Part shown: positions 1 to 64,000 of the stretch, piece after piece | Layout of the letters: each line of letters opens with the position of its first letter | Position numbering within the stretch: position 1 is the stretch's first letter | Assembly (NCBI RefSeq): GCF_000377645.1 | Contig: NZ_KB898476.1 | Coordinates: 1 to 64,000, forward strand | Source of the DNA: Thiomonas sp. FB-6 | GTDB lineage: Bacteria; Pseudomonadota; Gammaproteobacteria; Burkholderiales; Burkholderiaceae_C | Reading direction: 5' to 3' | DNA: 64,000 bases | Program-made: the position numbers and the translations under genes | Notes under the pieces: generated by a model | The model's input: the letters and a program-made list of their open reading frames with translations, nothing else | Database searches by the model: none | Told to the model about the DNA's origin: nothing

Positions 1-1195
1 CTAGGGATGGTGTTCAAAAATGGCCATTGCGACCCTGGCGGCGGGCAGCGTCCGACAAGACAATGAGGGCATGAAGCAAGCCGACCTCGGGCTGGACCTG
101 ACCAGCCGTAAGACCCGCAAGGGCAAGTTCCTCGACGAGATGAATCGCGTGGTGCCGTGGGCGCAGTTGCTTGCGCTGATCGAGCCGCACGCGCCGCGCA
201 AGGAGCGAGGCCGGCCGCCGTTCGGCGCCGAGATGATGCTGCGCATTCACTTCCTGCAGCAGTGGTTTGGCCTGTCGGACATGGCGATGGAAGAGGCTTT
301 GTTCGACGTCCCGCTGTACCGCCAGTTTGCTGGTCTTGGCAGCATGGCGCGACTGCCTGATCGTGTGAGCATCCTGCGCTTTCGGCACCTGTTGGAACAG
401 CACGACCTGGCGCCGAAGATGCTTGAAGCTGTGAACGCGACGTTGGCCGCCAAGGGGCTGATGCTCAAGGAAGGCACGGCGGTCGATGCCTCGCTGATCG
501 CAGCTCCCAGTTCGACGAAGAACAACACCGGCACGCGCGACCCAGAGATGCACCAGACCAAGAAGGGCAACCAGTGGTACTTCGGAATGAAGTGCCACAT
601 CGGCGTCGACGCCGACAGTGGCTTGGTGCACACGGTGGTGGGCACATCGGCCAACGTCAATGACGTCACCCAGGCGCACGCGCTGGTACATGGCGAGGAA
701 GCAGATGTCTTCGCCGATGCCGGCTACCAGGGCGTCGAGAAGCGAGACGACACCCAGGACATTCGCACGCGCTGGCATGTCGCGCTGCGCCCCGGGCTGC
801 GCAGGCTGCTTGACGTGACGAGTCCGAAGGATGCCATCGCCGAGGAGATGGAACACGTCAAGGCGCGCATCCGCGCCAAGGTCGAACACCCGTTCCGCGT
901 GATCAAGCGCCAGTTCGGCCACGTCAAGGTGCGCTACCGCGGCCTGGCGAAGAACACCGCACAGCTGCACACGCTGTTCGCGCTGTCCAACCTCTGGATG
1001 GCACGGCGACATCTGATGGCGGCGCAGGGATGAGTGCGTCCGCCGTTCGCGAAAACGGCCTCCTGCAGGGTCGAAACGACCGCTGCGGAGCCCATCGCGG
1101 CCGGCGCTCCGTGCGAAATCACTGACGGGAATCATCTCGTGGCTTTCATCGTTCCGTTGCCTCGGCGCTCAGCTGATTTTGGACAGCATCCCTAG
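1..1195 (+). mobile_element. IS5-family insertion sequence, complete, with CTAG target duplication
   Basis: The element has near-perfect terminal inverted repeats. The left end reads GGATGGTGTTCAAAA from base 5, and the complement of the right end, ending at base 1191, reads GGATGCTGTCCAAAA (two mismatches in 15). Both ends are flanked by CTAG (1-4 and 1192-1195), the YTAR-type 4-bp duplication known for the IS5 group. One DDE transposase fills the inside. The window begins exactly at the left duplication, so the left neighbour is unknown and may be an assembly edge caused by the repeat. The intact transposase and matching ends suggest a recent insertion. Confidence 0.93.
71..1033 (+). CDS. 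IS5-family transposase
   Basis: This is a DDE transposase of about 320 residues that cuts and pastes its own element. The three acidic catalytic positions are recognisable: Asp in AVDASL, Asp in FADAGYQG and Glu in KVEHPFRVIKRQ, which is the IS5-type Y-(2)-R-(3)-E-(6)-K neighbourhood. The N-terminal part (FLDEMNRVVPW, then LIEPH) matches the usual IS5 transposase start. I chose the ATG at 71 because the encoded MKQ start fits that family. An in-frame ATG at 20 lies directly behind the left inverted repeat and would add 17 unusual residues. No frameshift or internal stop is seen, so it is probably active. Confidence 0.93.
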   Translation: MKQADLGLDLTSRKTRKGKFLDEMNRVVPWAQLLALIEPHAPRKERGRPPFGAEMMLRIHFLQQWFGLSDMAMEEALFDVPLYRQFAGLGSMARLPDRVSILRFRHLLEQHDLAPKMLEAVNATLAAKGLMLKEGTAVDASLIAAPSSTKNNTGTRDPEMHQTKKGNQWYFGMKCHIGVDADSGLVHTVVGTSANVNDVTQAHALVHGEEADVFADAGYQGVEKRDDTQDIRTRWHVALRPGLRRLLDVTSPKDAIAEEMEHVKARIRAKVEHPFRVIKRQFGHVKVRYRGLAKNTAQLHTLFALSNLWMARRHLMAAQG

Positions 1196-1310
1196 ACATC
1201 ATGGTCGCCGCTCGAGGGCAGATGGCCGGTCCCCAACATCGTAGGTTGCGCGCCGAGGCGCGTAGAGCTACATGCTGTGGCATGCGCCATCAGCAAACAG
1301 GAGACCGACC

Positions 1311-2426
1311 ATGGAAAAGGGTACCAAGATTCACGTGGGTTTGGACGTTCATAAGGACAGCATCACGGTGGCTGCGGCCGAGCCCGGGCGAGACAAGGCT
1401 CGGTTGGTTGGCAAGGTGGTGCATGACGTTCCCAAGCTGCTGAAGGTGCTGGCCAAGCTGGGCACGGCTGATGGACTGCACATCGTCTACGAGGCTGGCC
1501 CGACGGGCTACGGGTTGCAGCGGGCGTTGACTGCGAGGGGCTATGCGTGCGAGGTCATTGCGCCGTCGAGGACGCCTCGGCAGCCGGGCCAGCGGGTCAA
1601 GACCGACGCCCGCGACAGCCTGGATCTGGCCGAGTACTCACGTGCCGGGGCGCTGACGCCTGTGTGGATTCCCGATCCGGAAGACGAGGCGATCCGCGAC
1701 CTGTCACGGGCACGCGAGGATGCTGTCAAGAACCGCACGCAGATGCGTCAACAGCTCAAGGGCTTCCTGCTGCGTCACGACCGACGTTATGGCGGGAAGA
1801 CATCCTGGTGCCTTACCCACGATGCCTGGCTGGCCAGGCAGAGCTTCGAGTCGGCGGCCATGCAAACGGCCTTCACCGAGTATTGGCAAGCGGTGAAGGC
1901 TGCGGACGAGCGCGTGGAGCGATTGACGAAGGCGCTGCAGGCGTCGATTGCAGGTTGGCGCTTCGGGCCGGTCGTCGAAGCCTTGCAGGCATTACGCGGG
2001 GTGGCTGCGGTCACCGCGATCGGCTTGGTCGCGGAGATCGGTGACCTGAGTCGCTTCGAGCACCCGCGCAAACTCATGGGTTACCTGGGTCTGGTGCCCT
2101 CGGAGCACTCCAGCGGTGAGCGCACGAAGCGAGGAAGCATCACCAAGACGGGCAATGGCCATGCGCGCAGGTTGCTGGTCGAGTCGGCCTGGAACTACCG
2201 ATTCAAGGCCAGGGTTGGCAGGGACCTCAACGAACGTCAGCAAGGCCTGTCTGAGGCGATCCGCACAATGGCCTGGAAAGGGCAGCTACGACTGACCAGT
2301 CGCTACGCCGCTCTGCACAAGCGGGGCCTTCAGGCCAACAAGATCTGCGTGGCCGTTGCTCGCGAACTGGCGGGCTTCGTCTGGGCAATCGGCATGCACG
2401 CGCAACGCGAGAAGGAGGCGGCCTGA
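1311..2426 (+). CDS. IS110-family transposase
   Basis: This is a 371-residue recombinase. The N-terminal RuvC-like DEDD domain begins with GLDVHKDSI (first Asp), followed by the VYEAGPTG segment (Glu) and KTDARDS (paired Asp). The C-terminal Transposase_20 domain contains the helix-hairpin-helix-like ALRGVAAVTAIGLVAEIGD and a conserved Ser region around LGLVPSEHSSGERTKRG. The ATG at 1311 is preceded by CAGGAG; a longer in-frame start at 1272 lacks a ribosome site. Family members are now known to be guided by a structured RNA from the element's noncoding end. The frame is intact, so the element is probably functional. Confidence 0.92.
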   Translation: MEKGTKIHVGLDVHKDSITVAAAEPGRDKARLVGKVVHDVPKLLKVLAKLGTADGLHIVYEAGPTGYGLQRALTARGYACEVIAPSRTPRQPGQRVKTDARDSLDLAEYSRAGALTPVWIPDPEDEAIRDLSRAREDAVKNRTQMRQQLKGFLLRHDRRYGGKTSWCLTHDAWLARQSFESAAMQTAFTEYWQAVKAADERVERLTKALQASIAGWRFGPVVEALQALRGVAAVTAIGLVAEIGDLSRFEHPRKLMGYLGLVPSEHSSGERTKRGSITKTGNGHARRLLVESAWNYRFKARVGRDLNERQQGLSEAIRTMAWKGQLRLTSRYAALHKRGLQANKICVAVARELAGFVWAIGMHAQREKEAA

Positions 2427-2656
2427 ACACAGGCCCGGGATCGATCGGGCGATGCCACACGAGCACCGACAGGGCAATCCTCGAGGCTCCTACCAGGGCA
2501 CCGCAAGGCTGATCCCCGACTCTAGAGCGAGGCAGGCCCGCGACGAATCGATGAAGTGCTGGTAACCAATCCGCGGATATGAGTCTGATTCATCGTCGCT
2601 GCAACGCTCGTGTCGCATCACCCGATCGATCCTGAAACCCATCACCGGCCATCACC
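2427..2656 (+). other. 3' noncoding part of the IS110-type element, candidate guide RNA region
   Basis: No reading frame here looks real. In IS1111-group elements the bridge RNA is encoded downstream of the transposase, and this 230-bp stretch is the only noncoding part of the element long enough for it. Short self-complementary patches are visible (for example GATCGATC at 2440-2447 and CGATCGATC at 2624-2632), but I did not establish a fold. The assignment is by position only. Confidence 0.3.
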
Positions 2657-2694
2657 TATGCGCTGACGCGATTGACAGCGGCGACCATATGAGG

Positions 2695-2852
2695 AGCCTG
2701 GGCGGCAGAGGGAGCCGTCGCGAAATTCGTCAGGGGCGAGGACAGTTCGGGGGCGGCGAGGAGCCCATAGTGGGCACTATGGGCGACGAGTCGACGCCGG
2801 AATGGACCGGCCCTGGCGAATTGCAGCAGGCTCGGCCTCTGCCGCCCAGGCT
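2695..2852. repeat. 158-bp imperfect palindrome, MITE-like or large operator
   Basis: The outer arms are a perfect 17-bp inverted repeat, AGCCTGGGCGGCAGAGG at 2695-2711 and its complement at 2836-2852. The core is a perfect 10-bp inverted repeat, GCCCATAGTG at 2763-2772 and CACTATGGGC at 2775-2784. Both pairs share exactly the same centre (2773.5). Between them, AATTCG and CAGGG (2724-2735) pair with CCCTG and CGAATT (2811-2822) after a one-base shift. The whole block ends 26 bp before the antitoxin start codon. It could be a miniature inverted-repeat element or the regulatory region of the toxin-antitoxin operon. Confidence 0.75.
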
Positions 2853-2878
2853 TCTAGGAGCCTGCAAGGGTATGCCTC

Positions 2879-3130
2879 ATGGAAGTCGTCCTGAAACGCA
2901 TGGGAAACAGCACCGCGCTGGTTCTCCCGCCCCCGGTGCTGAAGGACCTGCGCATCGGCGTCGGTCAGGTCATGGCTCTGAGCACCACGGCCGACGGCAG
3001 CATCGTGCTGACCCCCAAGCGCAAATACGTACTGGCGGATCTCATCGCCCAATGTGACCCGAGCGCGTCAGAGCCCGCGGACCTCGCGCGATGGGAGCAG
3101 GCGCGCCCGATCGGGCAGGAAGTGTGGTGA
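2879..3130 (+). CDS. MazE/AbrB-type antitoxin
   Basis: This 83-residue protein has an N-terminal SpoVT/AbrB-like swapped-hairpin DNA-binding domain (residues 1-45). KRMGNSTALVLP is the typical signature of MazE and PemI antitoxins. The C-terminal tail (about residues 50-83) is acidic and low in structure, the part that in the family wraps around and blocks the toxin. It overlaps the next gene in a GTGA junction, so antitoxin and toxin are probably translationally coupled. MazE-type antitoxins usually repress their own operon; the palindrome just upstream is the obvious candidate operator. It lies between IS elements and chromosomal genes, typical of a mobile toxin-antitoxin locus. Confidence 0.85.
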   Translation: MEVVLKRMGNSTALVLPPPVLKDLRIGVGQVMALSTTADGSIVLTPKRKYVLADLIAQCDPSASEPADLARWEQARPIGQEVW

Positions 3131-3468
3131 AGCCGGAGTTCGATCGCGGCGACATCGTCAGCGTGCCGCTCGACCCCGTGCTCGGACACGAGCAACGAGG
3201 CACGCGCGCTGCACTGGTCCTCACGACCAAGGCCTTCAACCGGCTGGGCGATGTGCTGGTCGCGCCGATCACGCAAGGCGGAGACTTCGCCCGCTACGCC
3301 GGTTTTGCGGTGCCGCTGACGGGCAGCGTCTGCAAGACGCAGGGCGTCGCCCTGCTCAACAAGATCCGCATGCCGGACCTCGCGGCTCGAAAGGCCCGCA
3401 GGATTGAAACCGTGCCGAAGGCCGTGATCGACGACGCCTTGGGGCGCCTGGGCGCATTGCTCGAGTGA
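3127..3468 (+). CDS. MazF/PemK-type toxin, mRNA interferase
   Basis: This 113-residue protein of the MazF/PemK fold should be a ribosome-independent endoribonuclease that cleaves mRNA at a short sequence. Visible family signatures are RGDIVSVPLDPVLGHEQRGTR, with the conserved Arg near the active site, then ALVLTT, VAPITQG and the later KIRMPDL segment. The GTG at 3127 overlaps the antitoxin stop codon (GTGA) and gives the usual MazF N-terminus a few residues before RGDIV. GTG at 3124 is a possible alternative, while the in-frame ATG at 3091 would overlap the antitoxin by 40 bp. Length matches the family (about 110-115), and no inactivating change is seen. Confidence 0.87.
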   Translation: MKPEFDRGDIVSVPLDPVLGHEQRGTRAALVLTTKAFNRLGDVLVAPITQGGDFARYAGFAVPLTGSVCKTQGVALLNKIRMPDLAARKARRIETVPKAVIDDALGRLGALLE

Positions 3469-3486
3469 GCTCGCCGCCGGGAAGCG

Positions 3487-3942
3487 TCAAGCCGCGATGA
3501 GCAGCCTCTGCAGCGCTTCGCGCAGCGGCGCCGGCAGGCTCACCGGGCGCGAATCGGCGCGGCGCACGAACACGTGCACCATGCGGGCCAGCGCGCAGGG
3601 CTGCGAGGGCTGCGCCGCGCGCGGGTCGAACAGGCCCAGGCGGTAGGTGACCGAGGAGTTGCCCAGGCGCTCGACCCCCAGGCCCACTTCCAGTTCGCCG
3701 GGATAGGCCACCGGCGCCAGGTAGTCGCACTCGGAGCGCACGATGAAGCCCACCGTGTCGCCCGCGTGGATGTCCAGCCCCCCGCGCTCGATCAGGTAGG
3801 CGTTGATCACGCTGTCGAAGTACTGGTAGTACACGGCGTTGTTGACGTGGCCGTAGACGTCGTTGTCGCCCCAGCGCGTGCTCAGGCGCGCTCGGTGGGG
3901 GAACTCGGGGACGGCCTGTTGGGGCGTGGGCGGCGCGGGCAT
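3487..3942 (-). CDS. acyl-CoA thioesterase, hotdog fold (4HBT/YbgC-like)
   Basis: This 151-residue single hotdog-domain protein should hydrolyse acyl-CoA thioesters in the cytoplasm. The key feature is TRWGDNDVYGHVNNAVYYQYFD near residues 22-42: the Asp is the catalytic residue of the 4-hydroxybenzoyl-CoA/YbgC group, and GHVNN is the CoA-site loop. It starts 14 bp downstream of the iron alcohol dehydrogenase on the same strand, so the two probably form an operon. The ATG at 3942 was chosen because the upstream extension of the frame runs into the dehydrogenase gene and has no domain content. The substrate cannot be read from the sequence; the nearby aromatic-acid genes make aryl-CoA one possibility. 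Confidence 0.85.
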   Translation of the reverse strand: MPAPPTPQQAVPEFPHRARLSTRWGDNDVYGHVNNAVYYQYFDSVINAYLIERGGLDIHAGDTVGFIVRSECDYLAPVAYPGELEVGLGVERLGNSSVTYRLGLFDPRAAQPSQPCALARMVHVFVRRADSRPVSLPAPLREALQRLLIAA

Positions 3943-3956
3943 GGCGGCGCGCCTGC

Positions 3957-5135
3957 TCAGAAGGCGGCCTGGTAGATGGCCAGCGCGTCGGCCTCGTTCA
4001 GCGGGCGCGGGTTGTTCTGCAGCAGGCGCTGCTGGCCCATGGCCTCGCGCGCCAGCAGCGCCAGGCCGCCGGATTCGACCCCGCAATCACGCAGCCGCGT
4101 GGGCAACCCGCTGCGCGCGCCCAGCCCCGCCATGTGCTCGATCATCTGGTGCGCGCCGGCATCCCCCGGCTCGGCCCGCGGCAGCAACACCTGCGCAAGT
4201 TCCGCGTAGAGCTCCCCGGCCGCTGGCTGGTTGAAGCGCAGCACGTGGGGCAGCACCAGCGCGTTGCTCAGTCCGTGCGGCAGGTGGTGGATGCCGCCCA
4301 GCGGGTAGGCCAGCGCGTGCACCGCGGCCACCGGCGCGTTGTCGAAGGCCATGCCGGCCAGCATCGCGCCGCGCAGCATGTCCTCACGCGCGCGCAGGTC
4401 CCCGCCGTCGTCGACCGCGCGCAGCAGGCTGCCCCCGAGCAGGCGCAGCGCCTCGCGCGCCAGCATGTCCGACATCGGGTTCTTGCGGCGCGCGCTGGTG
4501 TAGGCCTCGATGGCGTGCACCATGGCGTCGATGCCGGTGGCTGCGGTGACCGCCGGCGGCAATCCCCGGGTGAGCTCGGCGTCGAGCAGCACCGCGTCGG
4601 CCAGCAGCGCGGCATTGACGATGCCCGACTTGGTCGTCGCCCCCGTCGTGACGATGGCCACACGGGTCACCTCGGAGCCGGTGCCCGCCGTGGTCGGCAC
4701 CTGCAGCAAGGGAAGCCGCTGCGCGCGCACGGATTCCACGCCGTACAGCTGCGGCAACTCCAGGCGGTTCTCCGGATGGGCCAGGCAGGCCACGATCTTG
4801 GCCACGTCCATGCTGCTGCCGCCGCCGAAGCCGATCACCAGGCCCGCCCGCGCCTCCCGCGCCTGCGTGCAGGCGAACAGGGCCACGTGATCGGGTGGAT
4901 CGGCCTGCACGCCGTCGAACACCTGCGCCTGCAGGCCGGCCGCGCGCAGCGCCTGCAGCGCCGGCTCGAGCAGCCCGGCCTTGCGCACCCCGGCGTCGGT
5001 GACCAGCATGGCCGTGCGCGCGCCGGGCGCGTAGCGCGCCGCGAGTTCGCCCAGGCGGGAACAGGCGCCGGCGCCGGCCTCGACGTGCGCAACCGTCTGG
5101 AAGGCGTAATCCTGCGCGGAAGGGGTGGCCTGCAT
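3957..5135 (-). CDS. iron-containing alcohol dehydrogenase
   Basis: This 392-residue group III alcohol dehydrogenase oxidises an alcohol or reduces an aldehyde with NAD(P). The Rossmann-type N-terminal half contains GFGGGSSMDVAK (pyrophosphate binding) and the PTTAGTGSEVT segment. The helical C-terminal half carries the metal ligands: an Asp in TAATGIDAMVHAIEA and His residues in HALAYPLGGIHHLPHG. The start at 5135 has GGAG about 10 bases upstream. It is followed by a thioesterase gene on the same strand and is divergent from the RND efflux operon. The natural substrate is not evident. Maleylacetate reductase is a related family, but the His-rich metal site favours a metal-dependent alcohol dehydrogenase. 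Confidence 0.9.
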   Translation of the reverse strand: MQATPSAQDYAFQTVAHVEAGAGACSRLGELAARYAPGARTAMLVTDAGVRKAGLLEPALQALRAAGLQAQVFDGVQADPPDHVALFACTQAREARAGLVIGFGGGSSMDVAKIVACLAHPENRLELPQLYGVESVRAQRLPLLQVPTTAGTGSEVTRVAIVTTGATTKSGIVNAALLADAVLLDAELTRGLPPAVTAATGIDAMVHAIEAYTSARRKNPMSDMLAREALRLLGGSLLRAVDDGGDLRAREDMLRGAMLAGMAFDNAPVAAVHALAYPLGGIHHLPHGLSNALVLPHVLRFNQPAAGELYAELAQVLLPRAEPGDAGAHQMIEHMAGLGARSGLPTRLRDCGVESGGLALLAREAMGQQRLLQNNPRPLNEADALAIYQAAF

Positions 5136-5357
5136 GCTGCTGTCTCCGTCGGTCGGGCGCTGTCGGCGCCCGGGTCTTCGCATGCTAACGCGCGCTGGTG
5201 GCGCGAAGCCCGGGTGCGGCGGCAGCGGCGAAGCTCCGAAGCTTGATGCGTTGCAATGTTTCGGTTTGTATCCAGGATTAGGATTTTCCCTGATAACAAA
5301 CCCGCACAAGCCGCCGGCAGCTGCATGGATGCAGGCGCCGGCCGCCCGGAGAACGCC

Positions 5358-6455
5358 ATGCATCGCCGAATCCCACCCGTACGCGGCCCCGCAGGGGCAC
5401 GCTTCGCCCTCGCCTTGCTGCTGGCGCTGCCCGGGTTCGCGGCCCGGGCCGCGCCGCCGGCACCCGCGCAGGACGTGATCGCGGTGGATGCGGCGCAACG
5501 CACCGCCCTCGGCGTGCGCGTGGCCGAAGTGCGCGCCGCGGACTCCGCGGCCCTGAGCCTGCCCGCGCGGGTGGTGGTGCCGGCGCAGGCGCAGGCGCTG
5601 ATCGCCGCGCCGGCGGCCGGCGTGATCACGCGGGTCGACGCCGCGGCCGGCGACGCGGTGCGTCGCGGCCAGCCGCTGGCCGAGATGCAAAGCGCCGAGG
5701 TCGCGCAATTGCAGCGCGACGCCGACGACGCGCGCATCCAGTACGACCTGGCGCGCCAGCAGAGCCGCCGCGACGCCACGCTGCTGGCCGAGGGCATCAT
5801 CCCGGCCTCGCGCGCTCAGGCCGCGGCAGCGCGCGAAGGCCAGGCCGCCGCCTTGCTGCGCGAACGCCGCCTGGCCCTGCGCCTGCGCGGCGCCGACACC
5901 GGACTGAACGGCCGGCTGCGCCTGCTGGCGCCCATCGACGGCATGGTGGCCCAGGCGCAGGCCCTGCCCGGACAGCGGGTGGACGCCGGCGCGCCGCTGT
6001 TCCACCTGCTGGCCGGCCATCAGCTGGCCCTGGAGATGGACGCCAGCGCCGAGCAGGCTGCCGCGCTGCGCGCCGGCGCACAGGTGGACATCGAGGGCAG
6101 TGCCGCCCGCGGCGTGTTGCTGGCCGTGGCGCCGGCGCTGACGCCCGGGCAGCAGGTGGTGCTGCGGGCGCGCCTGAGCGAGCCGGCCGGCCTGCGCGCG
6201 GGCGCCCTGGTCCGGGCACGCGTACACCTGCCGGCGCGCGCCGGCCTGTTCGCGGTGCCGCCATCGGCGCTGAGTTCCATCGGCGGGCGTGACTCCGTGC
6301 TGGTCGAGCAGGCCCCGGGCTTTCGCGTGGTGCCGGTGCGCGTGGTGGCACGCCTGGCGGACATGGTGATCGTCGAGGGCCCGCTGCGGGCGGGAGCGCA
6401 GGTCGCCGTCAGCGGCGTGGCCGCGCTCAAGGCGAGCGCGGGCGGCAAGCCATGA
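5358..6455 (+). CDS. RND efflux periplasmic adaptor (CzcB/CusB type)
   Basis: This 365-residue membrane fusion protein links the inner-membrane pump to the outer-membrane channel. It has a signal peptide (ARFALALLLALPGFAARA, residues about 14-31), a biotinyl-lipoyl half-motif around VITRVDAAAGDAVRRGQPLAEM, a short alpha-hairpin rich in Ala, Arg and Gln, the second lipoyl half (LAPIDGMVAQAQALPGQRV) and C-terminal beta-barrel and membrane-proximal domains. The ATG at 5358 with GGAGA in front fits the signal peptide; a longer in-frame start at 5256 would bury it. The stop overlaps the start of the pump gene (ATGA), so the three downstream-oriented genes are an operon. Confidence 0.9.
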   Translation: MHRRIPPVRGPAGARFALALLLALPGFAARAAPPAPAQDVIAVDAAQRTALGVRVAEVRAADSAALSLPARVVVPAQAQALIAAPAAGVITRVDAAAGDAVRRGQPLAEMQSAEVAQLQRDADDARIQYDLARQQSRRDATLLAEGIIPASRAQAAAAREGQAAALLRERRLALRLRGADTGLNGRLRLLAPIDGMVAQAQALPGQRVDAGAPLFHLLAGHQLALEMDASAEQAAALRAGAQVDIEGSAARGVLLAVAPALTPGQQVVLRARLSEPAGLRAGALVRARVHLPARAGLFAVPPSALSSIGGRDSVLVEQAPGFRVVPVRVVARLADMVIVEGPLRAGAQVAVSGVAALKASAGGKP

Positions 6456-9400
6456 TCCTGCACGCCCTCACCCACGCCGCGCTGCGCCAGCGCCTGGTCA
6501 CGCTGGGAGCGACGCTGGCGCTGGCCGTCGCCGGCCTGCTGGCCTGGCGCGCGCTGCCCGTCGACGCCTTTCCCGACGTGTCCTCGCCCCAGGTCAAGGT
6601 GATCATGAAGGCGCCGGGCATGACCCCGGAGGAGGTGGAGACCCGCGTGGTGCTGCCCATCGAGCAGGAAGTTCTGGGCATCGCGCGCAAGCGCACCGTG
6701 CGCTCCATTTCCAAGTACGGCATCGCCGACGTCACGGTGGACTTCGAGGAAGGCACCGACGTGTACTGGGCGCGCCAGCAGGTGGCCGAGGCCCTGGCCA
6801 ACGTGCGCGCGGATCTTCCCGCCTCCGCCCAGGGCGGCCTGGCCCCCATCACCACGCCCCTGTCGGACGTGTTCATGTTTACCGTGGAGGGCCCCGCCAG
6901 CCTGGCGCAAAAGCGCAGCGCTCTGCAATGGCAGTTGCGCCCGGCCCTGCGCACGGTGCCCGGAGTGGCCGACGTGAACATGCTGGGCGGCGACCAGCGC
7001 GTGTTCGAGGTCGTGCCCGATCCGGCGCGCATGGCCGCGCAAGGGGTGGGGCTGGAGGCCTTGCGCGCGGCCCTGAGCACCAACAACAGCAACGACGGCG
7101 CCGGCCGCCTCGACGAGGGCGAGGAAACCCGCATCGTGCGCGTGCAGGGGGCCTTTCGCGACGCGGCCGACATCCGCGACACGGTGATCGCCGCGCGCGG
7201 CGCCGGCGGCGGCGTGGTGCGCGTGGGCAACGTGGCCGAGGTGCGCGTGGCCTCCAGCACGCGCTACGGCATCGTCACCGAGGACGGCAAGGGCGAGGCG
7301 GTCGAGGGCATCGTGCTGGCGCTGCGCGGCGCCAATGCCTCCAAGGTGATCGCGGGGGTACGCGCGCGCCTGGCCGAGGTCGAGCCGCGCCTGCCCCAGG
7401 GCATGACGCTGCGCGTGTTCTACGACCGCAGCCAGCTGGTCGGGCGCGCGGTGGGCACGGTGATGCGCGCGCTGGCCGAGGCCGTGGTGCTGGTGGTGGT
7501 GATGTTGCTGGCCTTCCTCGGCAACTGGCGCGCGGCGCTGGTGGTGGCCGTCACGCTGCCGCTGTCGGCGCTGGCCACCTTCGTGCTGATGCGCTGGGCT
7601 GGACTGTCGGCCAACCTGATGAGCCTGGGCGGCCTGGCCATCGCGCTGGGCATGCTGGTCGACGCCGCGGTGGTGGTGGTGGAGAACCTGGTGAACCACA
7701 TGAGCCACGACCCCGCGCGCGCCTCGGCGGGCGACGCCGGCGCGGCCACCAGCGACCGTCTGGCGCGCGTGCTGCGCGCCGTCTCGGAGGTGGCGGGGCC
7801 GGTGCTGTCGGGGGTGGCGATCATCGGCATCGTGTTCCTGCCGCTGCTGTCGCTGCAGGGGCTGGAGGGCAAGCTGTTCCGGCCGGTGGCGCTGACCATC
7901 GTGTTCGCGCTCGCGGCCTCGCTGCTCATCGCGTTGACCACGGTGCCGGTACTGGCCTCGATGCTGCTGCGCCGCACCGCGCACGCCGATCCCTGGCTGG
8001 TGCGCAAGCTCTCGGCCGGCTACGCGCGGGTGCTCGACTGGAGCTTCGCGCATGCGCGCACGGTGGTGGTGCTCGCGCTGGCCTCGCTGCTGGCGGCGGG
8101 CTTCGCCTACACCCGCGTGGGCAAGACCTTCATGCCCACGCTGGACGAAGGGGACATCATCCTGCAATTGCAGAAACTGCCCTCGGTGGGCCTGGGCGCC
8201 ACCGCGGCGCTGGACCTGCGGGTGCAACGCGCGCTGCTGCAGCAGGTTCCGGAGATCCGCGCCATCATCGCCCGCAGCGGCTCGGACGATCTGGGCCTGG
8301 ACCCCATGGGCCTGAACGAGACCGACACCTTCCTGGTGCTCAAGCCGGCCTCCGAATGGCGCGGCGACAAGGCCAGCGTGATCGAGGCGATCCGCAAGGT
8401 GATGCAGCGCTTCCCCGGCGTCGACTACACCTTCACGCAGCCCATCGAGATGCGTGTATCGGAAATGCTCACCGGCTCCCGCGGCGACCTGGTGGTGAAG
8501 ATTTTCGGGCCCGACCTGCAGCAATTGGGCGTGCTGGCGCAGCAGGTCGCCCAGGTGCTGCGCGGCCTGCCCGGCGCGCAGGAGGTGCTGGCCGCGCGCA
8601 CCGAGGGCGTGCAATACCTGACGGTGGATGTCGACCGCCTGGCCGCCGGCCGCGCCGGCTTCGACGTGGAGACCCTGCAGCGCGACCTGCGCGCGCTGGT
8701 CGAGGGCCAGCAGCTCGGCGTGGTGCTCGAAGGCGTGCGCCGCACCCCGCTGCTGCTGCGCGGCGACGCGCAGCTGCGCGAGCAGCCGCAGGGTTTCGCG
8801 GACCTGCGCATCACCGGGCCCGACGGGCGCAGCTGGCCGCTGTCCTACCTGGCGCGCCTGCGGCCCACGCTGGGGCCGGTGCTGGTCACGCACGAGGACG
8901 GCAGCCGTTTCGCGACCGTGCAGGCCAACGTGGGAGGACGCGACCTGGTGGGCTTTGTCGACGAGGCCCGGCGCGCGGTCGCGGCCCGCGTCAAGCTGCC
9001 CGAAGGGGTTCGCCTGCAATGGGGCGGCCAGTTCGAGAACCAGCAACGCGCCGCTGCCCGCCTGGGGCTGGTGGTGCCGCTGGCGCTGGGGCTGATTTTC
9101 GTGCTGCTGATGACCACCTTCGGCTCGCTGCGCCAATCGGTGCTGGTGTTCGCCAACATCCCCTTCGCGCTGGTGGGCGGGGTGCTGGCGCTATGGCTCA
9201 GCGGGGAATACATGTCGGTTCCGGCCTCGGTGGGCTTCATCGCGCTGCTGGGCATCGCCGTGCTCAACGGCGTGGTGCTGGTCAGCCACTTCAACGAACT
9301 GCTGCAGCGTGGAATGCCGCTGGCGCAGGCCGTGCGCGAGGGCTCGATGCGCCGCCTGCGGCCGGTCATGATGACCGCCGGCATCACCGCGCTGGGCCTG

Positions 9401-9586
9401 ATCCCGCTGCTGTCGGCCAGCGGCCCCGGCTCGGAGATCCAGAAACCCCTGGCCGTGGTGGTGGTCGGCGGCCTGCTCAGTTCCACGGTGCTGACCCTGG
9501 TGCTGCTGCCGCTGCTGTTCGCGCGCTTCGGCCTGCCCGCGATCGCGCGGGACGCCGCCGCCACGCCCTCGGAGGATTCGGCATGA
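6452..9586 (+). CDS. RND efflux pump, heavy-metal (HME) type
   Basis: This 1044-residue inner-membrane proton antiporter exports substrate from periplasm or cytoplasm through the tripartite complex. Features are the N-terminal helix followed by LPVDAFPDVSSPQVKV (family signature), the first large periplasmic porter domain, a helix cluster with ALGMLVDAAVVVVEN in TM4, a second periplasmic domain beginning near VGKTFMPTLDEGDIILQ, and a C-terminal helix bundle with ALLGIAVLNGVVLVSHFNE. TLDEGD and VDAAVVVVEN resemble CzcA/CusA proteins more than drug-efflux AcrB. Length is standard. Both neighbours overlap it by ATGA. The metal specificity cannot be assigned by eye. Confidence 0.92.
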   Translation: MILHALTHAALRQRLVTLGATLALAVAGLLAWRALPVDAFPDVSSPQVKVIMKAPGMTPEEVETRVVLPIEQEVLGIARKRTVRSISKYGIADVTVDFEEGTDVYWARQQVAEALANVRADLPASAQGGLAPITTPLSDVFMFTVEGPASLAQKRSALQWQLRPALRTVPGVADVNMLGGDQRVFEVVPDPARMAAQGVGLEALRAALSTNNSNDGAGRLDEGEETRIVRVQGAFRDAADIRDTVIAARGAGGGVVRVGNVAEVRVASSTRYGIVTEDGKGEAVEGIVLALRGANASKVIAGVRARLAEVEPRLPQGMTLRVFYDRSQLVGRAVGTVMRALAEAVVLVVVMLLAFLGNWRAALVVAVTLPLSALATFVLMRWAGLSANLMSLGGLAIALGMLVDAAVVVVENLVNHMSHDPARASAGDAGAATSDRLARVLRAVSEVAGPVLSGVAIIGIVFLPLLSLQGLEGKLFRPVALTIVFALAASLLIALTTVPVLASMLLRRTAHADPWLVRKLSAGYARVLDWSFAHARTVVVLALASLLAAGFAYTRVGKTFMPTLDEGDIILQLQKLPSVGLGATAALDLRVQRALLQQVPEIRAIIARSGSDDLGLDPMGLNETDTFLVLKPASEWRGDKASVIEAIRKVMQRFPGVDYTFTQPIEMRVSEMLTGSRGDLVVKIFGPDLQQLGVLAQQVAQVLRGLPGAQEVLAARTEGVQYLTVDVDRLAAGRAGFDVETLQRDLRALVEGQQLGVVLEGVRRTPLLLRGDAQLREQPQGFADLRITGPDGRSWPLSYLARLRPTLGPVLVTHEDGSRFATVQANVGGRDLVGFVDEARRAVAARVKLPEGVRLQWGGQFENQQRAAARLGLVVPLALGLIFVLLMTTFGSLRQSVLVFANIPFALVGGVLALWLSGEYMSVPASVGFIALLGIAVLNGVVLVSHFNELLQRGMPLAQAVREGSMRRLRPVMMTAGITALGLIPLLSASGPGSEIQKPLAVVVVGGLLSSTVLTLVLLPLLFARFGLPAIARDAAATPSEDSA

Positions 9587-10980
9587 ACTCCCTGCAAGGC
9601 CTCGTGCTGGCGGCCGCCTGCCTGGGCGTATGGCCCTGCGCCACGGCCTCGGCGACCGGCGCCGTGGAGGCGACGGGCACCCCGTCCGCGCCCCAAGGCG
9701 CGTCCTCCCCCGCCGCCCCGTCCGCCGCCCCATCGGCGGCCCCGGGCCCCTCGGCGTGGCAGCAGCTCGCGCAGCCCACGCTGCCGCGCGCCGGCCTGCT
9801 GCGCGCCCTGCTCGCGCAGGCTCCCTCGCTGGCGGAAGCGCGCGCACTGCGCGACGCCGCCGATGCCCGAGCGGACGCGCTGCGCATCGGCCCGCAGGAG
9901 TTCACGGCCCAGGCCCAGGTCCAGCAGCGCCGCGTGGACGAAGCACCGGACAACGGGCGCTACACCGAATGGCAGCTTCAACTCAACCGCCCGCTGCGCC
10001 TGCCCTCGCAGGCGCAGGCGGACCGCCAACTGGCCGAGGCCAATTCCGCCCAGGCCCGCCAGCTGCTGTCCGGCAGCCGGCGCGAATGGCTGGACCAGTT
10101 GCTGCGCGCATGGTTCGACGCGCAGCTGGCCGGCGCCGACGCCCGCCTCGCCCGCGCCTCCGCGCAGGCGCTGGACCGCCAGGCCGGCATGGTTCAGCGC
10201 CGCCAGCAACTGGGAGACGCCAGCCGCCTGGAACTCGACCTGGTGGCTGCCGAACAGGCCCGCGCGGACGCCGCGGCCTTGCTGGCCGAAGGACGTGCCG
10301 CCAGCCAGCGCGCGGCGCTGCAGGCGCGCTGGCCGCTGCTGGCCGCCGACCCCGCGCTGCAGGGCGATCCGGCCAGCGCCGCCATGCTTCGCGAGGTCCC
10401 CGAGGACTCCGAGGCGCTACGCGAGCGCATGCTGGATCACAGCGCGGTGCTGGCGCAGGCGCGTGGCGCCGTGCGTCAGGCCGAGGCCCAGGCCGAACAG
10501 GCGCGCGCTGCGCGCACGCCCCAGCCCACGGTGGGCGCCTACCTCGGCTCGGACCGTGGCGGGCGCGAGCGCATCGTCGGGCTCCAGGTGCAGATTCCCA
10601 TCGGCGGCGCGGCGCGCGCGGCGGGAGAACGCGCCGCGCTGGCCGACCTCGAAGCCGCGCGCTGGCGCCTGCAGGAGCAAGGCATGCGGGTACGGGAGCA
10701 GACGCGCAGCCTGCTCGCGCAGGGCCAGGCCCAGGCCGGCGCCGCGCAGGCCCTGATGCTGGCCGCGCAGCGCCAGCAAGCCGCGGCCGAGCGCACGCAG
10801 CGGGCCTGGGAACTGGGCGAGGTCGGCGCCTCCGAATGGCTGCTGGCGCGGCGCAACGCGCTCGACGTGCAGATGCAGGCGCTGCAGGCGCGCTTCGACG
10901 CGGCCCGCGCGAGCGCGCTGCTGCGCCTGCACGAAGGCCTGCTGGACCCGCAGCCCGCGCCGGAGCCCGCGCGGCCCTGA
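9583..10980 (+). CDS. outer-membrane efflux protein (TolC family)
   Basis: This 465-residue outer-membrane factor completes the tripartite RND system. A signal peptide covers about residues 1-26, and a low-complexity Ala/Pro/Ser linker follows at about 30-58. The rest is two homologous halves rich in Ala, Gln, Arg and Leu (for example RALRDAADARADALR and AALADLEAARWRLQEQG), the coiled-coil alpha-barrel helices typical of TolC and CzcC. The start overlaps the pump stop codon (ATGA) and lies downstream of GGAGGA. The order adaptor-pump-channel is common in HME-RND operons. No metal-responsive regulator is seen adjacent. Confidence 0.88.
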   Translation: MNSLQGLVLAAACLGVWPCATASATGAVEATGTPSAPQGASSPAAPSAAPSAAPGPSAWQQLAQPTLPRAGLLRALLAQAPSLAEARALRDAADARADALRIGPQEFTAQAQVQQRRVDEAPDNGRYTEWQLQLNRPLRLPSQAQADRQLAEANSAQARQLLSGSRREWLDQLLRAWFDAQLAGADARLARASAQALDRQAGMVQRRQQLGDASRLELDLVAAEQARADAAALLAEGRAASQRAALQARWPLLAADPALQGDPASAAMLREVPEDSEALRERMLDHSAVLAQARGAVRQAEAQAEQARAARTPQPTVGAYLGSDRGGRERIVGLQVQIPIGGAARAAGERAALADLEAARWRLQEQGMRVREQTRSLLAQGQAQAGAAQALMLAAQRQQAAAERTQRAWELGEVGASEWLLARRNALDVQMQALQARFDAARASALLRLHEGLLDPQPAPEPARP

Positions 10981-10990
10981 GGATCGCGGC

Positions 10991-11338
10991 TCAGCGCCCT
11001 TGCGCCCGCAGGGCTTGCAGGCATTGCATCTGCACCTGCTGCGCGCGCGCCGGCGGACTGAACCTGCGGCTGTCGGGGCTTTCGTAGATGGTGCGCGCCA
11101 GGCGCTGCAGGATCTGCGACTGGCGCGGATGCTCGGGGCCGAGCAGGCGCATGCCGTCGGCCTGCGCGTCCTGGAAACTGCGCCCGGCGAGGAAATCGGC
11201 CTGCAGCGTGGAGGCGATCAGCCCGAAACGCTGGCAGTTCGGCGGCCCCCCCAGCGCGGCCCGCGCGGCCGGCGCCGCGGCGGCGCAGGCCAGCAAGGCG
11301 ACGAGCGCGCATGCGCGGGGGCGGGAGCCGGGCTTCAT
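10991..11338 (-). CDS. small secreted protein of unknown function
   Basis: I do not recognise a family. The 115-residue product has a clear signal peptide (residues about 1-27, ACALVALLACAAAAPAARA), then a mostly helical mature part of about 88 residues with two cysteines (one near the mature N-terminus in PNCQRFG, one near the C-terminus in MQCLQALR) that could form a disulfide. It lies convergent to the RND operon with only 10 bp between stops, and downstream of pobA on the same strand. The ATG at 11338 was chosen because it places the signal peptide at the start. Expected location is the periplasm. Confidence 0.7.
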   Translation of the reverse strand: MKPGSRPRACALVALLACAAAAPAARAALGGPPNCQRFGLIASTLQADFLAGRSFQDAQADGMRLLGPEHPRQSQILQRLARTIYESPDSRRFSPPARAQQVQMQCLQALRAQGR

Positions 11339-11410
11339 GCGGCGATTGTCGCACCGCCGACTCGCCGCGGGCCCGCCTGGCACGCGCCCCGCGCGATGCA
11401 GGCCCCGGAT

Positions 11411-12610
<1,200 letters not shown>

Positions 12611-12677
12611 TCACATATCGCTGATCCGGAAACTCTAAGCCCGCACGGCCTCGTTTCGCAGAGGGCAGCGTCGCTCT

Positions 12678-12716
12678 TTGCGCGATGGATGCGCAAAATG
12701 TGCGATCATCGCGCAA
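12678..12716. promoter_or_regulatory. inverted-repeat operator between pobA and its IclR-type regulator
   Basis: TTGCGCGATG at 12678-12687 and CATCGCGCAA at 12707-12716 form a perfect 10-bp inverted repeat around a second, imperfect one (GATGCGCA, AAA, TGTGCGATC). IclR regulators such as PobR and PcaR bind dyads of this kind in the divergent promoter. The block covers the most upstream ATG of the regulator frame (12685), which suggests that translation starts further downstream. Confidence 0.6.
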
Positions 12717-12747
12717 CTTCGCTCGCCCCCGCCCGGCCGCCCCGCCC

Positions 12748-13566
12748 ATGCCCGCCCCCGCCCGCCCCGATCCGAGCCGCCCGGCCATCGCCCACGCCGA
12801 TTTCATCGAAGGCATGGCCAAGGGCATGGCCGTGCTCGAGAGCTTCGACACCGAGCGCCAGCGCCTCAACGCCACGCTGACCGCCGAGCGCGCCGGCATC
12901 ACGCGGGCGGCGGCGCGCCGGCACCTGCTCACGCTGGCCCATCTGGGCTATCTGGAGAGCGACGGCAGCTACTTCTGGCTGTCCAGCAAGGTGCTGCGCT
13001 TCTCGGGCAGCTACCTCGCCTCGGCGCGCCTGCCGCGCGCCATCCAGCCCACGCTCAATCGCCTCGCGCTGCAGGCCCGGCAGGCCTTCTCCGGCGTGGT
13101 GCTGGACCGCGACGAGGTGGTCATCGTCGCGCGCAGCGGCGCCGACCGCGGCAGCGCCGAGTCCGGCGCGGAGCGCATCATCGCCTACGGCGTGCACCTG
13201 GGCGCGCGCCTGCCGGCGCATGCCACCTCCACCGGCCGGGTGCTGCTGGCCGCGCTGTCACGCGCCCAGCTCGCGGCCTGGATGAAGGGGCGCGCCTTCG
13301 CGCGCCTGACCCCACTGACCCGCACCGAGCCGCGCGCGCTGCGCGAGGCCATCGAGCAGGTGCGCCGCCAGGACTGGTGCCTGGCCAGCGAGGAGCACGA
13401 ACTCGGGGTGCATGCGCTGGCCGTGCCGGTGCGCAACGCCGCGGGGGCCACGGTGGCCGCGCTCAACGTGGTCAGCTCGCCGCGCAGGCTCGGCGCCGAG
13501 CTCATGCAGCGGGAGTTGCTGCCTTTGCTGCAGCAAGCCGCCCACGAGCTGCGGCCGCTGGTCTGA
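12748..13566 (+). CDS. pobR: IclR-family regulator, PobR/PcaR-like
   Basis: This protein of about 272 residues has an N-terminal winged helix (DFIEGMAKGMAVLESF, then ITRAAARRHLLTLAHLGYL as recognition region) and a C-terminal IclR ligand-binding domain (LGARLPAHATSTGRVLLAAL, later LGVHALAVPVRN). The EGMAKGMAVLESFD opening is characteristic of the PcaR/PobR/CatR branch, which usually activates genes for hydroxybenzoate or protocatechuate breakdown. It is divergent from pobA. Two starts are possible: ATG 12685 lies inside the dyad operator, so I chose ATG 12748, which gives the normal family length. Neither has a strong ribosome site. The effector is probably p-hydroxybenzoate, by analogy. Confidence 0.85.
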   Translation: MPAPARPDPSRPAIAHADFIEGMAKGMAVLESFDTERQRLNATLTAERAGITRAAARRHLLTLAHLGYLESDGSYFWLSSKVLRFSGSYLASARLPRAIQPTLNRLALQARQAFSGVVLDRDEVVIVARSGADRGSAESGAERIIAYGVHLGARLPAHATSTGRVLLAALSRAQLAAWMKGRAFARLTPLTRTEPRALREAIEQVRRQDWCLASEEHELGVHALAVPVRNAAGATVAALNVVSSPRRLGAELMQRELLPLLQQAAHELRPLV

Positions 13567-13603
13567 CGCCAGTCCGCGCAGGCGGCGCGCGCCCGCGCGG
13601 CGC

Positions 13604-15511
13604 TCAGCTCTTCGCGCGCGGCAGCAGCAGGCCCGGCGCGTCGCCGCGATACAGCGCCTCCACCAGATCCGCGCGGTGCTGCAGCACCGCGCGCTGGTTG
13701 ATCGATCCCTTGTCGGTGATCTCGCCGCGGTCCAGCGACGGCGCCTCGGCGAGCACGCAGGCGCGCGCCACGCGGTTGGCACTGCCGGTGCCCTGCGCCC
13801 ACAACGCGTCCACCAGTTCCTGGAAAAAAGCGCGTACCGCCGGATGCGCGAGCACCTCCTGCGCGCCGCTGCCGGCGGGCAGCGCCGCCAGCGCGCGGCA
13901 TTCGTCCAGGCGCGGCACGATCAGCGCGCCCAGCTCGTCGCGGTCGGGCGCGGTCAGCACGGCGTCGAACACGCAAGGCGCGCCGAGCTGGGCGATGCGC
14001 GCGCGCAGCGGTCCGCAGCTCACGAAGGTGCCGCTGGAAAGCTTGAAGTCCTCGGCGATGCGGCCGTCGAAGCGCAGGCCGCGCTGCGGGTCCTCGGGGT
14101 CGACGAAACGCGCGGCGTCGCCGGTGCGGTAGTAGCCCTCCTCGTCGAAGGCTTCGGCGCTCTGTTCGGGCGCGCGCCAGTAGCCCGGCATCACGTTGGG
14201 GCCGCGGAAGCGAACCTCCAGCTTGCCGTCCACGGGAACCAGCTTGAGCTCCACCCCCGGCACGGGCAGCCCGATGTGCCCGGATTCGACCTCGGGCCCC
14301 AGCGCGAACATGGACGACGGCGCGGTCTCGGTCATGCCCAGGCCGGTGAGCATGCAGATGCGCTCGCCCACCTCGGCCTCGCCCAGAGCGTCGAGTTCGT
14401 CCCACACGGCCTGCGACAGGCCGGCTCCGGCGAAGAAAAAGGCCCGCACCTGCGAGAACAGCCGCTCGCGCAGGCCCGCGTCCTCGCGCATGGCCGAGGC
14501 GATCTCCTCGAAGCCCTTGGGAACGTTGAAGTACACGGTGGGCGCGATCTCCCGCAGGTTGCGCAGGGTCTCGCCGATGCCCTGCGGCGTCGGCTTGCCG
14601 TCGTCGATGTACAGCGTGCCGCCGTTGTACAGCGCGATGCCCACGTTGTGGTTGCCCCCGAAGGTGTGGTTCCAGGGAAGCCAGTCGACCAGCACGGGCG
14701 GCTGCTCCCCCAGGAAGGGCATGGCCTGCAGGATCATCTGCTGGTTGGCGCACAGCATGCGCTGGGTGTTGACCACGCCCTTCGGGTTGCGGGTCGAGCC
14801 CGAGGTGAACAGGAACTTGGCGATGGTGTCGGGCCCCACCTTCTCGCGGGTGTGGCGCAGGTCCAGCGGCTGCGCCTGCAGCAGGGTCTCGAACCCCGTG
14901 CTGGCGCGCGCCTGCAGCGCGCCGCGGGCCAGCAGCACTTCCACGCCGGGCTCGATCACCGCGCGCAGCGCCGGCTCGTAGGCGGCGTCGCTGGCGAACA
15001 CCAGCCCGGGGGTCAGGGTCTGCACCACGTGGCGCAGCTTGGCGTAGTCGCGCGACACCAGCGCATAGGCGGGCGACACGGGGGCGTGCGGAATCCCCGC
15101 CAGCATCGCGCCCAGCGCCAGTTGCAGCTGTTCCAGGCTGTTCTCCCCCAGCACCAGGATGGGGTGCTCGGCGTCGAGGCCACGCGCCAGCAGCGCCGTG
15201 GCGATGCGCCGCGCCCGATCCAGCATCTGCGCGTAGTCGATGCGCACCCACTGGCCGTCGGCCCCCCGGCGCGCCGCGAACACGCGCTGCGGCGCCACCC
15301 GGGCCCAGTGTTCCAGGCGGTCGGTCAGGCGTTGCGGGTACTCGCCCAGGGGCTCGGGCGAACGCAGCACCATGGTGCCGTCGGCTCGGCGTTGCAGCTC
15401 GGTGCGCACGCAACCGCCGATGCTGCAGGCCCGCGCCGCAGCGCGGCGGCGCACGGCCCGCGAGGTGCCCGACGGGTTGGTGGCGGCGGTGGCGGTGGCG
15501 GTGCTATCCAT
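13604..15511 (-). CDS. feruloyl-CoA / hydroxycinnamoyl-CoA synthase
   Basis: This 635-residue ANL-superfamily ligase joins a hydroxycinnamic acid (ferulate, p-coumarate or caffeate) to CoA with ATP. The adenylation P-loop FLFTSGSTRNPKG is near residue 233, the second core LTGLGMTETAPSSM is present, and the A8 hinge follows YYRTGDAARFVD with RFDGRIAEDFKLSSGTFV. It belongs to the Fcs branch that carries an unusual A10 region (EITDKGSINQRAVLQHRA). The gene is 2 bp from the upstream crotonase gene, so the two are cotranscribed. The convergent neighbour is the IclR-type regulator gene. I expect it to be the entry step for lignin-derived phenylpropenoids. Confidence 0.9.
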   Translation of the reverse strand: MDSTATATAATNPSGTSRAVRRRAAARACSIGGCVRTELQRRADGTMVLRSPEPLGEYPQRLTDRLEHWARVAPQRVFAARRGADGQWVRIDYAQMLDRARRIATALLARGLDAEHPILVLGENSLEQLQLALGAMLAGIPHAPVSPAYALVSRDYAKLRHVVQTLTPGLVFASDAAYEPALRAVIEPGVEVLLARGALQARASTGFETLLQAQPLDLRHTREKVGPDTIAKFLFTSGSTRNPKGVVNTQRMLCANQQMILQAMPFLGEQPPVLVDWLPWNHTFGGNHNVGIALYNGGTLYIDDGKPTPQGIGETLRNLREIAPTVYFNVPKGFEEIASAMREDAGLRERLFSQVRAFFFAGAGLSQAVWDELDALGEAEVGERICMLTGLGMTETAPSSMFALGPEVESGHIGLPVPGVELKLVPVDGKLEVRFRGPNVMPGYWRAPEQSAEAFDEEGYYRTGDAARFVDPEDPQRGLRFDGRIAEDFKLSSGTFVSCGPLRARIAQLGAPCVFDAVLTAPDRDELGALIVPRLDECRALAALPAGSGAQEVLAHPAVRAFFQELVDALWAQGTGSANRVARACVLAEAPSLDRGEITDKGSINQRAVLQHRADLVEALYRGDAPGLLLPRAKS

Positions 15512-15513
15512 GC

Positions 15514-16299
15514 TCAGGCCTCCTTGCGCACCTTGGCGGCGCGTCCGGCGAGAAAGTCCTGCAGGCGCTGCTTGGCCGCGTCGTCGCCCTGTGCGATGGC
15601 CGCCATCAGCGATTCGACGAACAGGCCCTCGGCCTGGGGCATGCCGGCGATGCGCGGCAAGGCATGCTGCACCGCGAAGTTCGACAGCGGCGCGTTGGCG
15701 GCGATGCGCCGCGCCAGCGCGAAGCCCTTGTCCAGGCCCTCCCCGGCGCCGACCTTGTACTGCACCAGGCCGGCGGCCAGCGCCTCGTCGGCGTCGAGCA
15801 CGCGCCCGGTGAGCATCATGTCGGTCATGCGCGCATGACCGATGAGCTGCGGGATGCGCGAGGAGCCGCCGCCGCCGACGAACAGGCCGCGCTGGCCTTC
15901 GGGCAGCCCGAAGATGGCGTTGGGCTCGGCCACGCGAATATGCGCCGAGGCCGCCAGCTCCAGCCCGCCGCCGACCACGGCGCCGTGCAGCACCGCGACC
16001 ACCGGCGCGCGGCCGAACTGCACGCGTTCGAAGGCGGCGTGCCAGGAACGCGAATGCCAGATCCCCTCGGCGACGGTGCGCTCGCTGAGCTCCGACAAGT
16101 CCAGCCCGGCGCAGAAGTGCTGTCCGCGCGCGGACAGCACCACCGCGCGCACCTCGGTGGACAAGGCGGCGAAGGCTCGGTCGATGGCGGCGATCAGGTC
16201 GTCGCTGATGGCGTTGCGCTTGGCCTGCCGGTCGAGCTCGATATGCGCGATCCCCGGCTCGGGGTGGGTGACGTGAAGCAGGGGTTCGGAGCTGGCCAT
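15514..16299 (-). CDS. crotonase-family enoyl-CoA hydratase, probably on hydroxycinnamoyl-CoA
   Basis: This 261-residue single-domain crotonase has oxyanion-hole segments SARGQHFCAGLDL and HGAVVGGGLELAAS. Glu114 (GGLELA) and Glu134 (LPEGQRG) are spaced exactly as the two catalytic glutamates of true enoyl-CoA hydratases. In the lyase-type hydroxycinnamoyl-CoA hydratase-lyase the first of these is replaced, so this enzyme looks like a plain hydratase that would make the beta-hydroxyacyl-CoA and stop there. It is the first gene of the CoA-ligase operon and is divergent from an amidohydrolase gene that could perform the later chain cleavage. A general fatty-acid role is possible but less likely in this context. 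Confidence 0.8.
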   Translation of the reverse strand: MASSEPLLHVTHPEPGIAHIELDRQAKRNAISDDLIAAIDRAFAALSTEVRAVVLSARGQHFCAGLDLSELSERTVAEGIWHSRSWHAAFERVQFGRAPVVAVLHGAVVGGGLELAASAHIRVAEPNAIFGLPEGQRGLFVGGGGSSRIPQLIGHARMTDMMLTGRVLDADEALAAGLVQYKVGAGEGLDKGFALARRIAANAPLSNFAVQHALPRIAGMPQAEGLFVESLMAAIAQGDDAAKQRLQDFLAGRAAKVRKEA

Positions 16300-16326
16300 G
16301 GCGGTCTTGGGTTCTCTTAAAACTTC

Positions 16327-16340
16327 ATAGTAGTAACTAT
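16327..16340. promoter_or_regulatory. inverted repeat ATAGT-N4-ACTAT, candidate MarR-type operator of the CoA-ligase operon
   Basis: The dyad ATAGT-AGTA-ACTAT lies 28 bp upstream of the crotonase start, in the 171-bp divergent region shared with the amidohydrolase gene. Hydroxycinnamate operons are often repressed by MarR proteins that release DNA on binding the CoA thioester, and one MarR gene lies at 20.6 kb. The link is inferred. On the other side of the same region, TATTAT at 16415-16420 could be a -10 box for the amidohydrolase gene. Confidence 0.4.
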
Positions 16341-16470
16341 CTTCGGTGCATTCTGCTCGGGAAAACCCTGATCACCGCGCTTCCACAGACATCTCACGCG
16401 CGAGCTTCCGGGTCTATTATTTGCACTTCTGAACTTTTTACTGCCAAGCTCGCGCCGCCTGGAGCCGCTC

Positions 16471-17346
16471 ATGAATCCCGACGAACTGATCGCCATCGAC
16501 GTGCACACCCACGCCGAGGTCTCCTGCTGGAACCCCTTCGACAACTATGGCGAGGAGTACGACCGCGCGGCCGACAAGTACTTCCGCTCGGCGCGGCGCC
16601 CGACCATCGAGGAGACCGTCGCCTACTACCGTGACAAGCGCATCGGCCTGGTGATGTTCACGGTGGACGCCGAGACCCAGCTCGGGCGCCGGCGCATCCC
16701 CAACGAGGAGATCGCCGCGGCCGCGCGCGACAACCCGGACATTCTCATCGCCTTCGCCAGCATCGACCCGCACAAGGGCCGCATGGGAGCGCGCGAGGCG
16801 CGGCGCCTGATCGAGGAATACGGGGTCAAGGGCTTCAAGTTCCACCCCACGGTGCAGGGCTTCCATCCCTACGACCGCATGGCCTGGCCCATCTACGAGG
16901 TGATCAACGAGTACAAGCTGCCGGCGATCTTCCACAGCGGACACTCGGGCATCGGCAGCGGCATGCGCTGCGGCGGCGGCCTGCGCCTGGAGTACTCCAA
17001 CCCCATGCACCTGGACGACGTGGCCATCGACTTCCCCGACATGCAGATCGTCATCGCCCACCCCTCGTGGCCCTGGCAGGACGAGGCCCTGTCGGTGGCC
17101 ATGCACAAGCCCAACGTATGGCTGGACCTGTCGGGCTGGAGCCCGCGCTATTTCCCGCAGCAACTGGTGCAGTACGCCAACACCCTGCTGAAGGACCGGG
17201 TGCTGTTCGGCTCGGACTTCCCGCTGATCACCCCCGAGCGCTGGATGAAGGATTTCGAGCAGGCGGGCTTCCGCCCCGAAGTGCACGAGCCCATCCTGAA
17301 GACCAATGCCATGCGCCTGCTGGGCCTGGGTACGAAGCCTGCTTGA
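16471..17346 (+). CDS. amidohydrolase-2 family protein, probable hydroxyphenyl-beta-ketoacyl-CoA hydrolase (CouO-like)
   Basis: This 291-residue TIM-barrel metal hydrolase has metal ligands visible as His12 and His14 (IDVHTHAE), His in IFHSGHSG, His in VIAHPSWPW and Asp in LFGSDFP. Members of this family next to hydroxycinnamate CoA ligases include CouO of Rhodococcus jostii RHA1, a hydrolase that splits 4-hydroxyphenyl-beta-ketoacyl-CoA to the benzoate and acetyl-CoA. The gene is divergent from the crotonase/ligase operon, which supports the same role here. Products would be p-hydroxybenzoate or vanillate, the substrates of PobA and VanAB nearby. Other decarboxylase or hydrolase activities of this superfamily cannot be excluded by sequence alone. 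Confidence 0.75.
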   Translation: MNPDELIAIDVHTHAEVSCWNPFDNYGEEYDRAADKYFRSARRPTIEETVAYYRDKRIGLVMFTVDAETQLGRRRIPNEEIAAAARDNPDILIAFASIDPHKGRMGAREARRLIEEYGVKGFKFHPTVQGFHPYDRMAWPIYEVINEYKLPAIFHSGHSGIGSGMRCGGGLRLEYSNPMHLDDVAIDFPDMQIVIAHPSWPWQDEALSVAMHKPNVWLDLSGWSPRYFPQQLVQYANTLLKDRVLFGSDFPLITPERWMKDFEQAGFRPEVHEPILKTNAMRLLGLGTKPA

Positions 17347-17353
17347 GCGGGCC

Positions 17354-17572
17354 TCACCCCGCCCGCTGGAAGAAATGCGTGCCGACGCACAGCGCGAACA
17401 CGACGATCGCTGCCCAGCGCGCGAATCCGCTCTTCAGGAAACCGAAAGATGTCCTGGGCACCGGCTCTTCGCCGTCCAGATCCCAATAGTCGATGGGAGG
17501 GGCATCAGCGAGATTGACCAAGAGCACCGACGCGGCCCCCAGCATCCCCACCAGCAAGATCCAGTCCGTCAT
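17354..17572 (-). CDS. small two-helix membrane protein, unknown function
   Basis: I do not recognise a family. The 72-residue product has an N-terminal hydrophobic helix (DWILLVGMLGAASVLLVNL, residues about 3-21), a short acidic loop (DAPPIDYWDLDGEEP) and a second hydrophobic helix (WAAIVVFALCVGTHFF) near the C-terminus. It is convergent to the amidohydrolase gene with 7 bp between stops. The ATG at 17572 is the first that places the helix at the start; the longer frame upstream is Arg-rich and lacks a ribosome site. No partner is evident, and it may be a real small inner-membrane protein. Confidence 0.5.
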   Translation of the reverse strand: MTDWILLVGMLGAASVLLVNLADAPPIDYWDLDGEEPVPRTSFGFLKSGFARWAAIVVFALCVGTHFFQRAG

Positions 17573-17756
17573 GATCTCGTGAAGTCCTTGACTTCGTCGC
17601 GCCGCACGCTGCCAGGGCGAACTCCGCACCAGACGGTCAGACAGGCGGCTCGCACGAAGGTTTCCCCCCCGATTCTGGACGAAGCCCGCGGCCCTGCAGA
17701 CAGTACGGCCTTCGCGCCAACGGATGCGCCCGGCTCCGCGCGTTGCCCGCATGCGC

Positions 17757-18728
17757 CTACAGATCCAGCACCAGCCGCGGGCTGAGGGCGCGGGAGCAGC
17801 AGGGAAGCATCTGGTCGTTGCGGGCGCGCTCCTCGTCGGTGAGGTAGGAATCGCGGTGCTCGGGCGTGCCGGAGAGCACGCGGGTCAGGCAGGTGCCGCA
17901 CACGCCCTGCTCGCAGGAGGTGGGCAGGTCGATTCCCGCGGCGGCCAGCGCCTGCACGATGGTCTGCGCCGGCTCCACGCGCACCACGCGGCCGCTGGAC
18001 GCGAGTTCGACCTCGAAGGCGCCGCCGGCGGACGGGGTGTCCTCGGCCGCGGCGAAGTATTCCCGGTGCAGGCGCGAGTCGTCCCAGCCGGCGTCGCGCC
18101 CGCTTTGCAGCACCCAGTCGATGAAGCCGCGCGGGCCGCACACGTACAGGTGGGTGCCCGCGGGGGCGCCGCCCAGCAGGCCGGCCAGGTCCAGGCGCTG
18201 GGCCGCCGGCCCGTCGTCGTGGTGCAGGTGCACCCGCCGTGCCCAGGCGGCCTCGCGCAGGCGCTGGGCGAAGGCCGTGCGAGCGGCCGAGCGCGTGCAG
18301 TAATGCAGTTCGAACTCCCGCCCCTCGCGCTGCAACTGCTCGGCCATGCTCAGCAAGGGCGTGATGCCGATGCCCCCGGCCAGCAGCAGGCTGTGCGGCG
18401 CCTGGGCATGCAGCGGGAAGTGGTTGCGCGGCAGGCTGGCGCCGAGCAAGTCGCCCTCGCGCAGCCGCTCGTGCACGGCCAGCGAGCCGCCGCGCGAGGC
18501 CGGCTCGCGCAGCACGCCCAGCAGGTAGCGCGAAGTGTCGGCGGGATCGCCGGCCAGCGAGTACTGGCGCACCAACCCCTCGCCCAGGTGCAGGTCGATG
18601 TGGGCGCCGGCGCTGAAGGGCGGCAGCGCGCCTCCCTCGGGGTGACGCAGCTCGAGGGCGCAGATGTCCTCGGCGTCCACGCGCTTGGCGCTCAGGCGCA
18701 GGGTGATGTCGGCTTCGGGATGGCTCAT
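17757..18728 (-). CDS. vanB: vanillate O-demethylase, reductase subunit
   Basis: This 323-residue Rieske-oxygenase reductase passes electrons from NADH through FMN and a plant-type 2Fe-2S centre to VanA. RQYSLAGDPAD (about residues 54-64) is the flavin-binding strand, LLAGGIGITPLLSM the nucleotide-binding segment, and CEQGVCGTC plus a later CC pair near the C-terminus form the iron-sulfur site. The FMN-NAD-ferredoxin domain order and length match the phthalate dioxygenase reductase class (VanB). Unusually it is not downstream of vanA but on the opposite strand, 19 bp after vanR, so vanB is probably cotranscribed with its regulator gene. Confidence 0.93.
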   Translation of the reverse strand: MSHPEADITLRLSAKRVDAEDICALELRHPEGGALPPFSAGAHIDLHLGEGLVRQYSLAGDPADTSRYLLGVLREPASRGGSLAVHERLREGDLLGASLPRNHFPLHAQAPHSLLLAGGIGITPLLSMAEQLQREGREFELHYCTRSAARTAFAQRLREAAWARRVHLHHDDGPAAQRLDLAGLLGGAPAGTHLYVCGPRGFIDWVLQSGRDAGWDDSRLHREYFAAAEDTPSAGGAFEVELASSGRVVRVEPAQTIVQALAAAGIDLPTSCEQGVCGTCLTRVLSGTPEHRDSYLTDEERARNDQMLPCCSRALSPRLVLDL

Positions 18729-18747
18729 GGATGGGGGCGGATGGGGT

Positions 18748-19437
18748 TCAGACGGGAGTGTGCAGGCCGAGCAGGCGGCCGTAGCGCAGGCCGATGTAGG
18801 CGTGCTCGCGCATCAGCATCTCGGCGCGCGCGGCCTCGCCGGCGAGCAGCGCATCGAGCACCAGGGAATGCTGCAGCTGCGCGACGCGCAGCTTCTCGTA
18901 CTCCTGCGCCAGGCGCGAGGTGTCGATGATGATGGAGTCGGACGACGCGAAGGGCAGATGGTCGTTGCGGGCGATGGCGTCGGCGATGGCGCGGCTTTCG
19001 CTGGCGTCGATGATGGCGTGGTGGAAGCGGGCGTTGATCTCGCTCCAGCCGGCGATGGCGGCCGGGCTCAGCTCGCCCGCGGCCAGCAGGCGCGCGCCCT
19101 GCTCCACGCAGTCGCGCAGCAGCTGGCGCGTGGCCTGCGGCAGGCCCTGCTCGCCCAGGCGCCGAGCGGCCAGGCCCTCGAGCACGCCGCGCACCTCCAG
19201 CCCGCCCATCACGTCCTGCTCGGAAAAGCGCCGCACCACGTAGCCGCGCGCTCCGGCCTTCTCCAGCAGGCCTTCCTGCTCCAACGTACGAAAGGCCAGG
19301 CGCACCGGGGTGCGCGACACCCCGAGCTGCGCGGCCACGGGAATTTCCGCCATGCGTTCGCCGGGCGCGTAGCGCCCCTCGGAGATCAGGCGGCGCAGGG
19401 TGCTGAGGATGTGGACGGAGTCCTGGCTCATGGACAT
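18748..19437 (-). CDS. vanR: GntR/FadR-type repressor of vanillate demethylase
   Basis: This regulator of about 229 residues has an N-terminal GntR winged helix (LISEGRYAPGERMAEIPVAAQLGVSRTPVRLAFRTLEQEGLL) and a helical FadR-type C-terminal effector domain (FCD; residues about 80-220) with metal-ligand-like His in INARFHHAI. It lies between vanB and vanA and is divergent from vanA. VanR of Caulobacter represses vanAB and is released by vanillate. The frame is open up to 19509, but that start falls inside one operator and the extra 24 residues are unlike the family, so I chose ATG 19437; ATG 19431 is also possible. Confidence 0.88.
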   Translation of the reverse strand: MSMSQDSVHILSTLRRLISEGRYAPGERMAEIPVAAQLGVSRTPVRLAFRTLEQEGLLEKAGARGYVVRRFSEQDVMGGLEVRGVLEGLAARRLGEQGLPQATRQLLRDCVEQGARLLAAGELSPAAIAGWSEINARFHHAIIDASESRAIADAIARNDHLPFASSDSIIIDTSRLAQEYEKLRVAQLQHSLVLDALLAGEAARAEMLMREHAYIGLRYGRLLGLHTPV

Positions 19438-19447
19438 TGGATCCAAT
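19436..19447. promoter_or_regulatory. VanR operator, perfect ATTGGATCCAAT
   Basis: This 12-bp perfect palindrome is identical to the VanR operator described for Caulobacter. It overlaps the chosen start codon of vanR, so a bound repressor would block vanR and vanB expression. It pairs with a second site whose centre is 63 bp away. Confidence 0.85.
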
Positions 19448-19498
19448 TTGACGATCTGGGGCTTACCCTTTTGACCTTTCAGCCGGATTATGGTCGAC

Positions 19499-19510
19499 TT
19501 TGGATCCAAT
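19499..19510. promoter_or_regulatory. second VanR operator, TTTGGATCCAAT
   Basis: This copy has one mismatch to the perfect operator at 19436-19447. The centre-to-centre distance of 63 bp is six helical turns, which would place both repressor dimers on the same DNA face and could allow looping. It lies 55 bp upstream of the vanA start. On the minus strand it sits between TTGGTG and CATAAT, a plausible -35/-10 pair for vanR; for vanA, TTGACC at 19471-19476 could be the -35 box. Confidence 0.8.
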
Positions 19511-19564
19511 CACCAAGCATTCCTGGGGCGAGATGTCTCGGGGTTTTCACGGAGGATTCCAACC

Positions 19565-20614
19565 ATGTTCGTGCAGAACGCCTGGTACGTCGCGTGCACG
19601 CCCGACGAGATCGATGGCAAGCCGCTGGGGCGCACGCTGTGCGGCCACGCGGTGGCCCTGTTCCGCGACGCGCAGGGCCGCGCGGCCGCCGTCGAGGACT
19701 TCTGCCCCCACCGCGGCGCGCCGCTGTCGCTGGGTTTCGTGCGCGACGGGCGCCTGGTGTGCGGCTACCACGGGCTGGAGATGGGCGCCGACGGCCGTGT
19801 GTGCGCCATGCCCTGCCAGCGCGTGCGGGGCTTCCCCTCGGTGCGCAGCTTCCCCGTGGTCGAGCGCTACGGATTCATCTGGATCTGGCCCGGCCGGCCG
19901 GAGCTGGCCGACGAGGCCAAGGTGCCGCGATTCGACTGGCTGCAAAGCCCCGAGTGGGCCTATGGCGGCGGTCTGTATCACATCGGCTGCGACTACCGGC
20001 TGATGATCGACAACCTGATGGACCTGACCCACGAGACCTACGTGCACGCCGGCAGCATCGGCCAGCGCGAGATCGAGGAATCGGTGCCGCAGACCCAGGC
20101 CGACGGCGACGCGGTGATGACCAGCCGGCACATGCAGGGTATCCAGGCCCCGCCCTTCTGGGCGGCGGCGCTGCGCGCCAACGAACTGCCCGACGACCAG
20201 CCCTGCGACCGCTGGCAGATCTGCCGCTTCACGCCGCCCAGCCACGTGATGATCGAGGTCGGCGTGGCCCTGGCCGGCCACGGCGGCTACGAGGCCGATG
20301 CGCGCTACAAGGCCTCGAGCATCGTGGTGGACTTCATCACCCCCGAGACCGAGACCACGCATTGGTATTTCTGGGGCATGGCGCGCCATTTCAAGCCGGG
20401 CGACGCCGAACTGACCGCGAGCATCCGCGAGGGCCAGGGCCGCATCTTCTCCGAGGACCGCGAGATGCTCGAGCGCCAGCAGCGCAACCTCAGCGCCCAG
20501 CCGCAGCGCTCGCTGCTCAAGCTCAACATCGATGCCGGCGGCGTGCAGTCGCGGCGCATCATCGAGCGCCTGATCGCCGCCGAGCAGGCCGCGGGGGAAG
20601 CGGTCGGAGCCTGA
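19565..20614 (+). CDS. vanA: vanillate O-demethylase, Rieske oxygenase subunit
   Basis: This 349-residue terminal oxygenase demethylates vanillate to protocatechuate and formaldehyde. The Rieske cluster ligands are CPHRG (about residue 46) and CGYHG (about residue 65). The mononuclear iron site is in DLTHETYVHAGS (His-x4-His), with a distal Asp ligand expected in the C-terminal half. The ATG at 19565 gives the typical MFVQNAWYVA start and has GGAGGA ahead of it; the longer in-frame start at 19490 lies inside the operator region. Product protocatechuate joins the PobA product. Syringate or other methoxybenzoates are possible side substrates. Confidence 0.95.
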   Translation: MFVQNAWYVACTPDEIDGKPLGRTLCGHAVALFRDAQGRAAAVEDFCPHRGAPLSLGFVRDGRLVCGYHGLEMGADGRVCAMPCQRVRGFPSVRSFPVVERYGFIWIWPGRPELADEAKVPRFDWLQSPEWAYGGGLYHIGCDYRLMIDNLMDLTHETYVHAGSIGQREIEESVPQTQADGDAVMTSRHMQGIQAPPFWAAALRANELPDDQPCDRWQICRFTPPSHVMIEVGVALAGHGGYEADARYKASSIVVDFITPETETTHWYFWGMARHFKPGDAELTASIREGQGRIFSEDREMLERQQRNLSAQPQRSLLKLNIDAGGVQSRRIIERLIAAEQAAGEAVGA

Positions 20615-20654
20615 GTCCGCGCTCGCGCCGGGGCCGCGCGGGCTCAGCGCGGAC
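20615..20654. terminator. GC-rich hairpin between convergent vanA and marR
   Basis: GTCCGCGCT at 20615-20623 and AGCGCGGAC at 20646-20654 form a perfect 9-bp stem with a 22-base loop immediately after the vanA stop and overlapping the end of the MarR gene. There is no T run on either side, so a rho-independent terminator is only a guess. Confidence 0.3.
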
Positions 20655-21135
20655 CGCGGGCGACCCGGTCCAGCAGCTCGAACAGCATCAGGCGCTCGCC
20701 GGCCGACAGGCCGTGCAGCACCTCGATCTCCATGTCGCGCGATGCGCGCATGGAGGCTTCCGCCAGATCCTCGCCGGCCTGGTCGAGGCACACGAACACC
20801 GAGCGCTTGTCGTGCTCGTTGCGCTCGCGCCGGATCAGCCCGCGCGTCTCCAGGCGGTCGAGCAGCACGGTCATGCCCGGGGCGGTGATGGCCAGCGCGC
20901 GCGCCAGCTGCTTCTGCGTGGCGCGGAGGTTGTGGCGCAGCAGTTGCAGGATGGTGAATTCCACCGGGCGCAGGCGCAGCGGCTCACCGATCGCGCGCTG
21001 GAAGGCCGCGCGCGTGTGGATGGAGGCACGCGCCAGCTGGTAGCCCAGCACGTGCCCGAGCACCGCCTGGTCGAGCCCGGCGGCGGAGGCGCCGCGGCGC
21101 GCGGACGGATGCGGTGCGGTGGTATCTGAGCTCAT
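20644..21135 (-). CDS. MarR-family regulator
   Basis: This 163-residue winged-helix repressor has family features RLRPVEFTILQLLRHN, the recognition segment QKQLARALAITAPGMTVLLDRLETRGLI and the wing RRERNEHDKRSVFVCL. MarR proteins in hydroxycinnamate clusters (CouR, FerR, HcaR) sense hydroxycinnamoyl-CoA, so control of the ligase/crotonase operon at 13.6-16.3 kb is a reasonable guess. The ATAGT-N4-ACTAT dyad at 16.3 kb is a candidate site. It lies 59 bp downstream of the importer permease gene on the same strand and could be read through from it, and is convergent with vanA. Confidence 0.85.
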   Translation of the reverse strand: MSSDTTAPHPSARRGASAAGLDQAVLGHVLGYQLARASIHTRAAFQRAIGEPLRLRPVEFTILQLLRHNLRATQKQLARALAITAPGMTVLLDRLETRGLIRRERNEHDKRSVFVCLDQAGEDLAEASMRASRDMEIEVLHGLSAGERLMLFELLDRVARGPR

Positions 21136-21194
21136 GGACGGCGGCCGGAACGTAGCCGGGCCACTTTAGCAGCCCCCCGGCATCCAGGGTGCGC

Positions 21195-22247
21195 TCAACC
21201 CGCCTGGCCCTGGCGCTCCGGGCGCACGAGCAGCTTGCCGTCGCGCAGCCCGGCCAGGCGCAGGTGGTAGCCGATGGGCAGCAGGCGCAGCGCATAGCGC
21301 CCTTCGACGGCGCCCCAGATGCCGCGCGGGAACAGCAGCGCGAAGCCGATGGCCAGCAGGCCCAGCCCGATGAGGTAGATCACCCCGGTGGCGCCGAACC
21401 AGGTCTCCGCGGCGAAGAACAGCACGGCGCCGAGGATCGGCCCCTCGAAGGTGCCCAGGCCGCCGACGATGACCATGAACAGCATGTAGGCGGTCCACTG
21501 CGGGCCGAAGAAGGTGGCCGGCTGGTAGGTGATGGAAGTGGCCAGCCACAGCGCGCCGCCGGCGCCGCAGCCCAGCGCGGACAGGAAGAACAGCACGTGC
21601 TTGCTGCGCAGCACGTTCACGCCGATGGAGGCCGCCGCGGTCTCGTCGTCGCGCACCGCCTGCAGCGAGGCGCCCACGCGGCTGCGCAGCAGCACGAACA
21701 GCACCCCCAGCAGAACGACCATCAGGGCCAGGGCCATCCAGTAGGTGTCGGCGCGGCGCGCGGCCGGCGCGTAGGTGTCGATGCCCAGCAGCGAGGTGCC
21801 GGTCTCGCCCTGCACGATGGGGTCGATGGTCACCAGCAGGTGCAGCAGCTCGGCCAGCACCCACATGCCGATGGCGAATTCGCCCCCCCCCAGCTTGAGC
21901 ATGATCTGTCCCAGCGGCAGCGACACCAGGCCCACCAGCAACACCGACACCAGCAGTGCCGCGTACACGTCCATGCCGCCGGCCGACAGGCGCACCAGGA
22001 AATAGCCTCCGAGCCCGATGAAGGCCTGCTGGCCGATGGACACCAGGCCGCCGTAGCCGGCCAGCGCATTCCACATGGCGGCCAGCAGCACGTAGATGAA
22101 CAGCGTGGTCAGGCGGTCCAGGATCTCGGGCCGCATGAACAGCGGCCCGAAGGCCAGCAACAACACCAGCAAGCCGACCGCGGCCACGAAGGCGACCGCG
22201 CGCGGGGTCCAGCGCACCACCTGTGCGCCTTGCATCGCCTGCTTCAT
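21195..22247 (-). CDS. livM: ABC importer permease, LivM type
   Basis: This 350-residue hydrophobic inner-membrane protein of the branched-chain amino-acid / aromatic-acid (HAAT) importer family should have about 8-10 helices. The family signature is visible: AGYGGLVSIGQQAFIGLGGY near the N-terminus, SRVGASLQAVRDDETAAASIGVN (ATPase contact loop) and FMVIVGGLGTFEGPILGA. The start at 22247 has AAGGAG ahead of it and overlaps the LivH stop codon (ATGA). It is the last gene of the porin-binding protein-LivG-LivF-LivH-LivM operon. In this neighbourhood the imported compound is more likely an aromatic acid than an amino acid. Confidence 0.9.
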   Translation of the reverse strand: MKQAMQGAQVVRWTPRAVAFVAAVGLLVLLLAFGPLFMRPEILDRLTTLFIYVLLAAMWNALAGYGGLVSIGQQAFIGLGGYFLVRLSAGGMDVYAALLVSVLLVGLVSLPLGQIMLKLGGGEFAIGMWVLAELLHLLVTIDPIVQGETGTSLLGIDTYAPAARRADTYWMALALMVVLLGVLFVLLRSRVGASLQAVRDDETAAASIGVNVLRSKHVLFFLSALGCGAGGALWLATSITYQPATFFGPQWTAYMLFMVIVGGLGTFEGPILGAVLFFAAETWFGATGVIYLIGLGLLAIGFALLFPRGIWGAVEGRYALRLLPIGYHLRLAGLRDGKLLVRPERQGQAG

Positions 22248-23161
22248 GCACCAGCTCCTTGGGTGGACGCGCGCGCGGCCCGCAGGCGCGGCCGGCGCAG
22301 ATGCCAGACTTTCGAATACACCCTGAGCACCAGGATGGCGAGGAACACCACATGCCCGGCGATCAGAAAGCCGATGGGGTTGATCTGCGCGCCGATGCTC
22401 TGCGAGACGCCCAGCACGATGCCGCCCAGCAGGGTTCCCCACAGCGAGCCGGTGCCGCCGATGACCACGGTCTCGAAGGCGAACAGCAGCTGGGCCTGCC
22501 CCGCGTAGGGCGCGAAGGTGCTGCGCATGCCCAGGAACAGCGCGGCCACGGTGATCAGCAGCAGCGCGATGGCGCTGGCGGCCGAATACACCATGCGCGA
22601 GTCGATGCCGATCAGGTTCACCGCGTCGGGGTCCTCGGCGGTGGCGCGGATGGCCCGGCCGATGCCGGTGCGCGACAGCACCAGCTGCAGCGCGCCGAGC
22701 ACGGCCACCGCGGTGCCGAAGGTCATCACGTCGAGCTTGGACACGTACAGGTCGCCCACGATCTGCCAGCTGTCGTAGGACAGCGAGCCGATGTTGGGCG
22801 CCAGCGAACGCGTGTCGGCGCCGAAGCCCTGGAACAGCAGGTTGTCGACGACGATGGACAGCCCGAAGGTCGCCAGGATGGGCACCAGCATGCCGCCGCG
22901 CAGGCTGCGCTGCAGCAGCAGCCGGTTCAGCGCCCAGCCGAGCAGCGCCATCACGGGCATGACCATCAGCACGGCCACCGGCACGCCGACGCCCAGGTGC
23001 TGGCAGGCGCTGAAGATCAGGTAGCCGGCGAGCACCACCAGGCTGCCGTGCGCGAGGTTGACGATGCGCATGACACCGAACAGGAAGGACAGGCCGCTGG
23101 CCAGGATGGCGTAGTAGCCGCCCAGCAGCACGCCCTGGATGATCTGATTCAGGAATTCCAT
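22244..23161 (-). CDS. livH: ABC importer permease, LivH type
   Basis: This 305-residue inner-membrane permease pairs with LivM. Typical family segments are QGVLLGGYYAILASGLSFLFGVMRIVNLAHG at the N-terminus, GIGRAIRATAEDPDAVNLIGI (ATPase contact loop) and FETVVIGGTGSLWGTLLGG. The ATG at 23161 was chosen because the signature begins only a few residues after it; the longer frame upstream overlaps LivF and lacks domain content. It starts 14 bp after the LivF gene, and its stop overlaps the LivM start. Confidence 0.9.
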   Translation of the reverse strand: MEFLNQIIQGVLLGGYYAILASGLSFLFGVMRIVNLAHGSLVVLAGYLIFSACQHLGVGVPVAVLMVMPVMALLGWALNRLLLQRSLRGGMLVPILATFGLSIVVDNLLFQGFGADTRSLAPNIGSLSYDSWQIVGDLYVSKLDVMTFGTAVAVLGALQLVLSRTGIGRAIRATAEDPDAVNLIGIDSRMVYSAASAIALLLITVAALFLGMRSTFAPYAGQAQLLFAFETVVIGGTGSLWGTLLGGIVLGVSQSIGAQINPIGFLIAGHVVFLAILVLRVYSKVWHLRRPRLRAARASTQGAGA

Positions 23162-23175
23162 GTCGGGGCGGGGTG

Positions 23176-23904
23176 TCAGTGCGCGGCCTGCGGGCTGCGC
23201 GACAGGCCGAAATACGCGTCCATGATCTGCTCGCGGCTGAGTTCGTCGCGCGCGCCCTGCAGCGGGATGCCGCCCTCGAGCATGCACACGACGCGGTCGG
23301 CGACCTTGAGCGCGCGGGTCAGGTCCTGCTCCACCAGCACCAGGGTGGTGCCCGCACGGATCAGGCCCTGCAGGGATTCGTAGACCTGGTCGACGGCGAT
23401 GGGCGACAGCCCCAGCGAGATTTCGTCGAGCAGCAGCACGCGCGGGTTGGTCATCAGCGCACGCGCGATGGAGGTGGCCTGCTGCTGGCCGCCCGACAGC
23501 GTGCCGGCGGCGGCCTTGAGCTTGGGCGTGAGCTGGGGAAAGGCCTCGAGCACGGAATCCAGGTTCCACGGGCCCTTGCGCGCGCGCATGCCCGCCACGC
23601 GCAGGTTGTCCTCCACGCTCATGCCGCCGAACAGGCGCCGGCCCTCGGGCACCATCGCGATGCCCAGGCCTACGCGCCGCGGCGCGCGCAGCGCGGTGAT
23701 GTCCTGGCCGTCGAACACGATGCGCCCGGCCGATGCCGGATGCGCGCCGGCCAGCGTGCGCATCAGCGTGGTCTTGCCCGCGCCGTTGGCCCCCACCAAG
23801 GCCAGCACCTGGCCCTGCATGCAGTCGAAGGACACCGAACGCACGGCCTTGAGCAGCCCGTAGCCGGCCTGCAGCGCCTCGATGCGCAGCAACGCGGTAC
23901 TCAT
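23176..23904 (-). CDS. livF: ABC importer ATPase, LivF type
   Basis: This 242-residue ATP-binding subunit shows Walker A VGANGAGKTTL (about residues 38-48), a Q-loop region MVPEGRRLFGGM, signature LSGGQQQATSIARAL and Walker B VLLLDEISLGLSP, followed by a D-loop and the switch His position occupied by Gln in VLVEQD, as usual for LivF. The start overlaps the stop of LivG (ATGA). With LivG it forms the ATPase heterodimer of the importer. Confidence 0.92.
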   Translation of the reverse strand: MSTALLRIEALQAGYGLLKAVRSVSFDCMQGQVLALVGANGAGKTTLMRTLAGAHPASAGRIVFDGQDITALRAPRRVGLGIAMVPEGRRLFGGMSVEDNLRVAGMRARKGPWNLDSVLEAFPQLTPKLKAAAGTLSGGQQQATSIARALMTNPRVLLLDEISLGLSPIAVDQVYESLQGLIRAGTTLVLVEQDLTRALKVADRVVCMLEGGIPLQGARDELSREQIMDAYFGLSRSPQAAH

Positions 23905-24662
23905 ATGGAAACGCTCCCCAGGTACGCCTCGATCACCGCGGGATCCTTCATCACGGCATGCGGATCGCCGTCGGCGATGATGCGTCCGGACTCCATGCAC
24001 ACCAGGCGCTGCACCACCTGCAGCAGCACGTGCACGATATGCTCGATCCACACCACGGTGATGCCGCGGCCGAGGATCTCGCGAATGATGCTCACCAGGT
24101 CTTGCGCCTCGCCGTCGGTGAGCCCGCCGCCGATTTCATCGAGCAGCAGGATCTGCGGATCGGTGGCCAGCGCCCGCGCCATTTCCAGGCGCTTGCGGTC
24201 CAGCAGGCCCAGCGTGTCGGCGCGGCGGTTGGCCACGTCGAGCATGCCGCACAGGCGCAGGGAATTCAGGCACAACTCGTTGGCCCGCTCTCCACTGGCG
24301 CCGGCGCCCACGGAGGCGGCCACGTGCAGGTTCTCGAACACGGTCATGCCGCCGAAGGGGCGCGGCACCTGGTGCGAGCGCGCCACGCCCAGGCGGCAGC
24401 GCGCCGCCGCATCCAGCGCGGTGACGTCGCGCCCGTCGAACTCCACGCTGCCGCTTTCCGGCGCGTAGGCGCCGGAAAGCACGTTGAACAAGGTGGTCTT
24501 GCCGGCCCCGTTGGGGCCGACGATGCCCACCGCCTCGCCGCGTGCGACGTCGATGCTCACGTCCTCCAGCACGCGCAGCGCGCCGAAACTCTTGCCGACC
24601 CGCGTGGCCGACAGGATGGGAGCCGTCGGCGCGCCGGCGGCGGGAGTCAGCGAATCAGGCAT
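23901..24662 (-). CDS. livG: ABC importer ATPase, LivG type
   Basis: This 253-residue ATP-binding subunit has Walker A IVGPNGAGKTTL, the LivG-specific insert around ARSHQVPRPFGGMTVFENL, Walker B ILLLDEIGGGLTDGE and the C-terminal LivG extension ending in PAVIEAYLG. The ABC signature position reads LGLLDRKRLEMARAL, the diverged form normal for LivG. It overlaps the upstream binding-protein gene by 8 bp and the downstream LivF gene by 4 bp, so expression is tightly coupled. Confidence 0.9.
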   Translation of the reverse strand: MPDSLTPAAGAPTAPILSATRVGKSFGALRVLEDVSIDVARGEAVGIVGPNGAGKTTLFNVLSGAYAPESGSVEFDGRDVTALDAAARCRLGVARSHQVPRPFGGMTVFENLHVAASVGAGASGERANELCLNSLRLCGMLDVANRRADTLGLLDRKRLEMARALATDPQILLLDEIGGGLTDGEAQDLVSIIREILGRGITVVWIEHIVHVLLQVVQRLVCMESGRIIADGDPHAVMKDPAVIEAYLGSVSI

Positions 24663-25974
24663 AGGGCAGCAGCTTGGCCTGGATGGCGACCTTCGGATCG
24701 TCCGCGTGCTCCACGGTCGGGAAGCTCAGCTTGAAGCGGCTGCCGGCCTTGGCCTTCACCCACTGCGAGCCGATGATCGGCGCGGTGGCCACGTTGGGAA
24801 CCGGTCCCTTGGGGAAGTTGATGCGCCCCACCGTGGTGACGGTGTCGAGCACCTTCATCGCGGCGGCCACCTTGGCCTTGTCCTTCGGCGCGCCGCTGGC
24901 CTTGAGGGCGGCGAAACCGGCGTCGATCAGCGCCAGCGAGGCGCCGAGCTGCTGGGTCCACTGCTTGCCGGTGGCCTTCTCGTAGGCGTCGACCAGGTTC
25001 TGGCCGCCCAGGCCTACGACCGGAGACACGTAGGGGAAGGCCGGAGACCAGTAGGCGCCCGAGGCGACCTTGTAGCCCAGCTCGCCCAGCGCGGCGATGT
25101 CGGAGGGGAACAGCCCGAACTTGGCCGGCATGACGATCTTCAGGCGGTGCACCAGGCCCTGCTGCGCGGCCTGGCGCAGGAAGGTGATGAAGTCGGGCGG
25201 AATCGGCGCGCCGGTGATGATCTGCACGCCCTCGGACTTGAAGCGCGAGATCTGCGACGAGAAATCGGTGGTGCCGTCCTGGTAGGCGCCGGGGTCGACG
25301 ATGGTGTAGCCGCCCTTCTTCAGTTCGGGCACCAGGTGCGCGCGCAGCGCGTTGCCGTCGGCGTCGTTGGGGTACAGCACCCCGACCTTCTTGTTGGTCG
25401 GAATCAGCGCCCAGGTCGCCAGGTACATCTTGGCGAACTCCTCGGTGCCGAAGGAGAAGTGGTAGGTCCACTTGAACGGCGAAGGCTGGCCCGGCTTGGC
25501 GCCGCGGCCGAAGTACCAGGATTCCCAGGGGTCGACCGTGGACAGGCAGGGCATGCCCGAGGCCTCGCAGGCGTCGGCCACCGGGTTGACCACCTCCGGC
25601 GTGGAGGTGGTCAGCATCAGGTCGATCTTCTGGTTGTTGATCAGATCCTTGGCCAGCTGGCTGGCGCGCGAGGGGTCGGACTGGGTGTCGCGCCCGATGA
25701 GCTCGATGGCGTAGGTGGTGCCGCCGATGCTCACGCCGCCGGCGGTCTTCTTGCGCACCAGGTCGAGCACGAAGGGATCGGCCTCGCCGAAGCCGCCCAG
25801 CGGGCCGGTGAGGGGGCTGATGAAACCGATTTTCAGCGTGGGCTTGCCGGCGGCGGACGCCGCCGAGGGCAGCAGCGAACCGGCGGCGGTGGCGGCGGTG
25901 GCGCCGGCCAGCGCCACCAGTTGGCGGCGCGACGCGTCGACGCCGGGTTGTGCGGGGTCAGGCTTGCGGGACAT
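24655..25974 (-). CDS. ABC importer substrate-binding protein (LivK/HAAT type)
   Basis: This 439-residue periplasmic type I binding protein has a signal peptide with a Tat-like twin-arginine motif (SRRQLVALAGA, residues 16-26), then the mature start LKIGFISPLTGPLGGFGEADPFVLDLV typical of Peripla_BP_6 proteins. Two Rossmann-like lobes follow, with VGVLYPNDADGNALR and ITGAPIPPDFITFLRQA. It is longer than amino-acid binding proteins and resembles those of aromatic-acid importers; the ligand is unknown. The gene follows the porin gene by 66 bp and overlaps livG. Confidence 0.88.
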   Translation of the reverse strand: MSRKPDPAQPGVDASRRQLVALAGATAATAAGSLLPSAASAAGKPTLKIGFISPLTGPLGGFGEADPFVLDLVRKKTAGGVSIGGTTYAIELIGRDTQSDPSRASQLAKDLINNQKIDLMLTTSTPEVVNPVADACEASGMPCLSTVDPWESWYFGRGAKPGQPSPFKWTYHFSFGTEEFAKMYLATWALIPTNKKVGVLYPNDADGNALRAHLVPELKKGGYTIVDPGAYQDGTTDFSSQISRFKSEGVQIITGAPIPPDFITFLRQAAQQGLVHRLKIVMPAKFGLFPSDIAALGELGYKVASGAYWSPAFPYVSPVVGLGGQNLVDAYEKATGKQWTQQLGASLALIDAGFAALKASGAPKDKAKVAAAMKVLDTVTTVGRINFPKGPVPNVATAPIIGSQWVKAKAGSRFKLSFPTVEHADDPKVAIQAKLLPYA

Positions 25975-26040
25975 GCTCGGGTCTCCTCGTGTTCTCGTTC
26001 GGGGAAGCGGGGCGGCCCGACGGCCGCCCCGGCTGGGTGA

Positions 26041-27045
26041 TCAGAAGGGGTGCACCCAGTGCACGTTGAGCACCGTGCCGCGCACATGGTTCTTGGCCTG
26101 CACTTGATCGTACAGGTTCACGAACCACATGTTCCGCTCGTCGGCCTTCCAGAACAAGCCGGGGCCGATGGCCAGCACCTCGGCCTTGCCGGTGTCGCCG
26201 TAGGGCATGGCCACCGGCGTGCTGCCGGTCTTCCAGTCATAGCTGTCGTTGGTCAGCTGCTGGAAGTAGTAGCCGTTCAGGCCCACGTGCAACTCGGGGT
26301 TCAGCGCGTACGAGCCGGTGAAGTTCACCCACATCGCCTGGCCCGCCTTGGCGCTGGTCAGGCCCAGGTGGGCCGGGTCGCGCGGGTTCTTGTTGGAGAA
26401 GTTGTACAGGTAGTGCAGGCGCCAGCTGATCTCGGTCTTGGGCGTGGGCAGCCAGGTCGCGGCCCAGTAGGGGTTGATCGACCAGAAGCCCGAGCCGGGG
26501 TTGATGTCGGTGTTGGAGCTGTACTGGCCGGTGGGCACGATCACGTCGAACTCCACGCGCTGCGAGTACACCGGGCGGCCGCCCTGGATGACCGGGTTGA
26601 ACTGCAGATAGGCGCCCAGCGTGAGGTCGCCCACGCCGTCCTGCGAGTCCAGCGTGGCCGGCGAGCCCGAGCCGAAGGAGGTGTTGAAGTGCAGGATCGG
26701 CAGCAGTCCGGTGAAGCCCAGATGCGCGTCGCCGCCGAAGAAGGTCTTGTCGGTGGTGTAGGCCAGCTGGTTGAGCATCAGGAACACGTCGATGTTCGGG
26801 CTCTTGAAGCCCGGCGACTCGTTGCCGTTGTTGTCGTCGATGCGGTCGTAGTGCTGGTACTGGTAGTAGCCCAGGTAGGCCAGCCCAGGCTTGGTGGCGC
26901 CGAAGCCGTCGAAAAAGCTCGTGCCGCCGGTGTTGATGCCCGCCGGCTCCAGGTTGCCGGCATGCGCCGCGGGCAGTGCGCAGGCGGCCCCCAGGGCCAG
27001 CGCGCCCAGCGTGGCGCGCATGAGCGCCGTGGTCGAGATTGCCAT
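26041..27045 (-). CDS. outer-membrane channel, phenol-degradation MetA / SphA-like family
   Basis: This 334-residue outer-membrane beta-barrel has a signal peptide at residues 1-29 (ATLGALALGAACALPAAHA), then aromatic-rich strands such as AYLGYYQYQHYDRID and ISWRLHYLYNF, and a C-terminal Phe (VHWVHPF), a typical barrel-assembly signal. The family is found in clusters for phenol and other aromatic compounds and is thought to help uptake across the outer membrane. The start at 27045 has AAGGGAGA ahead of it. It is first in the importer operon, and its promoter carries the same operator block as the protocatechuate operon. Confidence 0.82.
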   Translation of the reverse strand: MAISTTALMRATLGALALGAACALPAAHAGNLEPAGINTGGTSFFDGFGATKPGLAYLGYYQYQHYDRIDDNNGNESPGFKSPNIDVFLMLNQLAYTTDKTFFGGDAHLGFTGLLPILHFNTSFGSGSPATLDSQDGVGDLTLGAYLQFNPVIQGGRPVYSQRVEFDVIVPTGQYSSNTDINPGSGFWSINPYWAATWLPTPKTEISWRLHYLYNFSNKNPRDPAHLGLTSAKAGQAMWVNFTGSYALNPELHVGLNGYYFQQLTNDSYDWKTGSTPVAMPYGDTGKAEVLAIGPGLFWKADERNMWFVNLYDQVQAKNHVRGTVLNVHWVHPF

Positions 27046-27457
27046 GATCTTGTCTCCCTTCGTTGGTCTGGTTCTGATCGCTGATTGGCGATGGCCACGC
27101 AATGGTGGCGAGGGGATTATGTTGGCCCGCCCCGACTTGTCGTAGAGGGTCGGCTGCGCTAGCAGCTATCGCGTTTCGATATGAGGGTTCTCCCGGGGGC
27201 ACGGGGCCGCGCGCCTGCCTGCGCGCACCGCGCGGGCGGCCGCCGGCGGCGCGGCGCGGGCGCCCGATCGGCGCGAGCCATTGACCCTCACGAAATCAAC
27301 GTATTCAAGCCTTGCCTACCATGCGACGGGCCGATCGGATATTCGCCGCAGGCCTGTCGATTTCCCGCGCGCCGATCTGCCTGTTTCGCTCCGAGGCGTT
27401 ACACGCCTGCGAGCTTGATTCCCGAAGCATGGAATGTCCGGGTGGAGGCCTTGAAAC
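27046..27457. other. divergent control region between porin/importer operon and MFS gene
   Basis: This 412-bp region has no credible gene. The half near the porin gene carries a promoter and LysR-type operator for the minus strand (entered separately). The middle (about 27190-27280) is very GC-rich and the part near the MFS gene (27300-27430) is of mixed composition; I see no clear promoter for the MFS gene, but GGAGG at 27444-27448 is its ribosome site. Confidence 0.5.
27116..27183 (-). promoter_or_regulatory. LysR-type operator and promoter of the porin/importer operon
   Basis: On the minus strand CATAAT (27116-27121) is a -10 box and ACGACA (27138-27143), 16 bp away, a fair -35 box. Upstream lies the dyad TATC-N7-GATA (27167-27181), centred about 65 bp before the expected transcription start, the usual distance for LysR activators. 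CTGCGCTAGCAGCTATC (27154-27170) is identical to 34880-34896 ahead of ligJ, and the distance from dyad centre to -10 centre is the same (55.5 bp) in both. Confidence 0.7.
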
Positions 27458-28852
27458 GTGGGAAATCCGCAAGCGCTCCTGAATTACAAGCAACTCTTCT
27501 ATTTATCCCTGGCGAATCTGGGCCTGCAGGTCGCCGGCACCTTCGAGGTGAACAACGCCAGCGGCCTGTTCAAGTTCCTCGGTGCCTCGGATCACCAGGT
27601 CAGCTGGCTGTGGCTGATCCCTCCGCTGGCCGGCCTGGTCGTGCAGCCGGTGCTGGGCCAGGTGAGCGACCTGGTCGAAACCCGCCACGGCAAACGCATT
27701 CCCTTCATCTACGTGGGAGCGATGCTGAGCTGCCTGAGCCTGCTGGTGCTTTCCCTGTCCGAGGCGCTGTGGCTGACGGCGGCGATGATGCTGATCCTCA
27801 GCTGCAGCATCAATTGCTCGACCGAAGGCCTGCGATCCCTGACCGGAGACATCACGCCCAACCGCCAGAAATCCAAGGCATTCGCGTGGCAGGCCATATT
27901 CGGTTCGTTGGGCGCCATGCTGGCCAGCGCGATTCCCTGGCTGATGGATTCCGCGCATATTTTCGTCAAACCCAGCGAAACCGGATTCAGGATTCCCGTG
28001 GTCCTGAAGGTCTCGCTGTTCCTCGGGGCCCTGATGCTTTTCCAGACGGCCTCGTCGATGGTGCGCCAGATGCGGGAAAAGGATCCGGCCCGGGCAAGCC
28101 AAGCCCCGGCGGCGCATTCCCCGCGCCGCTTCCTGGCCGAACTGTGCCACGAGTTGTACACGAATATCCGCCGGACCCCGCCTGTCATCCGGCGCATGTT
28201 CATGGTGCAGACGTTGACCTGGGCGGGATTGTTCTGCGTCTGGATGTATTTCGGCCTGGCCCTGGCGCAGCGCATCTACGGCCTGCCTCCGGGCGCGGAC
28301 GTCTCCGTCGACCTGGAGCATCAGGCCAGGCTCACCCAGGGGGTGATCCAGGCGGGGATCTGCTTCGCGGTCTACCAGTTCGTGGGCGTGCTCTACAGCC
28401 TGGCCCTGCCGTCGCTGGCCGAGCGCTTCGATCCCAACCGGGTGCACGCGCTCTCGCTGCTCGCCGGGGCCGCCACCCTGGTGGCGATGCTGTTCCTGCA
28501 CGACATCCGGGCCGTGTACGTGGCCATGGTCGGGCTCGGGCTGTTCTCGGGGAGCCTGAACACCCTGCCCTACGCCATCGTCGCGGCCGAGGTGCCGCCG
28601 CGCAACATGGGAGCCTGCCTGGGTATTTTCAACATCACCATTACCGTACCCCAGATCCTGTGCGGTCTGGTGATCGGGCCCTTGAACAGTGCGCTGTTCG
28701 GCAACCGCGCCATCTACGTCATCGCGCTGGCCGGGGGGCTGCTGGGAATCGCCGGCCTGCTGTTGCTGCGTCAGCAGGGCATCGACCTGTTGCGCATGGC
28801 CTTGGAGCGGCCGGCCCGGCTGCTGCGCAAGGGCGGCGACAAGGCCCGCTAG
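27458..28852 (+). CDS. MFS transporter, SLC45/sugar:cation-symporter-like
   Basis: This 464-residue inner-membrane carrier should have 12 helices. The N-terminus (SLANLGLQVAGTFEVNNASGLFKFLGA) and the loop GQVSDLVETRHGKRIPFIYVGA between helices 2 and 3 are typical of the SLC45/GPH-like group; the D-x-x-x-R-x-G-x-R-(K)-x-(F/W) logic is visible in that loop. The second half starts near RMFMVQTLTWAGLFCVWMYFG. Start is GTG 27458 with GGTGGAGG nine bases upstream. It is divergent from the porin/importer operon and convergent with ligC. Relatives carry disaccharides; in this island an aromatic or glycosylated aromatic substrate is possible but unproven. Confidence 0.82.
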   Translation: MGNPQALLNYKQLFYLSLANLGLQVAGTFEVNNASGLFKFLGASDHQVSWLWLIPPLAGLVVQPVLGQVSDLVETRHGKRIPFIYVGAMLSCLSLLVLSLSEALWLTAAMMLILSCSINCSTEGLRSLTGDITPNRQKSKAFAWQAIFGSLGAMLASAIPWLMDSAHIFVKPSETGFRIPVVLKVSLFLGALMLFQTASSMVRQMREKDPARASQAPAAHSPRRFLAELCHELYTNIRRTPPVIRRMFMVQTLTWAGLFCVWMYFGLALAQRIYGLPPGADVSVDLEHQARLTQGVIQAGICFAVYQFVGVLYSLALPSLAERFDPNRVHALSLLAGAATLVAMLFLHDIRAVYVAMVGLGLFSGSLNTLPYAIVAAEVPPRNMGACLGIFNITITVPQILCGLVIGPLNSALFGNRAIYVIALAGGLLGIAGLLLLRQQGIDLLRMALERPARLLRKGGDKAR

Positions 28853-28902
28853 CGCCGCCGGCGCCCGGCGCGGCCAGCCCGCAGGTGCCCGCCCGGGGGC
28901 GC

Positions 28903-31124
<2,222 letters not shown>

Positions 31125-31135
<11 letters not shown>

Positions 31136-32075
31136 GGCCGCCTCCGGGGTTCATGTCAGTTCCGTTCAGTTCAGGCCAGTACAGGCGCATCGGATTGTCC
31201 ACCAGCAGCTTGCGCTGCAGTTGCGCGGTGGGCGCGATGTGCGGGATGAAATCCACCAGCAGCCCGTCGTCGGGCATGTGGTCCTTCAGGTTCGGATGCG
31301 GCCAGTCGGTGCCCCACAGCACACGGTCGGGAAAGGTCTCGACGATGCGCCGCGCGAAGGGAACCACGTCGCGGTAGGCGGCCTGCTCGGCGTGCAGCGC
31401 GGGCGGGCCCGACAGCGACAGGCGCTCCGGGCAGCTCACCTTGGACCATACGTTGGCGTGCTCGCGCATGAAGCGCAGGAACAGCTCGAACTCCGGGCCG
31501 TCCACCGGCTTGCTCACGTCCGGGCGTCCCATGTGGTCCACCACCACCGTGGTGGGCAACGCGGTGAAGAAGTCCCACAGCTCGGGCAGGTCCACCGCCT
31601 CGAAATAGATCACCACGTGCCAGCCCAGGGGCGCGATGCGCGCGGCGATGTCCATCAACTCGTCGCGCGGCGTGAAGTCCACCAGGCGGCGCACGAAGTT
31701 GAAGCGCACGCCTCGCACGCCGGCCGCGTGCAGCGCCCTCAGGTCCTCGTCGCTCACGTCCCGGCGCACGGTGGCCACCCCGCGCGCGCGCCCGTCCGAG
31801 TGCTCCAGCGCATCGACCAGGGCCCGGTTGTCGGCGCCGTGGCAGGTGGCCTGCACGATGACGTTGCGCGCGAAGCCCAGGTGGTCGCGCAGCGCGAACA
31901 GCTGTTCGCGCGAGGCGTCGCAGGGGGTGTACTTGCGCTGCGGCGCGTAGGGAAAACGCTCGCCGGGGCCGAACACGTGGCAATGCGCGTCCACGCTTCC
32001 CGGAGGCAGCACGAAGCGCGGGCGCGACGGCCCCTGGTACCAGTCCAGCCAGCCGGGAGTCTTCTCGAACACCAT
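31125..32075 (-). CDS. ligI: 2-pyrone-4,6-dicarboxylate hydrolase
   Basis: This 316-residue amidohydrolase-superfamily enzyme opens the pyrone-dicarboxylate lactone to 4-oxalomesaconate. It shows VDAHCHVFGPGERFPYAP at the N-terminus (H-x-H motif), ARNVIVQATCHGADN, RGVRFNFVRR, VVDHMGRPD and WGTDWPHPN with the key Asp, the pattern of LigI and PmdD. Length is slightly above the roughly 290-310 norm. It starts 4 bp after the dehydrogenase gene of unknown role and overlaps ligA. Confidence 0.93.
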
Positions 32076-32079
32076 GGAT

Positions 32080-33036
32080 TCAGTCCTTGTCGGCAGTCTT
32101 GCGCGCCGCGGTCGCGGCGCCCAGCAAACGATCGGCCTCGACGCGCCAGTCGGCGCTGCGCGCGAAGCCCGGCTCGCCGCGGCGCCCGAACACGCCCTGC
32201 TCGGCCAGGTCGGCCACCCAGGCCTGGCGCTCCGCGGTTCCCGAGGCCGACCAGGGCTGCAGCCCCGCCTCGTCGACGGTGCGCGCCACCTCGCGCATTT
32301 CCTCGCTGCGCCGGCGACCGTGCTCGATCACGCGCTGGAAGAAATAGGCGCCCTGCTTCTCCCAGTCGATGCCGGGGAAGGTCTCGGCCAGCGAAGCGAG
32401 CACGGCATCCTCGACCCCGTAGGCTCGCGCCGCGCTGAAACTCTCGATGACCATGGCCTCCAGGCCCTTGATCATCACGCTGCGGCACATCTTGGTGGCC
32501 GAGACGATGCCCAGGCGCTCGTCGCCGAAGCGGGCGCCGGCGAATCCCAGCGCCTGCAGGGCCGGCGCCAGCTCGCGCGCATGCACACCGCCCAGCAGCA
32601 TGGGCACCTTGCTGCGGTACGGAGGCACCGAGGTCATCACGGCCGCCTCGACGTAGCGCGCCCCGGCGCCGTCGACGGCGGCCGCGGCCTGCGCCTTCGC
32701 CCCCGGCGAGGCCGAATTGACGTCGACGAACCAGGCGCCAGCGCGCAGGGCGGGTGCGCACTCGGCCGCCACCGCCACGGCCTGGCTGGCCGTCACCGCG
32801 CTGATCACCAGGTCGCAGCCGCGCGCCAGTTCCGCGGCGGATCCGGCCACGCGCACGCCCTGCGCCAGGGCATGCTCGCGCAGCGGCGCCGCATCCGGCC
32901 CGGCCAGCTTGCGGTCCCAGGCCAGCACCTGCCGCAGGCCCAGCGCGCGCAGGTCTTCCGCGACGATGCGCCCCACCTCGCCATAGCCGACCAGGCCGAC
33001 GCTCCAGCCCCGAGCGCGCTGCGTGAGATCGTCCAT
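32080..33036 (-). CDS. NAD(P)-binding 6-phosphogluconate-dehydrogenase-like protein (DUF1932), role unknown
   Basis: This 318-residue beta-hydroxyacid-dehydrogenase-like enzyme has a Rossmann domain with VGLVGYGEVGRIVAEDL (residues about 13-29) and the substrate-side block VDVNSASPGAKAQAAAAV. A conserved Lys sits in VSATKMCRSVMIKGLEA, the place of the catalytic Lys in this superfamily. The C-terminal all-helical part matches DUF1932. It lies inside the protocatechuate operon between ligK (8 bp) and ligI (4 bp), so a pathway role is likely, but none of the known 4,5-cleavage steps needs it. Reduction or oxidation of a keto/hydroxy-dicarboxylate intermediate is a possible use. Confidence 0.8.
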   Translation of the reverse strand: MDDLTQRARGWSVGLVGYGEVGRIVAEDLRALGLRQVLAWDRKLAGPDAAPLREHALAQGVRVAGSAAELARGCDLVISAVTASQAVAVAAECAPALRAGAWFVDVNSASPGAKAQAAAAVDGAGARYVEAAVMTSVPPYRSKVPMLLGGVHARELAPALQALGFAGARFGDERLGIVSATKMCRSVMIKGLEAMVIESFSAARAYGVEDAVLASLAETFPGIDWEKQGAYFFQRVIEHGRRRSEEMREVARTVDEAGLQPWSASGTAERQAWVADLAEQGVFGRRGEPGFARSADWRVEADRLLGAATAARKTADKD

Positions 33037-33044
33037 CGCGGACC

Positions 33045-33737
33045 TCAGTCGACGTAGCGCAGGCCGGCTTTCTCCAGCGGCTCGCGCATCTTGTACATAT
33101 CCAGGCCGAGCACGCCGGAGGCCAGCTTCTTGCGCTTCTCGCCCTCGTTGGCCTCGCGCGCGGCCGCCGCCTCGGCGGTGGCCGCGGCCACCGCCGCCGG
33201 CACCACGACCACGCCGTCGTCGTCGGCCACCACCACGTCGCCCGGCTGCACCTGCACGCCGGCGCAGACCACCGGCACGTTCACCGAACCCACGGTGGCC
33301 TTGATGGTGCCCTTGGCGCTGATGAAGCGGCTCCACACCGGAAAGCGCATCTCGGTGAGGTCCTTCACGTCGCGCACCCCGCCCTCGATCACCAGGCCGC
33401 AGGCCCCCTGGGCGCGGAAGGACGTGGCCAGCAGGTCGCCGAAGTAGCCGTCGCTGCACTCGGCCGTCACCGCGGCGACCACCAGGTCGCCGGGGCGGAT
33501 CTGCTCGGCCGCCACATGCAGCATCCAGTTGTCGCCGGGGTGCAGCAGCACGGTCACCGCGGTCCCGCAGGCATGCGCGCCGCCGTAGATCGGGCGCATG
33601 TAGGGCCGCATCAGCCCCACGCGGCCCATGGCCTCGTGCACGGTGGCCGAGCCGAAGCCCGCCAGGGCCTTCACGGCCGCGGGATCGGCGCGCTGGATCG
33701 TACGGTGCACCACGCCGAGCTGGTTCATCTGAGTCAT
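33045..33737 (-). CDS. ligK: 4-carboxy-4-hydroxy-2-oxoadipate aldolase / oxaloacetate decarboxylase
   Basis: This 230-residue class II (metal-dependent) pyruvate aldolase of the RraA-like fold splits 4-carboxy-4-hydroxy-2-oxoadipate into pyruvate and oxaloacetate, the last step of the pathway. The core [31 protein letters not shown] holds the conserved Asp and the Arg-Asp pair of the D-x20-R-D motif. [11 protein letters not shown] near residue 33 is also typical. It lies 16 bp after ligJ in the same operon. Confidence 0.93.
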
Positions 33738-33753
33738 GTCCTGTCCTCCGGAG

Positions 33754-34779
33754 TCAAAGCCCGCGCGCCTTCAGCGCGGCGTCCAGGCGCGGGTACACGC
33801 GCCGGGCGTTGTGTTCGTAGATCTTCGCGCGCTGCTGCGGGTCGATGGCCGCGACCTCGACGTAGCGCCGGGTGTCGTCGTAGTGGTGTCCGGTGAGCGG
33901 ATCGATGCCGCGCACGGCGCCGATCATCTCGGAGGCGAACAGGATGTTGTCCACCGGGATCACGCGGGTCAGCAGGTCGATGCCCGGCTGGTGGTACACG
34001 CAGGTGTCGAAGTAGATGTTGCCCAGCAGGTGTTCCTGCAGCAGCGGCTTCTTCAGCTCCTGCGCCAGGCCGCGGAATCGACCCCAGTGATAGGGAACCG
34101 CGCCGCCGCCGTGGGGAATGACGAATTTGAGCGTGGGGAATTCCTTGAACAGGTCCCCGGTCAGGCATTGCATGAAGGCCGTCGTGTCGGCGTTCAGGTA
34201 GTGCGCCCCGGTGGTGTGGAAGCAGGCATTGCAGCTGGTGCTCACGTGCACCATGGCCGGGATGTCGTACTCCACCATCTTCTCGTAGACGGGGTACCAC
34301 CAGCGGTCGGTCAGCGGCGGCTCCTTCCAGTGCCCGCCCGAGGGATCGGGGTTGAGATTGATGCCGACGAAGCCATAGTCCTTCACGCAGCGCTCGAGCT
34401 CGGGGATGCAGCTGCGCGGGTCCACGCCCGGCGACTGGGGCAGCATGGCGGCGCCGATGAAATGCTCGGGGAACAGCTGGGAAACCCGGTGGCACAGCTC
34501 GTTGCAGATGCCCGCCCAGGTGGAACTGGTGTTGAAATCGCCGATGTGGTGGGCCATGAAACTGGCACGCGGCGAGAAGATGGTCAGGTCGCTGCCGCGC
34601 TCGCGCATCAGGCGCAGCTGGTTGTTCTCGATGCTTTCGCGCAATTCGTCGTCGCTGATGCGAAGATCGGCCACCCTGGGGCCGAGTTCGGGCGTGGCGA
34701 GGTTGTCGATCTGCGCCTTGCGCCATTGCTCCAGGGCCTTGGGTGCCGTGGTGTAGTGGCCGTGACAGTCGATGATCAT
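33754..34779 (-). CDS. ligJ: 4-oxalomesaconate hydratase
   Basis: This 341-residue zinc enzyme of the amidohydrolase-2 fold adds water to 4-oxalomesaconate. The N-terminal [15 protein letters not shown] carries the H-x-H metal motif, and [32 protein letters not shown] and [16 protein letters not shown] are hallmark LigJ blocks; an Asp/Glu region in [13 protein letters not shown] follows. It is the first gene of the operon and is preceded by the shared LysR-type promoter. The residues NADTT...MQCL and the length agree with the family. Confidence 0.93.
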
Positions 34780-34841
34780 GCGGGATCTCCAGGGTTTATC
34801 GGCGCACCGGGCCGACGCTCATGCCTGCATCAGGGTTTCCG

Positions 34842-34909
34842 ATTATGGCAAGCCGCCCCGCCGCGTCCAAGACCGGCCGCTGCGCTAGCAGCTATCACGA
34901 ATTGATATG
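34842..34909 (-). promoter_or_regulatory. LysR-type operator and promoter of the protocatechuate 4,5-cleavage operon
   Basis: On the minus strand CATAAT (34842-34847) is the -10 box and TTGGAC (34865-34870), 17 bp away, the -35 box. The dyad TATC-N7-GATA (34893-34907) is centred about 65 bp before the expected start. The 17-bp CTGCGCTAGCAGCTATC (34880-34896) and the dyad are repeated ahead of the porin gene with identical distance to the -10. The block overlaps the last codons of the LysR gene upstream. Confidence 0.72.
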
Positions 34910-35809
34910 GTCGGCGGCGCGTGCGTACTCGCGCGCCAGTTGCAGCAGCAGGTCCACCGCGTGGCGCAGCAGCGGCGTGCTGGGCTTGCTGGCCGAGGTG
35001 GCGAGGAACAGCCGGCTGTACAGGCTCGGATGGGTAAGCGCGCGCACGCGGAAGGCGTCGCGCTGGCCGCTGGCCAGCACCGCGCTGCGCGCGAGCACCG
35101 CATGGCCGTGCCCGCTGCGCACCAGGTCCAGGATGGACTGGACTCCGGAGACCTCCCAGGCGATTTGCAGCTTGATATGCGATAACGCCGCCTGACTCTC
35201 GATCATTCGGCGAATGGCGTGCGTCCTCTCAGGAATGACCAGCGGATACGAACCCAGGCTGTTGAAAGGAACTTCGTGCTCGGGCTCGCCGCGGCCCGCC
35301 GGGCTGACCAGGCACAGTTCCTGCTCGAACACCGGCCGCACCTCGATGGCCTCCTGGGTCTGCGGGTTCAGCACCAGGCCGATGTCCACGCGCCCGGTGG
35401 AGATCCACTCGGTGATGTGCGCCGACAGCCCCTCGACGATGGCCAGGCGCGCCTTGGGCAGGCTCGCCTCGAAACCCTGCACCAGCGGCAGGGTCAGCAC
35501 CCGCCCCATGCTCGGGGGCAGGCCGATGATGATGCGCCCGGTCGGCTCGTCGCGCCCGGCCTCCAGGTCCTCGCGGGCCTGCGCCACGAGTTGCAGGATG
35601 CCCGCCGCATGCTCGAACAGGCGCTTGCCCGCCTCGGTGAGCACGACGCCGCGCCCGGTACGCTGCAGCAGCACCGCGCGCAGGTCGGTCTCCAGCAGCC
35701 GAACCTGGCGGCTCAGCGCCGGCTGGGCGATGTCCAGCAGGACCGCGGCCTTGCTGAAACTCCCCACCTCGGCGACGCGCACGAAATATTCGAGTTGCTT
35801 GAGGTTCAT
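34895..35809 (-). CDS. LysR-type transcriptional regulator of the protocatechuate operon (inferred)
   Basis: This 304-residue regulator has an N-terminal winged helix, MNLKQLEYFVRVAEVGSFSKAAVLLDIAQPALSRQVRLLE, and a C-terminal two-lobe effector domain (residues about 90-295, LTLPLVQGFEASLPKARLAIVEG and IDIGLVLNP-like VDIGLVLNP). The ATG at 35809 gives the standard LysR start. It lies directly upstream of ligJ on the same strand and is not divergent, and its 3' end overlaps the ligJ operator. The best candidate regulon is the lig operon plus the porin/importer operon. It is separated by 50 bp from the SDR gene upstream. Confidence 0.88.
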   Translation of the reverse strand: MNLKQLEYFVRVAEVGSFSKAAVLLDIAQPALSRQVRLLETDLRAVLLQRTGRGVVLTEAGKRLFEHAAGILQLVAQAREDLEAGRDEPTGRIIIGLPPSMGRVLTLPLVQGFEASLPKARLAIVEGLSAHITEWISTGRVDIGLVLNPQTQEAIEVRPVFEQELCLVSPAGRGEPEHEVPFNSLGSYPLVIPERTHAIRRMIESQAALSHIKLQIAWEVSGVQSILDLVRSGHGHAVLARSAVLASGQRDAFRVRALTHPSLYSRLFLATSASKPSTPLLRHAVDLLLQLAREYARAADHINS

Positions 35810-35859
35810 GCCCCTATTGGAGCACTGTCCCGGCCTTGCCCCGGCCGGGATGCCACGGA

Positions 35860-36624
35860 TCAACGGGGGGCCATGCGCAGCGAGCCGTCCAGACGGATGG
35901 TCTCGCCGTTCAGGTAGACGTTGCGCACGACATGCGCGGCCAGCGCGGCGATTTCCCGCGGCTGCCCCAGGCGCTTGGGAAAGGGCACCGAGGCGGCCAG
36001 CGAATCCTGCACCTCCTGCGGCAACGCCGACATCATCGGCGTGTCGAACAGGCCCGGGGCCACCGTGACCACGCGAATGCCGTGCGAGGCCAGGTCACGC
36101 GCCAGCGGAAGGGTCATCGCGGCCACGCCGCCCTTGGAGGCCGAATACGCGGCCTGCCCGACCTGTCCGTCGAAGGCCGCGACCGAGGCGGTCAGCAGCA
36201 TCACGCCGCGCTCCCCGTCGGCCAGCGGCTCCAGCGCCGCGATGCGCGCGGCGCACAGGCGCACCACGTTGTAGCTGCCGATCAGGTTCACGCGCACCGT
36301 GCGCTCGAAATCCTCCAGCGGCGCCGGCGAGCCGTCGCGCGAGACCACGCGCTTGGCGCCGCCCACGCCGGCCATGTGCATGATGATGCGCGCCGTGCCG
36401 TGAGCCTGGGCCGCCTGCTCGATGGCGGCCTGCAGCGCCGCGCCGTCGCCGACGTCGGCCGTCAGCGCGATGCCGCCGATGTCGGCCGCCACCGCGCGCG
36501 CGCGCTCGGCGTTGAGGTCCAGCACGGCCACCTTCGCCCCCTGGCTGGCCAGTTCCCGAGCCACCGCCTCGCCCAGCCCGGAGCCCGCCCCGGTGACCAA
36601 CGCGCTTTGTCCTTGAATGTCCAT
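35860..36624 (-). CDS. SDR, type II 3-hydroxyacyl-CoA dehydrogenase-like (HSD10)
   Basis: This 254-residue classical short-chain dehydrogenase has cofactor motif LVTGAGSGLGEAV (residues 9-21) with Asp in VAVLDLNAER, indicating NAD preference, MAGVGG in place of the NNAG motif, active-site Ser in LLTASVAAFDGQVGQ, and the Tyr-x3-Lys in AAYSASKGG. The sequence VNLIGSYNVVRL and APGLFDTPMMSALPQEVQDSL is typical of HSD10-like 3-hydroxyacyl-CoA dehydrogenases. Such an enzyme would supply the oxidation step needed between the crotonase and the amidohydrolase of the hydroxycinnamate route; this link is inferred. Confidence 0.85.
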   Translation of the reverse strand: MDIQGQSALVTGAGSGLGEAVARELASQGAKVAVLDLNAERARAVAADIGGIALTADVGDGAALQAAIEQAAQAHGTARIIMHMAGVGGAKRVVSRDGSPAPLEDFERTVRVNLIGSYNVVRLCAARIAALEPLADGERGVMLLTASVAAFDGQVGQAAYSASKGGVAAMTLPLARDLASHGIRVVTVAPGLFDTPMMSALPQEVQDSLAASVPFPKRLGQPREIAALAAHVVRNVYLNGETIRLDGSLRMAPR

Positions 36625-36687
36625 GTCCAGATTCCGTCCTCAGGCTCGAAAGGAAAGCGTGCGCGGCTGCGCACGAAAACCCTCATT

Positions 36688-38049
36688 TCACGCTGCCGCG
36701 GCCCGGCTGTCCAGCAGGTCGGCCTCCACGCGCTCGGCGGCCGCGCGCAACGCGGTCATGCACCGAGGGTCCAGCGCGGTGCCGACCAGGCCTTGCATCA
36801 TGTCCAGGGTCTTCGCGACCGGCACCGCCGCCCGGTACGGCCGGTCGGCGGAAATGGCGTCGAAAATGTCGGCCGTGGTGATCACCCGCGTCTCCAGCGT
36901 GATGTCCGCCTCGCCCAGCCCGCGCGGATAGCCGGTGCCGTCCAGGCGTTCATGATGGGCGCCGGCCACGCGCGCGAGCTCGGCGAAGGCCTCGATGCCC
37001 GAGAGGATCTGCTCGGTGTACAGCGCGTGCATGCGTACCGCGTCCCATTCCGCCTCGTCGAGACGCCCGGGCTTGTCGAGCACGGTGTTGCTCACGCCCA
37101 GCTTGCCCAGGTCGTGCAGCAGCGCCCCGCGCCGCAGCCAGCGCCTGCGCTGCGGGTCGAAGCCCAGCTGTTCGGCGATCAGGTCGGCGTACAGCCCGAC
37201 ACGCGCGCTGTGCCCCGCCGTGAACGGGCTCTTGGCGTCGATGATCTGGCCGAAGGCCTCGGCGATCTGGTCCAGGTAGTCCTCGTCCACCGGCACGCTG
37301 TGCCGCGCCGGCTCCAGCGCGTACACCCGCTGCGCCAGCGCGGGATCGCGCAGGGCCAGCCAGAAGGCCTCCCCCGCCACCCGCTCCAGCGCCCGCACCA
37401 GCGCGGGGTCGAACCAGGAGCCGGCGCGCAGCCGCGCCTCGCGCAGCGCCGCGGCCGGTCCGCCGGCGGTATGGAACACGTCCACCACCTGGGCCAGCAG
37501 CGCGATGCGCCCCGGCAGCGCGATGGCCTCGCCCGCCAGGCCGTCGGGCTTGCCGCTGCCGTCCCAATGCTCGTCCAGCGCGTGGATGCCCCCGGCCACC
37601 ACCTCGCCGAAGCGCATCTGCCGCGCGATGTCGGCGCCGCGCTGGCAGCGGGTGCGGATGAGTTCGCGGGAAAAGTCGTCGCCGTGCTGGAAAATGTCCA
37701 GGGTGGCGCGAAAGCGCTCGGCCAGGCCCGTGCCCAGCCCGGTATGGGTCAGCACGAAGCGCGCCACCTGCGGGAGCGAGCTTCCCACCAGCTTGAAGTC
37801 GCGTTTGAACTGCAGGTCGTCGCTGAGGTAGAGCTCGCAGATGCGCGCCGCGTTGCTGCTGCAGCCCAGGTCCTTGAGCAGCAGCGTGTAGTAGATGTCG
37901 CGCAGCGCGGACTCGCCCAGGCCGAGTTCCTCGCCCAGGGCCATGCCGATCCAGGCGCAGCGCACGCAATGGCCGCGCGGCTGGCCTTCGGTCATGTCCA
38001 GCGCATGGCTCAGGGCCCCGATCAATTCCGACAGTTTCAGCTGCTGCAT
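36688..38049 (-). CDS. HD-GYP domain protein, probable c-di-GMP phosphodiesterase
   Basis: This 453-residue protein has two HD-type modules. The first (residues about 1-220) has a degenerate metal site, KDLGCSSN instead of HD, and an EHWDGSGKPDGLAGEAI block. The second (about 285-440) is intact, with HSARVGLYADLIAEQLG, LLHDLGKLGVSN, HHERLDGTGYPRGLGEADI and ITTADIFDAISADRPYR, the full HD-GYP pattern. It should hydrolyse c-di-GMP in the cytoplasm, with the first module possibly sensory. The ATG at 38049 begins the first module. A broken GAF/PAS gene lies 52 bp upstream on the same strand and may once have been its sensory partner. Confidence 0.88.
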   Translation of the reverse strand: MQQLKLSELIGALSHALDMTEGQPRGHCVRCAWIGMALGEELGLGESALRDIYYTLLLKDLGCSSNAARICELYLSDDLQFKRDFKLVGSSLPQVARFVLTHTGLGTGLAERFRATLDIFQHGDDFSRELIRTRCQRGADIARQMRFGEVVAGGIHALDEHWDGSGKPDGLAGEAIALPGRIALLAQVVDVFHTAGGPAAALREARLRAGSWFDPALVRALERVAGEAFWLALRDPALAQRVYALEPARHSVPVDEDYLDQIAEAFGQIIDAKSPFTAGHSARVGLYADLIAEQLGFDPQRRRWLRRGALLHDLGKLGVSNTVLDKPGRLDEAEWDAVRMHALYTEQILSGIEAFAELARVAGAHHERLDGTGYPRGLGEADITLETRVITTADIFDAISADRPYRAAVPVAKTLDMMQGLVGTALDPRCMTALRAAAERVEADLLDSRAAAA

Positions 38050-38101
38050 TCCAGGCTCCCCACACACGCCGCGCACGGCCGCGGCCACCCCACTCCAGGC
38101 T

Positions 38102-38952
38102 CTACGCTGCGCCGGCCTGCGCGGATTCACCCGCTGCCTGCGGCTGCCCGGCCTGCAGGGCCTGCAGCAACCAGCGCACGAAGGGCTGCTCGGGCGACCA
38201 CGCCGCCGGCGCGGTGTGCGCGGCCGCGTGCCAGGCCTCGACATCCTCGCCGCGCAGCCCGCTGCGATGCAGCCACTGGGTGACCGGACAATCGTCCACG
38301 TGCATCGGCGCCCGCGAGGCGTCCTGCGCCAGCGCCCAGTGCAAGGCCAGCGCCCCCAGCGGCCCGTGGATGCGCTCGCGCCCCAGGCGCGGTCCGCCAT
38401 GGGCCCACCAGCCATGCAGCTCGCCGGAGCGGCCCTGCAACTGCCCCCGCTCGTATCCGAGCATCTCGCACAGCGCCGGGTTGAGGTCTCCGATGCGGCC
38501 CTCGGCATCCAGCGTGAACATGCCGGCGGCGTTCTTTTCCATCAGGCGGCGCTGGTAGCCCAACGCACGCTCCAGGCGCCGGTGCGACTCCTGCTCGCGC
38601 AGGTCCTGGTCGTACAGCGCGGTCTGCGAGTCGAGGATGGTCATGACCGCCCAGGTCAGGCGAGTTCGCCGGATGGGCAGCGTGGCCGCGGCGCGGAATC
38701 CGTAGCGCCCGGCCATGCGTCGCGGGAGGTCTCCTGCAGTTCCATGCCGTGCCGGCTCTTGAACCACGCGCGCCCGGCATCGACCAGGCTCAGCAACGCC
38801 ATCGGCGCCGCGCTGACCTGCGCCGCCAGCGCGCACAGGTCGTCGAACACCTGCTCGGCGGCGGTGTCCAGGATCTCCAGTTCCCGCAGGGCCTGCAGAC
38901 GCCGCGCCTCGGCATCGGGCGAGGCGTCGGAATCTGCGGGAAGGTCGGACAT
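38102..38952 (-). pseudogene. broken GAF-PAS sensor gene (internal deletion plus frameshift)
   Basis: Reading from ATG 38952 gives 78 residues of a normal GAF-domain start (EARRLQALRELEILDTAAEQVFDDLC ... WFKSRHGMELQETSRD), after which the frame runs into 20 unrelated residues and stops at 38656. In the next frame, sequence that looks like the end of a GAF domain (RYGFRAAATLPI ... AVMTILDSQ) begins at about 38700 and leads into a helical linker and a PAS domain (MEKNAAGMFTLDAEGRIGDLNPALCEMLGYERGQLQG) ending at 38102. The roughly 60 central residues of a GAF domain are missing. The PAS part might still be made from ATG 38644 (180 residues). The HD-GYP gene follows. Confidence 0.7.
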
Positions 38953-39192
38953 GGCGGGTCGGTCGGAGGGCCGGAACATTCTCGCATGGGCCCCCGCCCG
39001 GGCGGCAGCGCCCTCGCGGAGGCACTCGCGGGGGACACTTCGGGTAGACCCTAGCAATAAATGAGACACATTCCCTGCGTACCTTGCGGGCATTTTTCGC
39101 AGGTACGCTTTCTGCCTGCGGCGCATCCACCCTGCGCCCCGGGGACCGCTCTTGGTCTCCGGGCGGCACCATCCGCGAAGGAGGACTCCGCA

Positions 39193-39531
39193 ATGAACCA
39201 CAATCCCTACGCAACGCAAAGCTACATCGACCTGCTGGGTGAACTGGAACATGCACGGCGCGTACTCGCCCAGGCGCGCATCGGCAGCCTGGCGCCGGCC
39301 GCCGCAGCCCAGCGCGCGATCGAGGGCATCGACGCCGTCGAGGCGTCCTGGAGCGCCTTCGGGCGCCAGCATCTGCGCTCCGCGCGCGGCGCGCTGACCC
39401 TGTTGCGCCAGGGCGCGCTGCCGCACACGCCCGAGTGCATCGACGCCGTGCAGGAACTCTCCGCGCTGCTGCAGCGCCACCGCGGCGCCGAGCACGCTCC
39501 TTCGTGCAACCGGCATTACGCCTGGCAGTGA
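39193..39531 (+). CDS. small helical protein of unknown function, coupled to pagP
   Basis: I do not recognise a family. The 112-residue product has no signal peptide or membrane segment. It is rich in Ala, Arg, Leu and Gln and is predicted by eye to be largely helical (YIDLLGELEHARRVLAQARIG, then AAQRAIEGIDAVEASW and CIDAVQELSALLQRHRG). A strong ribosome site (AAGGAGGA) precedes ATG 39193. Its stop codon overlaps the GTG start of pagP (GTGA), so pagP is probably translationally coupled to it. That arrangement suggests a cytoplasmic partner or regulator of the lipid A modification step, but this is inference. Confidence 0.7.
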   Translation: MNHNPYATQSYIDLLGELEHARRVLAQARIGSLAPAAAAQRAIEGIDAVEASWSAFGRQHLRSARGALTLLRQGALPHTPECIDAVQELSALLQRHRGAEHAPSCNRHYAWQ

Positions 39532-40124
39532 CGCGCCCAAGTGTCGCCGCGCGCCGGCGCAGCGCCCTGGCCGAGCTTTGCCTGGCGGCGGCCTGCGCCG
39601 CGCAGGCCTGCCAGGCCGGGGCCCTGGCCGACGGGCGGGCCTGGGCCTCGCAGGCCGGCTCGCACCTGTGGGACGTCTACGAGCAGGGGCAGCCGGAACT
39701 CTTTCTCACGGGCTACGCCTGGCACGACCCACACACCTACACCGCCTCCAAGCTCGCCACGCTGAACAGCCACGCCTGGGGTCTCGGAGCCGCCAAGCGC
39801 CTGATCGACGCGGACGGCAACGATGAAATGGTCTACGCCATGGTGTTCGCGGATTCGCACCGCAAGCCCGAACCCGTGGTGGGTTACGCGAAACAATGGA
39901 TCTGGCGCCCCGACGGGGGGCCCTTCAGCCTGGGCGCCGGTTATACGGCGGGGCTGACGTCCCGAACCGACATCCTGAACAACATACCCTTTCCGATCGT
40001 GCTGCCCTTGTTTTCTGTGGGTATGGGCGCGGTACGCCTGTACGGAACCTTCCTTCCCAGGGTGACGGACAAGCTCAACAACGGAAACGTGGCTTTCTTT
40101 TTTGCCAGCATCCAGTTTCGCTGA
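39528..40124 (+). CDS. pagP: lipid A palmitoyltransferase
   Basis: This 198-residue precursor of an eight-stranded outer-membrane enzyme moves a palmitate from phospholipid to lipid A, which increases resistance to cationic peptides. The catalytic triad is conserved with exact spacing: His66 (GYAWHDP), Asp109 and Ser110 (VFADSHRK), corresponding to His33, Asp76 and Ser77 of the mature E. coli enzyme. PagP blocks EPVVGYAKQWIWRP, FSLGAGYTAGLTSR, NNIPFPIVLPLFSVG and the C-terminal NNGNVAFFFASIQFR are clear. Start is GTG 39528 overlapping the upstream stop, followed by an Ala-rich signal peptide (to about residue 35). The family gene is often PhoP-controlled; no such site was identified. Confidence 0.93.
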   Translation: MTRPSVAARRRSALAELCLAAACAAQACQAGALADGRAWASQAGSHLWDVYEQGQPELFLTGYAWHDPHTYTASKLATLNSHAWGLGAAKRLIDADGNDEMVYAMVFADSHRKPEPVVGYAKQWIWRPDGGPFSLGAGYTAGLTSRTDILNNIPFPIVLPLFSVGMGAVRLYGTFLPRVTDKLNNGNVAFFFASIQFR

Positions 40125-40259
40125 TTTTCGTGCAAAGTTTCACGAATCGAGACGGCCCTCGCACCTACACTGCGCCGATCGACCACCATCGGTGCCAAGC
40201 GAGGCAATCAGCATGCGCAAATCTGCACGACGGCCATCCCCGCGCGGGAGCATCCGGGC

Positions 40260-41462
40260 ATGACTGCGCAACGCGTGTCCTGCAAGCCCGCGCCGTCGGC
40301 CGCCATCGCCGACGATGTCGCCGCGGACCTGGTGCAGTTGCTGCTGCGCGGGGTGCCGGTGAATTTCGCCGCCGGGATCAGTTCCGCCGCGGTCACCGCG
40401 TGGATCCTGCGTGGCGTGGATCCGCCTCGCGCACTGCTGGCCTGGCTCGCGGCCTATTGCGCGCTGTACATGATCCGCATCGCGACCTGGCTGCGTGCGC
40501 GTGCGCCGGGCGTGGTGCAGCAGGCTCCGCAGCAGTGGCTGCGCAGGACCCGGCTGAGCGTGCTGGCGGTCGGCCTGGCCTGGGCCATCCTTCCGGCCCT
40601 GTTGTTCCCGCCCGACCCCATGCACGCGCTGGCCGTGGCGCTCATCGCCAGCGCCGTATGCGGAGCCGGCATGGCGATCTACTCGGCCGATTGGGTCTCG
40701 GCGCTGCTGTTCGTGATGCCCACGGTGGTCGCGGCGACCTGGCACCTGCTGCTGGCCGCGCAGACCCTGCCGCCGGGCCTGAGCCTGCTCTACCTGCTAT
40801 ACACGGCCTTCCTGCTCCACGCCACGCGCCGGACCCATGCCCAGTTCCAGCACATCGCCCTGCATCGCGCACAGGCGTCGGCCCAGTTGTCGCGCGATCC
40901 GCTGACCGGCCTGGGCAACCGGCTGGAGCTCGACGCGCGCCTGCAGCAAGCGCTCGCCCGCGCCCGGCGCCAGGGCACCGAGGTCGCCCTGGGCTACATC
41001 GACCTGGACGATTTCAAACCCGTCAACGACTCCCTGGGACACGCCGCGGGCGACACATTGCTGCGCCAGCTGGCCGCGCGCTGGCGCGACGAACTGCGCT
41101 CCAACGAACTCATCGCCCGCCTGGGCGGGGACGAATTCGTGCTGCTGGTCGAGGATCTCGACCCCGCGCGCGCCGAAGCGCAGCTCGATGCCGTGGTCGA
41201 GCGCCTGCAGCGCGCGCTGCACAGCGACTTCCAGATCGCCGGAAGCTCGGCGCGGGTGGGCATGACCATCGGCGTGGCGCGCTATCCGCTGGACGGCAGC
41301 GAGGCGGACATGCTGATGCGCCATGCCGACGCGGCGATGTACCACGGAAAGAAGCACAAGGGGCGGCACGGCGGATGGTGGCCGGCGCGCCCACCGAGCT
41401 TGCCGCTGGGCGGTTCCGTGGCGACCGGCGAGAGCTTCCCGGCAGGCATAATGTCCCCATAA
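40260..41462 (+). CDS. membrane-bound diguanylate cyclase
   Basis: This 400-residue inner-membrane protein should make c-di-GMP. The first half (about residues 25-205) holds about six hydrophobic helices (for example LSVLAVGLAWAILPALLF and LSLLYLLYTAFLL). The GGDEF domain starts at SRDPLTGLGNRLELDARL and has the substrate-binding IDLDDFKPVNDSLGHAAGD and an intact active-site GGDEF (RLGGDEFVLLVED). The product-inhibition site RxxD upstream reads RSNE, so feedback inhibition is probably absent. It is preceded by pagP (135 bp) and opposed functionally by the HD-GYP and EAL proteins nearby. The sensor ligand is unknown. Confidence 0.9.
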   Translation: MTAQRVSCKPAPSAAIADDVAADLVQLLLRGVPVNFAAGISSAAVTAWILRGVDPPRALLAWLAAYCALYMIRIATWLRARAPGVVQQAPQQWLRRTRLSVLAVGLAWAILPALLFPPDPMHALAVALIASAVCGAGMAIYSADWVSALLFVMPTVVAATWHLLLAAQTLPPGLSLLYLLYTAFLLHATRRTHAQFQHIALHRAQASAQLSRDPLTGLGNRLELDARLQQALARARRQGTEVALGYIDLDDFKPVNDSLGHAAGDTLLRQLAARWRDELRSNELIARLGGDEFVLLVEDLDPARAEAQLDAVVERLQRALHSDFQIAGSSARVGMTIGVARYPLDGSEADMLMRHADAAMYHGKKHKGRHGGWWPARPPSLPLGGSVATGESFPAGIMSP

Positions 41463-41569
41463 CAATGCATCGACGACGCGGGCGACCACGGAGCTTTCCA
41501 CGGTTTGCCACGCGTTCCATGGGGGATGTACCCGCGGGCCGCGGCCCGCTCCATGCGGAGAAACCATCG

Positions 41570-41884
41570 ATGTCCCATCCTCGCCAGAACCACCGTTCCC
41601 ACCTGCAGCTCGGCCTGCGCCTGGCCTGCGCCGCGGCGGCCGCCGCGAGCCTGTGCGCCAGCGCCCAGGCCATGACCGTGTCCGAGTACGGACACACCCT
41701 GAAAAAGGACGCCTCCCAGGCCGGGCACGCCGTCGTGCACGCCGGCTCCGAGGCGGGCCACGGCGTGTGGCATGCCGGCAAGACCGTGGGCAAGGACGTC
41801 GCCCATGGCGTCGAGCACGGCTACCACGCCACGAAAAAGGCGCTGAGCAGCAAGAGCTCGCAGCCCTCCTCGGGCAGCAAGTAA
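41570..41884 (+). CDS. small periplasmic His/Lys-rich protein of unknown function
   Basis: I do not recognise a named family. The 104-residue product has a signal peptide (LGLRLACAAAAAASLCASAQA, about residues 14-34) and a mature part of about 70 residues. That part is built from a loose repeat in which His-Ala-Gly or His-Gly alternates with Lys and Val: GHAVVHAGSEAGHGVWHAGKTVGKDVAHGVEHGYHATKK. The seven or more His residues could bind metal. GGAG stands 13 bases before ATG 41570. It follows the cyclase gene by 107 bp on the same strand. Similar short proteins are annotated as hypothetical in Burkholderiales. Confidence 0.72.
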   Translation: MSHPRQNHRSHLQLGLRLACAAAAAASLCASAQAMTVSEYGHTLKKDASQAGHAVVHAGSEAGHGVWHAGKTVGKDVAHGVEHGYHATKKALSSKSSQPSSGSK

Positions 41885-42263
41885 GCGCCCCGCGCGGGCG
41901 GCCCGCCGGCCGCGGCGGGAGCCCGCGACGCAAGGGCCCTCGCGGCCCTTCGATCTGTCTCGCTCGGTTTGCCCCCGCCCGGGCCGGCATGAACTTCGCC
42001 GGAAATTATGGATTTTCTACGCGCATTCAGCGCTCAGGCGATTGAACCGGATTTTCAAAAAAGACCACAAAAAATATAGCCATTCCCTGAATATCGTTAT
42101 TTGAAGAATGCTCCCTTGAATATCGTCTTCTCGATAAACTGAGGCCGCAAACCGACGATTCACGGGCATGCCGCGGAATATTCATTCGAATACCCGCGCG
42201 CCCCGGCAATCCTCGATTCGCGACATTCATTCATCCAGCAGCACCGAACCCAAGGAGCGGAAA
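41885..42263. other. intergenic region with an AT-rich island ahead of the KGG stress gene
   Basis: I see no gene here. The first 100 bases are GC-rich. From about 42000 to 42250 the sequence is markedly AT-richer than its surroundings. It holds a 10-bp direct repeat, TGAATATCGT, at 42088-42097 and 42117-42126 (29 bp apart), and the symmetric stretch GGAATATTC at 42175-42183. These could be regulator sites for the stress gene that starts at 42264. No convincing sigma-70 pair was found. Confidence 0.5.
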
Positions 42264-42635
42264 ATGGCTGAACATACCCAGCAAGGCAACCAGGAAGCAT
42301 CCAAGCGAGGCTTCGCTTCGATGAGCGAGGAACAACAGCGCCAGATCGCCTCCAAGGGCGGCCAGGCTTCCGGCGGCAATTTCAAGAACGATCCCGAACG
42401 CGCGGCCGAAGCGGGTCACAAGGGCGGCCAGGTCTCCGGCGGAAATTTCAAGAACGATCCCGAGCGTGCGGCCGAGGCCGGCCACAAGGGCGGCCAGGTC
42501 TCCGGCGGCAATTTCAAGAACGACCCGGCACGCGCGGCTGAAGCCGGCCACAAGGGCGGCCAAGTCTCCGGCGGCAATTTCAAGAACGACCCGGAGCGCG
42601 CCGCGCAGGCCGGCCAGAAGGGCGGCCAGCACTGA
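42264..42635 (+). CDS. general stress protein with KGG repeats (GsiB/Con-10-like)
   Basis: This 123-residue hydrophilic protein is expected to be largely disordered. After a short start (EASKRGFASMSEEQQRQIAS) come four 22-residue repeats of the form KGGQVSGGNFKNDPERAAEAGH and a final KGGQH, the KGG domain found in bacterial GsiB and fungal Con-10. Family members are made in stationary phase, desiccation, osmotic or oxidative stress and may protect other proteins. The ATG at 42264 follows AAGGAG by 7 bases; a longer frame upstream has no ribosome site. An AT-rich region with a direct repeat upstream probably holds the promoter. Confidence 0.92.
   Translation: MAEHTQQGNQEASKRGFASMSEEQQRQIASKGGQASGGNFKNDPERAAEAGHKGGQVSGGNFKNDPERAAEAGHKGGQVSGGNFKNDPARAAEAGHKGGQVSGGNFKNDPERAAQAGQKGGQH
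42354..42617 (+). repeat. four in-frame 66-bp tandem repeats in the stress gene
   Basis: Four 66-bp units encode 22 residues each. Units differ mostly at synonymous positions; amino-acid changes are Ala/Val in position 5, Glu/Ala in position 15 and a diverged end of the fourth unit. Copy number may vary between strains by slippage or recombination. Confidence 0.92.
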
Positions 42636-42772
42636 AGCCTGAGCGATCCGGCAGCCGCGGGCCCGCCGAGCAGGCCCGCGGCTGCCCGGCACCGTGGTCG
42701 CGTGAACTATGATCGGCGCGCAATGCAGGCCCGGCTGGCGGAGCTTGCGCAGCGAACCCAGGGAGATGCGCC

Positions 42773-43732
42773 GTGAAGGTCGTGAACGCTTGCGTGGTGT
42801 GTGGCTCCAGGAAGCTCAGCAAGCGTTTCGGGCAGTTCGCCCCCTTCGTCGCCCACCGCATCGCCGATTATCCGATGGGAACCATCAACATCGGCGGACA
42901 AACCCTGCACCCCCCGCTGTTCACGAATTCCATGCGCTGCGCGGATTGCGGCTTCGTGTTCTCGCAGATCCGCTTCGAGGACGACGAACTGCAGCGGCTC
43001 TACCAGGATTATCGCGGCCCGGAATACACACGGGTGCGCAATTTCTTCGAGCCCGGCTACGACAAGCTCAATGAGCGCATCGGAAGCAGCCCGCTGGAAG
43101 TGCGCAACCGGGCCGCCGCGCTGATGGGCTTCCTGCAGGGACTCGTCGATCCCCGGTCCCGGACCTCGGTGCTGGACTACGGCGGCGACATGGGCCAGCA
43201 CATCCCGCAGGACTTCGCCCATTGCCGCCGCTTCGTGTTCGACATTTCCAGGGTCGCGACCGTGGACGGCGTGAGCATCGTCAACGACGTCAACGGCCTG
43301 GGCGTGATGGATTTCGTGATCTGCTCCAACGTACTGGAACACGTGCCCTTCCCGGCCCGCGTGATCGACGACATCAAGAAGGTCTGCGGCCCGGATACCG
43401 TGCTGTTCATCGACGTTCCGCTGGAAATGAATCCCGCGCAGGATCCGCCGGACCAGGAGATCCCCGCCTTTTTCCACGAGCACGTCAATTACTTCACGCC
43501 GCGCTCGATCAACGCGCTGCTGCGCTACCACGGGTTCTCGACCCTCAAGACCGAGCTGTTCACCATCGACATGGGCTGGGTCACCGGGCACGCGATCTAC
43601 GTGCTCGCCCGTCCCAACTGGTTCGTCAGCATCACGCAGAATGCGGCGCAACAGGCTGCGCCCCAAGCCGCGCCCGAAGCCTCGGCGGCCTCCGCGGCGG
43701 CTGCCTTGCTGGCGGGCGCGCCCGTGCGCTGA
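42773..43732 (+). CDS. class I SAM-dependent methyltransferase-like protein with zinc-binding N-terminus
   Basis: This 319-residue protein has an N-terminal zinc-ribbon-like pair, CVVCGSRK (residues 7-14) and MRCADCGFVFSQ (about 54-65), the arrangement of methyltransferases that act on sugars or small molecules in polysaccharide and natural-product pathways. The Rossmann part (about 120-260) has a modified motif I, VLDYGGDMGQHIP, and motif IV-like VMDFVICSNVLEHVPFPARVIDDIKKV. The C-terminal 30 residues are Ala/Gln-rich. The substrate is unknown and there is no glycan cluster around it. ATG 42773 has GGGAGATGCGCC ahead. Confidence 0.8.
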   Translation: MKVVNACVVCGSRKLSKRFGQFAPFVAHRIADYPMGTINIGGQTLHPPLFTNSMRCADCGFVFSQIRFEDDELQRLYQDYRGPEYTRVRNFFEPGYDKLNERIGSSPLEVRNRAAALMGFLQGLVDPRSRTSVLDYGGDMGQHIPQDFAHCRRFVFDISRVATVDGVSIVNDVNGLGVMDFVICSNVLEHVPFPARVIDDIKKVCGPDTVLFIDVPLEMNPAQDPPDQEIPAFFHEHVNYFTPRSINALLRYHGFSTLKTELFTIDMGWVTGHAIYVLARPNWFVSITQNAAQQAAPQAAPEASAASAAAALLAGAPVR

Positions 43733-43754
43733 GCCGCCCGGCGGGGCCCACCAG

Positions 43755-45998
43755 CTAGCTGCGGGGGCGAGCGCCGCGCAGCAAATGTTCCAGCACGTCC
43801 CGCGCCAGCGGGCGGTGGAACCAGTAGCCCTGGGCTTCGTCGCAGCCCAGCTCGCGCAAACGCAGCATCGTGGCCTCGTCCTCGACGCCCTCGGCCACCA
43901 CGCGCAGTCCCAGCGCATGGGCCATCTGGATGACCGCGCTGACGATGGCGCTCGCGTCGTCGTCCTCGGTCAGTCCGAGCACGAAGCTGCGGTCCACCTT
44001 CAGCCGATCCACATCGAGGCGGCGCAGGTAGGCCAGGCTGGAATAGCCGGTCCCGAAATCGTCGATGGCGACGCGCAGGCCAGATTGCTTCAGCCCGGCC
44101 AGCACGGTGCGCATGCGCGCGGCGTCGTCCAGGAACACCGATTCGGTCAGTTCCACCTCGAACTGGCCCGCCTGCAAGCCATGCCGCGCGATGGCCTGCG
44201 CGAGCAGATGGGGAAAATCGCCCCGCCGCATCTGCACCACCGACACGTTCACGCTCAAGGGCAGCGTGCCCAAGCCCTGGTCGCGCCAGCGCGCGGCGTC
44301 GGCGCAGGCGCGTTCCACCACCCAGGCGCCCACGTCGACGATCAGTCCCGTCCGCTCCGCCACGCCAATGAACTGCCCCGGCGGCACCAGGCCGCGATCC
44401 GGGTCGCGCCAGCGCAGCAAGGCCTCGGCTCCGACCACCTCGCCGCTGCGCAGATCCACCTGCGGCTGGTAGTGCAACTCGAACTCCTGGCGCGACAAGG
44501 CACGCCGCAGGCCGCGCGCGATGCGGAAATGCTCGCGCGCGCGCTCGTTCGCGCCCGGCGTCGCGTAACGCACGATGTTCTTGCCGGCGGCCTTGGCCTC
44601 CTGCAGGGCCGCCGCGGCCTGGCCCAGCAGATCGTCGAAGTTCGCGGCGTCCTCGGGAAATTGGGCGATCCCCTGCGACAGGGTCAGTTCGACCGTCCTG
44701 CCGCCCAGGTCGAAGGCCCGGGCCGCCGTCTGCGCCATGCGCTCGCACAGCTCGGCGGCGGCGTCCAGCCCGCCCTCCTGCACGGTCAGGACCAGGAATT
44801 CGTCCGCGTTCCACCGGCACACCTTGTCGGCATCGCCCACGCAGGCCTGCAGTCGCGAAGCCCATTCGTGCAGCACCTGGTCCCCGGCCCCGAGCCCGAA
44901 GCTTTCGTTCACGCTGCGGAAATCGTCGATGTTCAGGCAGACCAGGCCGAACTTCGTGCCGCTTTCGAGCAGGCTCTCGCAACGCGTGCGGAACAGGCGC
45001 CGGTTGGGCAGGCCGGTCAGGGCGTCGTGGCTGGACAGATGCTGGATCGCGTTCTCGGCCGCCCTGGCCTGGCTGAGGTCGTTGTACACCCCGAGGTAGT
45101 TGCTGACGCTTCCATCGGCGCCATGGATGGCCTTGATGGACAGCCACTCGGGGTAGACCTCACCGCTGCGGCGCCGGTTCCAGACCTCGCCGCTCCAGGC
45201 TCCGCTGTCGCGCAGCGCAGCCCACAGCGCCGCGTGGAATTCGGGCCCGTGCATGCCGGAGGCGAACAGGCGCGGAGTCTGCCCCAGCAGTTCCTCGCGC
45301 GCGTAACCCAGGCTGCGGCACATGCTCGGGTTCGCCTCGACGATGCGGGCCTGGGCATCGGTGACCAGCATGCCCTCCTCGGCCGAGTCGAAGGCTCGCC
45401 CGTACCGGCGCAGGCTGTCCTGCCAGCGGGCATGCGACAGCACGATGCCCACCAGGCTGGCGCCGGTTTCCAGCAATTTGCGGTGAAAGTGTCCGGGCGC
45501 GCGCGGCTCGAAACTGGACAGCGCGAAGGTCCCCACCACCTGCCCGGCGTCGTCGTACACCGGCACCGACCAGCAGGCGCAGAGGTTGAAGTCGTAGGCG
45601 ACCTGGCGCAGGTCGGTCCAGCGTGGGTCGCTGAAGGTATTGCTGACGAACTGCGGAGTGCCCCGGTAGATCACGTTGCCGCAGGAGCCTCCGCCGGGGC
45701 CGGGCTGCAGGCCGTTCAGGCGGCACACCGCGGCGTCGGGCACGCTGGGCGAGGCATGCACGTAGAGCTTGCCGTCCTCCGGATTGAGCAGCATGACCGT
45801 GCCCACCGCGTTGGGCAGCAGCATTTCCGCCAGATGGCAGACCTCGCGAACCATGCCCAGCGAGTCCCGGCCCCGCAGCACCGCGCGCAGGATCGACTGC
45901 TGGTACTCCAGAATGGCCTGCTGCTCGCGCGGGTCGAGCAGGATCTCCTCGTCGGCCGGCTCGGCATCCTCGGGTCGCGCCAGGCGCAGGGGCATCAT
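43755..45998 (-). CDS. GAF-PAS-GGDEF-EAL protein, probable c-di-GMP phosphodiesterase
   Basis: This 747-residue cytoplasmic signalling protein has an N-terminal GAF domain (about residues 45-190; LLPNAVGTVMLLNPEDGKLYVHASPSVPD, GSCGNVIYRGTPQFVSNTFSDPRW), a PAS domain (about 205-320; DSAEEGMLVTDAQARIVEANPSMCRSLGY), a GGDEF domain (SSHDALTGLPNRRLF) whose active site is degenerate (WNADEFLVL in place of GGDEF), and an intact EAL domain (GAEALLRWRDP, VELTESVFLDD, IDDFGTGYSSLAYLRRLDVDRLKVDRSFV, VVAEGVEDE). It should therefore hydrolyse c-di-GMP, with the pseudo-cyclase domain perhaps binding GTP. A divergent AT-rich region of about 260 bp lies upstream. Confidence 0.92.
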   Translation of the reverse strand: MMPLRLARPEDAEPADEEILLDPREQQAILEYQQSILRAVLRGRDSLGMVREVCHLAEMLLPNAVGTVMLLNPEDGKLYVHASPSVPDAAVCRLNGLQPGPGGGSCGNVIYRGTPQFVSNTFSDPRWTDLRQVAYDFNLCACWSVPVYDDAGQVVGTFALSSFEPRAPGHFHRKLLETGASLVGIVLSHARWQDSLRRYGRAFDSAEEGMLVTDAQARIVEANPSMCRSLGYAREELLGQTPRLFASGMHGPEFHAALWAALRDSGAWSGEVWNRRRSGEVYPEWLSIKAIHGADGSVSNYLGVYNDLSQARAAENAIQHLSSHDALTGLPNRRLFRTRCESLLESGTKFGLVCLNIDDFRSVNESFGLGAGDQVLHEWASRLQACVGDADKVCRWNADEFLVLTVQEGGLDAAAELCERMAQTAARAFDLGGRTVELTLSQGIAQFPEDAANFDDLLGQAAAALQEAKAAGKNIVRYATPGANERAREHFRIARGLRRALSRQEFELHYQPQVDLRSGEVVGAEALLRWRDPDRGLVPPGQFIGVAERTGLIVDVGAWVVERACADAARWRDQGLGTLPLSVNVSVVQMRRGDFPHLLAQAIARHGLQAGQFEVELTESVFLDDAARMRTVLAGLKQSGLRVAIDDFGTGYSSLAYLRRLDVDRLKVDRSFVLGLTEDDDASAIVSAVIQMAHALGLRVVAEGVEDEATMLRLRELGCDEAQGYWFHRPLARDVLEHLLRGARPRS

Positions 45999-46025
45999 GA
46001 ACAGTCACCGGGAAATGCGAACAAT

Positions 46026-46054
46026 TTGCACGTATTCGCAAAATTCGATACAAA
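46026..46054 (+). promoter_or_regulatory. possible sigma-70 promoter TTGCAC-N17-TACAAA
   Basis: This lies in the AT-rich divergent region between the EAL protein gene and the small gene at 46257. The match to consensus is moderate in both boxes, and the position is about 200 bp before the next gene on this strand. Confidence 0.3.
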
Positions 46055-46182
46055 ATGAAAAATGTATTCGAGCAATCATCGCCAAACGACCGATTGTTTG
46101 TCAAGTCACTCGTAACTCCGCGCTTTTCTCGGTGCACGAATGGCACGATCCGCGCCGAGCCTGTCGAGCAAAGCTCCGATTT

Positions 46183-46226
46183 CCGTGAAATAGTTGCGCG
46201 CCCGCCGAGCGGCCCGCCCCTAGCAT
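46183..46226 (+). promoter_or_regulatory. CCGTGAAATAGTTG-N22-CCTAGCAT element ahead of small gene A
   Basis: CCGTGAAATAGTTG (46183-46196) is followed after exactly 22 bases by CCTAGCAT (46219-46226), 30 bp before the ATG. The same block with the same spacing precedes the paralogous gene at 47.7 kb, while the 22-base spacers are unrelated. It looks like a two-part promoter or an activator site plus -10 region, but fits no sigma-factor consensus I know. Confidence 0.65.
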
Positions 46227-46256
46227 TCGGTCACGAAGCTGGATACGGAGCTGTTC

Positions 46257-46637
46257 ATGAGACTCATCGATTGGGAAGGCGCGGAGGATGGCGCCGCGCA
46301 GGCGATGTCGGTACTGGGTGTGCCGGCGCCGTCCGGCGCGGGCATCGAGTTCAGCGCCCGCGGAACCGCCCATCCCGTCTATTGCTCCGTCTACCTGGGT
46401 CACGAGGACAAGCAGGCCATCGACGCCAAGGTGCGCCTGCTCGACGGCGCGGGCCCGACCATCACCACCACCGAGCCCACGCTGCGCGACGGCGACGTGG
46501 TCTACGTGGTCACGCGCGGCCAGCGCAGGCCGCATCGCATCCTGAACCTGCGCCGCGGAGGCCGTGCGCGCGACAGCGGCGACCTGCGCATCGGCGAGCT
46601 CGAGGAACTCGAGCCACGCGAGGTATTCGCGTCCTGA
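46257..46637 (+). CDS. orphan small protein A, paralogue of the protein at 47737
   Basis: I do not recognise a family. The 126-residue cytoplasmic protein has no signal peptide. The C-terminal half, TEPTLRDGDVVYVVTRGQRRPHRILNLRRG followed by ARDSGDLRIGELEEL, aligns with the protein at 47737 (EPRLRDGDVIHVDGAGGRKAHRISGMRHG ... SRDPQDLRIAQLSAI), so the two genes are paralogues. The part before it (VYCSVYLGHEDKQAIDAKVRLLDG) is weakly similar too (AAYLGASDREALRARVKPSM). ATG 46257 is preceded by GGAG. Both genes share the upstream CCGTGAAATAGTTG element, which suggests a common regulator. Confidence 0.7.
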   Translation: MRLIDWEGAEDGAAQAMSVLGVPAPSGAGIEFSARGTAHPVYCSVYLGHEDKQAIDAKVRLLDGAGPTITTTEPTLRDGDVVYVVTRGQRRPHRILNLRRGGRARDSGDLRIGELEELEPREVFAS

Positions 46638-46668
46638 GCGCCCCCAGGGGCGGGGCCGGCCCGCGGCC

Positions 46669-47520
46669 TCAGCGCCGCGCCTGGGCGGCCAGGGCCAGCG
46701 CCTCGGCCAGCAGGGCCCCTTCGCTGTCTTCGAGTTGCGCGAGGATGCTCATGTGGTTCGCCTGCGCGATCTCCAGCAGGCGCACGGGTTCCCCGGCGCC
46801 GCGCAAGGCGTCGAAATATTCCCGGCTTTGACGCCGCAGTTCCGCCAGTTCGGCGCCGCCCGCGGCCAGCACCGTCGCCACGCCCTTTCCCACCCGCGAC
46901 TGCGGGCTGCATGCTCCGACCTGCGCCGCGTCCAGGCCCAGCGCGTCGTTGAGCGCGCCGCGCCGGATCGGCTCCAGGTCGAACAGACCGCTGATGGCCA
47001 GCACCCCGGCCACCGCGGCGTGCGCGCGGTGCATCGCCGCCAGGTGTCCACCCGCGGAGTGTCCGCTCAGCACGATGCGCGGGCCGCGCCCCCCGCCGGC
47101 GCCCAGCACCGGGTGCTTCCACAGCGCATCCAGCAGCATGCCCATCTCCGCGACCATGTCCGGCACCCGCGCCTGCGGGGCCAGCGTGTACTCGGCCATG
47201 ACCACGTGCAGCCCGGCGGCCAGCGCACCCGCGCCCACGCAACAGAAATCACGCTTGTCGCGGGCCTGCCAGTAGCCGCCGTGGATGAACACCAGCACCG
47301 GCGCCACCGCCGCATCCGCGCCGCGGGCCGGGTACCAGTCGTAGACCTGGCGGGCGCCGGGACCGTAGGCCGTGTCGGGCACGCAGTCATGCGCGGCGTG
47401 AAAGGCCAGGCTGCGCCCGCGCAGGGCCGCCACCACCGCGCCGGCATCGGCGATGACCGCCAGGTTGTCGTAGGCGGCGGTGAACTGTTCGCGGGTCTGG
47501 AGTTCGGCGGGAATCGGCAT
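46669..47520 (-). CDS. alpha/beta hydrolase, kynurenine-formamidase-like (BD-FAE)
   Basis: This 283-residue serine hydrolase has an oxyanion motif HGGYWQARDKRDF (about residue 80), a nucleophile elbow SGHSAGGHLAAM (about 145) and a late His in QANHMSILAQLED. The HGGYW-x(n)-GHSAGG combination is that of bacterial BD-FAE esterases and arylformamidases. It lies between the two paralogous small genes, on the opposite strand, and is convergent with the first. The substrate is not clear, and no other kynurenine pathway gene is in the window. ATG 47520 gives a typical MPIPAELQTREQFTAAYDN opening. Confidence 0.83.
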   Translation of the reverse strand: MPIPAELQTREQFTAAYDNLAVIADAGAVVAALRGRSLAFHAAHDCVPDTAYGPGARQVYDWYPARGADAAVAPVLVFIHGGYWQARDKRDFCCVGAGALAAGLHVVMAEYTLAPQARVPDMVAEMGMLLDALWKHPVLGAGGGRGPRIVLSGHSAGGHLAAMHRAHAAVAGVLAISGLFDLEPIRRGALNDALGLDAAQVGACSPQSRVGKGVATVLAAGGAELAELRRQSREYFDALRGAGEPVRLLEIAQANHMSILAQLEDSEGALLAEALALAAQARR

Positions 47521-47611
47521 GGCGGCCTTCGGGCTTTCGGGTTGGGGCGGTCCTGATCCGGGTGCGCAGCTTAGGGCATGCCAAGGCCCGCCGACTCGAA
47601 ACCCCGAGCGA

Positions 47612-47697
47612 CCGTGAAATAGTTGCATGTTCCACGGCGCCGAGGCGGCTTCACCGTGAAATAGTTGGTCGCACCCCGGATCGGGCCTTCCTAGGAT
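47612..47697 (+). promoter_or_regulatory. double CCGTGAAATAGTTG element and CCTAGGAT ahead of small gene B
   Basis: Two identical 14-bp copies lie at 47612-47625 and 47654-47667, 42 bp apart (four helical turns). The second copy is followed after exactly 22 bases by CCTAGGAT (47690-47697), as in front of gene A; the first copy has no CCTAG partner. This favours the 14-mer being a protein-binding site rather than only a -35 box. Confidence 0.68.
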
Positions 47698-47736
47698 GGA
47701 CTCATGGATCCACGACGCGGGATCCCGGGGGGCATC

Positions 47737-48099
47737 ATGACGCGAAGCGAAGCGCAGGACACGAAGGACGGACGGCCGTGGAACCTCGGGGCGGGAGCCG
47801 TGTGGACGCCGGAGGCTCCCGAGGCGGATGCCGGCGAGCGCGCCGAGGACCTTCAGCCGCATCTGGCGGCCTACCTGGGCGCCTCCGATCGCGAGGCGCT
47901 GCGCGCGCGGGTCAAGCCGTCCATGACCGGCAGGCTCACGCTGGTCACGGTCGAGCCCCGGCTGCGCGACGGCGACGTGATCCACGTGGACGGCGCGGGC
48001 GGGCGCAAGGCGCACCGCATCTCCGGCATGCGCCACGGGCTGCGCTCGCGCGACCCGCAGGATCTGCGCATCGCGCAACTGAGCGCAATCCCTGATTGA
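47737..48099 (+). CDS. orphan small protein B, paralogue of the protein at 46257
   Basis: I do not recognise a family. The cytoplasmic protein has about 120 residues, with a C-terminal block VEPRLRDGDVIHVDGAGGRKAHRISGMRHGLRSRDPQDLRIAQL that matches gene A. The N-terminal 40 residues (acidic, WNLGAGAVWTPEAPEADAGE) differ. The frame opens at ATG 47704, but that codon is only 6 bases behind the CCTAGGAT box; ATG 47737 has GGGGGGC ahead of it and a leader length like that of gene A, so I chose it. DGDV and HRI suggest a small beta-rich fold, but I make no functional claim. Confidence 0.68.
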   Translation: MTRSEAQDTKDGRPWNLGAGAVWTPEAPEADAGERAEDLQPHLAAYLGASDREALRARVKPSMTGRLTLVTVEPRLRDGDVIHVDGAGGRKAHRISGMRHGLRSRDPQDLRIAQLSAIPD

Positions 48100-48189
48100 G
48101 GGCTCATCCCCCGACGGGAGCCTCTGCAATCCCGCGCGCGACGCGCGACAATGATCCCGGTGCGCATTCCGCGCCACGGAGATCCCCGA

Positions 48190-48846
48190 GTGCCTTCGGC
48201 AACCCGAGCCCTGCAAACCCCTTCCGAGGAAGTCGCCAACAGTCTCACCCACGCCCTGGGCGCGGCGCTGGCCGTGGCTGCCATTCCGTTGCTGGTGCTG
48301 CATGCGCGAGGCGCCGGGGCGGTCACCGGGGCGGCCATTTTCGGCGCCAGCGCGGTGCTGTCCTACCTGGTCTCCACGCTGTACCACGCGTTGCGCGAGG
48401 GGCGCGCCAAGGCGGTGCTGCGCTGGATCGACCACGTGGCGATCTACGTGTTCATCGCCGGCACCTACACCCCCTTCACGCTGACCGTGTTGCGCGGCGC
48501 CTGGGGCTGGTCGCTGTTCGGCCTGGTGTGGGGCCTGGCGCTGCTGGGGCTGCTGTTCAAGACCCTGGGCACCGAGCGCTTTCCCCGGCTGTCCACCTGG
48601 CTCTACCTGGCCATGGGCTGGGTCGCGCTGGTGGCTATCCGCCCCTTGTGGCTGGCCATGCCCGGCAGCGCCATGCTGTGGCTGCTGGCCGGCGGTGCGG
48701 CCTATTCGCTGGGGGTGATCTTTTTCGTGCTCGACCAGCGCCTGCGCTATGCCCACAGCGTGTGGCACCTGTTCGTGCTGGCCGGCAGCGTGTGCCACTT
48801 CTTCGCGCTGCTCGACGTGCTCGACGTGCAAGCGCTGCTGCGCTGA
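48190..48846 (+). CDS. hemolysin III family membrane protein (YqfA/PAQR-like)
   Basis: This 218-residue integral membrane protein should have seven helices. HlyIII/PAQR signatures are the N-terminal EEVANSLTHALGAALA, SAVLSYLVSTLYHAL (His), WIDHVAIYVFIAGTYTPF (Asp-His) and the C-terminal YAHSVWHLFVLAGSVCHFFAL (His-x3-His-like metal site). Despite the name most members are not hemolysins; the conserved His/Asp site resembles zinc-dependent PAQR hydrolases. I chose GTG 48190 because of CGGAG nine bases upstream; ATG 48151 is in frame but lacks a ribosome site. Confidence 0.88.
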   Translation: MPSATRALQTPSEEVANSLTHALGAALAVAAIPLLVLHARGAGAVTGAAIFGASAVLSYLVSTLYHALREGRAKAVLRWIDHVAIYVFIAGTYTPFTLTVLRGAWGWSLFGLVWGLALLGLLFKTLGTERFPRLSTWLYLAMGWVALVAIRPLWLAMPGSAMLWLLAGGAAYSLGVIFFVLDQRLRYAHSVWHLFVLAGSVCHFFALLDVLDVQALLR

Positions 48847-48873
48847 CGCCGCCGGCGAGCCCCGCCCCCTCCG

Positions 48874-50061
48874 ATGCCCCGCGAATCCACGTCTCCGTCT
48901 CCGTCCCCGTCCGCCGCGGCGAGCCCCCTGCCGCCCCGGGCCATGCGCTCGCGCCTGCGGCGCTTTTTCCTGCGCACCTGGCCGATCGTCGCCTTGCTGC
49001 ACCTGTACATCGGCGCCCAGTTGCTGCCGGCCTACGCGCCCGCCTGGCGCATCGTGGGCGCGGCCTGCCTGGCGGCGTCCACGCTGCTGATTCCGGCCGG
49101 CTTCCTGAGCCGCTTCCGCGAGGGCGATTCCTGGGACCTCGTCGCCTGGGCCGGGTTCCTGGACCTGGGGCTGTTCTCGTCGACCCTGGTGTTCACCGTG
49201 CTGCGCGAACTCGCGCTGCTGCTGCCGGATACCGGCCATCTGGCCGCGCCCAGCGCGACCGCGGTACCGGCGGCGGCCCTGCTGGTGTCGCTGATCGGCC
49301 TGATCAATGCGCGGCGCGTGGCCCGCGTGGTGGACGTGCACGTACGTCTTCCCGGGCTGCCCGCCGGCCTCGAGGGATTCACCATCGTGCAGATCAGCGA
49401 CATCCACGTGGGCCCCACGATCAAGGCCGGGCACGTCAAGGCCATCGTCGATCGTGTCAACGCCCTCGCCCCGGACCTCGTCGCCGTCACCGGCGACGTG
49501 GTCGACGGCCAGGTGGAGCGCCTGCGCGAGCACACGGCCCCGCTGGGCCAGTTGCGGGCCCGGCACGGCGCCTGGCTGGTCACCGGCAACCACGAGTACT
49601 ACTCGGGCGCCGCCGCCTGGGTGGCCGAGTTCGAGCGCCTGGGGCTGCGCTGCCTGCTCAATGAACATGCGGTGCTGGTGCACGAGGGCGCCCGCTTCGT
49701 GCTGGCCGGTGTGACCGACCTGCAGGGGCAGGCGTTCGACCCCGCCCATCGCAGCGACCCCTTCAAGGCCCTGCAGGCCAGCCCCGAGGGCCTGCCGCGC
49801 ATCCTGCTCGCGCACCAGCCGCGCTCGTCGGCCGAGGCCGCGCGCGCGGGCTTCGACCTGCAACTCAGCGGACATACCCACGGCGGGCAGTTCTGGCCCT
49901 GGAACCACTTCGTGGGTCTGCAGCAGCCCTTCACCGCCGGGCTGCACCGCGTCGGGGACCTGCAGGTCTACGTCAGCCGGGGTACCGGCTACTGGGGACC
50001 GCCCAAGCGTTTCGGCGCGCCCTCCGAGATCACCCGCATCCGCCTCGCCGCGGCCACCTGA
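48874..50061 (+). CDS. membrane-anchored metallophosphoesterase
   Basis: This 395-residue protein has an N-terminal Ser/Pro stretch, four hydrophobic helices (about residues 35-145) and a C-terminal calcineurin-like phosphoesterase domain. Metal motifs are in order: QISDIHVGP (D-x-H), VTGDVVDG (GD), VTGNHEYYSG (GNHE), LLAHQP and LSGHTHGGQFWPW (GHTHGG). This matches YkuE/YaeI-type membrane phosphoesterases, some of which act on lipid substrates. It begins 28 bp after the HlyIII gene on the same strand. ATG 48943 is a possible shorter start, as the first residues are low-complexity and no ribosome site is clear. Confidence 0.9.
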   Translation: MPRESTSPSPSPSAAASPLPPRAMRSRLRRFFLRTWPIVALLHLYIGAQLLPAYAPAWRIVGAACLAASTLLIPAGFLSRFREGDSWDLVAWAGFLDLGLFSSTLVFTVLRELALLLPDTGHLAAPSATAVPAAALLVSLIGLINARRVARVVDVHVRLPGLPAGLEGFTIVQISDIHVGPTIKAGHVKAIVDRVNALAPDLVAVTGDVVDGQVERLREHTAPLGQLRARHGAWLVTGNHEYYSGAAAWVAEFERLGLRCLLNEHAVLVHEGARFVLAGVTDLQGQAFDPAHRSDPFKALQASPEGLPRILLAHQPRSSAEAARAGFDLQLSGHTHGGQFWPWNHFVGLQQPFTAGLHRVGDLQVYVSRGTGYWGPPKRFGAPSEITRIRLAAAT

Positions 50062-50105
50062 GCCGCCCCCTTTTCCCCAGACCCCGCGCCCGCCCGAAGC
50101 CGCCC

Positions 50106-50399
50106 ATGTACGCCGTCATCCTGCACTACAAGGCCCCGCTGTCCGACATGGACCGTCACGTCGACGCCCACCGCGTCTGGCTGCGCGAGCACTACGCCGC
50201 CGGCCACTTCCTGCTGTCGGGCCCGCAGCGCCCGCGGGTCGGCGGCCTGATCCTCGCCGCGGCCATGCCGCGTGCCGAGCTCGACGCCATCCTGGCCGGG
50301 GATGCCTTCGCCCGGGCCGGGCTCGCCGATTACCAGGTGGTCGAATTCGCCGCCACGATGACCAGCCCCGGACTCGCCGCGCTGGCCGAGAAACCCTAG
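50106..50399 (+). CDS. YciI-like protein
   Basis: This 97-residue alpha/beta ferredoxin-like protein of the YciI/DGPF family opens with MYAVILHYKAPLSDMDRHVDAHRVWLREHYAAG. The conserved His-Asp region (the putative active site of the family) and LLSGPQRPRVGGLILA with later GDAFARAGLADYQVVEF are typical. The function is unknown for most members; some take part in chlorinated-aromatic breakdown as dehalogenase-like hydrolases. It starts 44 bp after the phosphoesterase gene and may be cotranscribed. Confidence 0.88.
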   Translation: MYAVILHYKAPLSDMDRHVDAHRVWLREHYAAGHFLLSGPQRPRVGGLILAAAMPRAELDAILAGDAFARAGLADYQVVEFAATMTSPGLAALAEKP

Positions 50400-50538
50400 G
50401 GTCCTGTCCCGCGCAACAAGGCGCGCCGGCAGGCGCGCCCGCGGCCGCCACCTGCCAGGGACACTGCGCCCCGTCAAGGAAATTTGCCCGCGTTGGTGCT
50501 CGCATGGCCTCACGCCCTTCAGGCGAGGAGATGAGACC

Positions 50539-51819
50539 ATGCGAAATCAATTGCGCGAGAGGGTGGCCGTGACCGGTGTCGGCTGCTCGCGTTTCGGCGA
50601 CCTGCTCGCCACCCCCGAGTTGCGGGGAACCAGCATCCAGGAGCTGACGGCCGGCGCGGTTCGCGAAGCCCTGGACGACGCCGGCCTGTGCGGCCAGGAC
50701 GTGGACGCCGTGTTCGCCGGCAATGCCATGACCCACAGCTCGCAGCTGCCGGGAACCTACAGCCAGTTGTCCAAATGGACCGGCACCCAGTTCAAGGCCG
50801 GCGTGCATTTCGAGGCGCAGTGCTCGACGACCAACGTCGGCGCGGCCATGGCGGCGATGGCCATCGCCTCCGGGGTCTACGACACCGTGCTGGTCTACGG
50901 GCTCGAGACCACGCGGACCAAGGTCAAGCAGTTCAGCCCCTACGAGCGCGAGCCCATTTCCCACCAGCAGACCTGGCTGTGGACCGACATGGCCGTCAAC
51001 CAGGCCTACGGCGTGCCCCAGGGCTACGACATCTTCTCCACGTACAACGGCCTCGTGGCGCTGGGCTATTGCCGCAAGTACGGGATTTCCATCGAAGACT
51101 TCGACCGCGGCATGTTCGAGCTCTGCCGCACGCGGCGCCTGCACGGCTCCATGAACCCGAAGGCCAACATCCAGGAGAAGCTCGAGGACCGCGCGGCGCG
51201 CGAGGGTTTCACCGATCCCTACGACTACTGGCGCTCGGCCGAACACAACCCCTTCGTCGCCTGGCCCTCGCGGCTGCTCAGCCTGGTGACCACGGCCGAC
51301 GGCGCCTCCGCCATGGTGCTGCGGCGCGCCGACCTCGCCAGGGGCGGCCCATCCGAGGCGGTGGAACTCAAGGGCTTCGGCATCAGCTACAGCGACCTGC
51401 CGTGGTACGGCGAGGACCCCACCTACTGGGAGTTCGACAAGCGGGCCACCGATGCGGCCTTCTCGATGGCGGGCATCCGGCCCGCCGACATCGACTACCT
51501 GCATACCCACGACTGCTCCCACATCTCGGGCCTGTGCACCGCGGAGACGATGGGCTACCTGGAAGCGGGCAAGGGCCTCGCCGCGGCACGCGACGGACGC
51601 CTGCGCTTCGACGGCGACCGCCCCATGTCCACGCACGGCGGACGCCACGCCTTCGGGCATGCCTGGGCCGCGAGCGCGGGCTCGGACACCTACGAGGCCG
51701 TGCTGCAGATGCGCGGCCAGGCGGGGGCGCGGCAGATCGCGAAGCCGCCGCGCACTTCCGTGATCCACACCCACGGCTACGCCATGATCGGCACCGTGAT
51801 CGTTCTTGGGAGTCTGTGA
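50539..51819 (+). CDS. thiolase-fold acyltransferase (SCP-x/acetyl-CoA acetyltransferase-like)
   Basis: This 426-residue thiolase has the nucleophilic Cys at residue 95 (FEAQCSTTN), a HDCSH segment (HTHDCSHIS) and the C-terminal STHGGRHAFGHAWAAS with the second catalytic His. The terminal Cys-Gly motif of degradative thiolases is replaced (THGYAMIGTVIVLGSL), as in SCP-x-type enzymes. It is directly followed by a zinc-ribbon/OB-fold DUF35 protein, the common partner of this subgroup, which may help shuttle acyl-CoA. It could act on beta-ketoacyl-CoA from side-chain breakdown, including aromatic acyl-CoA, but the substrate is not shown. Ribosome site AGGCGAGGAG precedes the ATG. Confidence 0.85.
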   Translation: MRNQLRERVAVTGVGCSRFGDLLATPELRGTSIQELTAGAVREALDDAGLCGQDVDAVFAGNAMTHSSQLPGTYSQLSKWTGTQFKAGVHFEAQCSTTNVGAAMAAMAIASGVYDTVLVYGLETTRTKVKQFSPYEREPISHQQTWLWTDMAVNQAYGVPQGYDIFSTYNGLVALGYCRKYGISIEDFDRGMFELCRTRRLHGSMNPKANIQEKLEDRAAREGFTDPYDYWRSAEHNPFVAWPSRLLSLVTTADGASAMVLRRADLARGGPSEAVELKGFGISYSDLPWYGEDPTYWEFDKRATDAAFSMAGIRPADIDYLHTHDCSHISGLCTAETMGYLEAGKGLAAARDGRLRFDGDRPMSTHGGRHAFGHAWAASAGSDTYEAVLQMRGQAGARQIAKPPRTSVIHTHGYAMIGTVIVLGSL

Positions 51820-51820
51820 C

Positions 51821-52240
51821 ATGCAAGACCTTGCCGAAAGACCCAGCGTCATCCGCGCCTACTACGAAAGCCTCGCCGCGGGCACCGTGCTCGCGAGCGC
51901 CTGCAAGAGTTGCGGGCGCCTGAGCTTTCCCCCCACCGGCTGCTGCGAGCATTGCGGCAGCTGGGACGTGGAGACACGTCCGCTCAGCGGCCGCGCCACG
52001 CTGCTGTATGCGTCCCACAACATCACGCCGGCCTGCCACCCCCGCTTCGCGGCCATCGCCCCCTACGTGTACGGGCATCTGCGTCTCGAGGAAGGGCCGG
52101 TGGTGCAGGCGATCGTCCTCGGGGTGCAGGCGACTCCGCAGGACCTGCAGCGCCTGTTCGACCGGGGCCCGGTTCCCGCCCGCGCCGAGGTGATGCGCAT
52201 GGAGGATCTGCCCGTGCTGGCGTTCCGCATCTCCAGCTGA
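51821..52240 (+). CDS. DUF35 zinc-ribbon OB-fold protein, thiolase partner
   Basis: This 139-residue protein has an N-terminal helix (VIRAYYESLAAG), a zinc ribbon with CKSCGRLSFPPTGCCEHCGSWD (two C-x2-C pairs, residues about 28-48) and a C-terminal OB fold (GRATLLYASHNITP ... PYVYGHLRLEEGPVVQAIVLG). Such proteins form complexes with thiolase-like enzymes. The start at 51821, one base after the thiolase stop, has GGGAG upstream; the ORF could begin at 51806 in the thiolase gene. The two genes are clearly an operon. Confidence 0.88.
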   Translation: MQDLAERPSVIRAYYESLAAGTVLASACKSCGRLSFPPTGCCEHCGSWDVETRPLSGRATLLYASHNITPACHPRFAAIAPYVYGHLRLEEGPVVQAIVLGVQATPQDLQRLFDRGPVPARAEVMRMEDLPVLAFRISS

Positions 52241-52303
52241 GCATCCCGGAGCGGCGGCCGAGGGTCGGCTACACTGAATCCGACCCCTCGCGTACTTCCC
52301 CCC

Positions 52304-53515
52304 GTGCCCCGCCGCCTGCTCTGGATCCTGCCCGCCGCCTGCGCGCTGCTGTTGCTGGCGTGGTGGGGCCTGCAACGCTGGCAGGGCCCGCGCGTCGACG
52401 CCTACCGCGTGCGCTCGGGGCCGCTGGTGCAGGACGTGGTGGCCACCGGACGCGTGATCACCCCGTCCCGCGTGAACGTGGCCAGCGAGCTCACGGGCAC
52501 GGTACTCCAGCGACTGGTGCGGCGCGGCCAGCAGGTGGTGCCCGGCCAGCTGTTGCTGCGACTGCGCAGCGACCAGGCCCAGGCACAGCTGGAGCAGGCC
52601 CGCGCGGCGCTGCGCCAGTTGGTGCAGCAAAGCCGCCCCCAGGCCCTCGCGGCGCTGCGCAGCGCCGAATCCGCGCTGCGCCTGGCGCGCTCCCAGGCCC
52701 GGCGCGCGCGTGCGCAGATGCCCAGCGGAGCCTTGTCGCAACAGGCGCTGGAGCAGGCCGAGCAGGCCGAACAGGCGGCCGAGCAGCAGCAGCTCGCGGC
52801 CCGCGCCGCATGGGACGCGGCGCGCCCGGGCGGCTCCGTGCAGCGCCAGCTGGAGGCCGCGCAGGCCGCCGCGCTGGCGGTGGTGCGGCGCGCCGACATC
52901 CGTGCCGAGACGGCCGGGCAGGTGCTCACACGCCATGTCGAGGTAGGCGACACCGTCACCCCCGGGCAGGTGCTGTTCACGCTGGCTCGCGCCGGGGACA
53001 CCGAGGTCTCGCTGCCGGTGGACGAGCAGAACCTGCACGAACTGGCCACGGGCCAGCCGGCCCGCTGCATCAGCGACGGCTATCCGGACCGCGTGATCGG
53101 CGCGCGCCTGGTGTTCATCGCCCCTTCGGTCGACACCACCAGCGGCACCATCGAGCTGCGCCTGCGAGTGTCCGATCCGCCGCCCTGGCTGCGCCAGGAC
53201 ATGACCATCTCCTGCGACCTGCGCACCGCCGAACTGCGCCAGGCCCTGGTGGTGCCCGACGACGCGCTGCGCGAGCGCCAGGGCACGCACGCGCGGGTGC
53301 TGGTGCTGCGCGCGGGCAAGGCCCGCGAGCAGGAGCTGAGCCTGGGCCTGCGCGGCCTGGTGGCCAGCCAGGTCGTGCAGGGCCTGCGGGCCGGCGACGT
53401 GGTCATCGCCGACCGCTCGGTGCGCGACGGCCAGCGCGTGCGCGCGCGCCTGCAGGGCCTGCCCGCCGTGCCGGCCTCGGCGGCCGCCGGCACGGCCGCG
53501 GCCGGCGCGCGCTGA
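52304..53515 (+). CDS. periplasmic adaptor of an ABC exporter (HlyD/DevB/MacA-like)
   Basis: This 403-residue membrane fusion protein has one N-terminal anchor helix (LLWILPAACALLLLAWWGL), first lipoyl half VNVASELTGTVLQRLVRRGQQVVPGQLLLRL, a long coiled coil rich in Gln/Ala/Arg (about residues 85-205), second lipoyl half IRAETAGQVLTRHVEVGDTVTPGQVLFTLA and C-terminal beta-barrel domains. Start is GTG 52304. A permease and an ATPase of the MacB/DevCA type follow, giving the DevBCA order. The exported substrate is unknown. A TolC partner would be needed, and the only one in the window belongs to the RND operon. Confidence 0.88.
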   Translation: MPRRLLWILPAACALLLLAWWGLQRWQGPRVDAYRVRSGPLVQDVVATGRVITPSRVNVASELTGTVLQRLVRRGQQVVPGQLLLRLRSDQAQAQLEQARAALRQLVQQSRPQALAALRSAESALRLARSQARRARAQMPSGALSQQALEQAEQAEQAAEQQQLAARAAWDAARPGGSVQRQLEAAQAAALAVVRRADIRAETAGQVLTRHVEVGDTVTPGQVLFTLARAGDTEVSLPVDEQNLHELATGQPARCISDGYPDRVIGARLVFIAPSVDTTSGTIELRLRVSDPPPWLRQDMTISCDLRTAELRQALVVPDDALRERQGTHARVLVLRAGKAREQELSLGLRGLVASQVVQGLRAGDVVIADRSVRDGQRVRARLQGLPAVPASAAAGTAAAGAR

Positions 53516-53560
53516 GGCGGCGATCCGGCTGGCGGCGCGAACCCGGCACGATCCGACACC

Positions 53561-54763
53561 ATGGGACTGTCCTGGCGCATCGCCTTGCACTTCCTGCGGG
53601 ACGGCAAAGCCCAGACCCTGCTGATCATCAGCGGCGTGGCGGTGGGCGCGGCGGTCATCGTGTTCATCACCGCGCTGGTCGACGGCCTGCAGGGCAACAT
53701 CGTGCAGCGCACCCTCGGAACCCAGGCGCACATCGTCGTGTCCTCCCCCGACCTGTTGCCCCTGGCTCCACCGCCGCCGCGCGGCACGGTCGACCTGCGC
53801 TCCGTGGACGCGCGCCCGCAGCGCCTGCGCTCCATCAACAACTGGCCCGGCGTGCTGGGCGTGCTGCAGCGCCTGCCGGGCGTGCGCGCGGTCTCGCCGC
53901 TGGTCAGCGGGCCGGCCTTCGCGCAGCGCGGCACCGCGGTGCGGGCGATCGCCGTGCTGGGCATTCAGCCGCAGCGCTACGTGCACGTGATTCCGCTGGA
54001 CCGCGACATGCTGCAGGGGCGCCTGGACGTGGGCGCCAGCCGCATCCTGGTGGGCTACCGGCTGGCCGAGGACCTGGGGCTGCGCCTGGGCGACAAGCTG
54101 CGCGTGCAAGGCGCCTCCGGCGGATCGCAGGTCTTCGACGTGACCGGGATCTTCAGCCTGGGCGTGCGCGACCTGGACGAGCGCTACGTCTACATGGGAC
54201 TCAAGCCCGCGCAGTCGCTGCTGGGCCTGGCCGGCGGCGCCACGGAGATCGACCTCACGGTGGACCGCATCTTCGACGCGCAGGCCATCGCCGCGCGCAT
54301 CGCCGCCCTCACCGGCCTGAAGTCGGAGAGCTGGATGTCGACCAATTCCCAGTTGCTCAACGCGCTGCGCTCGCAATCGCTGTCGAGCGCGCTGATCCGC
54401 TTTTTCGTGGGGCTGTCGGTGGCCTTCGGCATCGCCAGCGTGCTGGCCGTCAGCGTGGTGCAGCGCACCCGCGAGATCGGCATCCTGCGCGCCATGGGCG
54501 CCACCCGCGCGCGGGTGCTGGCGGTGTTCCTGTTCGAGGGCGGCGTGGTGGGCTGCGCCGGCTCCGTGCTGGGCGCGGCGGTCGGTGCCGGCATGGTGCA
54601 GGCCTTCAACAGCTGGGGGCCGGGGCTGTTCTACGTGCCGGTGCCGGCCGGCCTGGTGGTGGAGGCCGTGCTGCTGGCCACCGCGGCCGGCGTGGCGGCC
54701 GCCGCCTTGCCGGCGCTGCGCGCCGCGCGCCTGGACCCCGTGGTGGCCATCCGCTATGTCTGA
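53561..54763 (+). CDS. ABC exporter permease, FtsX/MacB/DevC-like
   Basis: This 400-residue inner-membrane subunit has one N-terminal helix ([21 protein letters not shown]), a large periplasmic domain of about 230 residues (MacB_PCD type) and three C-terminal helices ([44 protein letters not shown] and [21 protein letters not shown]). The coupling-helix block [24 protein letters not shown] is characteristic. Such permeases act with an adaptor as mechanotransmission exporters of lipids, peptides or drugs. It overlaps the ATPase gene by 8 bp. Confidence 0.9.
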
Positions 54764-55490
54764 CTCCGGCGAGCACGCGCCGCAGCCGCCGGTGCTGCGC
54801 CTGCAGCAACTGCGCAAGTCCTACAAGGCCGGCACCGCCCTGGAAACCGAAGTGCTGCACGGCATCGACTTCGAGCTGCGCCGCGGCGAATTCACCGCCC
54901 TGGTCGGCCCCAGCGGCTCGGGCAAGACCACGCTGCTCAATCTCATCGGCCTGCTCGACACCCCCAGCGACGGCGAGCTCTACCTGCAGGAGCAGCCGAC
55001 GCGGGCGCTGGACGACAGCGCGCGCACCGCGCTGCGCGGCCGCTCCATCGGCTTCGTGTTCCAGTTCCACCACCTGATCCAGGCCTTCAGCGTGCTCGAC
55101 AACGTGCTGATGCCGGCGCTGGTGCAGGGCGAGCGGCGCAGCCGCGAACTCGAGCAGCGCGCGCTGGATCTGCTGCAGGCGGTCGGGCTGGAGGCGCACA
55201 CGGGCAAACGCCCCTCCGAGTTGTCCGGAGGCCAGCAGCAGCGCGTGGCCATCGCGCGCGCGCTGCTCACCCGTCCGCCCCTGGTGCTGGCCGACGAGCC
55301 CACGGGCAATCTCGACACCCACAGCGCCGACGAGGTCTTCGCGCTGCTGCGCCGCTTCAACCGCGAATACGGCTGCGCCGTGCTGGTGGTCACCCACGAC
55401 CCGCGGCTGGCCCAGCGATGCGAGCGTATTCTCGACCTCGTCGACGGACGCCTGGTCGGCGACCGCCAGCTGCCGCCCGCCCCGCCATGA
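54756..55490 (+). CDS. ABC exporter ATPase, LolD/MacB/DevA-like
   Basis: This 244-residue ATP-binding subunit has Walker [14 protein letters not shown] (about residue 49), Q-loop [20 protein letters not shown], signature [15 protein letters not shown], Walker [20 protein letters not shown] and switch His VVTHDPRLA. The FQFHHLI block and the NLD loop are typical of LolD/MacB ATPases. It overlaps the permease gene and the next gene (ATGA), so all four genes from 52.3 to 55.9 kb form one transcription unit. Confidence 0.92.
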
Positions 55491-55894
55491 GATCGCTCGC
55501 CCCCCTGCTGCTCGCGCTGGCGGCCCTGTCGCCCTGCGCCTGCGCCACGGCCGCGCCCACCGCGGGCGCCTCGTCGGCGCCGGTATTGCGCTGCGGCTGG
55601 TTCGACAACCCCACGCCGGGCAACGCCTGGCTCACCGACGCCCAGGGCCGCTGGCTCGTGGGCATCCAGGGCGGCCACCAGGCCCGCGGCGACTGGCCCG
55701 ATTTCTCCGACGACCGCTGGGTGTCCACCAACGGCCACCATGGCTACGGCTGCGCCTGCCTGCGAGTCGTCGACGACCCGCGTACCCACGAGATCCGGCG
55801 CATCCTGCGCGCCCGTGCGCGGCCGCTGGCGGCCTGCGAACACGACCCGGCGTTGCGCAAGCGCCATCCGGTGGCCGACTCGGCGCAACGCTGA
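55487..55894 (+). CDS. DUF4087 secreted protein
   Basis: This 135-residue exported protein has a signal peptide covering about residues 1-23 ([18 protein letters not shown]). The mature part carries the DUF4087 pattern: [24 protein letters not shown], then [25 protein letters not shown]. There are several Cys (RCGWF, GCACL, ACEHD) likely in disulfides. The function of the family is unknown. It overlaps the exporter ATPase by 4 bp, so a role with the exporter in the envelope is possible. Confidence 0.82.
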
Positions 55895-55967
55895 GCGCGG
55901 CCACCACCCTCCCGCGCCGCCGCGCAGCCCGGCGGCGGCCCCGCAACCTGCTACGAGGAGCATCGAC

Positions 55968-56759
55968 ATGGATCTTCAACTCAAGGGCAAGCTGGCCCTG
56001 GTCAGCGGCAGCACCGCCGGCATCGGCCACGCCATCGCCCACACCCTGGCCCTGGAGGGCGCCACGGTCATCGTCAACGGCCGCACCCAGGCGGCCGTCG
56101 ACCAGGCGGTGGAGCGCATCCGCGCCGAAACACGGGGGACCGTGCACGGCCACGCGGGCGACATGAGCCAGGCCGCGGTCGCCGAAGAAGCGGTGCGGCG
56201 CTTCCCCGGCATCGACATCCTGGTCAACAACCTGGGGATTTTCGAGGCCAAGGCCTTCGAGGATATTCCCGACGCGGACTGGACACGCTTTTTCGAGGTC
56301 AACGTGCTCAGCGGCGTACGCCTGGCACGCCTGGTGCTGCCCGCGATGCGGCTCGCGAACTGGGGGCGCATCATCTTCATCTCCAGCGAAAGCGGCGTGC
56401 AGATCCCCACGGAGATGATCCACTACGGCATGACCAAGACCGCGCAGCTCGCGGTGTCGCGCGGCCTGGCCGAATCGGTCGCCGGCACCGGCATCACGGT
56501 CAACAGCGTGCTGCCCGGCCCCACCCGCTCGCGCGGCGCCGGCGACTTCTTCGACGACCTGGCACGCTCCAGCGGCAAGAGCCCCGAGCAGATCGAGGCC
56601 GAGTTCTTCGAGCACGTGCGCCCCAGCTCGCTGATCCAGCGCTTCGCCACCCCGCAGGAAGTCGCGTCGCTGGTGGCCTACGTGGCCAGCCCGCTGGCCT
56701 CGGCCACAACCGGCGCGGCCCTGCGCGTGGACGGCGGCGTGGTCAGGAGCGCGTTCTGA
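55968..56759 (+). CDS. short-chain dehydrogenase/reductase
   Basis: This 263-residue SDR has cofactor motif [14 protein letters not shown] (about residues 11-24), VNGR after strand 2 (suggesting NADP preference), NNLGIF for the NNAG motif, active-site Ser in [10 protein letters not shown] and Tyr-x3-Lys in [10 protein letters not shown]. The C-terminal [15 protein letters not shown] and [33 protein letters not shown] are those of 3-oxoacyl-ACP-reductase-like (FabG-type) enzymes. GAGGAG stands ahead of the ATG. It is separate from the exporter operon (73 bp gap). Substrate unknown. Confidence 0.87.
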
Positions 56760-56796
56760 CGGCCCCCCGGGCCGGGCATCGCGGCAGCGGCACGCC

Positions 56797-57195
56797 GTGA
56801 GCCGACGCGACAAGCCCACGCCCTGCCCCTGCGGCAGCGGCCGGGCACTGGCAGAGTGCTGCGGGCCCTACCTGGAGGGTGCGCGCCCCGCGCCCACGGC
56901 CGAGGCGCTGATGCGCTCGCGCTACACCGCCTTCGCGCTGGGGGCGCAGGCCTACCTGCTGGCCACCTGGCACGCGTCGACCCGGCCCGCGAGCCTGGAG
57001 CCCGAGCAGGCGCCCCCGCCACGCTGGATCGGACTGACCGTGCACCGGCACGAGACCCCGGACCCTGCGCGAGCCCTGGTGGAATTCACCGCCCGCTGCA
57101 GGATCGGAGGCCGCGCGCAGGTCCTGCACGAGACCAGCCGCTTCCTGCGCGAGGGCGAACGCTGGTTCTACGTGGACGGGAATCTCCACGAATAG
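56797..57195 (+). CDS. YchJ-family protein with SEC-C zinc motif
   Basis: This 132-residue protein has an N-terminal SEC-C metal-binding motif CPCGSGRALAECCGPYLEG (residues about 10-28), then an NTF2-like domain with ALMRSRYTAFALGAQAYLLATWH and FTARCRIGGRAQVLHETSRFLREGERWFYVDG, the UPF0225/YchJ pattern. The function is unknown. The start is GTG 56797, 37 bp after the SDR gene. Confidence 0.9.
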   Translation: MSRRDKPTPCPCGSGRALAECCGPYLEGARPAPTAEALMRSRYTAFALGAQAYLLATWHASTRPASLEPEQAPPPRWIGLTVHRHETPDPARALVEFTARCRIGGRAQVLHETSRFLREGERWFYVDGNLHE

Positions 57196-57339
57196 CGTGC
57201 CCGCAGCCGGCAAGTCGGGGCCACGCGCCGATGCCCCGCGATGGCGGCCCATTTGACCCTTTTTAGATTGCGGCTAATCTTGAGCCGAGGAAGTCCTCAT
57301 CCCGCCTGCGCCCACCCGACCCTGCTCCGCGACCACACC

Positions 57340-58131
57340 ATGGCGACCAAACCCCTGAAGATCGGAATCTCGGCCCGCATCGAACATCCCCATCCGGGGC
57401 AGGCGGGGCTGAGAGCCAAGACCCTGCAGTACCTGGAGCAGTCGGTGGCGCACTGGGCCATGTCGCGCGACGTGCTGGTATTCATGGTGCCGACGGTGGC
57501 CAGCGGCGGCGGCATCGTGCGCAGCAACATCCGGCTCTCGGACTACGCCGACGCGCTCGACGGCCTCATCCTGCAGGGCGGCGCCGACCTGAGCCCGAAC
57601 AGCTACGGCGAGGAGCCGCTGCAGCCCGAATGGGCCGGCGACCCCATGCGCGACGGCTACGAGATGGAACTGCTGCACGAGTTCATCGAGGTGCGCAAAC
57701 CCGTGCTGGGCATCTGCCGCGGCGCGCAGCTCATCAACGTGGCCATGGGCGGCACGCTGTACCAGGACCTGCCCACCCAGCTTCCCGAGCACCACACCCC
57801 GCACCTCAGCGACACCTACGACCAGAACCAGCACGCGGTGCGCTTCGTCACGGGGGGACTGCTCGCACGCCTGTACCCGGAGGTCGACCCGAAGAGCCTC
57901 AACGTCGTCTCCGTGCACCACCAGGCCGTGCGCAGCCTGGGGCGCGACCTCGTGGTCGACGCCATCAGCCCAGACGACGGCCTGCCCGAGGCCATCCGAG
58001 GCACCGGCCGCAATTTCCTGCTCGGGCTGCAATGGCACCCCGAGTTCCATCACCCGTCGAACCCGGAGCTGCTGGACTGCACCCCCATCCTCGAGGAGTT
58101 CCTGCGCAACGTGCGCAAGCGCCGCTGGTGA
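57340..58131 (+). CDS. gamma-glutamyl-gamma-aminobutyrate hydrolase family protein (class I glutamine amidotransferase, peptidase C26)
   Basis: This 263-residue hydrolase of the PuuD type has a nucleophile elbow LGICRGAQLINVAMGG (Cys about residue 126) and catalytic His and Glu in LQWHPEFHHPS. LDGLILQGGADLSPNSYGEEP is the family's substrate-side block. PuuD cleaves gamma-glutamyl-GABA in putrescine breakdown; no other puu gene is nearby, so a different gamma-glutamyl substrate is possible. ATG 57340 was chosen because the domain begins about six residues later (LKIGISARI); the longer frame lacks a ribosome site. Confidence 0.9.
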   Translation: MATKPLKIGISARIEHPHPGQAGLRAKTLQYLEQSVAHWAMSRDVLVFMVPTVASGGGIVRSNIRLSDYADALDGLILQGGADLSPNSYGEEPLQPEWAGDPMRDGYEMELLHEFIEVRKPVLGICRGAQLINVAMGGTLYQDLPTQLPEHHTPHLSDTYDQNQHAVRFVTGGLLARLYPEVDPKSLNVVSVHHQAVRSLGRDLVVDAISPDDGLPEAIRGTGRNFLLGLQWHPEFHHPSNPELLDCTPILEEFLRNVRKRRW

Positions 58132-58145
58132 GCGCGCCGGGGCCG

Positions 58146-58751
58146 TCAGTCGCCGGAGGCGGCGACCCGTCGCACGATCATGCGGTGCACGCGCTTGCCC
58201 GAGGATCCGCTGACGGACTCCTTCTCCCACAACACGCTCTGCCCGGCCAGGCTGCTGCCGACCACGGAGGCATCGAAGGAGGTGTACAGGCGGTCATACA
58301 CGTCGCGCACCGAGCCTCCCTCCGTGACCCGCCAGCTGAGGTAGAGAACACCACCCGGGCGCACGAGGTCCATCAGCCGGGCGCAGGCACGGGCGATCTG
58401 CTGCACAGGAAGGTGCATGAGCACGGTCTCGCACAGCACATTGTCGAAGGCACGGGACGCGACGCCCTCGAGCTCCGGCAGCGCTGCCGTGCGAAAGCTC
58501 AGGGACGGGTAGCGCAGGCGCGCCTGTTCGATCAGACCCTGCGAGGCGTCATAGCCAAGAGTCGGGAAGCCGTGTGCGTTCAACCAGGCGGTGTCGCGCC
58601 CCGCCCCGCAGCCGATGTCCGCCGTGCTCCCGCCCGGCACGAAGAATTCCTCGAGCAGCGCGTACATGTCCGTGGGCTCCGGCTGCGCAAGCCATTCCTG
58701 CGCGAAATGATCGGCACCCTGCGTGTACGTCGAAACGGTGAGTTCGTCCAT
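58146..58751 (-). CDS. class I SAM-dependent methyltransferase
   Basis: This protein of about 201 residues has motif I VPGGSTADIGCGAGRDTAWLNAHGF (about 39-63), acidic motif II GYDASQGLIEQARL, motif IV FDNVLCETVLMHLP and motif VI LVRPGGVLYLSWRV, typical of small-molecule methyltransferases. It is convergent with the amidotransferase gene. A GTG at 58787 would add 12 residues. The substrate cannot be predicted. Confidence 0.85.
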   Translation of the reverse strand: MDELTVSTYTQGADHFAQEWLAQPEPTDMYALLEEFFVPGGSTADIGCGAGRDTAWLNAHGFPTLGYDASQGLIEQARLRYPSLSFRTAALPELEGVASRAFDNVLCETVLMHLPVQQIARACARLMDLVRPGGVLYLSWRVTEGGSVRDVYDRLYTSFDASVVGSSLAGQSVLWEKESVSGSSGKRVHRMIVRRVAASGD

Positions 58752-58872
58752 GGAGATGCGGCGGGCAGGCGCTGGTGGCGGGTACACCCCGACTATAAGC
58801 CGGGCGCCACTGCGGCTCGGCGCTCTTGCTGGCGGCGAAGGTCGTCACCGTGCAACGATGAGAATTTGTTAA

Positions 58873-58878
58873 TACAAT
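58873..58878 (+). promoter_or_regulatory. candidate -10 box TACAAT of the brnTA operon
   Basis: TACAAT matches the -10 consensus at five of six bases and lies only 7 bp before the brnT ATG, so the transcript would be almost leaderless. It is inside TTGTTAATACAAT, whose TTGT and ACAA ends could form a small operator for BrnA autorepression. The -35 position (GTGCAA, 58850-58855) is weak. Confidence 0.4.
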
Positions 58879-58885
58879 AAGTGGC

Positions 58886-59164
58886 ATGCGGATCACGCTC
58901 GATCCAGACAAAAACCGAGCCGATCAGGCCAAACATGGGTTGGCCCTGGCACTGGCAGAACGGATGGACTGGGGCGGTCTTCTCGCCAAGCCGGACTCCA
59001 GGCGCGAGTACGGTGAGTTGCGCGTGATTGGGTTCGTTCCTGATGCAACCGGGCGACTGTTTTGCGTGGTGTTCACGGATCGCACCGATGGGCGCCGCAT
59101 CATCAGCCTGCGCAAGGCGAATTTGAGAGAGGTCAAGCTCTATGCAGCAAACGATCAAAACTAG
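58886..59164 (+). CDS. brnT: BrnT-type ribonuclease toxin
   Basis: This 92-residue RelE-like fold toxin inhibits growth by cleaving RNA. The start MRITLDPDKNRADQAKHGLALALAERMD fits the BrnT consensus (D-x-x-K-N-x-x-N-x-x-K-H-G), and the later EYGELRVIGFVPDATGRLFCVVFTDRTDGRRIISLRKAN contains the conserved Arg and Glu/Asp positions. It precedes and overlaps its antitoxin gene by 23 bp, the toxin-first order usual for brnTA. It lies beside a conjugative-element remnant, consistent with horizontal arrival. Confidence 0.9.
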   Translation: MRITLDPDKNRADQAKHGLALALAERMDWGGLLAKPDSRREYGELRVIGFVPDATGRLFCVVFTDRTDGRRIISLRKANLREVKLYAANDQN

Positions 59165-59432
59165 GAGTGGCCGCGCCCTGATCGTGCCCACGCCCGAAGA
59201 AGACGCAGCGATCAACGCAGGAATTGCGGCTGACCCGGACACCCACGAAGTCACGGATGCAGAGTTCGCACACATGCGGCGAATGGGTCGGCCCAGGCTG
59301 GCCAGTCCCAAGATCCCAACCACGATTCGATTCGATGCTGACGTGCTCGACGCACTGAAAGGTACGGGCAAGGGCTGGCAGACGCGCGTGAATGAAGCCA
59401 TGCGTGAATGGGTGAAGACGCACACACGCTGA
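59142..59432 (+). CDS. brnA: BrnA-type antitoxin
   Basis: This 96-residue antitoxin has an N-terminal toxin-binding part (TPEEDAAINAGIAADPDTHEVTDAEFAHMRRMGRP) and a C-terminal ribbon-helix-helix DNA-binding domain (KIPTTIRFDADVLDALKGTGKGWQTRVNEAMREWV). BrnA binds BrnT and represses the operon. The gene overlaps brnT by 23 bp. The length is normal and no defect is seen. Confidence 0.9.
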   Translation: MQQTIKTRSGRALIVPTPEEDAAINAGIAADPDTHEVTDAEFAHMRRMGRPRLASPKIPTTIRFDADVLDALKGTGKGWQTRVNEAMREWVKTHTR

Positions 59433-59832
59433 AGCGGCACGATCCGGCGACTCGCCGGATCTCAGCGATGGTGATCGGTCCCCAGTACCGACTGTCGAAG
59501 CCCGGCGGTTGACCCACACGCCGCTGAGCGTCACCACGACGTGGTCGCCCGGTATGGCAGCCACGGTCTTCAACATCGGCATGCCGCCGCCCGGGCAGTC
59601 GCCAGACGGGTAGAAGGGCCCAGCCATCAGGGTCAACGGCGTCGGGAGGCTTCTTGCCTGACCTGGGCAGCGGTGAGGCGGGGCATGGCTGAAGGGCTGG
59701 CTCACGGTGAAACAGCGTTCAGTTTTACCCGGTTTCCTACCCGGTGCAACGTCGAGATACCCTGCGCCAGCCCGAGACGCTGGGAGACGAGAAACCCCTC
59801 TTTCTTCAGGGAAATCTGCGACTTACGGAAAC
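59433..59832. other. gene-poor stretch with conjugative-element debris
   Basis: No intact gene is seen in these 400 bases between brnA and the tRNA terminator. The only recognisable content is the TraF-like fragment entered separately. Sequence from about 59700 to 59830 (near the tRNA end) has no clear coding content on either strand. Confidence 0.5.
59499..59618 (-). pseudogene. fragment of a conjugative-transfer signal peptidase (TraF, S26 family)
   Basis: A minus-strand frame encodes GDCPGGGMPMLKTVAAIPGD followed by HVVVTLSGVWVNRRA, which resembles the middle of TraF peptidases of conjugative elements (a CPGG segment, then LMKRVLAAKGD-like with the catalytic Lys, then a strand ending in VNG). 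The upstream part with the catalytic Ser and the downstream part are missing. It lies beside brnTA and a tRNA gene, so it is probably a scar of an integrated conjugative element. Confidence 0.5.
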
Positions 59833-59857
59833 AAAAAAACCGCCCTGGGGGCGGCTT
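59833..59857 (-). terminator. rho-independent terminator after tRNA-Ser
   Basis: On the minus strand the stem CCGCC (complement of 59850-59854) pairs with GGCGG (complement of 59840-59844) around a five-base loop and is followed by seven T residues. It lies 12 bp after the tRNA 3' end, in the expected position. Confidence 0.8.
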
Positions 59858-59869
59858 GATTGCATGCTT

Positions 59870-59960
59870 TGGCGGAAAGGGTGGGATTCGAACCCACGGT
59901 ACGGTATAACCGTACACCGGATTTCGAGTCCGGCGCATTCGACCACTCTGCCACCTTTCC
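59870..59960 (-). tRNA. tRNA-Ser (anticodon CGA)
   Basis: The minus strand folds into a class II tRNA. The acceptor stem is GGAAAGG / CCTTTCC, the D-arm region GCAGAGTGGTCGAATGCGCC, the anticodon stem CCGGA-TCCGG with loop CTCGAAA (anticodon CGA, codon UCG), then a long variable arm (TGTACGGTTATACCGTACC) and T-loop GGTTCGAATCC. The discriminator is G and the CCA end is encoded (59870-59872). It lies next to serS, the gene for its own synthetase, and beside conjugative-element debris; tRNA-Ser genes are frequent integration sites. Confidence 0.96.
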
Positions 59961-60072
59961 GGGGTGTCCTGCTTGGTTCCTGCTTGCGCGACAGCGGCGG
60001 TCGGTCCGCTGCGCCAAAACGTGCAAGTGTAGCAGCGGCGAGGCGGATCGGGAAGATGTGCCGCGCCGTGAT

Positions 60073-61461
<1,389 letters not shown>

Positions 61462-61492
61462 CTACCGCCGCGGGGCGGCCGGCCGGTGAGTT

Positions 61493-62470
61493 TCAGTTTC
61501 GGGGGGTCTTCGGGCCCAGCCCCTTGGGCAGCGGAAAACGCAGGGTCTCGTCCACGCCCTCGAGATTGCGCACGGTGCGCGCGCCGAGTTCGCGCAGGCG
61601 GTCGATCACCTGCTGCACCAGGCGCTCGGGCGCCGAGGCGCCGGCGGTGACGCCCACGCGCTGCGCGCCCTGCAGCCATTCGGCGCGCAGGTCGGCCGCG
61701 GTGTCGACCATGTAGGCCGGACGCCCCAGGCGCGCGGCGACTTCGCGCAGGCGGTTGGAATTGGAACTGCTGGGGCTGCCGACCACGATGACCACGTCGA
61801 CCTGCGGGGCCATGAACTTGACCGCGTCCTGCCGGTTCTGCGTGGCGTAGCAGATGTCCTGGCGCTTGGGTTCGCGCAGGCGCGGATAGCGCGCGCGCAG
61901 CGCCACCACCACGGCGGCGGCGTCGTCCACCGACAGCGTGGTCTGGGTCACGTAGGCGACCTCGTCGCCTTGCGGGAAGGGCAGATGCGCGACGTCGGCC
62001 TCGGATTGCACCAGGTGCACGCCGTCGGCCTGGCCCATCGTGCCCTCGACCTCCGGGTGCCCGGCGTGCCCGATCATCACCAGGTGCAGGCCGTCGCGGC
62101 GCATGCGCGCCACTTCCACGTGCACCTTGGTCACCAGCGGACAGGTGGCGTCGAACACCTTCAGGCCGCGGGCCTGCGCCTGCTCGCGCACGGCCTGCGA
62201 CACGCCGTGCGCGGAGAACACCAGCGTGGCCCCCGGCGGCACGTCGTCGATCTCGTCCACGAACACCGCGCCCTTGGCGCGCAGGCTCTGCACCACGGTG
62301 GTGTTGTGCACGATCTCGTGGCGCACGTAGATGGGAGCGCCGAACAGTTCCAGCGCACGCTCGACGATGTCGATGGCCCGGTCCACGCCGGCGCAGAAGC
62401 CGCGCGGGCTGGCCAGCAGCACGTCGAGCGCGCCGGCCTCGGAGGCCTCGTTGGACGGCGTCGGATTCAC
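61493..62470 (-). CDS. ispH: 4-hydroxy-3-methylbut-2-enyl diphosphate reductase
   Basis: This 325-residue iron-sulfur enzyme performs the last step of the MEP isoprenoid pathway. The three cluster cysteines are in [24 protein letters not shown] and [11 protein letters not shown]; substrate-binding His are in HEIVHN and [10 protein letters not shown], and the [10 protein letters not shown] loop is present. The start is GTG 62470, overlapping the stop of slpA (GTGA), so the two are translationally coupled, a common slpA-ispH pairing in proteobacteria. Confidence 0.97.
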
Positions 62471-62916
62471 AGCACCCCCAGGATGTGCACGTCGAACACC
62501 ACCGGCTTGCCCGCCAGCGGGTGGTTGAAATCCAGCTCCACCACCTGCTCGTCGGCGGCGGTCACGGTGGCGGCTGCGCTGGCGCCGCTGGGCGAGCTCA
62601 GCCCGGCCAGTTGCACCGCGTCGCCCACCTTCAGGCGCACGTCGTCGGGCACGAACTGCTGCAGCATGCTGCGCGGCACGCGCTGCACGCGTTGCGGGTC
62701 GTGCATGCCGAAGGCCGCGTCGGGCGCCAGCTCGAAGCGGGCCTGCGCGCCCTCCTCCAGGCCGATCAGGCATTGCTCCAGCACCGGCGCGAGCTGCTGC
62801 TCGCCCAGGGTCAGGGTGGCGGGGTTGTGGCCGAAGGTATCCACCCAGGCGGGGCCGCCGGGGGCCGCCAGGCGGTAGTGAAGGGTCAGCAGGGAGTCGG
62901 GGCGAACGTTGGGCAC
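62467..62916 (-). CDS. slpA: FKBP-type peptidyl-prolyl isomerase, SlpA/SlyD-like
   Basis: This 149-residue cytoplasmic prolyl isomerase and chaperone has an FKBP part ([45 protein letters not shown]) interrupted by the insert-in-flap chaperone domain ([28 protein letters not shown] ... VGDAVQL), then the closing FKBP strand [28 protein letters not shown] 62916 gives the length of E. coli SlpA. ATG 62976 is in frame but would overlap the divergent radC start codon. It forms an operon with ispH. Confidence 0.92.
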
Positions 62917-62974
62917 GGTATCGATACACTGTGTCGTGGCGGCCAGGGCCGCACAAACCCCATTGTAGGGAAGC

Positions 62975-63655
62975 ATGTCCACCCGCATCGCCGACCTTCC
63001 CCCGGACGCGCGTCCGCGCGAGAAACTGCTCGCGCGCGGCCCCCAGGCGCTGGCCGACGCCGAGCTGGTGGCGCTGCTGCTGCGCAGCGGCGTGCGCGGC
63101 TGCAACGCGCTGCAGCTCGGCCAGCGCCTGCTCGACGCCTTCGGCGGCCTGCACGGGCTGTTGCACGCGCCGGCGGCCAGCCTGCGCGCGGTGAAGGGCC
63201 TGGGCGCGGCCAAGTACGCCGAGCTGGCCGCGGTGCTGGAAATGGCCCGCCGCGCGCTGGCCGAGCCGATGCGCGAACGCCGCCTGTTCGACAACCCTGA
63301 CGCTGTCGCGGATTATCTGCGCCTGTGGCTGGGGGGCTCGCCGGTGGAGGTGTTCGCGGCGCTGCTGCTCGACCACCGCCACCGCCTGCTGCACGCGCAG
63401 CAACTGTGGCGCGGCACGCTGGCGCATACCTCGGTGTACCCGCGCGAACTGGTCAAGCTGGCGCTGGCGCACGACGCGGCGGCGGTGATCGTGGCCCACA
63501 ACCATCCCTCGGGCGTGGCCGAGCCCTCCGATTGCGACCGCCAGGTCACGCAGCGCCTGAAGTCGGCGCTGGGGCTGCTGGACATCGCCCTGCTCGACCA
63601 CCTGGTGGTCACGCGCGCGCAGGCCTTCTCCTTCGCCCGCAACGGGCTGTTGTAG
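62975..63655 (+). CDS. radC: RadC family protein (JAMM/MPN+ domain)
   Basis: This 226-residue protein has an N-terminal helix-hairpin-helix part ([25 protein letters not shown] ... [15 protein letters not shown]) and a C-terminal JAMM metalloprotease-like domain with conserved Glu ([10 protein letters not shown]) and the metal motif [16 protein letters not shown] (H-x-H-P-S-G-x8-D). The former DNA-repair role is doubtful. The chromosomal full-length form with the helix-hairpin-helix part suggests a housekeeping copy. It is divergent from slpA. Confidence 0.95.
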
Positions 63656-63667
63656 GAGCGCGGCGGA

Positions 63668-64000
63668 ATGAGCACGCGGATTCCTCGCCGCTCGCGCAGC
63701 CGTGCCGTGCCCGCCGTGACGCCGCGGCCCGCGGCCGACGACGTGGCGCCTGCCGCGGATGCTCCGCGGCAGCCGGAGCCGCCGGATCTTCCGGCCGAGG
63801 CCGCGGCTGCCTCCCCGGAGGGCAACGACGAGACCCGCCTGTTCCTTCGCGCGGTGGCCGGCGCGCAGTTGCTGCCCGAGCCCGACCGCGTGCTGCTGCG
63901 CCCGGCGCCCCCGCCGCCGATCCCGCGCCAGCGCCTGCGCGACGAACGCGCGGCGCTGCACGAATCCCTGTCCGACAGCGTGGACCTGGACAGCCTGCTG
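63668..64000 (+). CDS. Smr-domain protein, N-terminal part (cut by window end)
   Basis: The frame opens at ATG 63668, 12 bp after radC, and runs off the window with 111 residues visible. The first 50 residues are Pro/Ala/Arg-rich and probably disordered. Then come [55 protein letters not shown], the conserved lead-in of proteobacterial Smr/MutS2-like proteins (SmrA/SmrB type), whose nuclease Smr domain would follow beyond the window. The assignment rests on this linker only. Confidence 0.7.

Follow-up and report, generated by a model that had tools for sequence, protein, structure and literature searches.

A conserved promoter element, probably of the class II activator-dependent type, precedes orphan small-protein genes of a Thiomonas-like genus, mostly near c-di-GMP signalling genes

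Two paralogous genes of an orphan family, A and B, lie close together in the 64,000-nucleotide stretch of Thiomonas sp. FB-6 DNA analysed here (the window), and each is preceded by the same 14-mer, CCGTGAAATAGTTG, and, after a gap of exactly 22 bp, by a box of the form CCTAGNAT (CCTAGCAT before A and CCTAGGAT before B). What reads this element, and what does it control? We propose that it is probably a class II, activator-dependent promoter, served by a housekeeping-type RNA polymerase, of a small-protein regulon linked to c-di-GMP. The initial annotation had described three identical copies of the 14-mer, two of them followed by CCTAG(C/G)AT after 22 bp, and had placed the extra copy exactly 42 bp upstream of the one nearest to gene B; this description was borne out, with exact coordinates (Table 1). 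No fourth exact copy was found in the window, for which an order-1 model of its sequence predicts 3.4e-5 exact copies; at up to three mismatches there are six matches, against a mean of 1.34 in shuffled sequences. The expectation that more copies exist elsewhere in the genome was also correct: the FB-6 genome (4.2 Mb in 79 contigs) contains four exact 14-mers and three complete elements, and no complete element beyond these three at up to three mismatches. The third is on the same contig at position 132073, 84 kb from the window pair, upstream of a gene for a 78-aa protein that is followed by a GAF-PAS-GGDEF-EAL gene. When 142.9 of the contig's 157.6 kb were scanned with a weight matrix built from the relatives only, the three FB-6 elements scored 55-60 bits, and all other positions, like the reversed sequence, scored no more than 8 bits. 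The third element is flanked on its other side, beyond infA (named by eye), by a gene for a protoglobin-GAF-EAL sensor that runs in the opposite direction (L008:5995-8043, minus strand).

Table 1. Coordinates of the genes and element copies at the A/B locus of the window
Feature	Position	Strand	Remarks
GAF-PAS-GGDEF-EAL gene	43755..45998	-	Pfam; divergent from gene A, start 185 bp from the element
Element copy 5' of gene A: CCGTGAAATAGTTG (46183-46196) plus conserved GC 4 bp on	46183..46201	+	Proposed activator site; logo of 33 promoters
CCTAGCAT, proposed -10 box (TAGCAT) of gene A	46219..46226	+	Putative transcription start at 46233 (base A)
Gene A, 126 aa, orphan family	46257..46637	+	N-terminus predicted as disordered; small beta-barrel predicted
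Alpha/beta hydrolase gene between A and B	46669..47520	-	Pfam Abhydrolase_3; context, not a claimed target
Distal (extra) copy, 42 bp 5' of the proximal copy, without its own -10	47612..47625	+	Eight genomes have an exact copy at this spacing (42-43 bp)
Proximal copy 5' of gene B (14-mer 47654-47667), with conserved GC	47654..47672	+	Proposed activator site
CCTAGGAT, proposed -10 box of gene B	47690..47697	+	Putative transcription start at 47704 (base A)
Gene B, paralogue of A, 120 aa with the start favoured here, 131 aa with ATG 47704	47737..48099	+	
Haemolysin-III-related (HlyIII) gene 3' of B	48151..48846	+	Pfam HlyIII; context

Proteins A and B had been described as paralogues, and they share 43% identity over 77 aa (BLASTP E 8e-19). 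For gene B, ATG 47737 is more likely to be the start codon than ATG 47704, because the latter coincides with the putative transcription start and because the orthologues start at the equivalent of 47737. Beside the A/B locus, positions 42138-42632 of the forward strand encode a small protein with KGGQASGGNF-type repeats, also present at two other loci (L095 and L099), which we take to resemble the stress-induced KGG proteins.

The association of element and gene extends across the genus. With up to three mismatches, the element is matched 38 times, in 17 of the 28 genomes of the genus (FB-6 included), and the reversed pattern once. The least circular of our tests is the protein-first search, in which the genus was searched with protein B alone: it returned 40 rows, 21 of them strong (E below 1e-12), and 20 of these 21 homologues, in whose retrieval the element played no part, carry it upstream at an unchanged spacing and with at most three mismatches. 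Absence of the element from relatives that keep the genes had been named as the observation that would speak against a regulatory link; this check came out in favour of the link, the sole strong homologue without the element being an FB-6 paralogue (C19:39399-39668, minus strand, locus L075; E 8e-14 to B), in whose upstream region the best 42-mer has nine mismatches. Among the 19 weaker rows, two (G153 and G163) have the element, two homologues in G155 do not, and for 12 others the motif scan covered some of the loci. The remaining three, in G154, G156 and G164 (L104, L105 and L106), keep GTGAAATA(G/T)TG and have a diverged -10-like box, similar to GGTTACAAG, with an ATG only 9 nt after it. 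This leaves little room for a leader and is poorly explained by the class II model; leaderless transcripts or a changed promoter type are possible in these genomes. A very weak family match in FB-6 (C17:5493-5663, L076; E 0.048) has no element and lies about 0.3 kb downstream of the EAL domain (C17:4451-5158) of a GGDEF-EAL gene.

In a collection of named genomes, the exact pattern was found in 16 stretches, of which 15 come from this Thiomonas-like group and duplicate several of the genomes already sampled; the sixteenth (L109, labelled Bacteroidetes) looks like a chance match. The exact pattern is absent from the other 149 genomes in the sample of the family, one of which is of the same genus and 148 of other genera, no exact element was found in viral contigs, and protein A has no match at E 0.01 among plasmids and phages. 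A profile of the protein family, with no more than 12 candidates per genome scored, matched in four of 349 genomes of the bacterial family, all four of this genus. The regulon was found in one Thiomonas-like genus. The titles and abstract openings listed for literature on Thiomonas c-di-GMP, promoters or regulons, in a search that covered few subscription papers, contain no description of the element, and the string GTGAAATAGTT gave unrelated literature matches only.

The anatomy of the element was derived from a logo of 33 of the 38 matches, after removal of two extra copies without a -10, two matches judged spurious (L102 and L083) and one upstream of an HDOD-like gene (L092); the rows are related by descent and form 21 spacer clusters. 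Identity is 0.97 in the core, 0.85 in the -10 box and 0.33-0.36 in the spacer and flanks, where the conservation of core and -10 is partly built in because the rows were chosen by these two blocks. Several positions outside the selection are conserved as well: a C directly before GTGAAA in all 33 rows, G at -33 in 31, C at -32 in 29, C at -1 in 31, A or G at +1 in 26, and A at -61 in 22. The TA..(A)T of the -10 is constant, and no -35 hexamer is apparent at the expected place. The C/A start signature stands 7 nt after TAGNAT, where the housekeeping polymerase would start, and its position gives the putative starts of A and B listed in Table 1. If TAGNAT is the -10 and the purine 7 nt on is +1, the core extends from about -48 to -32, and the proposed activator site CGTGAAATAGTTGSRCGC from about -49 to -32, with its centre at about -41. 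With the start so deduced, the position of the site agrees with that of a class II site, centred near -41.5 and overlapping the -35 region, and the promoters combine a usable -10 with a poor or missing -35, as class II promoters do. The best dyad, CGTG-N-AA-N3-TT-N-CRCG, is centred on the A of TAG at about -41; with five of its eight pairs present in the consensus and one more pair in 12 of the 33 rows, it is weak and suggestive only. The alpha subunit of the polymerase could make a contact with the A-rich DNA at about -64 to -61.

The extra copies provide the main argument against a sigma factor. The exact string GTGAAATAGTT occurs 53 times in the 28 genomes, compared with 13 times when read backwards. 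By our classification, 30 of the 53 copies have a TA-containing box at the 22-bp spacing, and eight are extra copies that have no -10 of their own and lie upstream of a boxed copy, at 42 bp in six genomes and at 43 bp in two; a ninth extra copy, with one change, is present in G165. Among the other 15 are eight copies from eight genus genomes (L126, L127, L134, L142, L146, L150, L154 and L155) whose flanks are closely similar; for this reason they look like one conserved coding sequence, in which they probably sit, rather than elements. Because the extra copies lack a -10, we favour an activator site over the upstream box of an alternative sigma factor.

On this model, the hexamer TAGNAT within CCTAGNAT would serve as the -10 of a promoter without a recognisable -35, and a putative, possibly dimeric activator would bind CGTGAAATAGTTGSRCGC and keep the polymerase on the promoter, substituting for the -35 contact. 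At gene B, a second activator unit would occupy the distal copy, four helical turns upstream. Class II activators are described, in the parts of two reports available to us, as centred around -41.5, overlapping the -35 and able to compensate for its absence (PMC2859248, PMC8561392), and it is for this position and this ability that we favour one here. The regulon would drive one orphan small-protein family and, in some species, an HDOD-type protein.

The alternatives explain parts of these observations. The initial annotation had suggested that either a dedicated regulator or an alternative sigma factor controls a small protein family; the regulator branch fits, and the sigma branch is disfavoured. 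A dedicated sigma factor with GTGAAATAGTTG for its upstream box and CCTAG for its -10 would account for two strictly conserved blocks at a single spacing, and also for a CCTAG that varies less than -10 boxes usually do, its fifth position being G in 31 of 33 rows. However, the two blocks are 22 bp apart in the 30 exact boxed copies, a spacing that does not suit this reading: the -35 and -10 boxes of alternative sigma promoters are about 15-20 bp apart, and 22 bp exceeds every sigma-factor spacing known to us. Moreover, the upstream box is not always paired with a -10, as all eight exact extra copies stand without one and yet keep the 42-43-bp phase, and the T-12, A-11, T-7 and C/A start signature is housekeeping-like; therefore we consider such a sigma factor unlikely. 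The same strict conservation, together with the overlap with the -35 region, would also be expected of a repressor operator that blocks an otherwise active promoter. As no -35 hexamer is apparent, a promoter active without aid is unlikely, and a distal site at four turns suits cooperative activation as well as looping; a repressor is accordingly an improbable reading of the core.

A and B are paralogues and the three FB-6 elements share one contig, as a recent duplication of promoter and gene without a common regulator would leave them. Nevertheless, the spacers and flanks have diverged to the low identity given above while the core has been kept, and HDOD-type genes carry the element too, which makes this explanation very unlikely. 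A function of the element in RNA, as a leader or attenuator, would draw on the three diverged genomes in which the start codon follows the -10-like box by 9 nt, and where a transcription start upstream of the core is conceivable. It is hardly credible for the element at large, given that the core precedes the start signature by 48 nt and that the extra copies recur at 42-43 bp, as phasing on DNA predicts.

The activator model has parallels among known systems. As far as the accessible parts of the published descriptions go, the promoter resembles class II promoters (the CRP/FNR type, and IscR at ydiU) in a site over the -35 region with its centre near -41, a usable -10 and no good -35. It differs from them in its 11-bp core, which is asymmetric, hardly varies and is presumably not a CRP or FNR consensus. 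The site also resembles those of AraC/XylS-type activators, which are asymmetric, about 17 bp long, located at about -48 to -32 and repeated, without a change of orientation, at whole helical turns. Neither an AraC-type gene nor any other candidate for the activator proved to be linked to the element at the loci inspected. The one regulator gene considered as a candidate, a response regulator near the third-type locus (described below) in L085 and in L090/L113 (two genomes), was set aside, as it has no other match at E 1e-5 among the examined loci of at least 4 kb.

The genes downstream of the element form one orphan family with several shapes. Besides A and B (about 119-128 aa), there is a short third type of 78-85 aa with EDSSELDPRAPGVW, a type of 100 aa and, in G162, what looks like a fusion of a short-type N-terminus with an A/B-like C-terminus. 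This G162 form, together with weak pairwise similarity (E 0.008 and 0.003 when each pair is compared singly), is why the short type is counted in the family. The targets would not be this family alone, since the element, with three mismatches, also precedes an HDOD-type gene in three of the 28 genomes: G163 (by Pfam HDOD), G153 (85% identical to that of G163) and G172 (similar by eye only). Among 12 HDOD matches in 11 genomes, two have the element with three mismatches, six have none, and four have degraded forms with five or six mismatches shortly upstream, which are weak evidence because one chance match with six mismatches was also seen.

The fold of these proteins is possibly PilZ-like, a suggestion that the models make weakly for A and less so for B. 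PilZ domains form a six-stranded barrel. In AlphaFold models of A and B, built with 15 sequences, a small beta-barrel is predicted besides an N-terminus without order (mean pLDDT 70 and 72). In Foldseek searches with model A, ranks 1 to 9 contain PilZ (E 0.02-0.43, best TM 0.42), among them a cellulose synthase that we take to include this domain; with model B, PilZ is present in three of the top ten, a phage connector ranks first and the others include serine proteases, and no match of either model reaches E 0.001. A weak resemblance to PilZ-domain proteins lies in the Foldseek matches of model A and in a c-di-GMP gene neighbourhood; A and B differ from such proteins in giving no Pfam match and no significant profile match and in lacking the canonical binding motifs. 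Neither protein matches Pfam or NCBIfam (PilZ, PF07238, included, at E up to 10). None of 15 family members matches PF07238 at E up to 1, and the Pfam scan of these members gave two isolated weak matches, both to unrelated families (E 0.13 and 0.15). Among solved structures, a search by sequence returned nothing significant (best E 0.8). A profile comparison with PilZ, using 28 of 32 PilZ loci, was not significant and had no power, because the positive control, in which two groups of true PilZ domains were compared, failed as well. The c-di-GMP motifs of PilZ are RxxxR and then [DN]xSxxG; this pair was absent by eye from the alignment of 15 sequences, in which R90-R94 is RxxxR-like and stands late in the barrel without a following [DN]xSxxG.

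The neighbourhood points to a link between the targets of the element and c-di-GMP signalling. By our count, 19 of the 27 element regions (related by descent, with two spurious regions left out) have a GGDEF or EAL gene no more than about 3 kb away, and 14 have an EAL gene. By a hand estimate for EAL only, based on the 37 EAL domains in the 4.2 Mb of the FB-6 genome, a gene of this kind would be that near by chance at about 7% of places. The distinct loci comprise A/B, a third-type gene beside a GGDEF-EAL gene, another third-type gene in G153 and G163, the G162 locus and the HDOD loci. Eight regions have no GGDEF or EAL gene nearby; two of them (G150 and G159) are about 2 kb from a canonical PilZ gene. 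The available part of a report on a Thiomonas genome describes an island rich in GGDEF/EAL proteins (PMC2829063). Because the targets mostly adjoin GGDEF/EAL genes, the likely role of the regulon would be to adjust the amounts of small proteins acting in c-di-GMP pathways.

In summary, the motif marks out a clean regulon that spans the genus and whose activator and promoter geometry can be tested, and it ties orphan small proteins of Thiomonas-like bacteria to a c-di-GMP neighbourhood. With 37 EAL domains in one genome, it raises, in our view, the question of how each enzyme acquires its partners. A more speculative reading, which we regard as possible though rather doubtful, is that a genus-specific transcription factor, perhaps c-di-GMP-responsive, acts through the near-invariant class II site to steer lineage-born, divergent PilZ-fold adaptors, each of which serves a neighbouring GGDEF/EAL enzyme. 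If so, such adaptors would be a private wiring layer in this EAL-rich genome.
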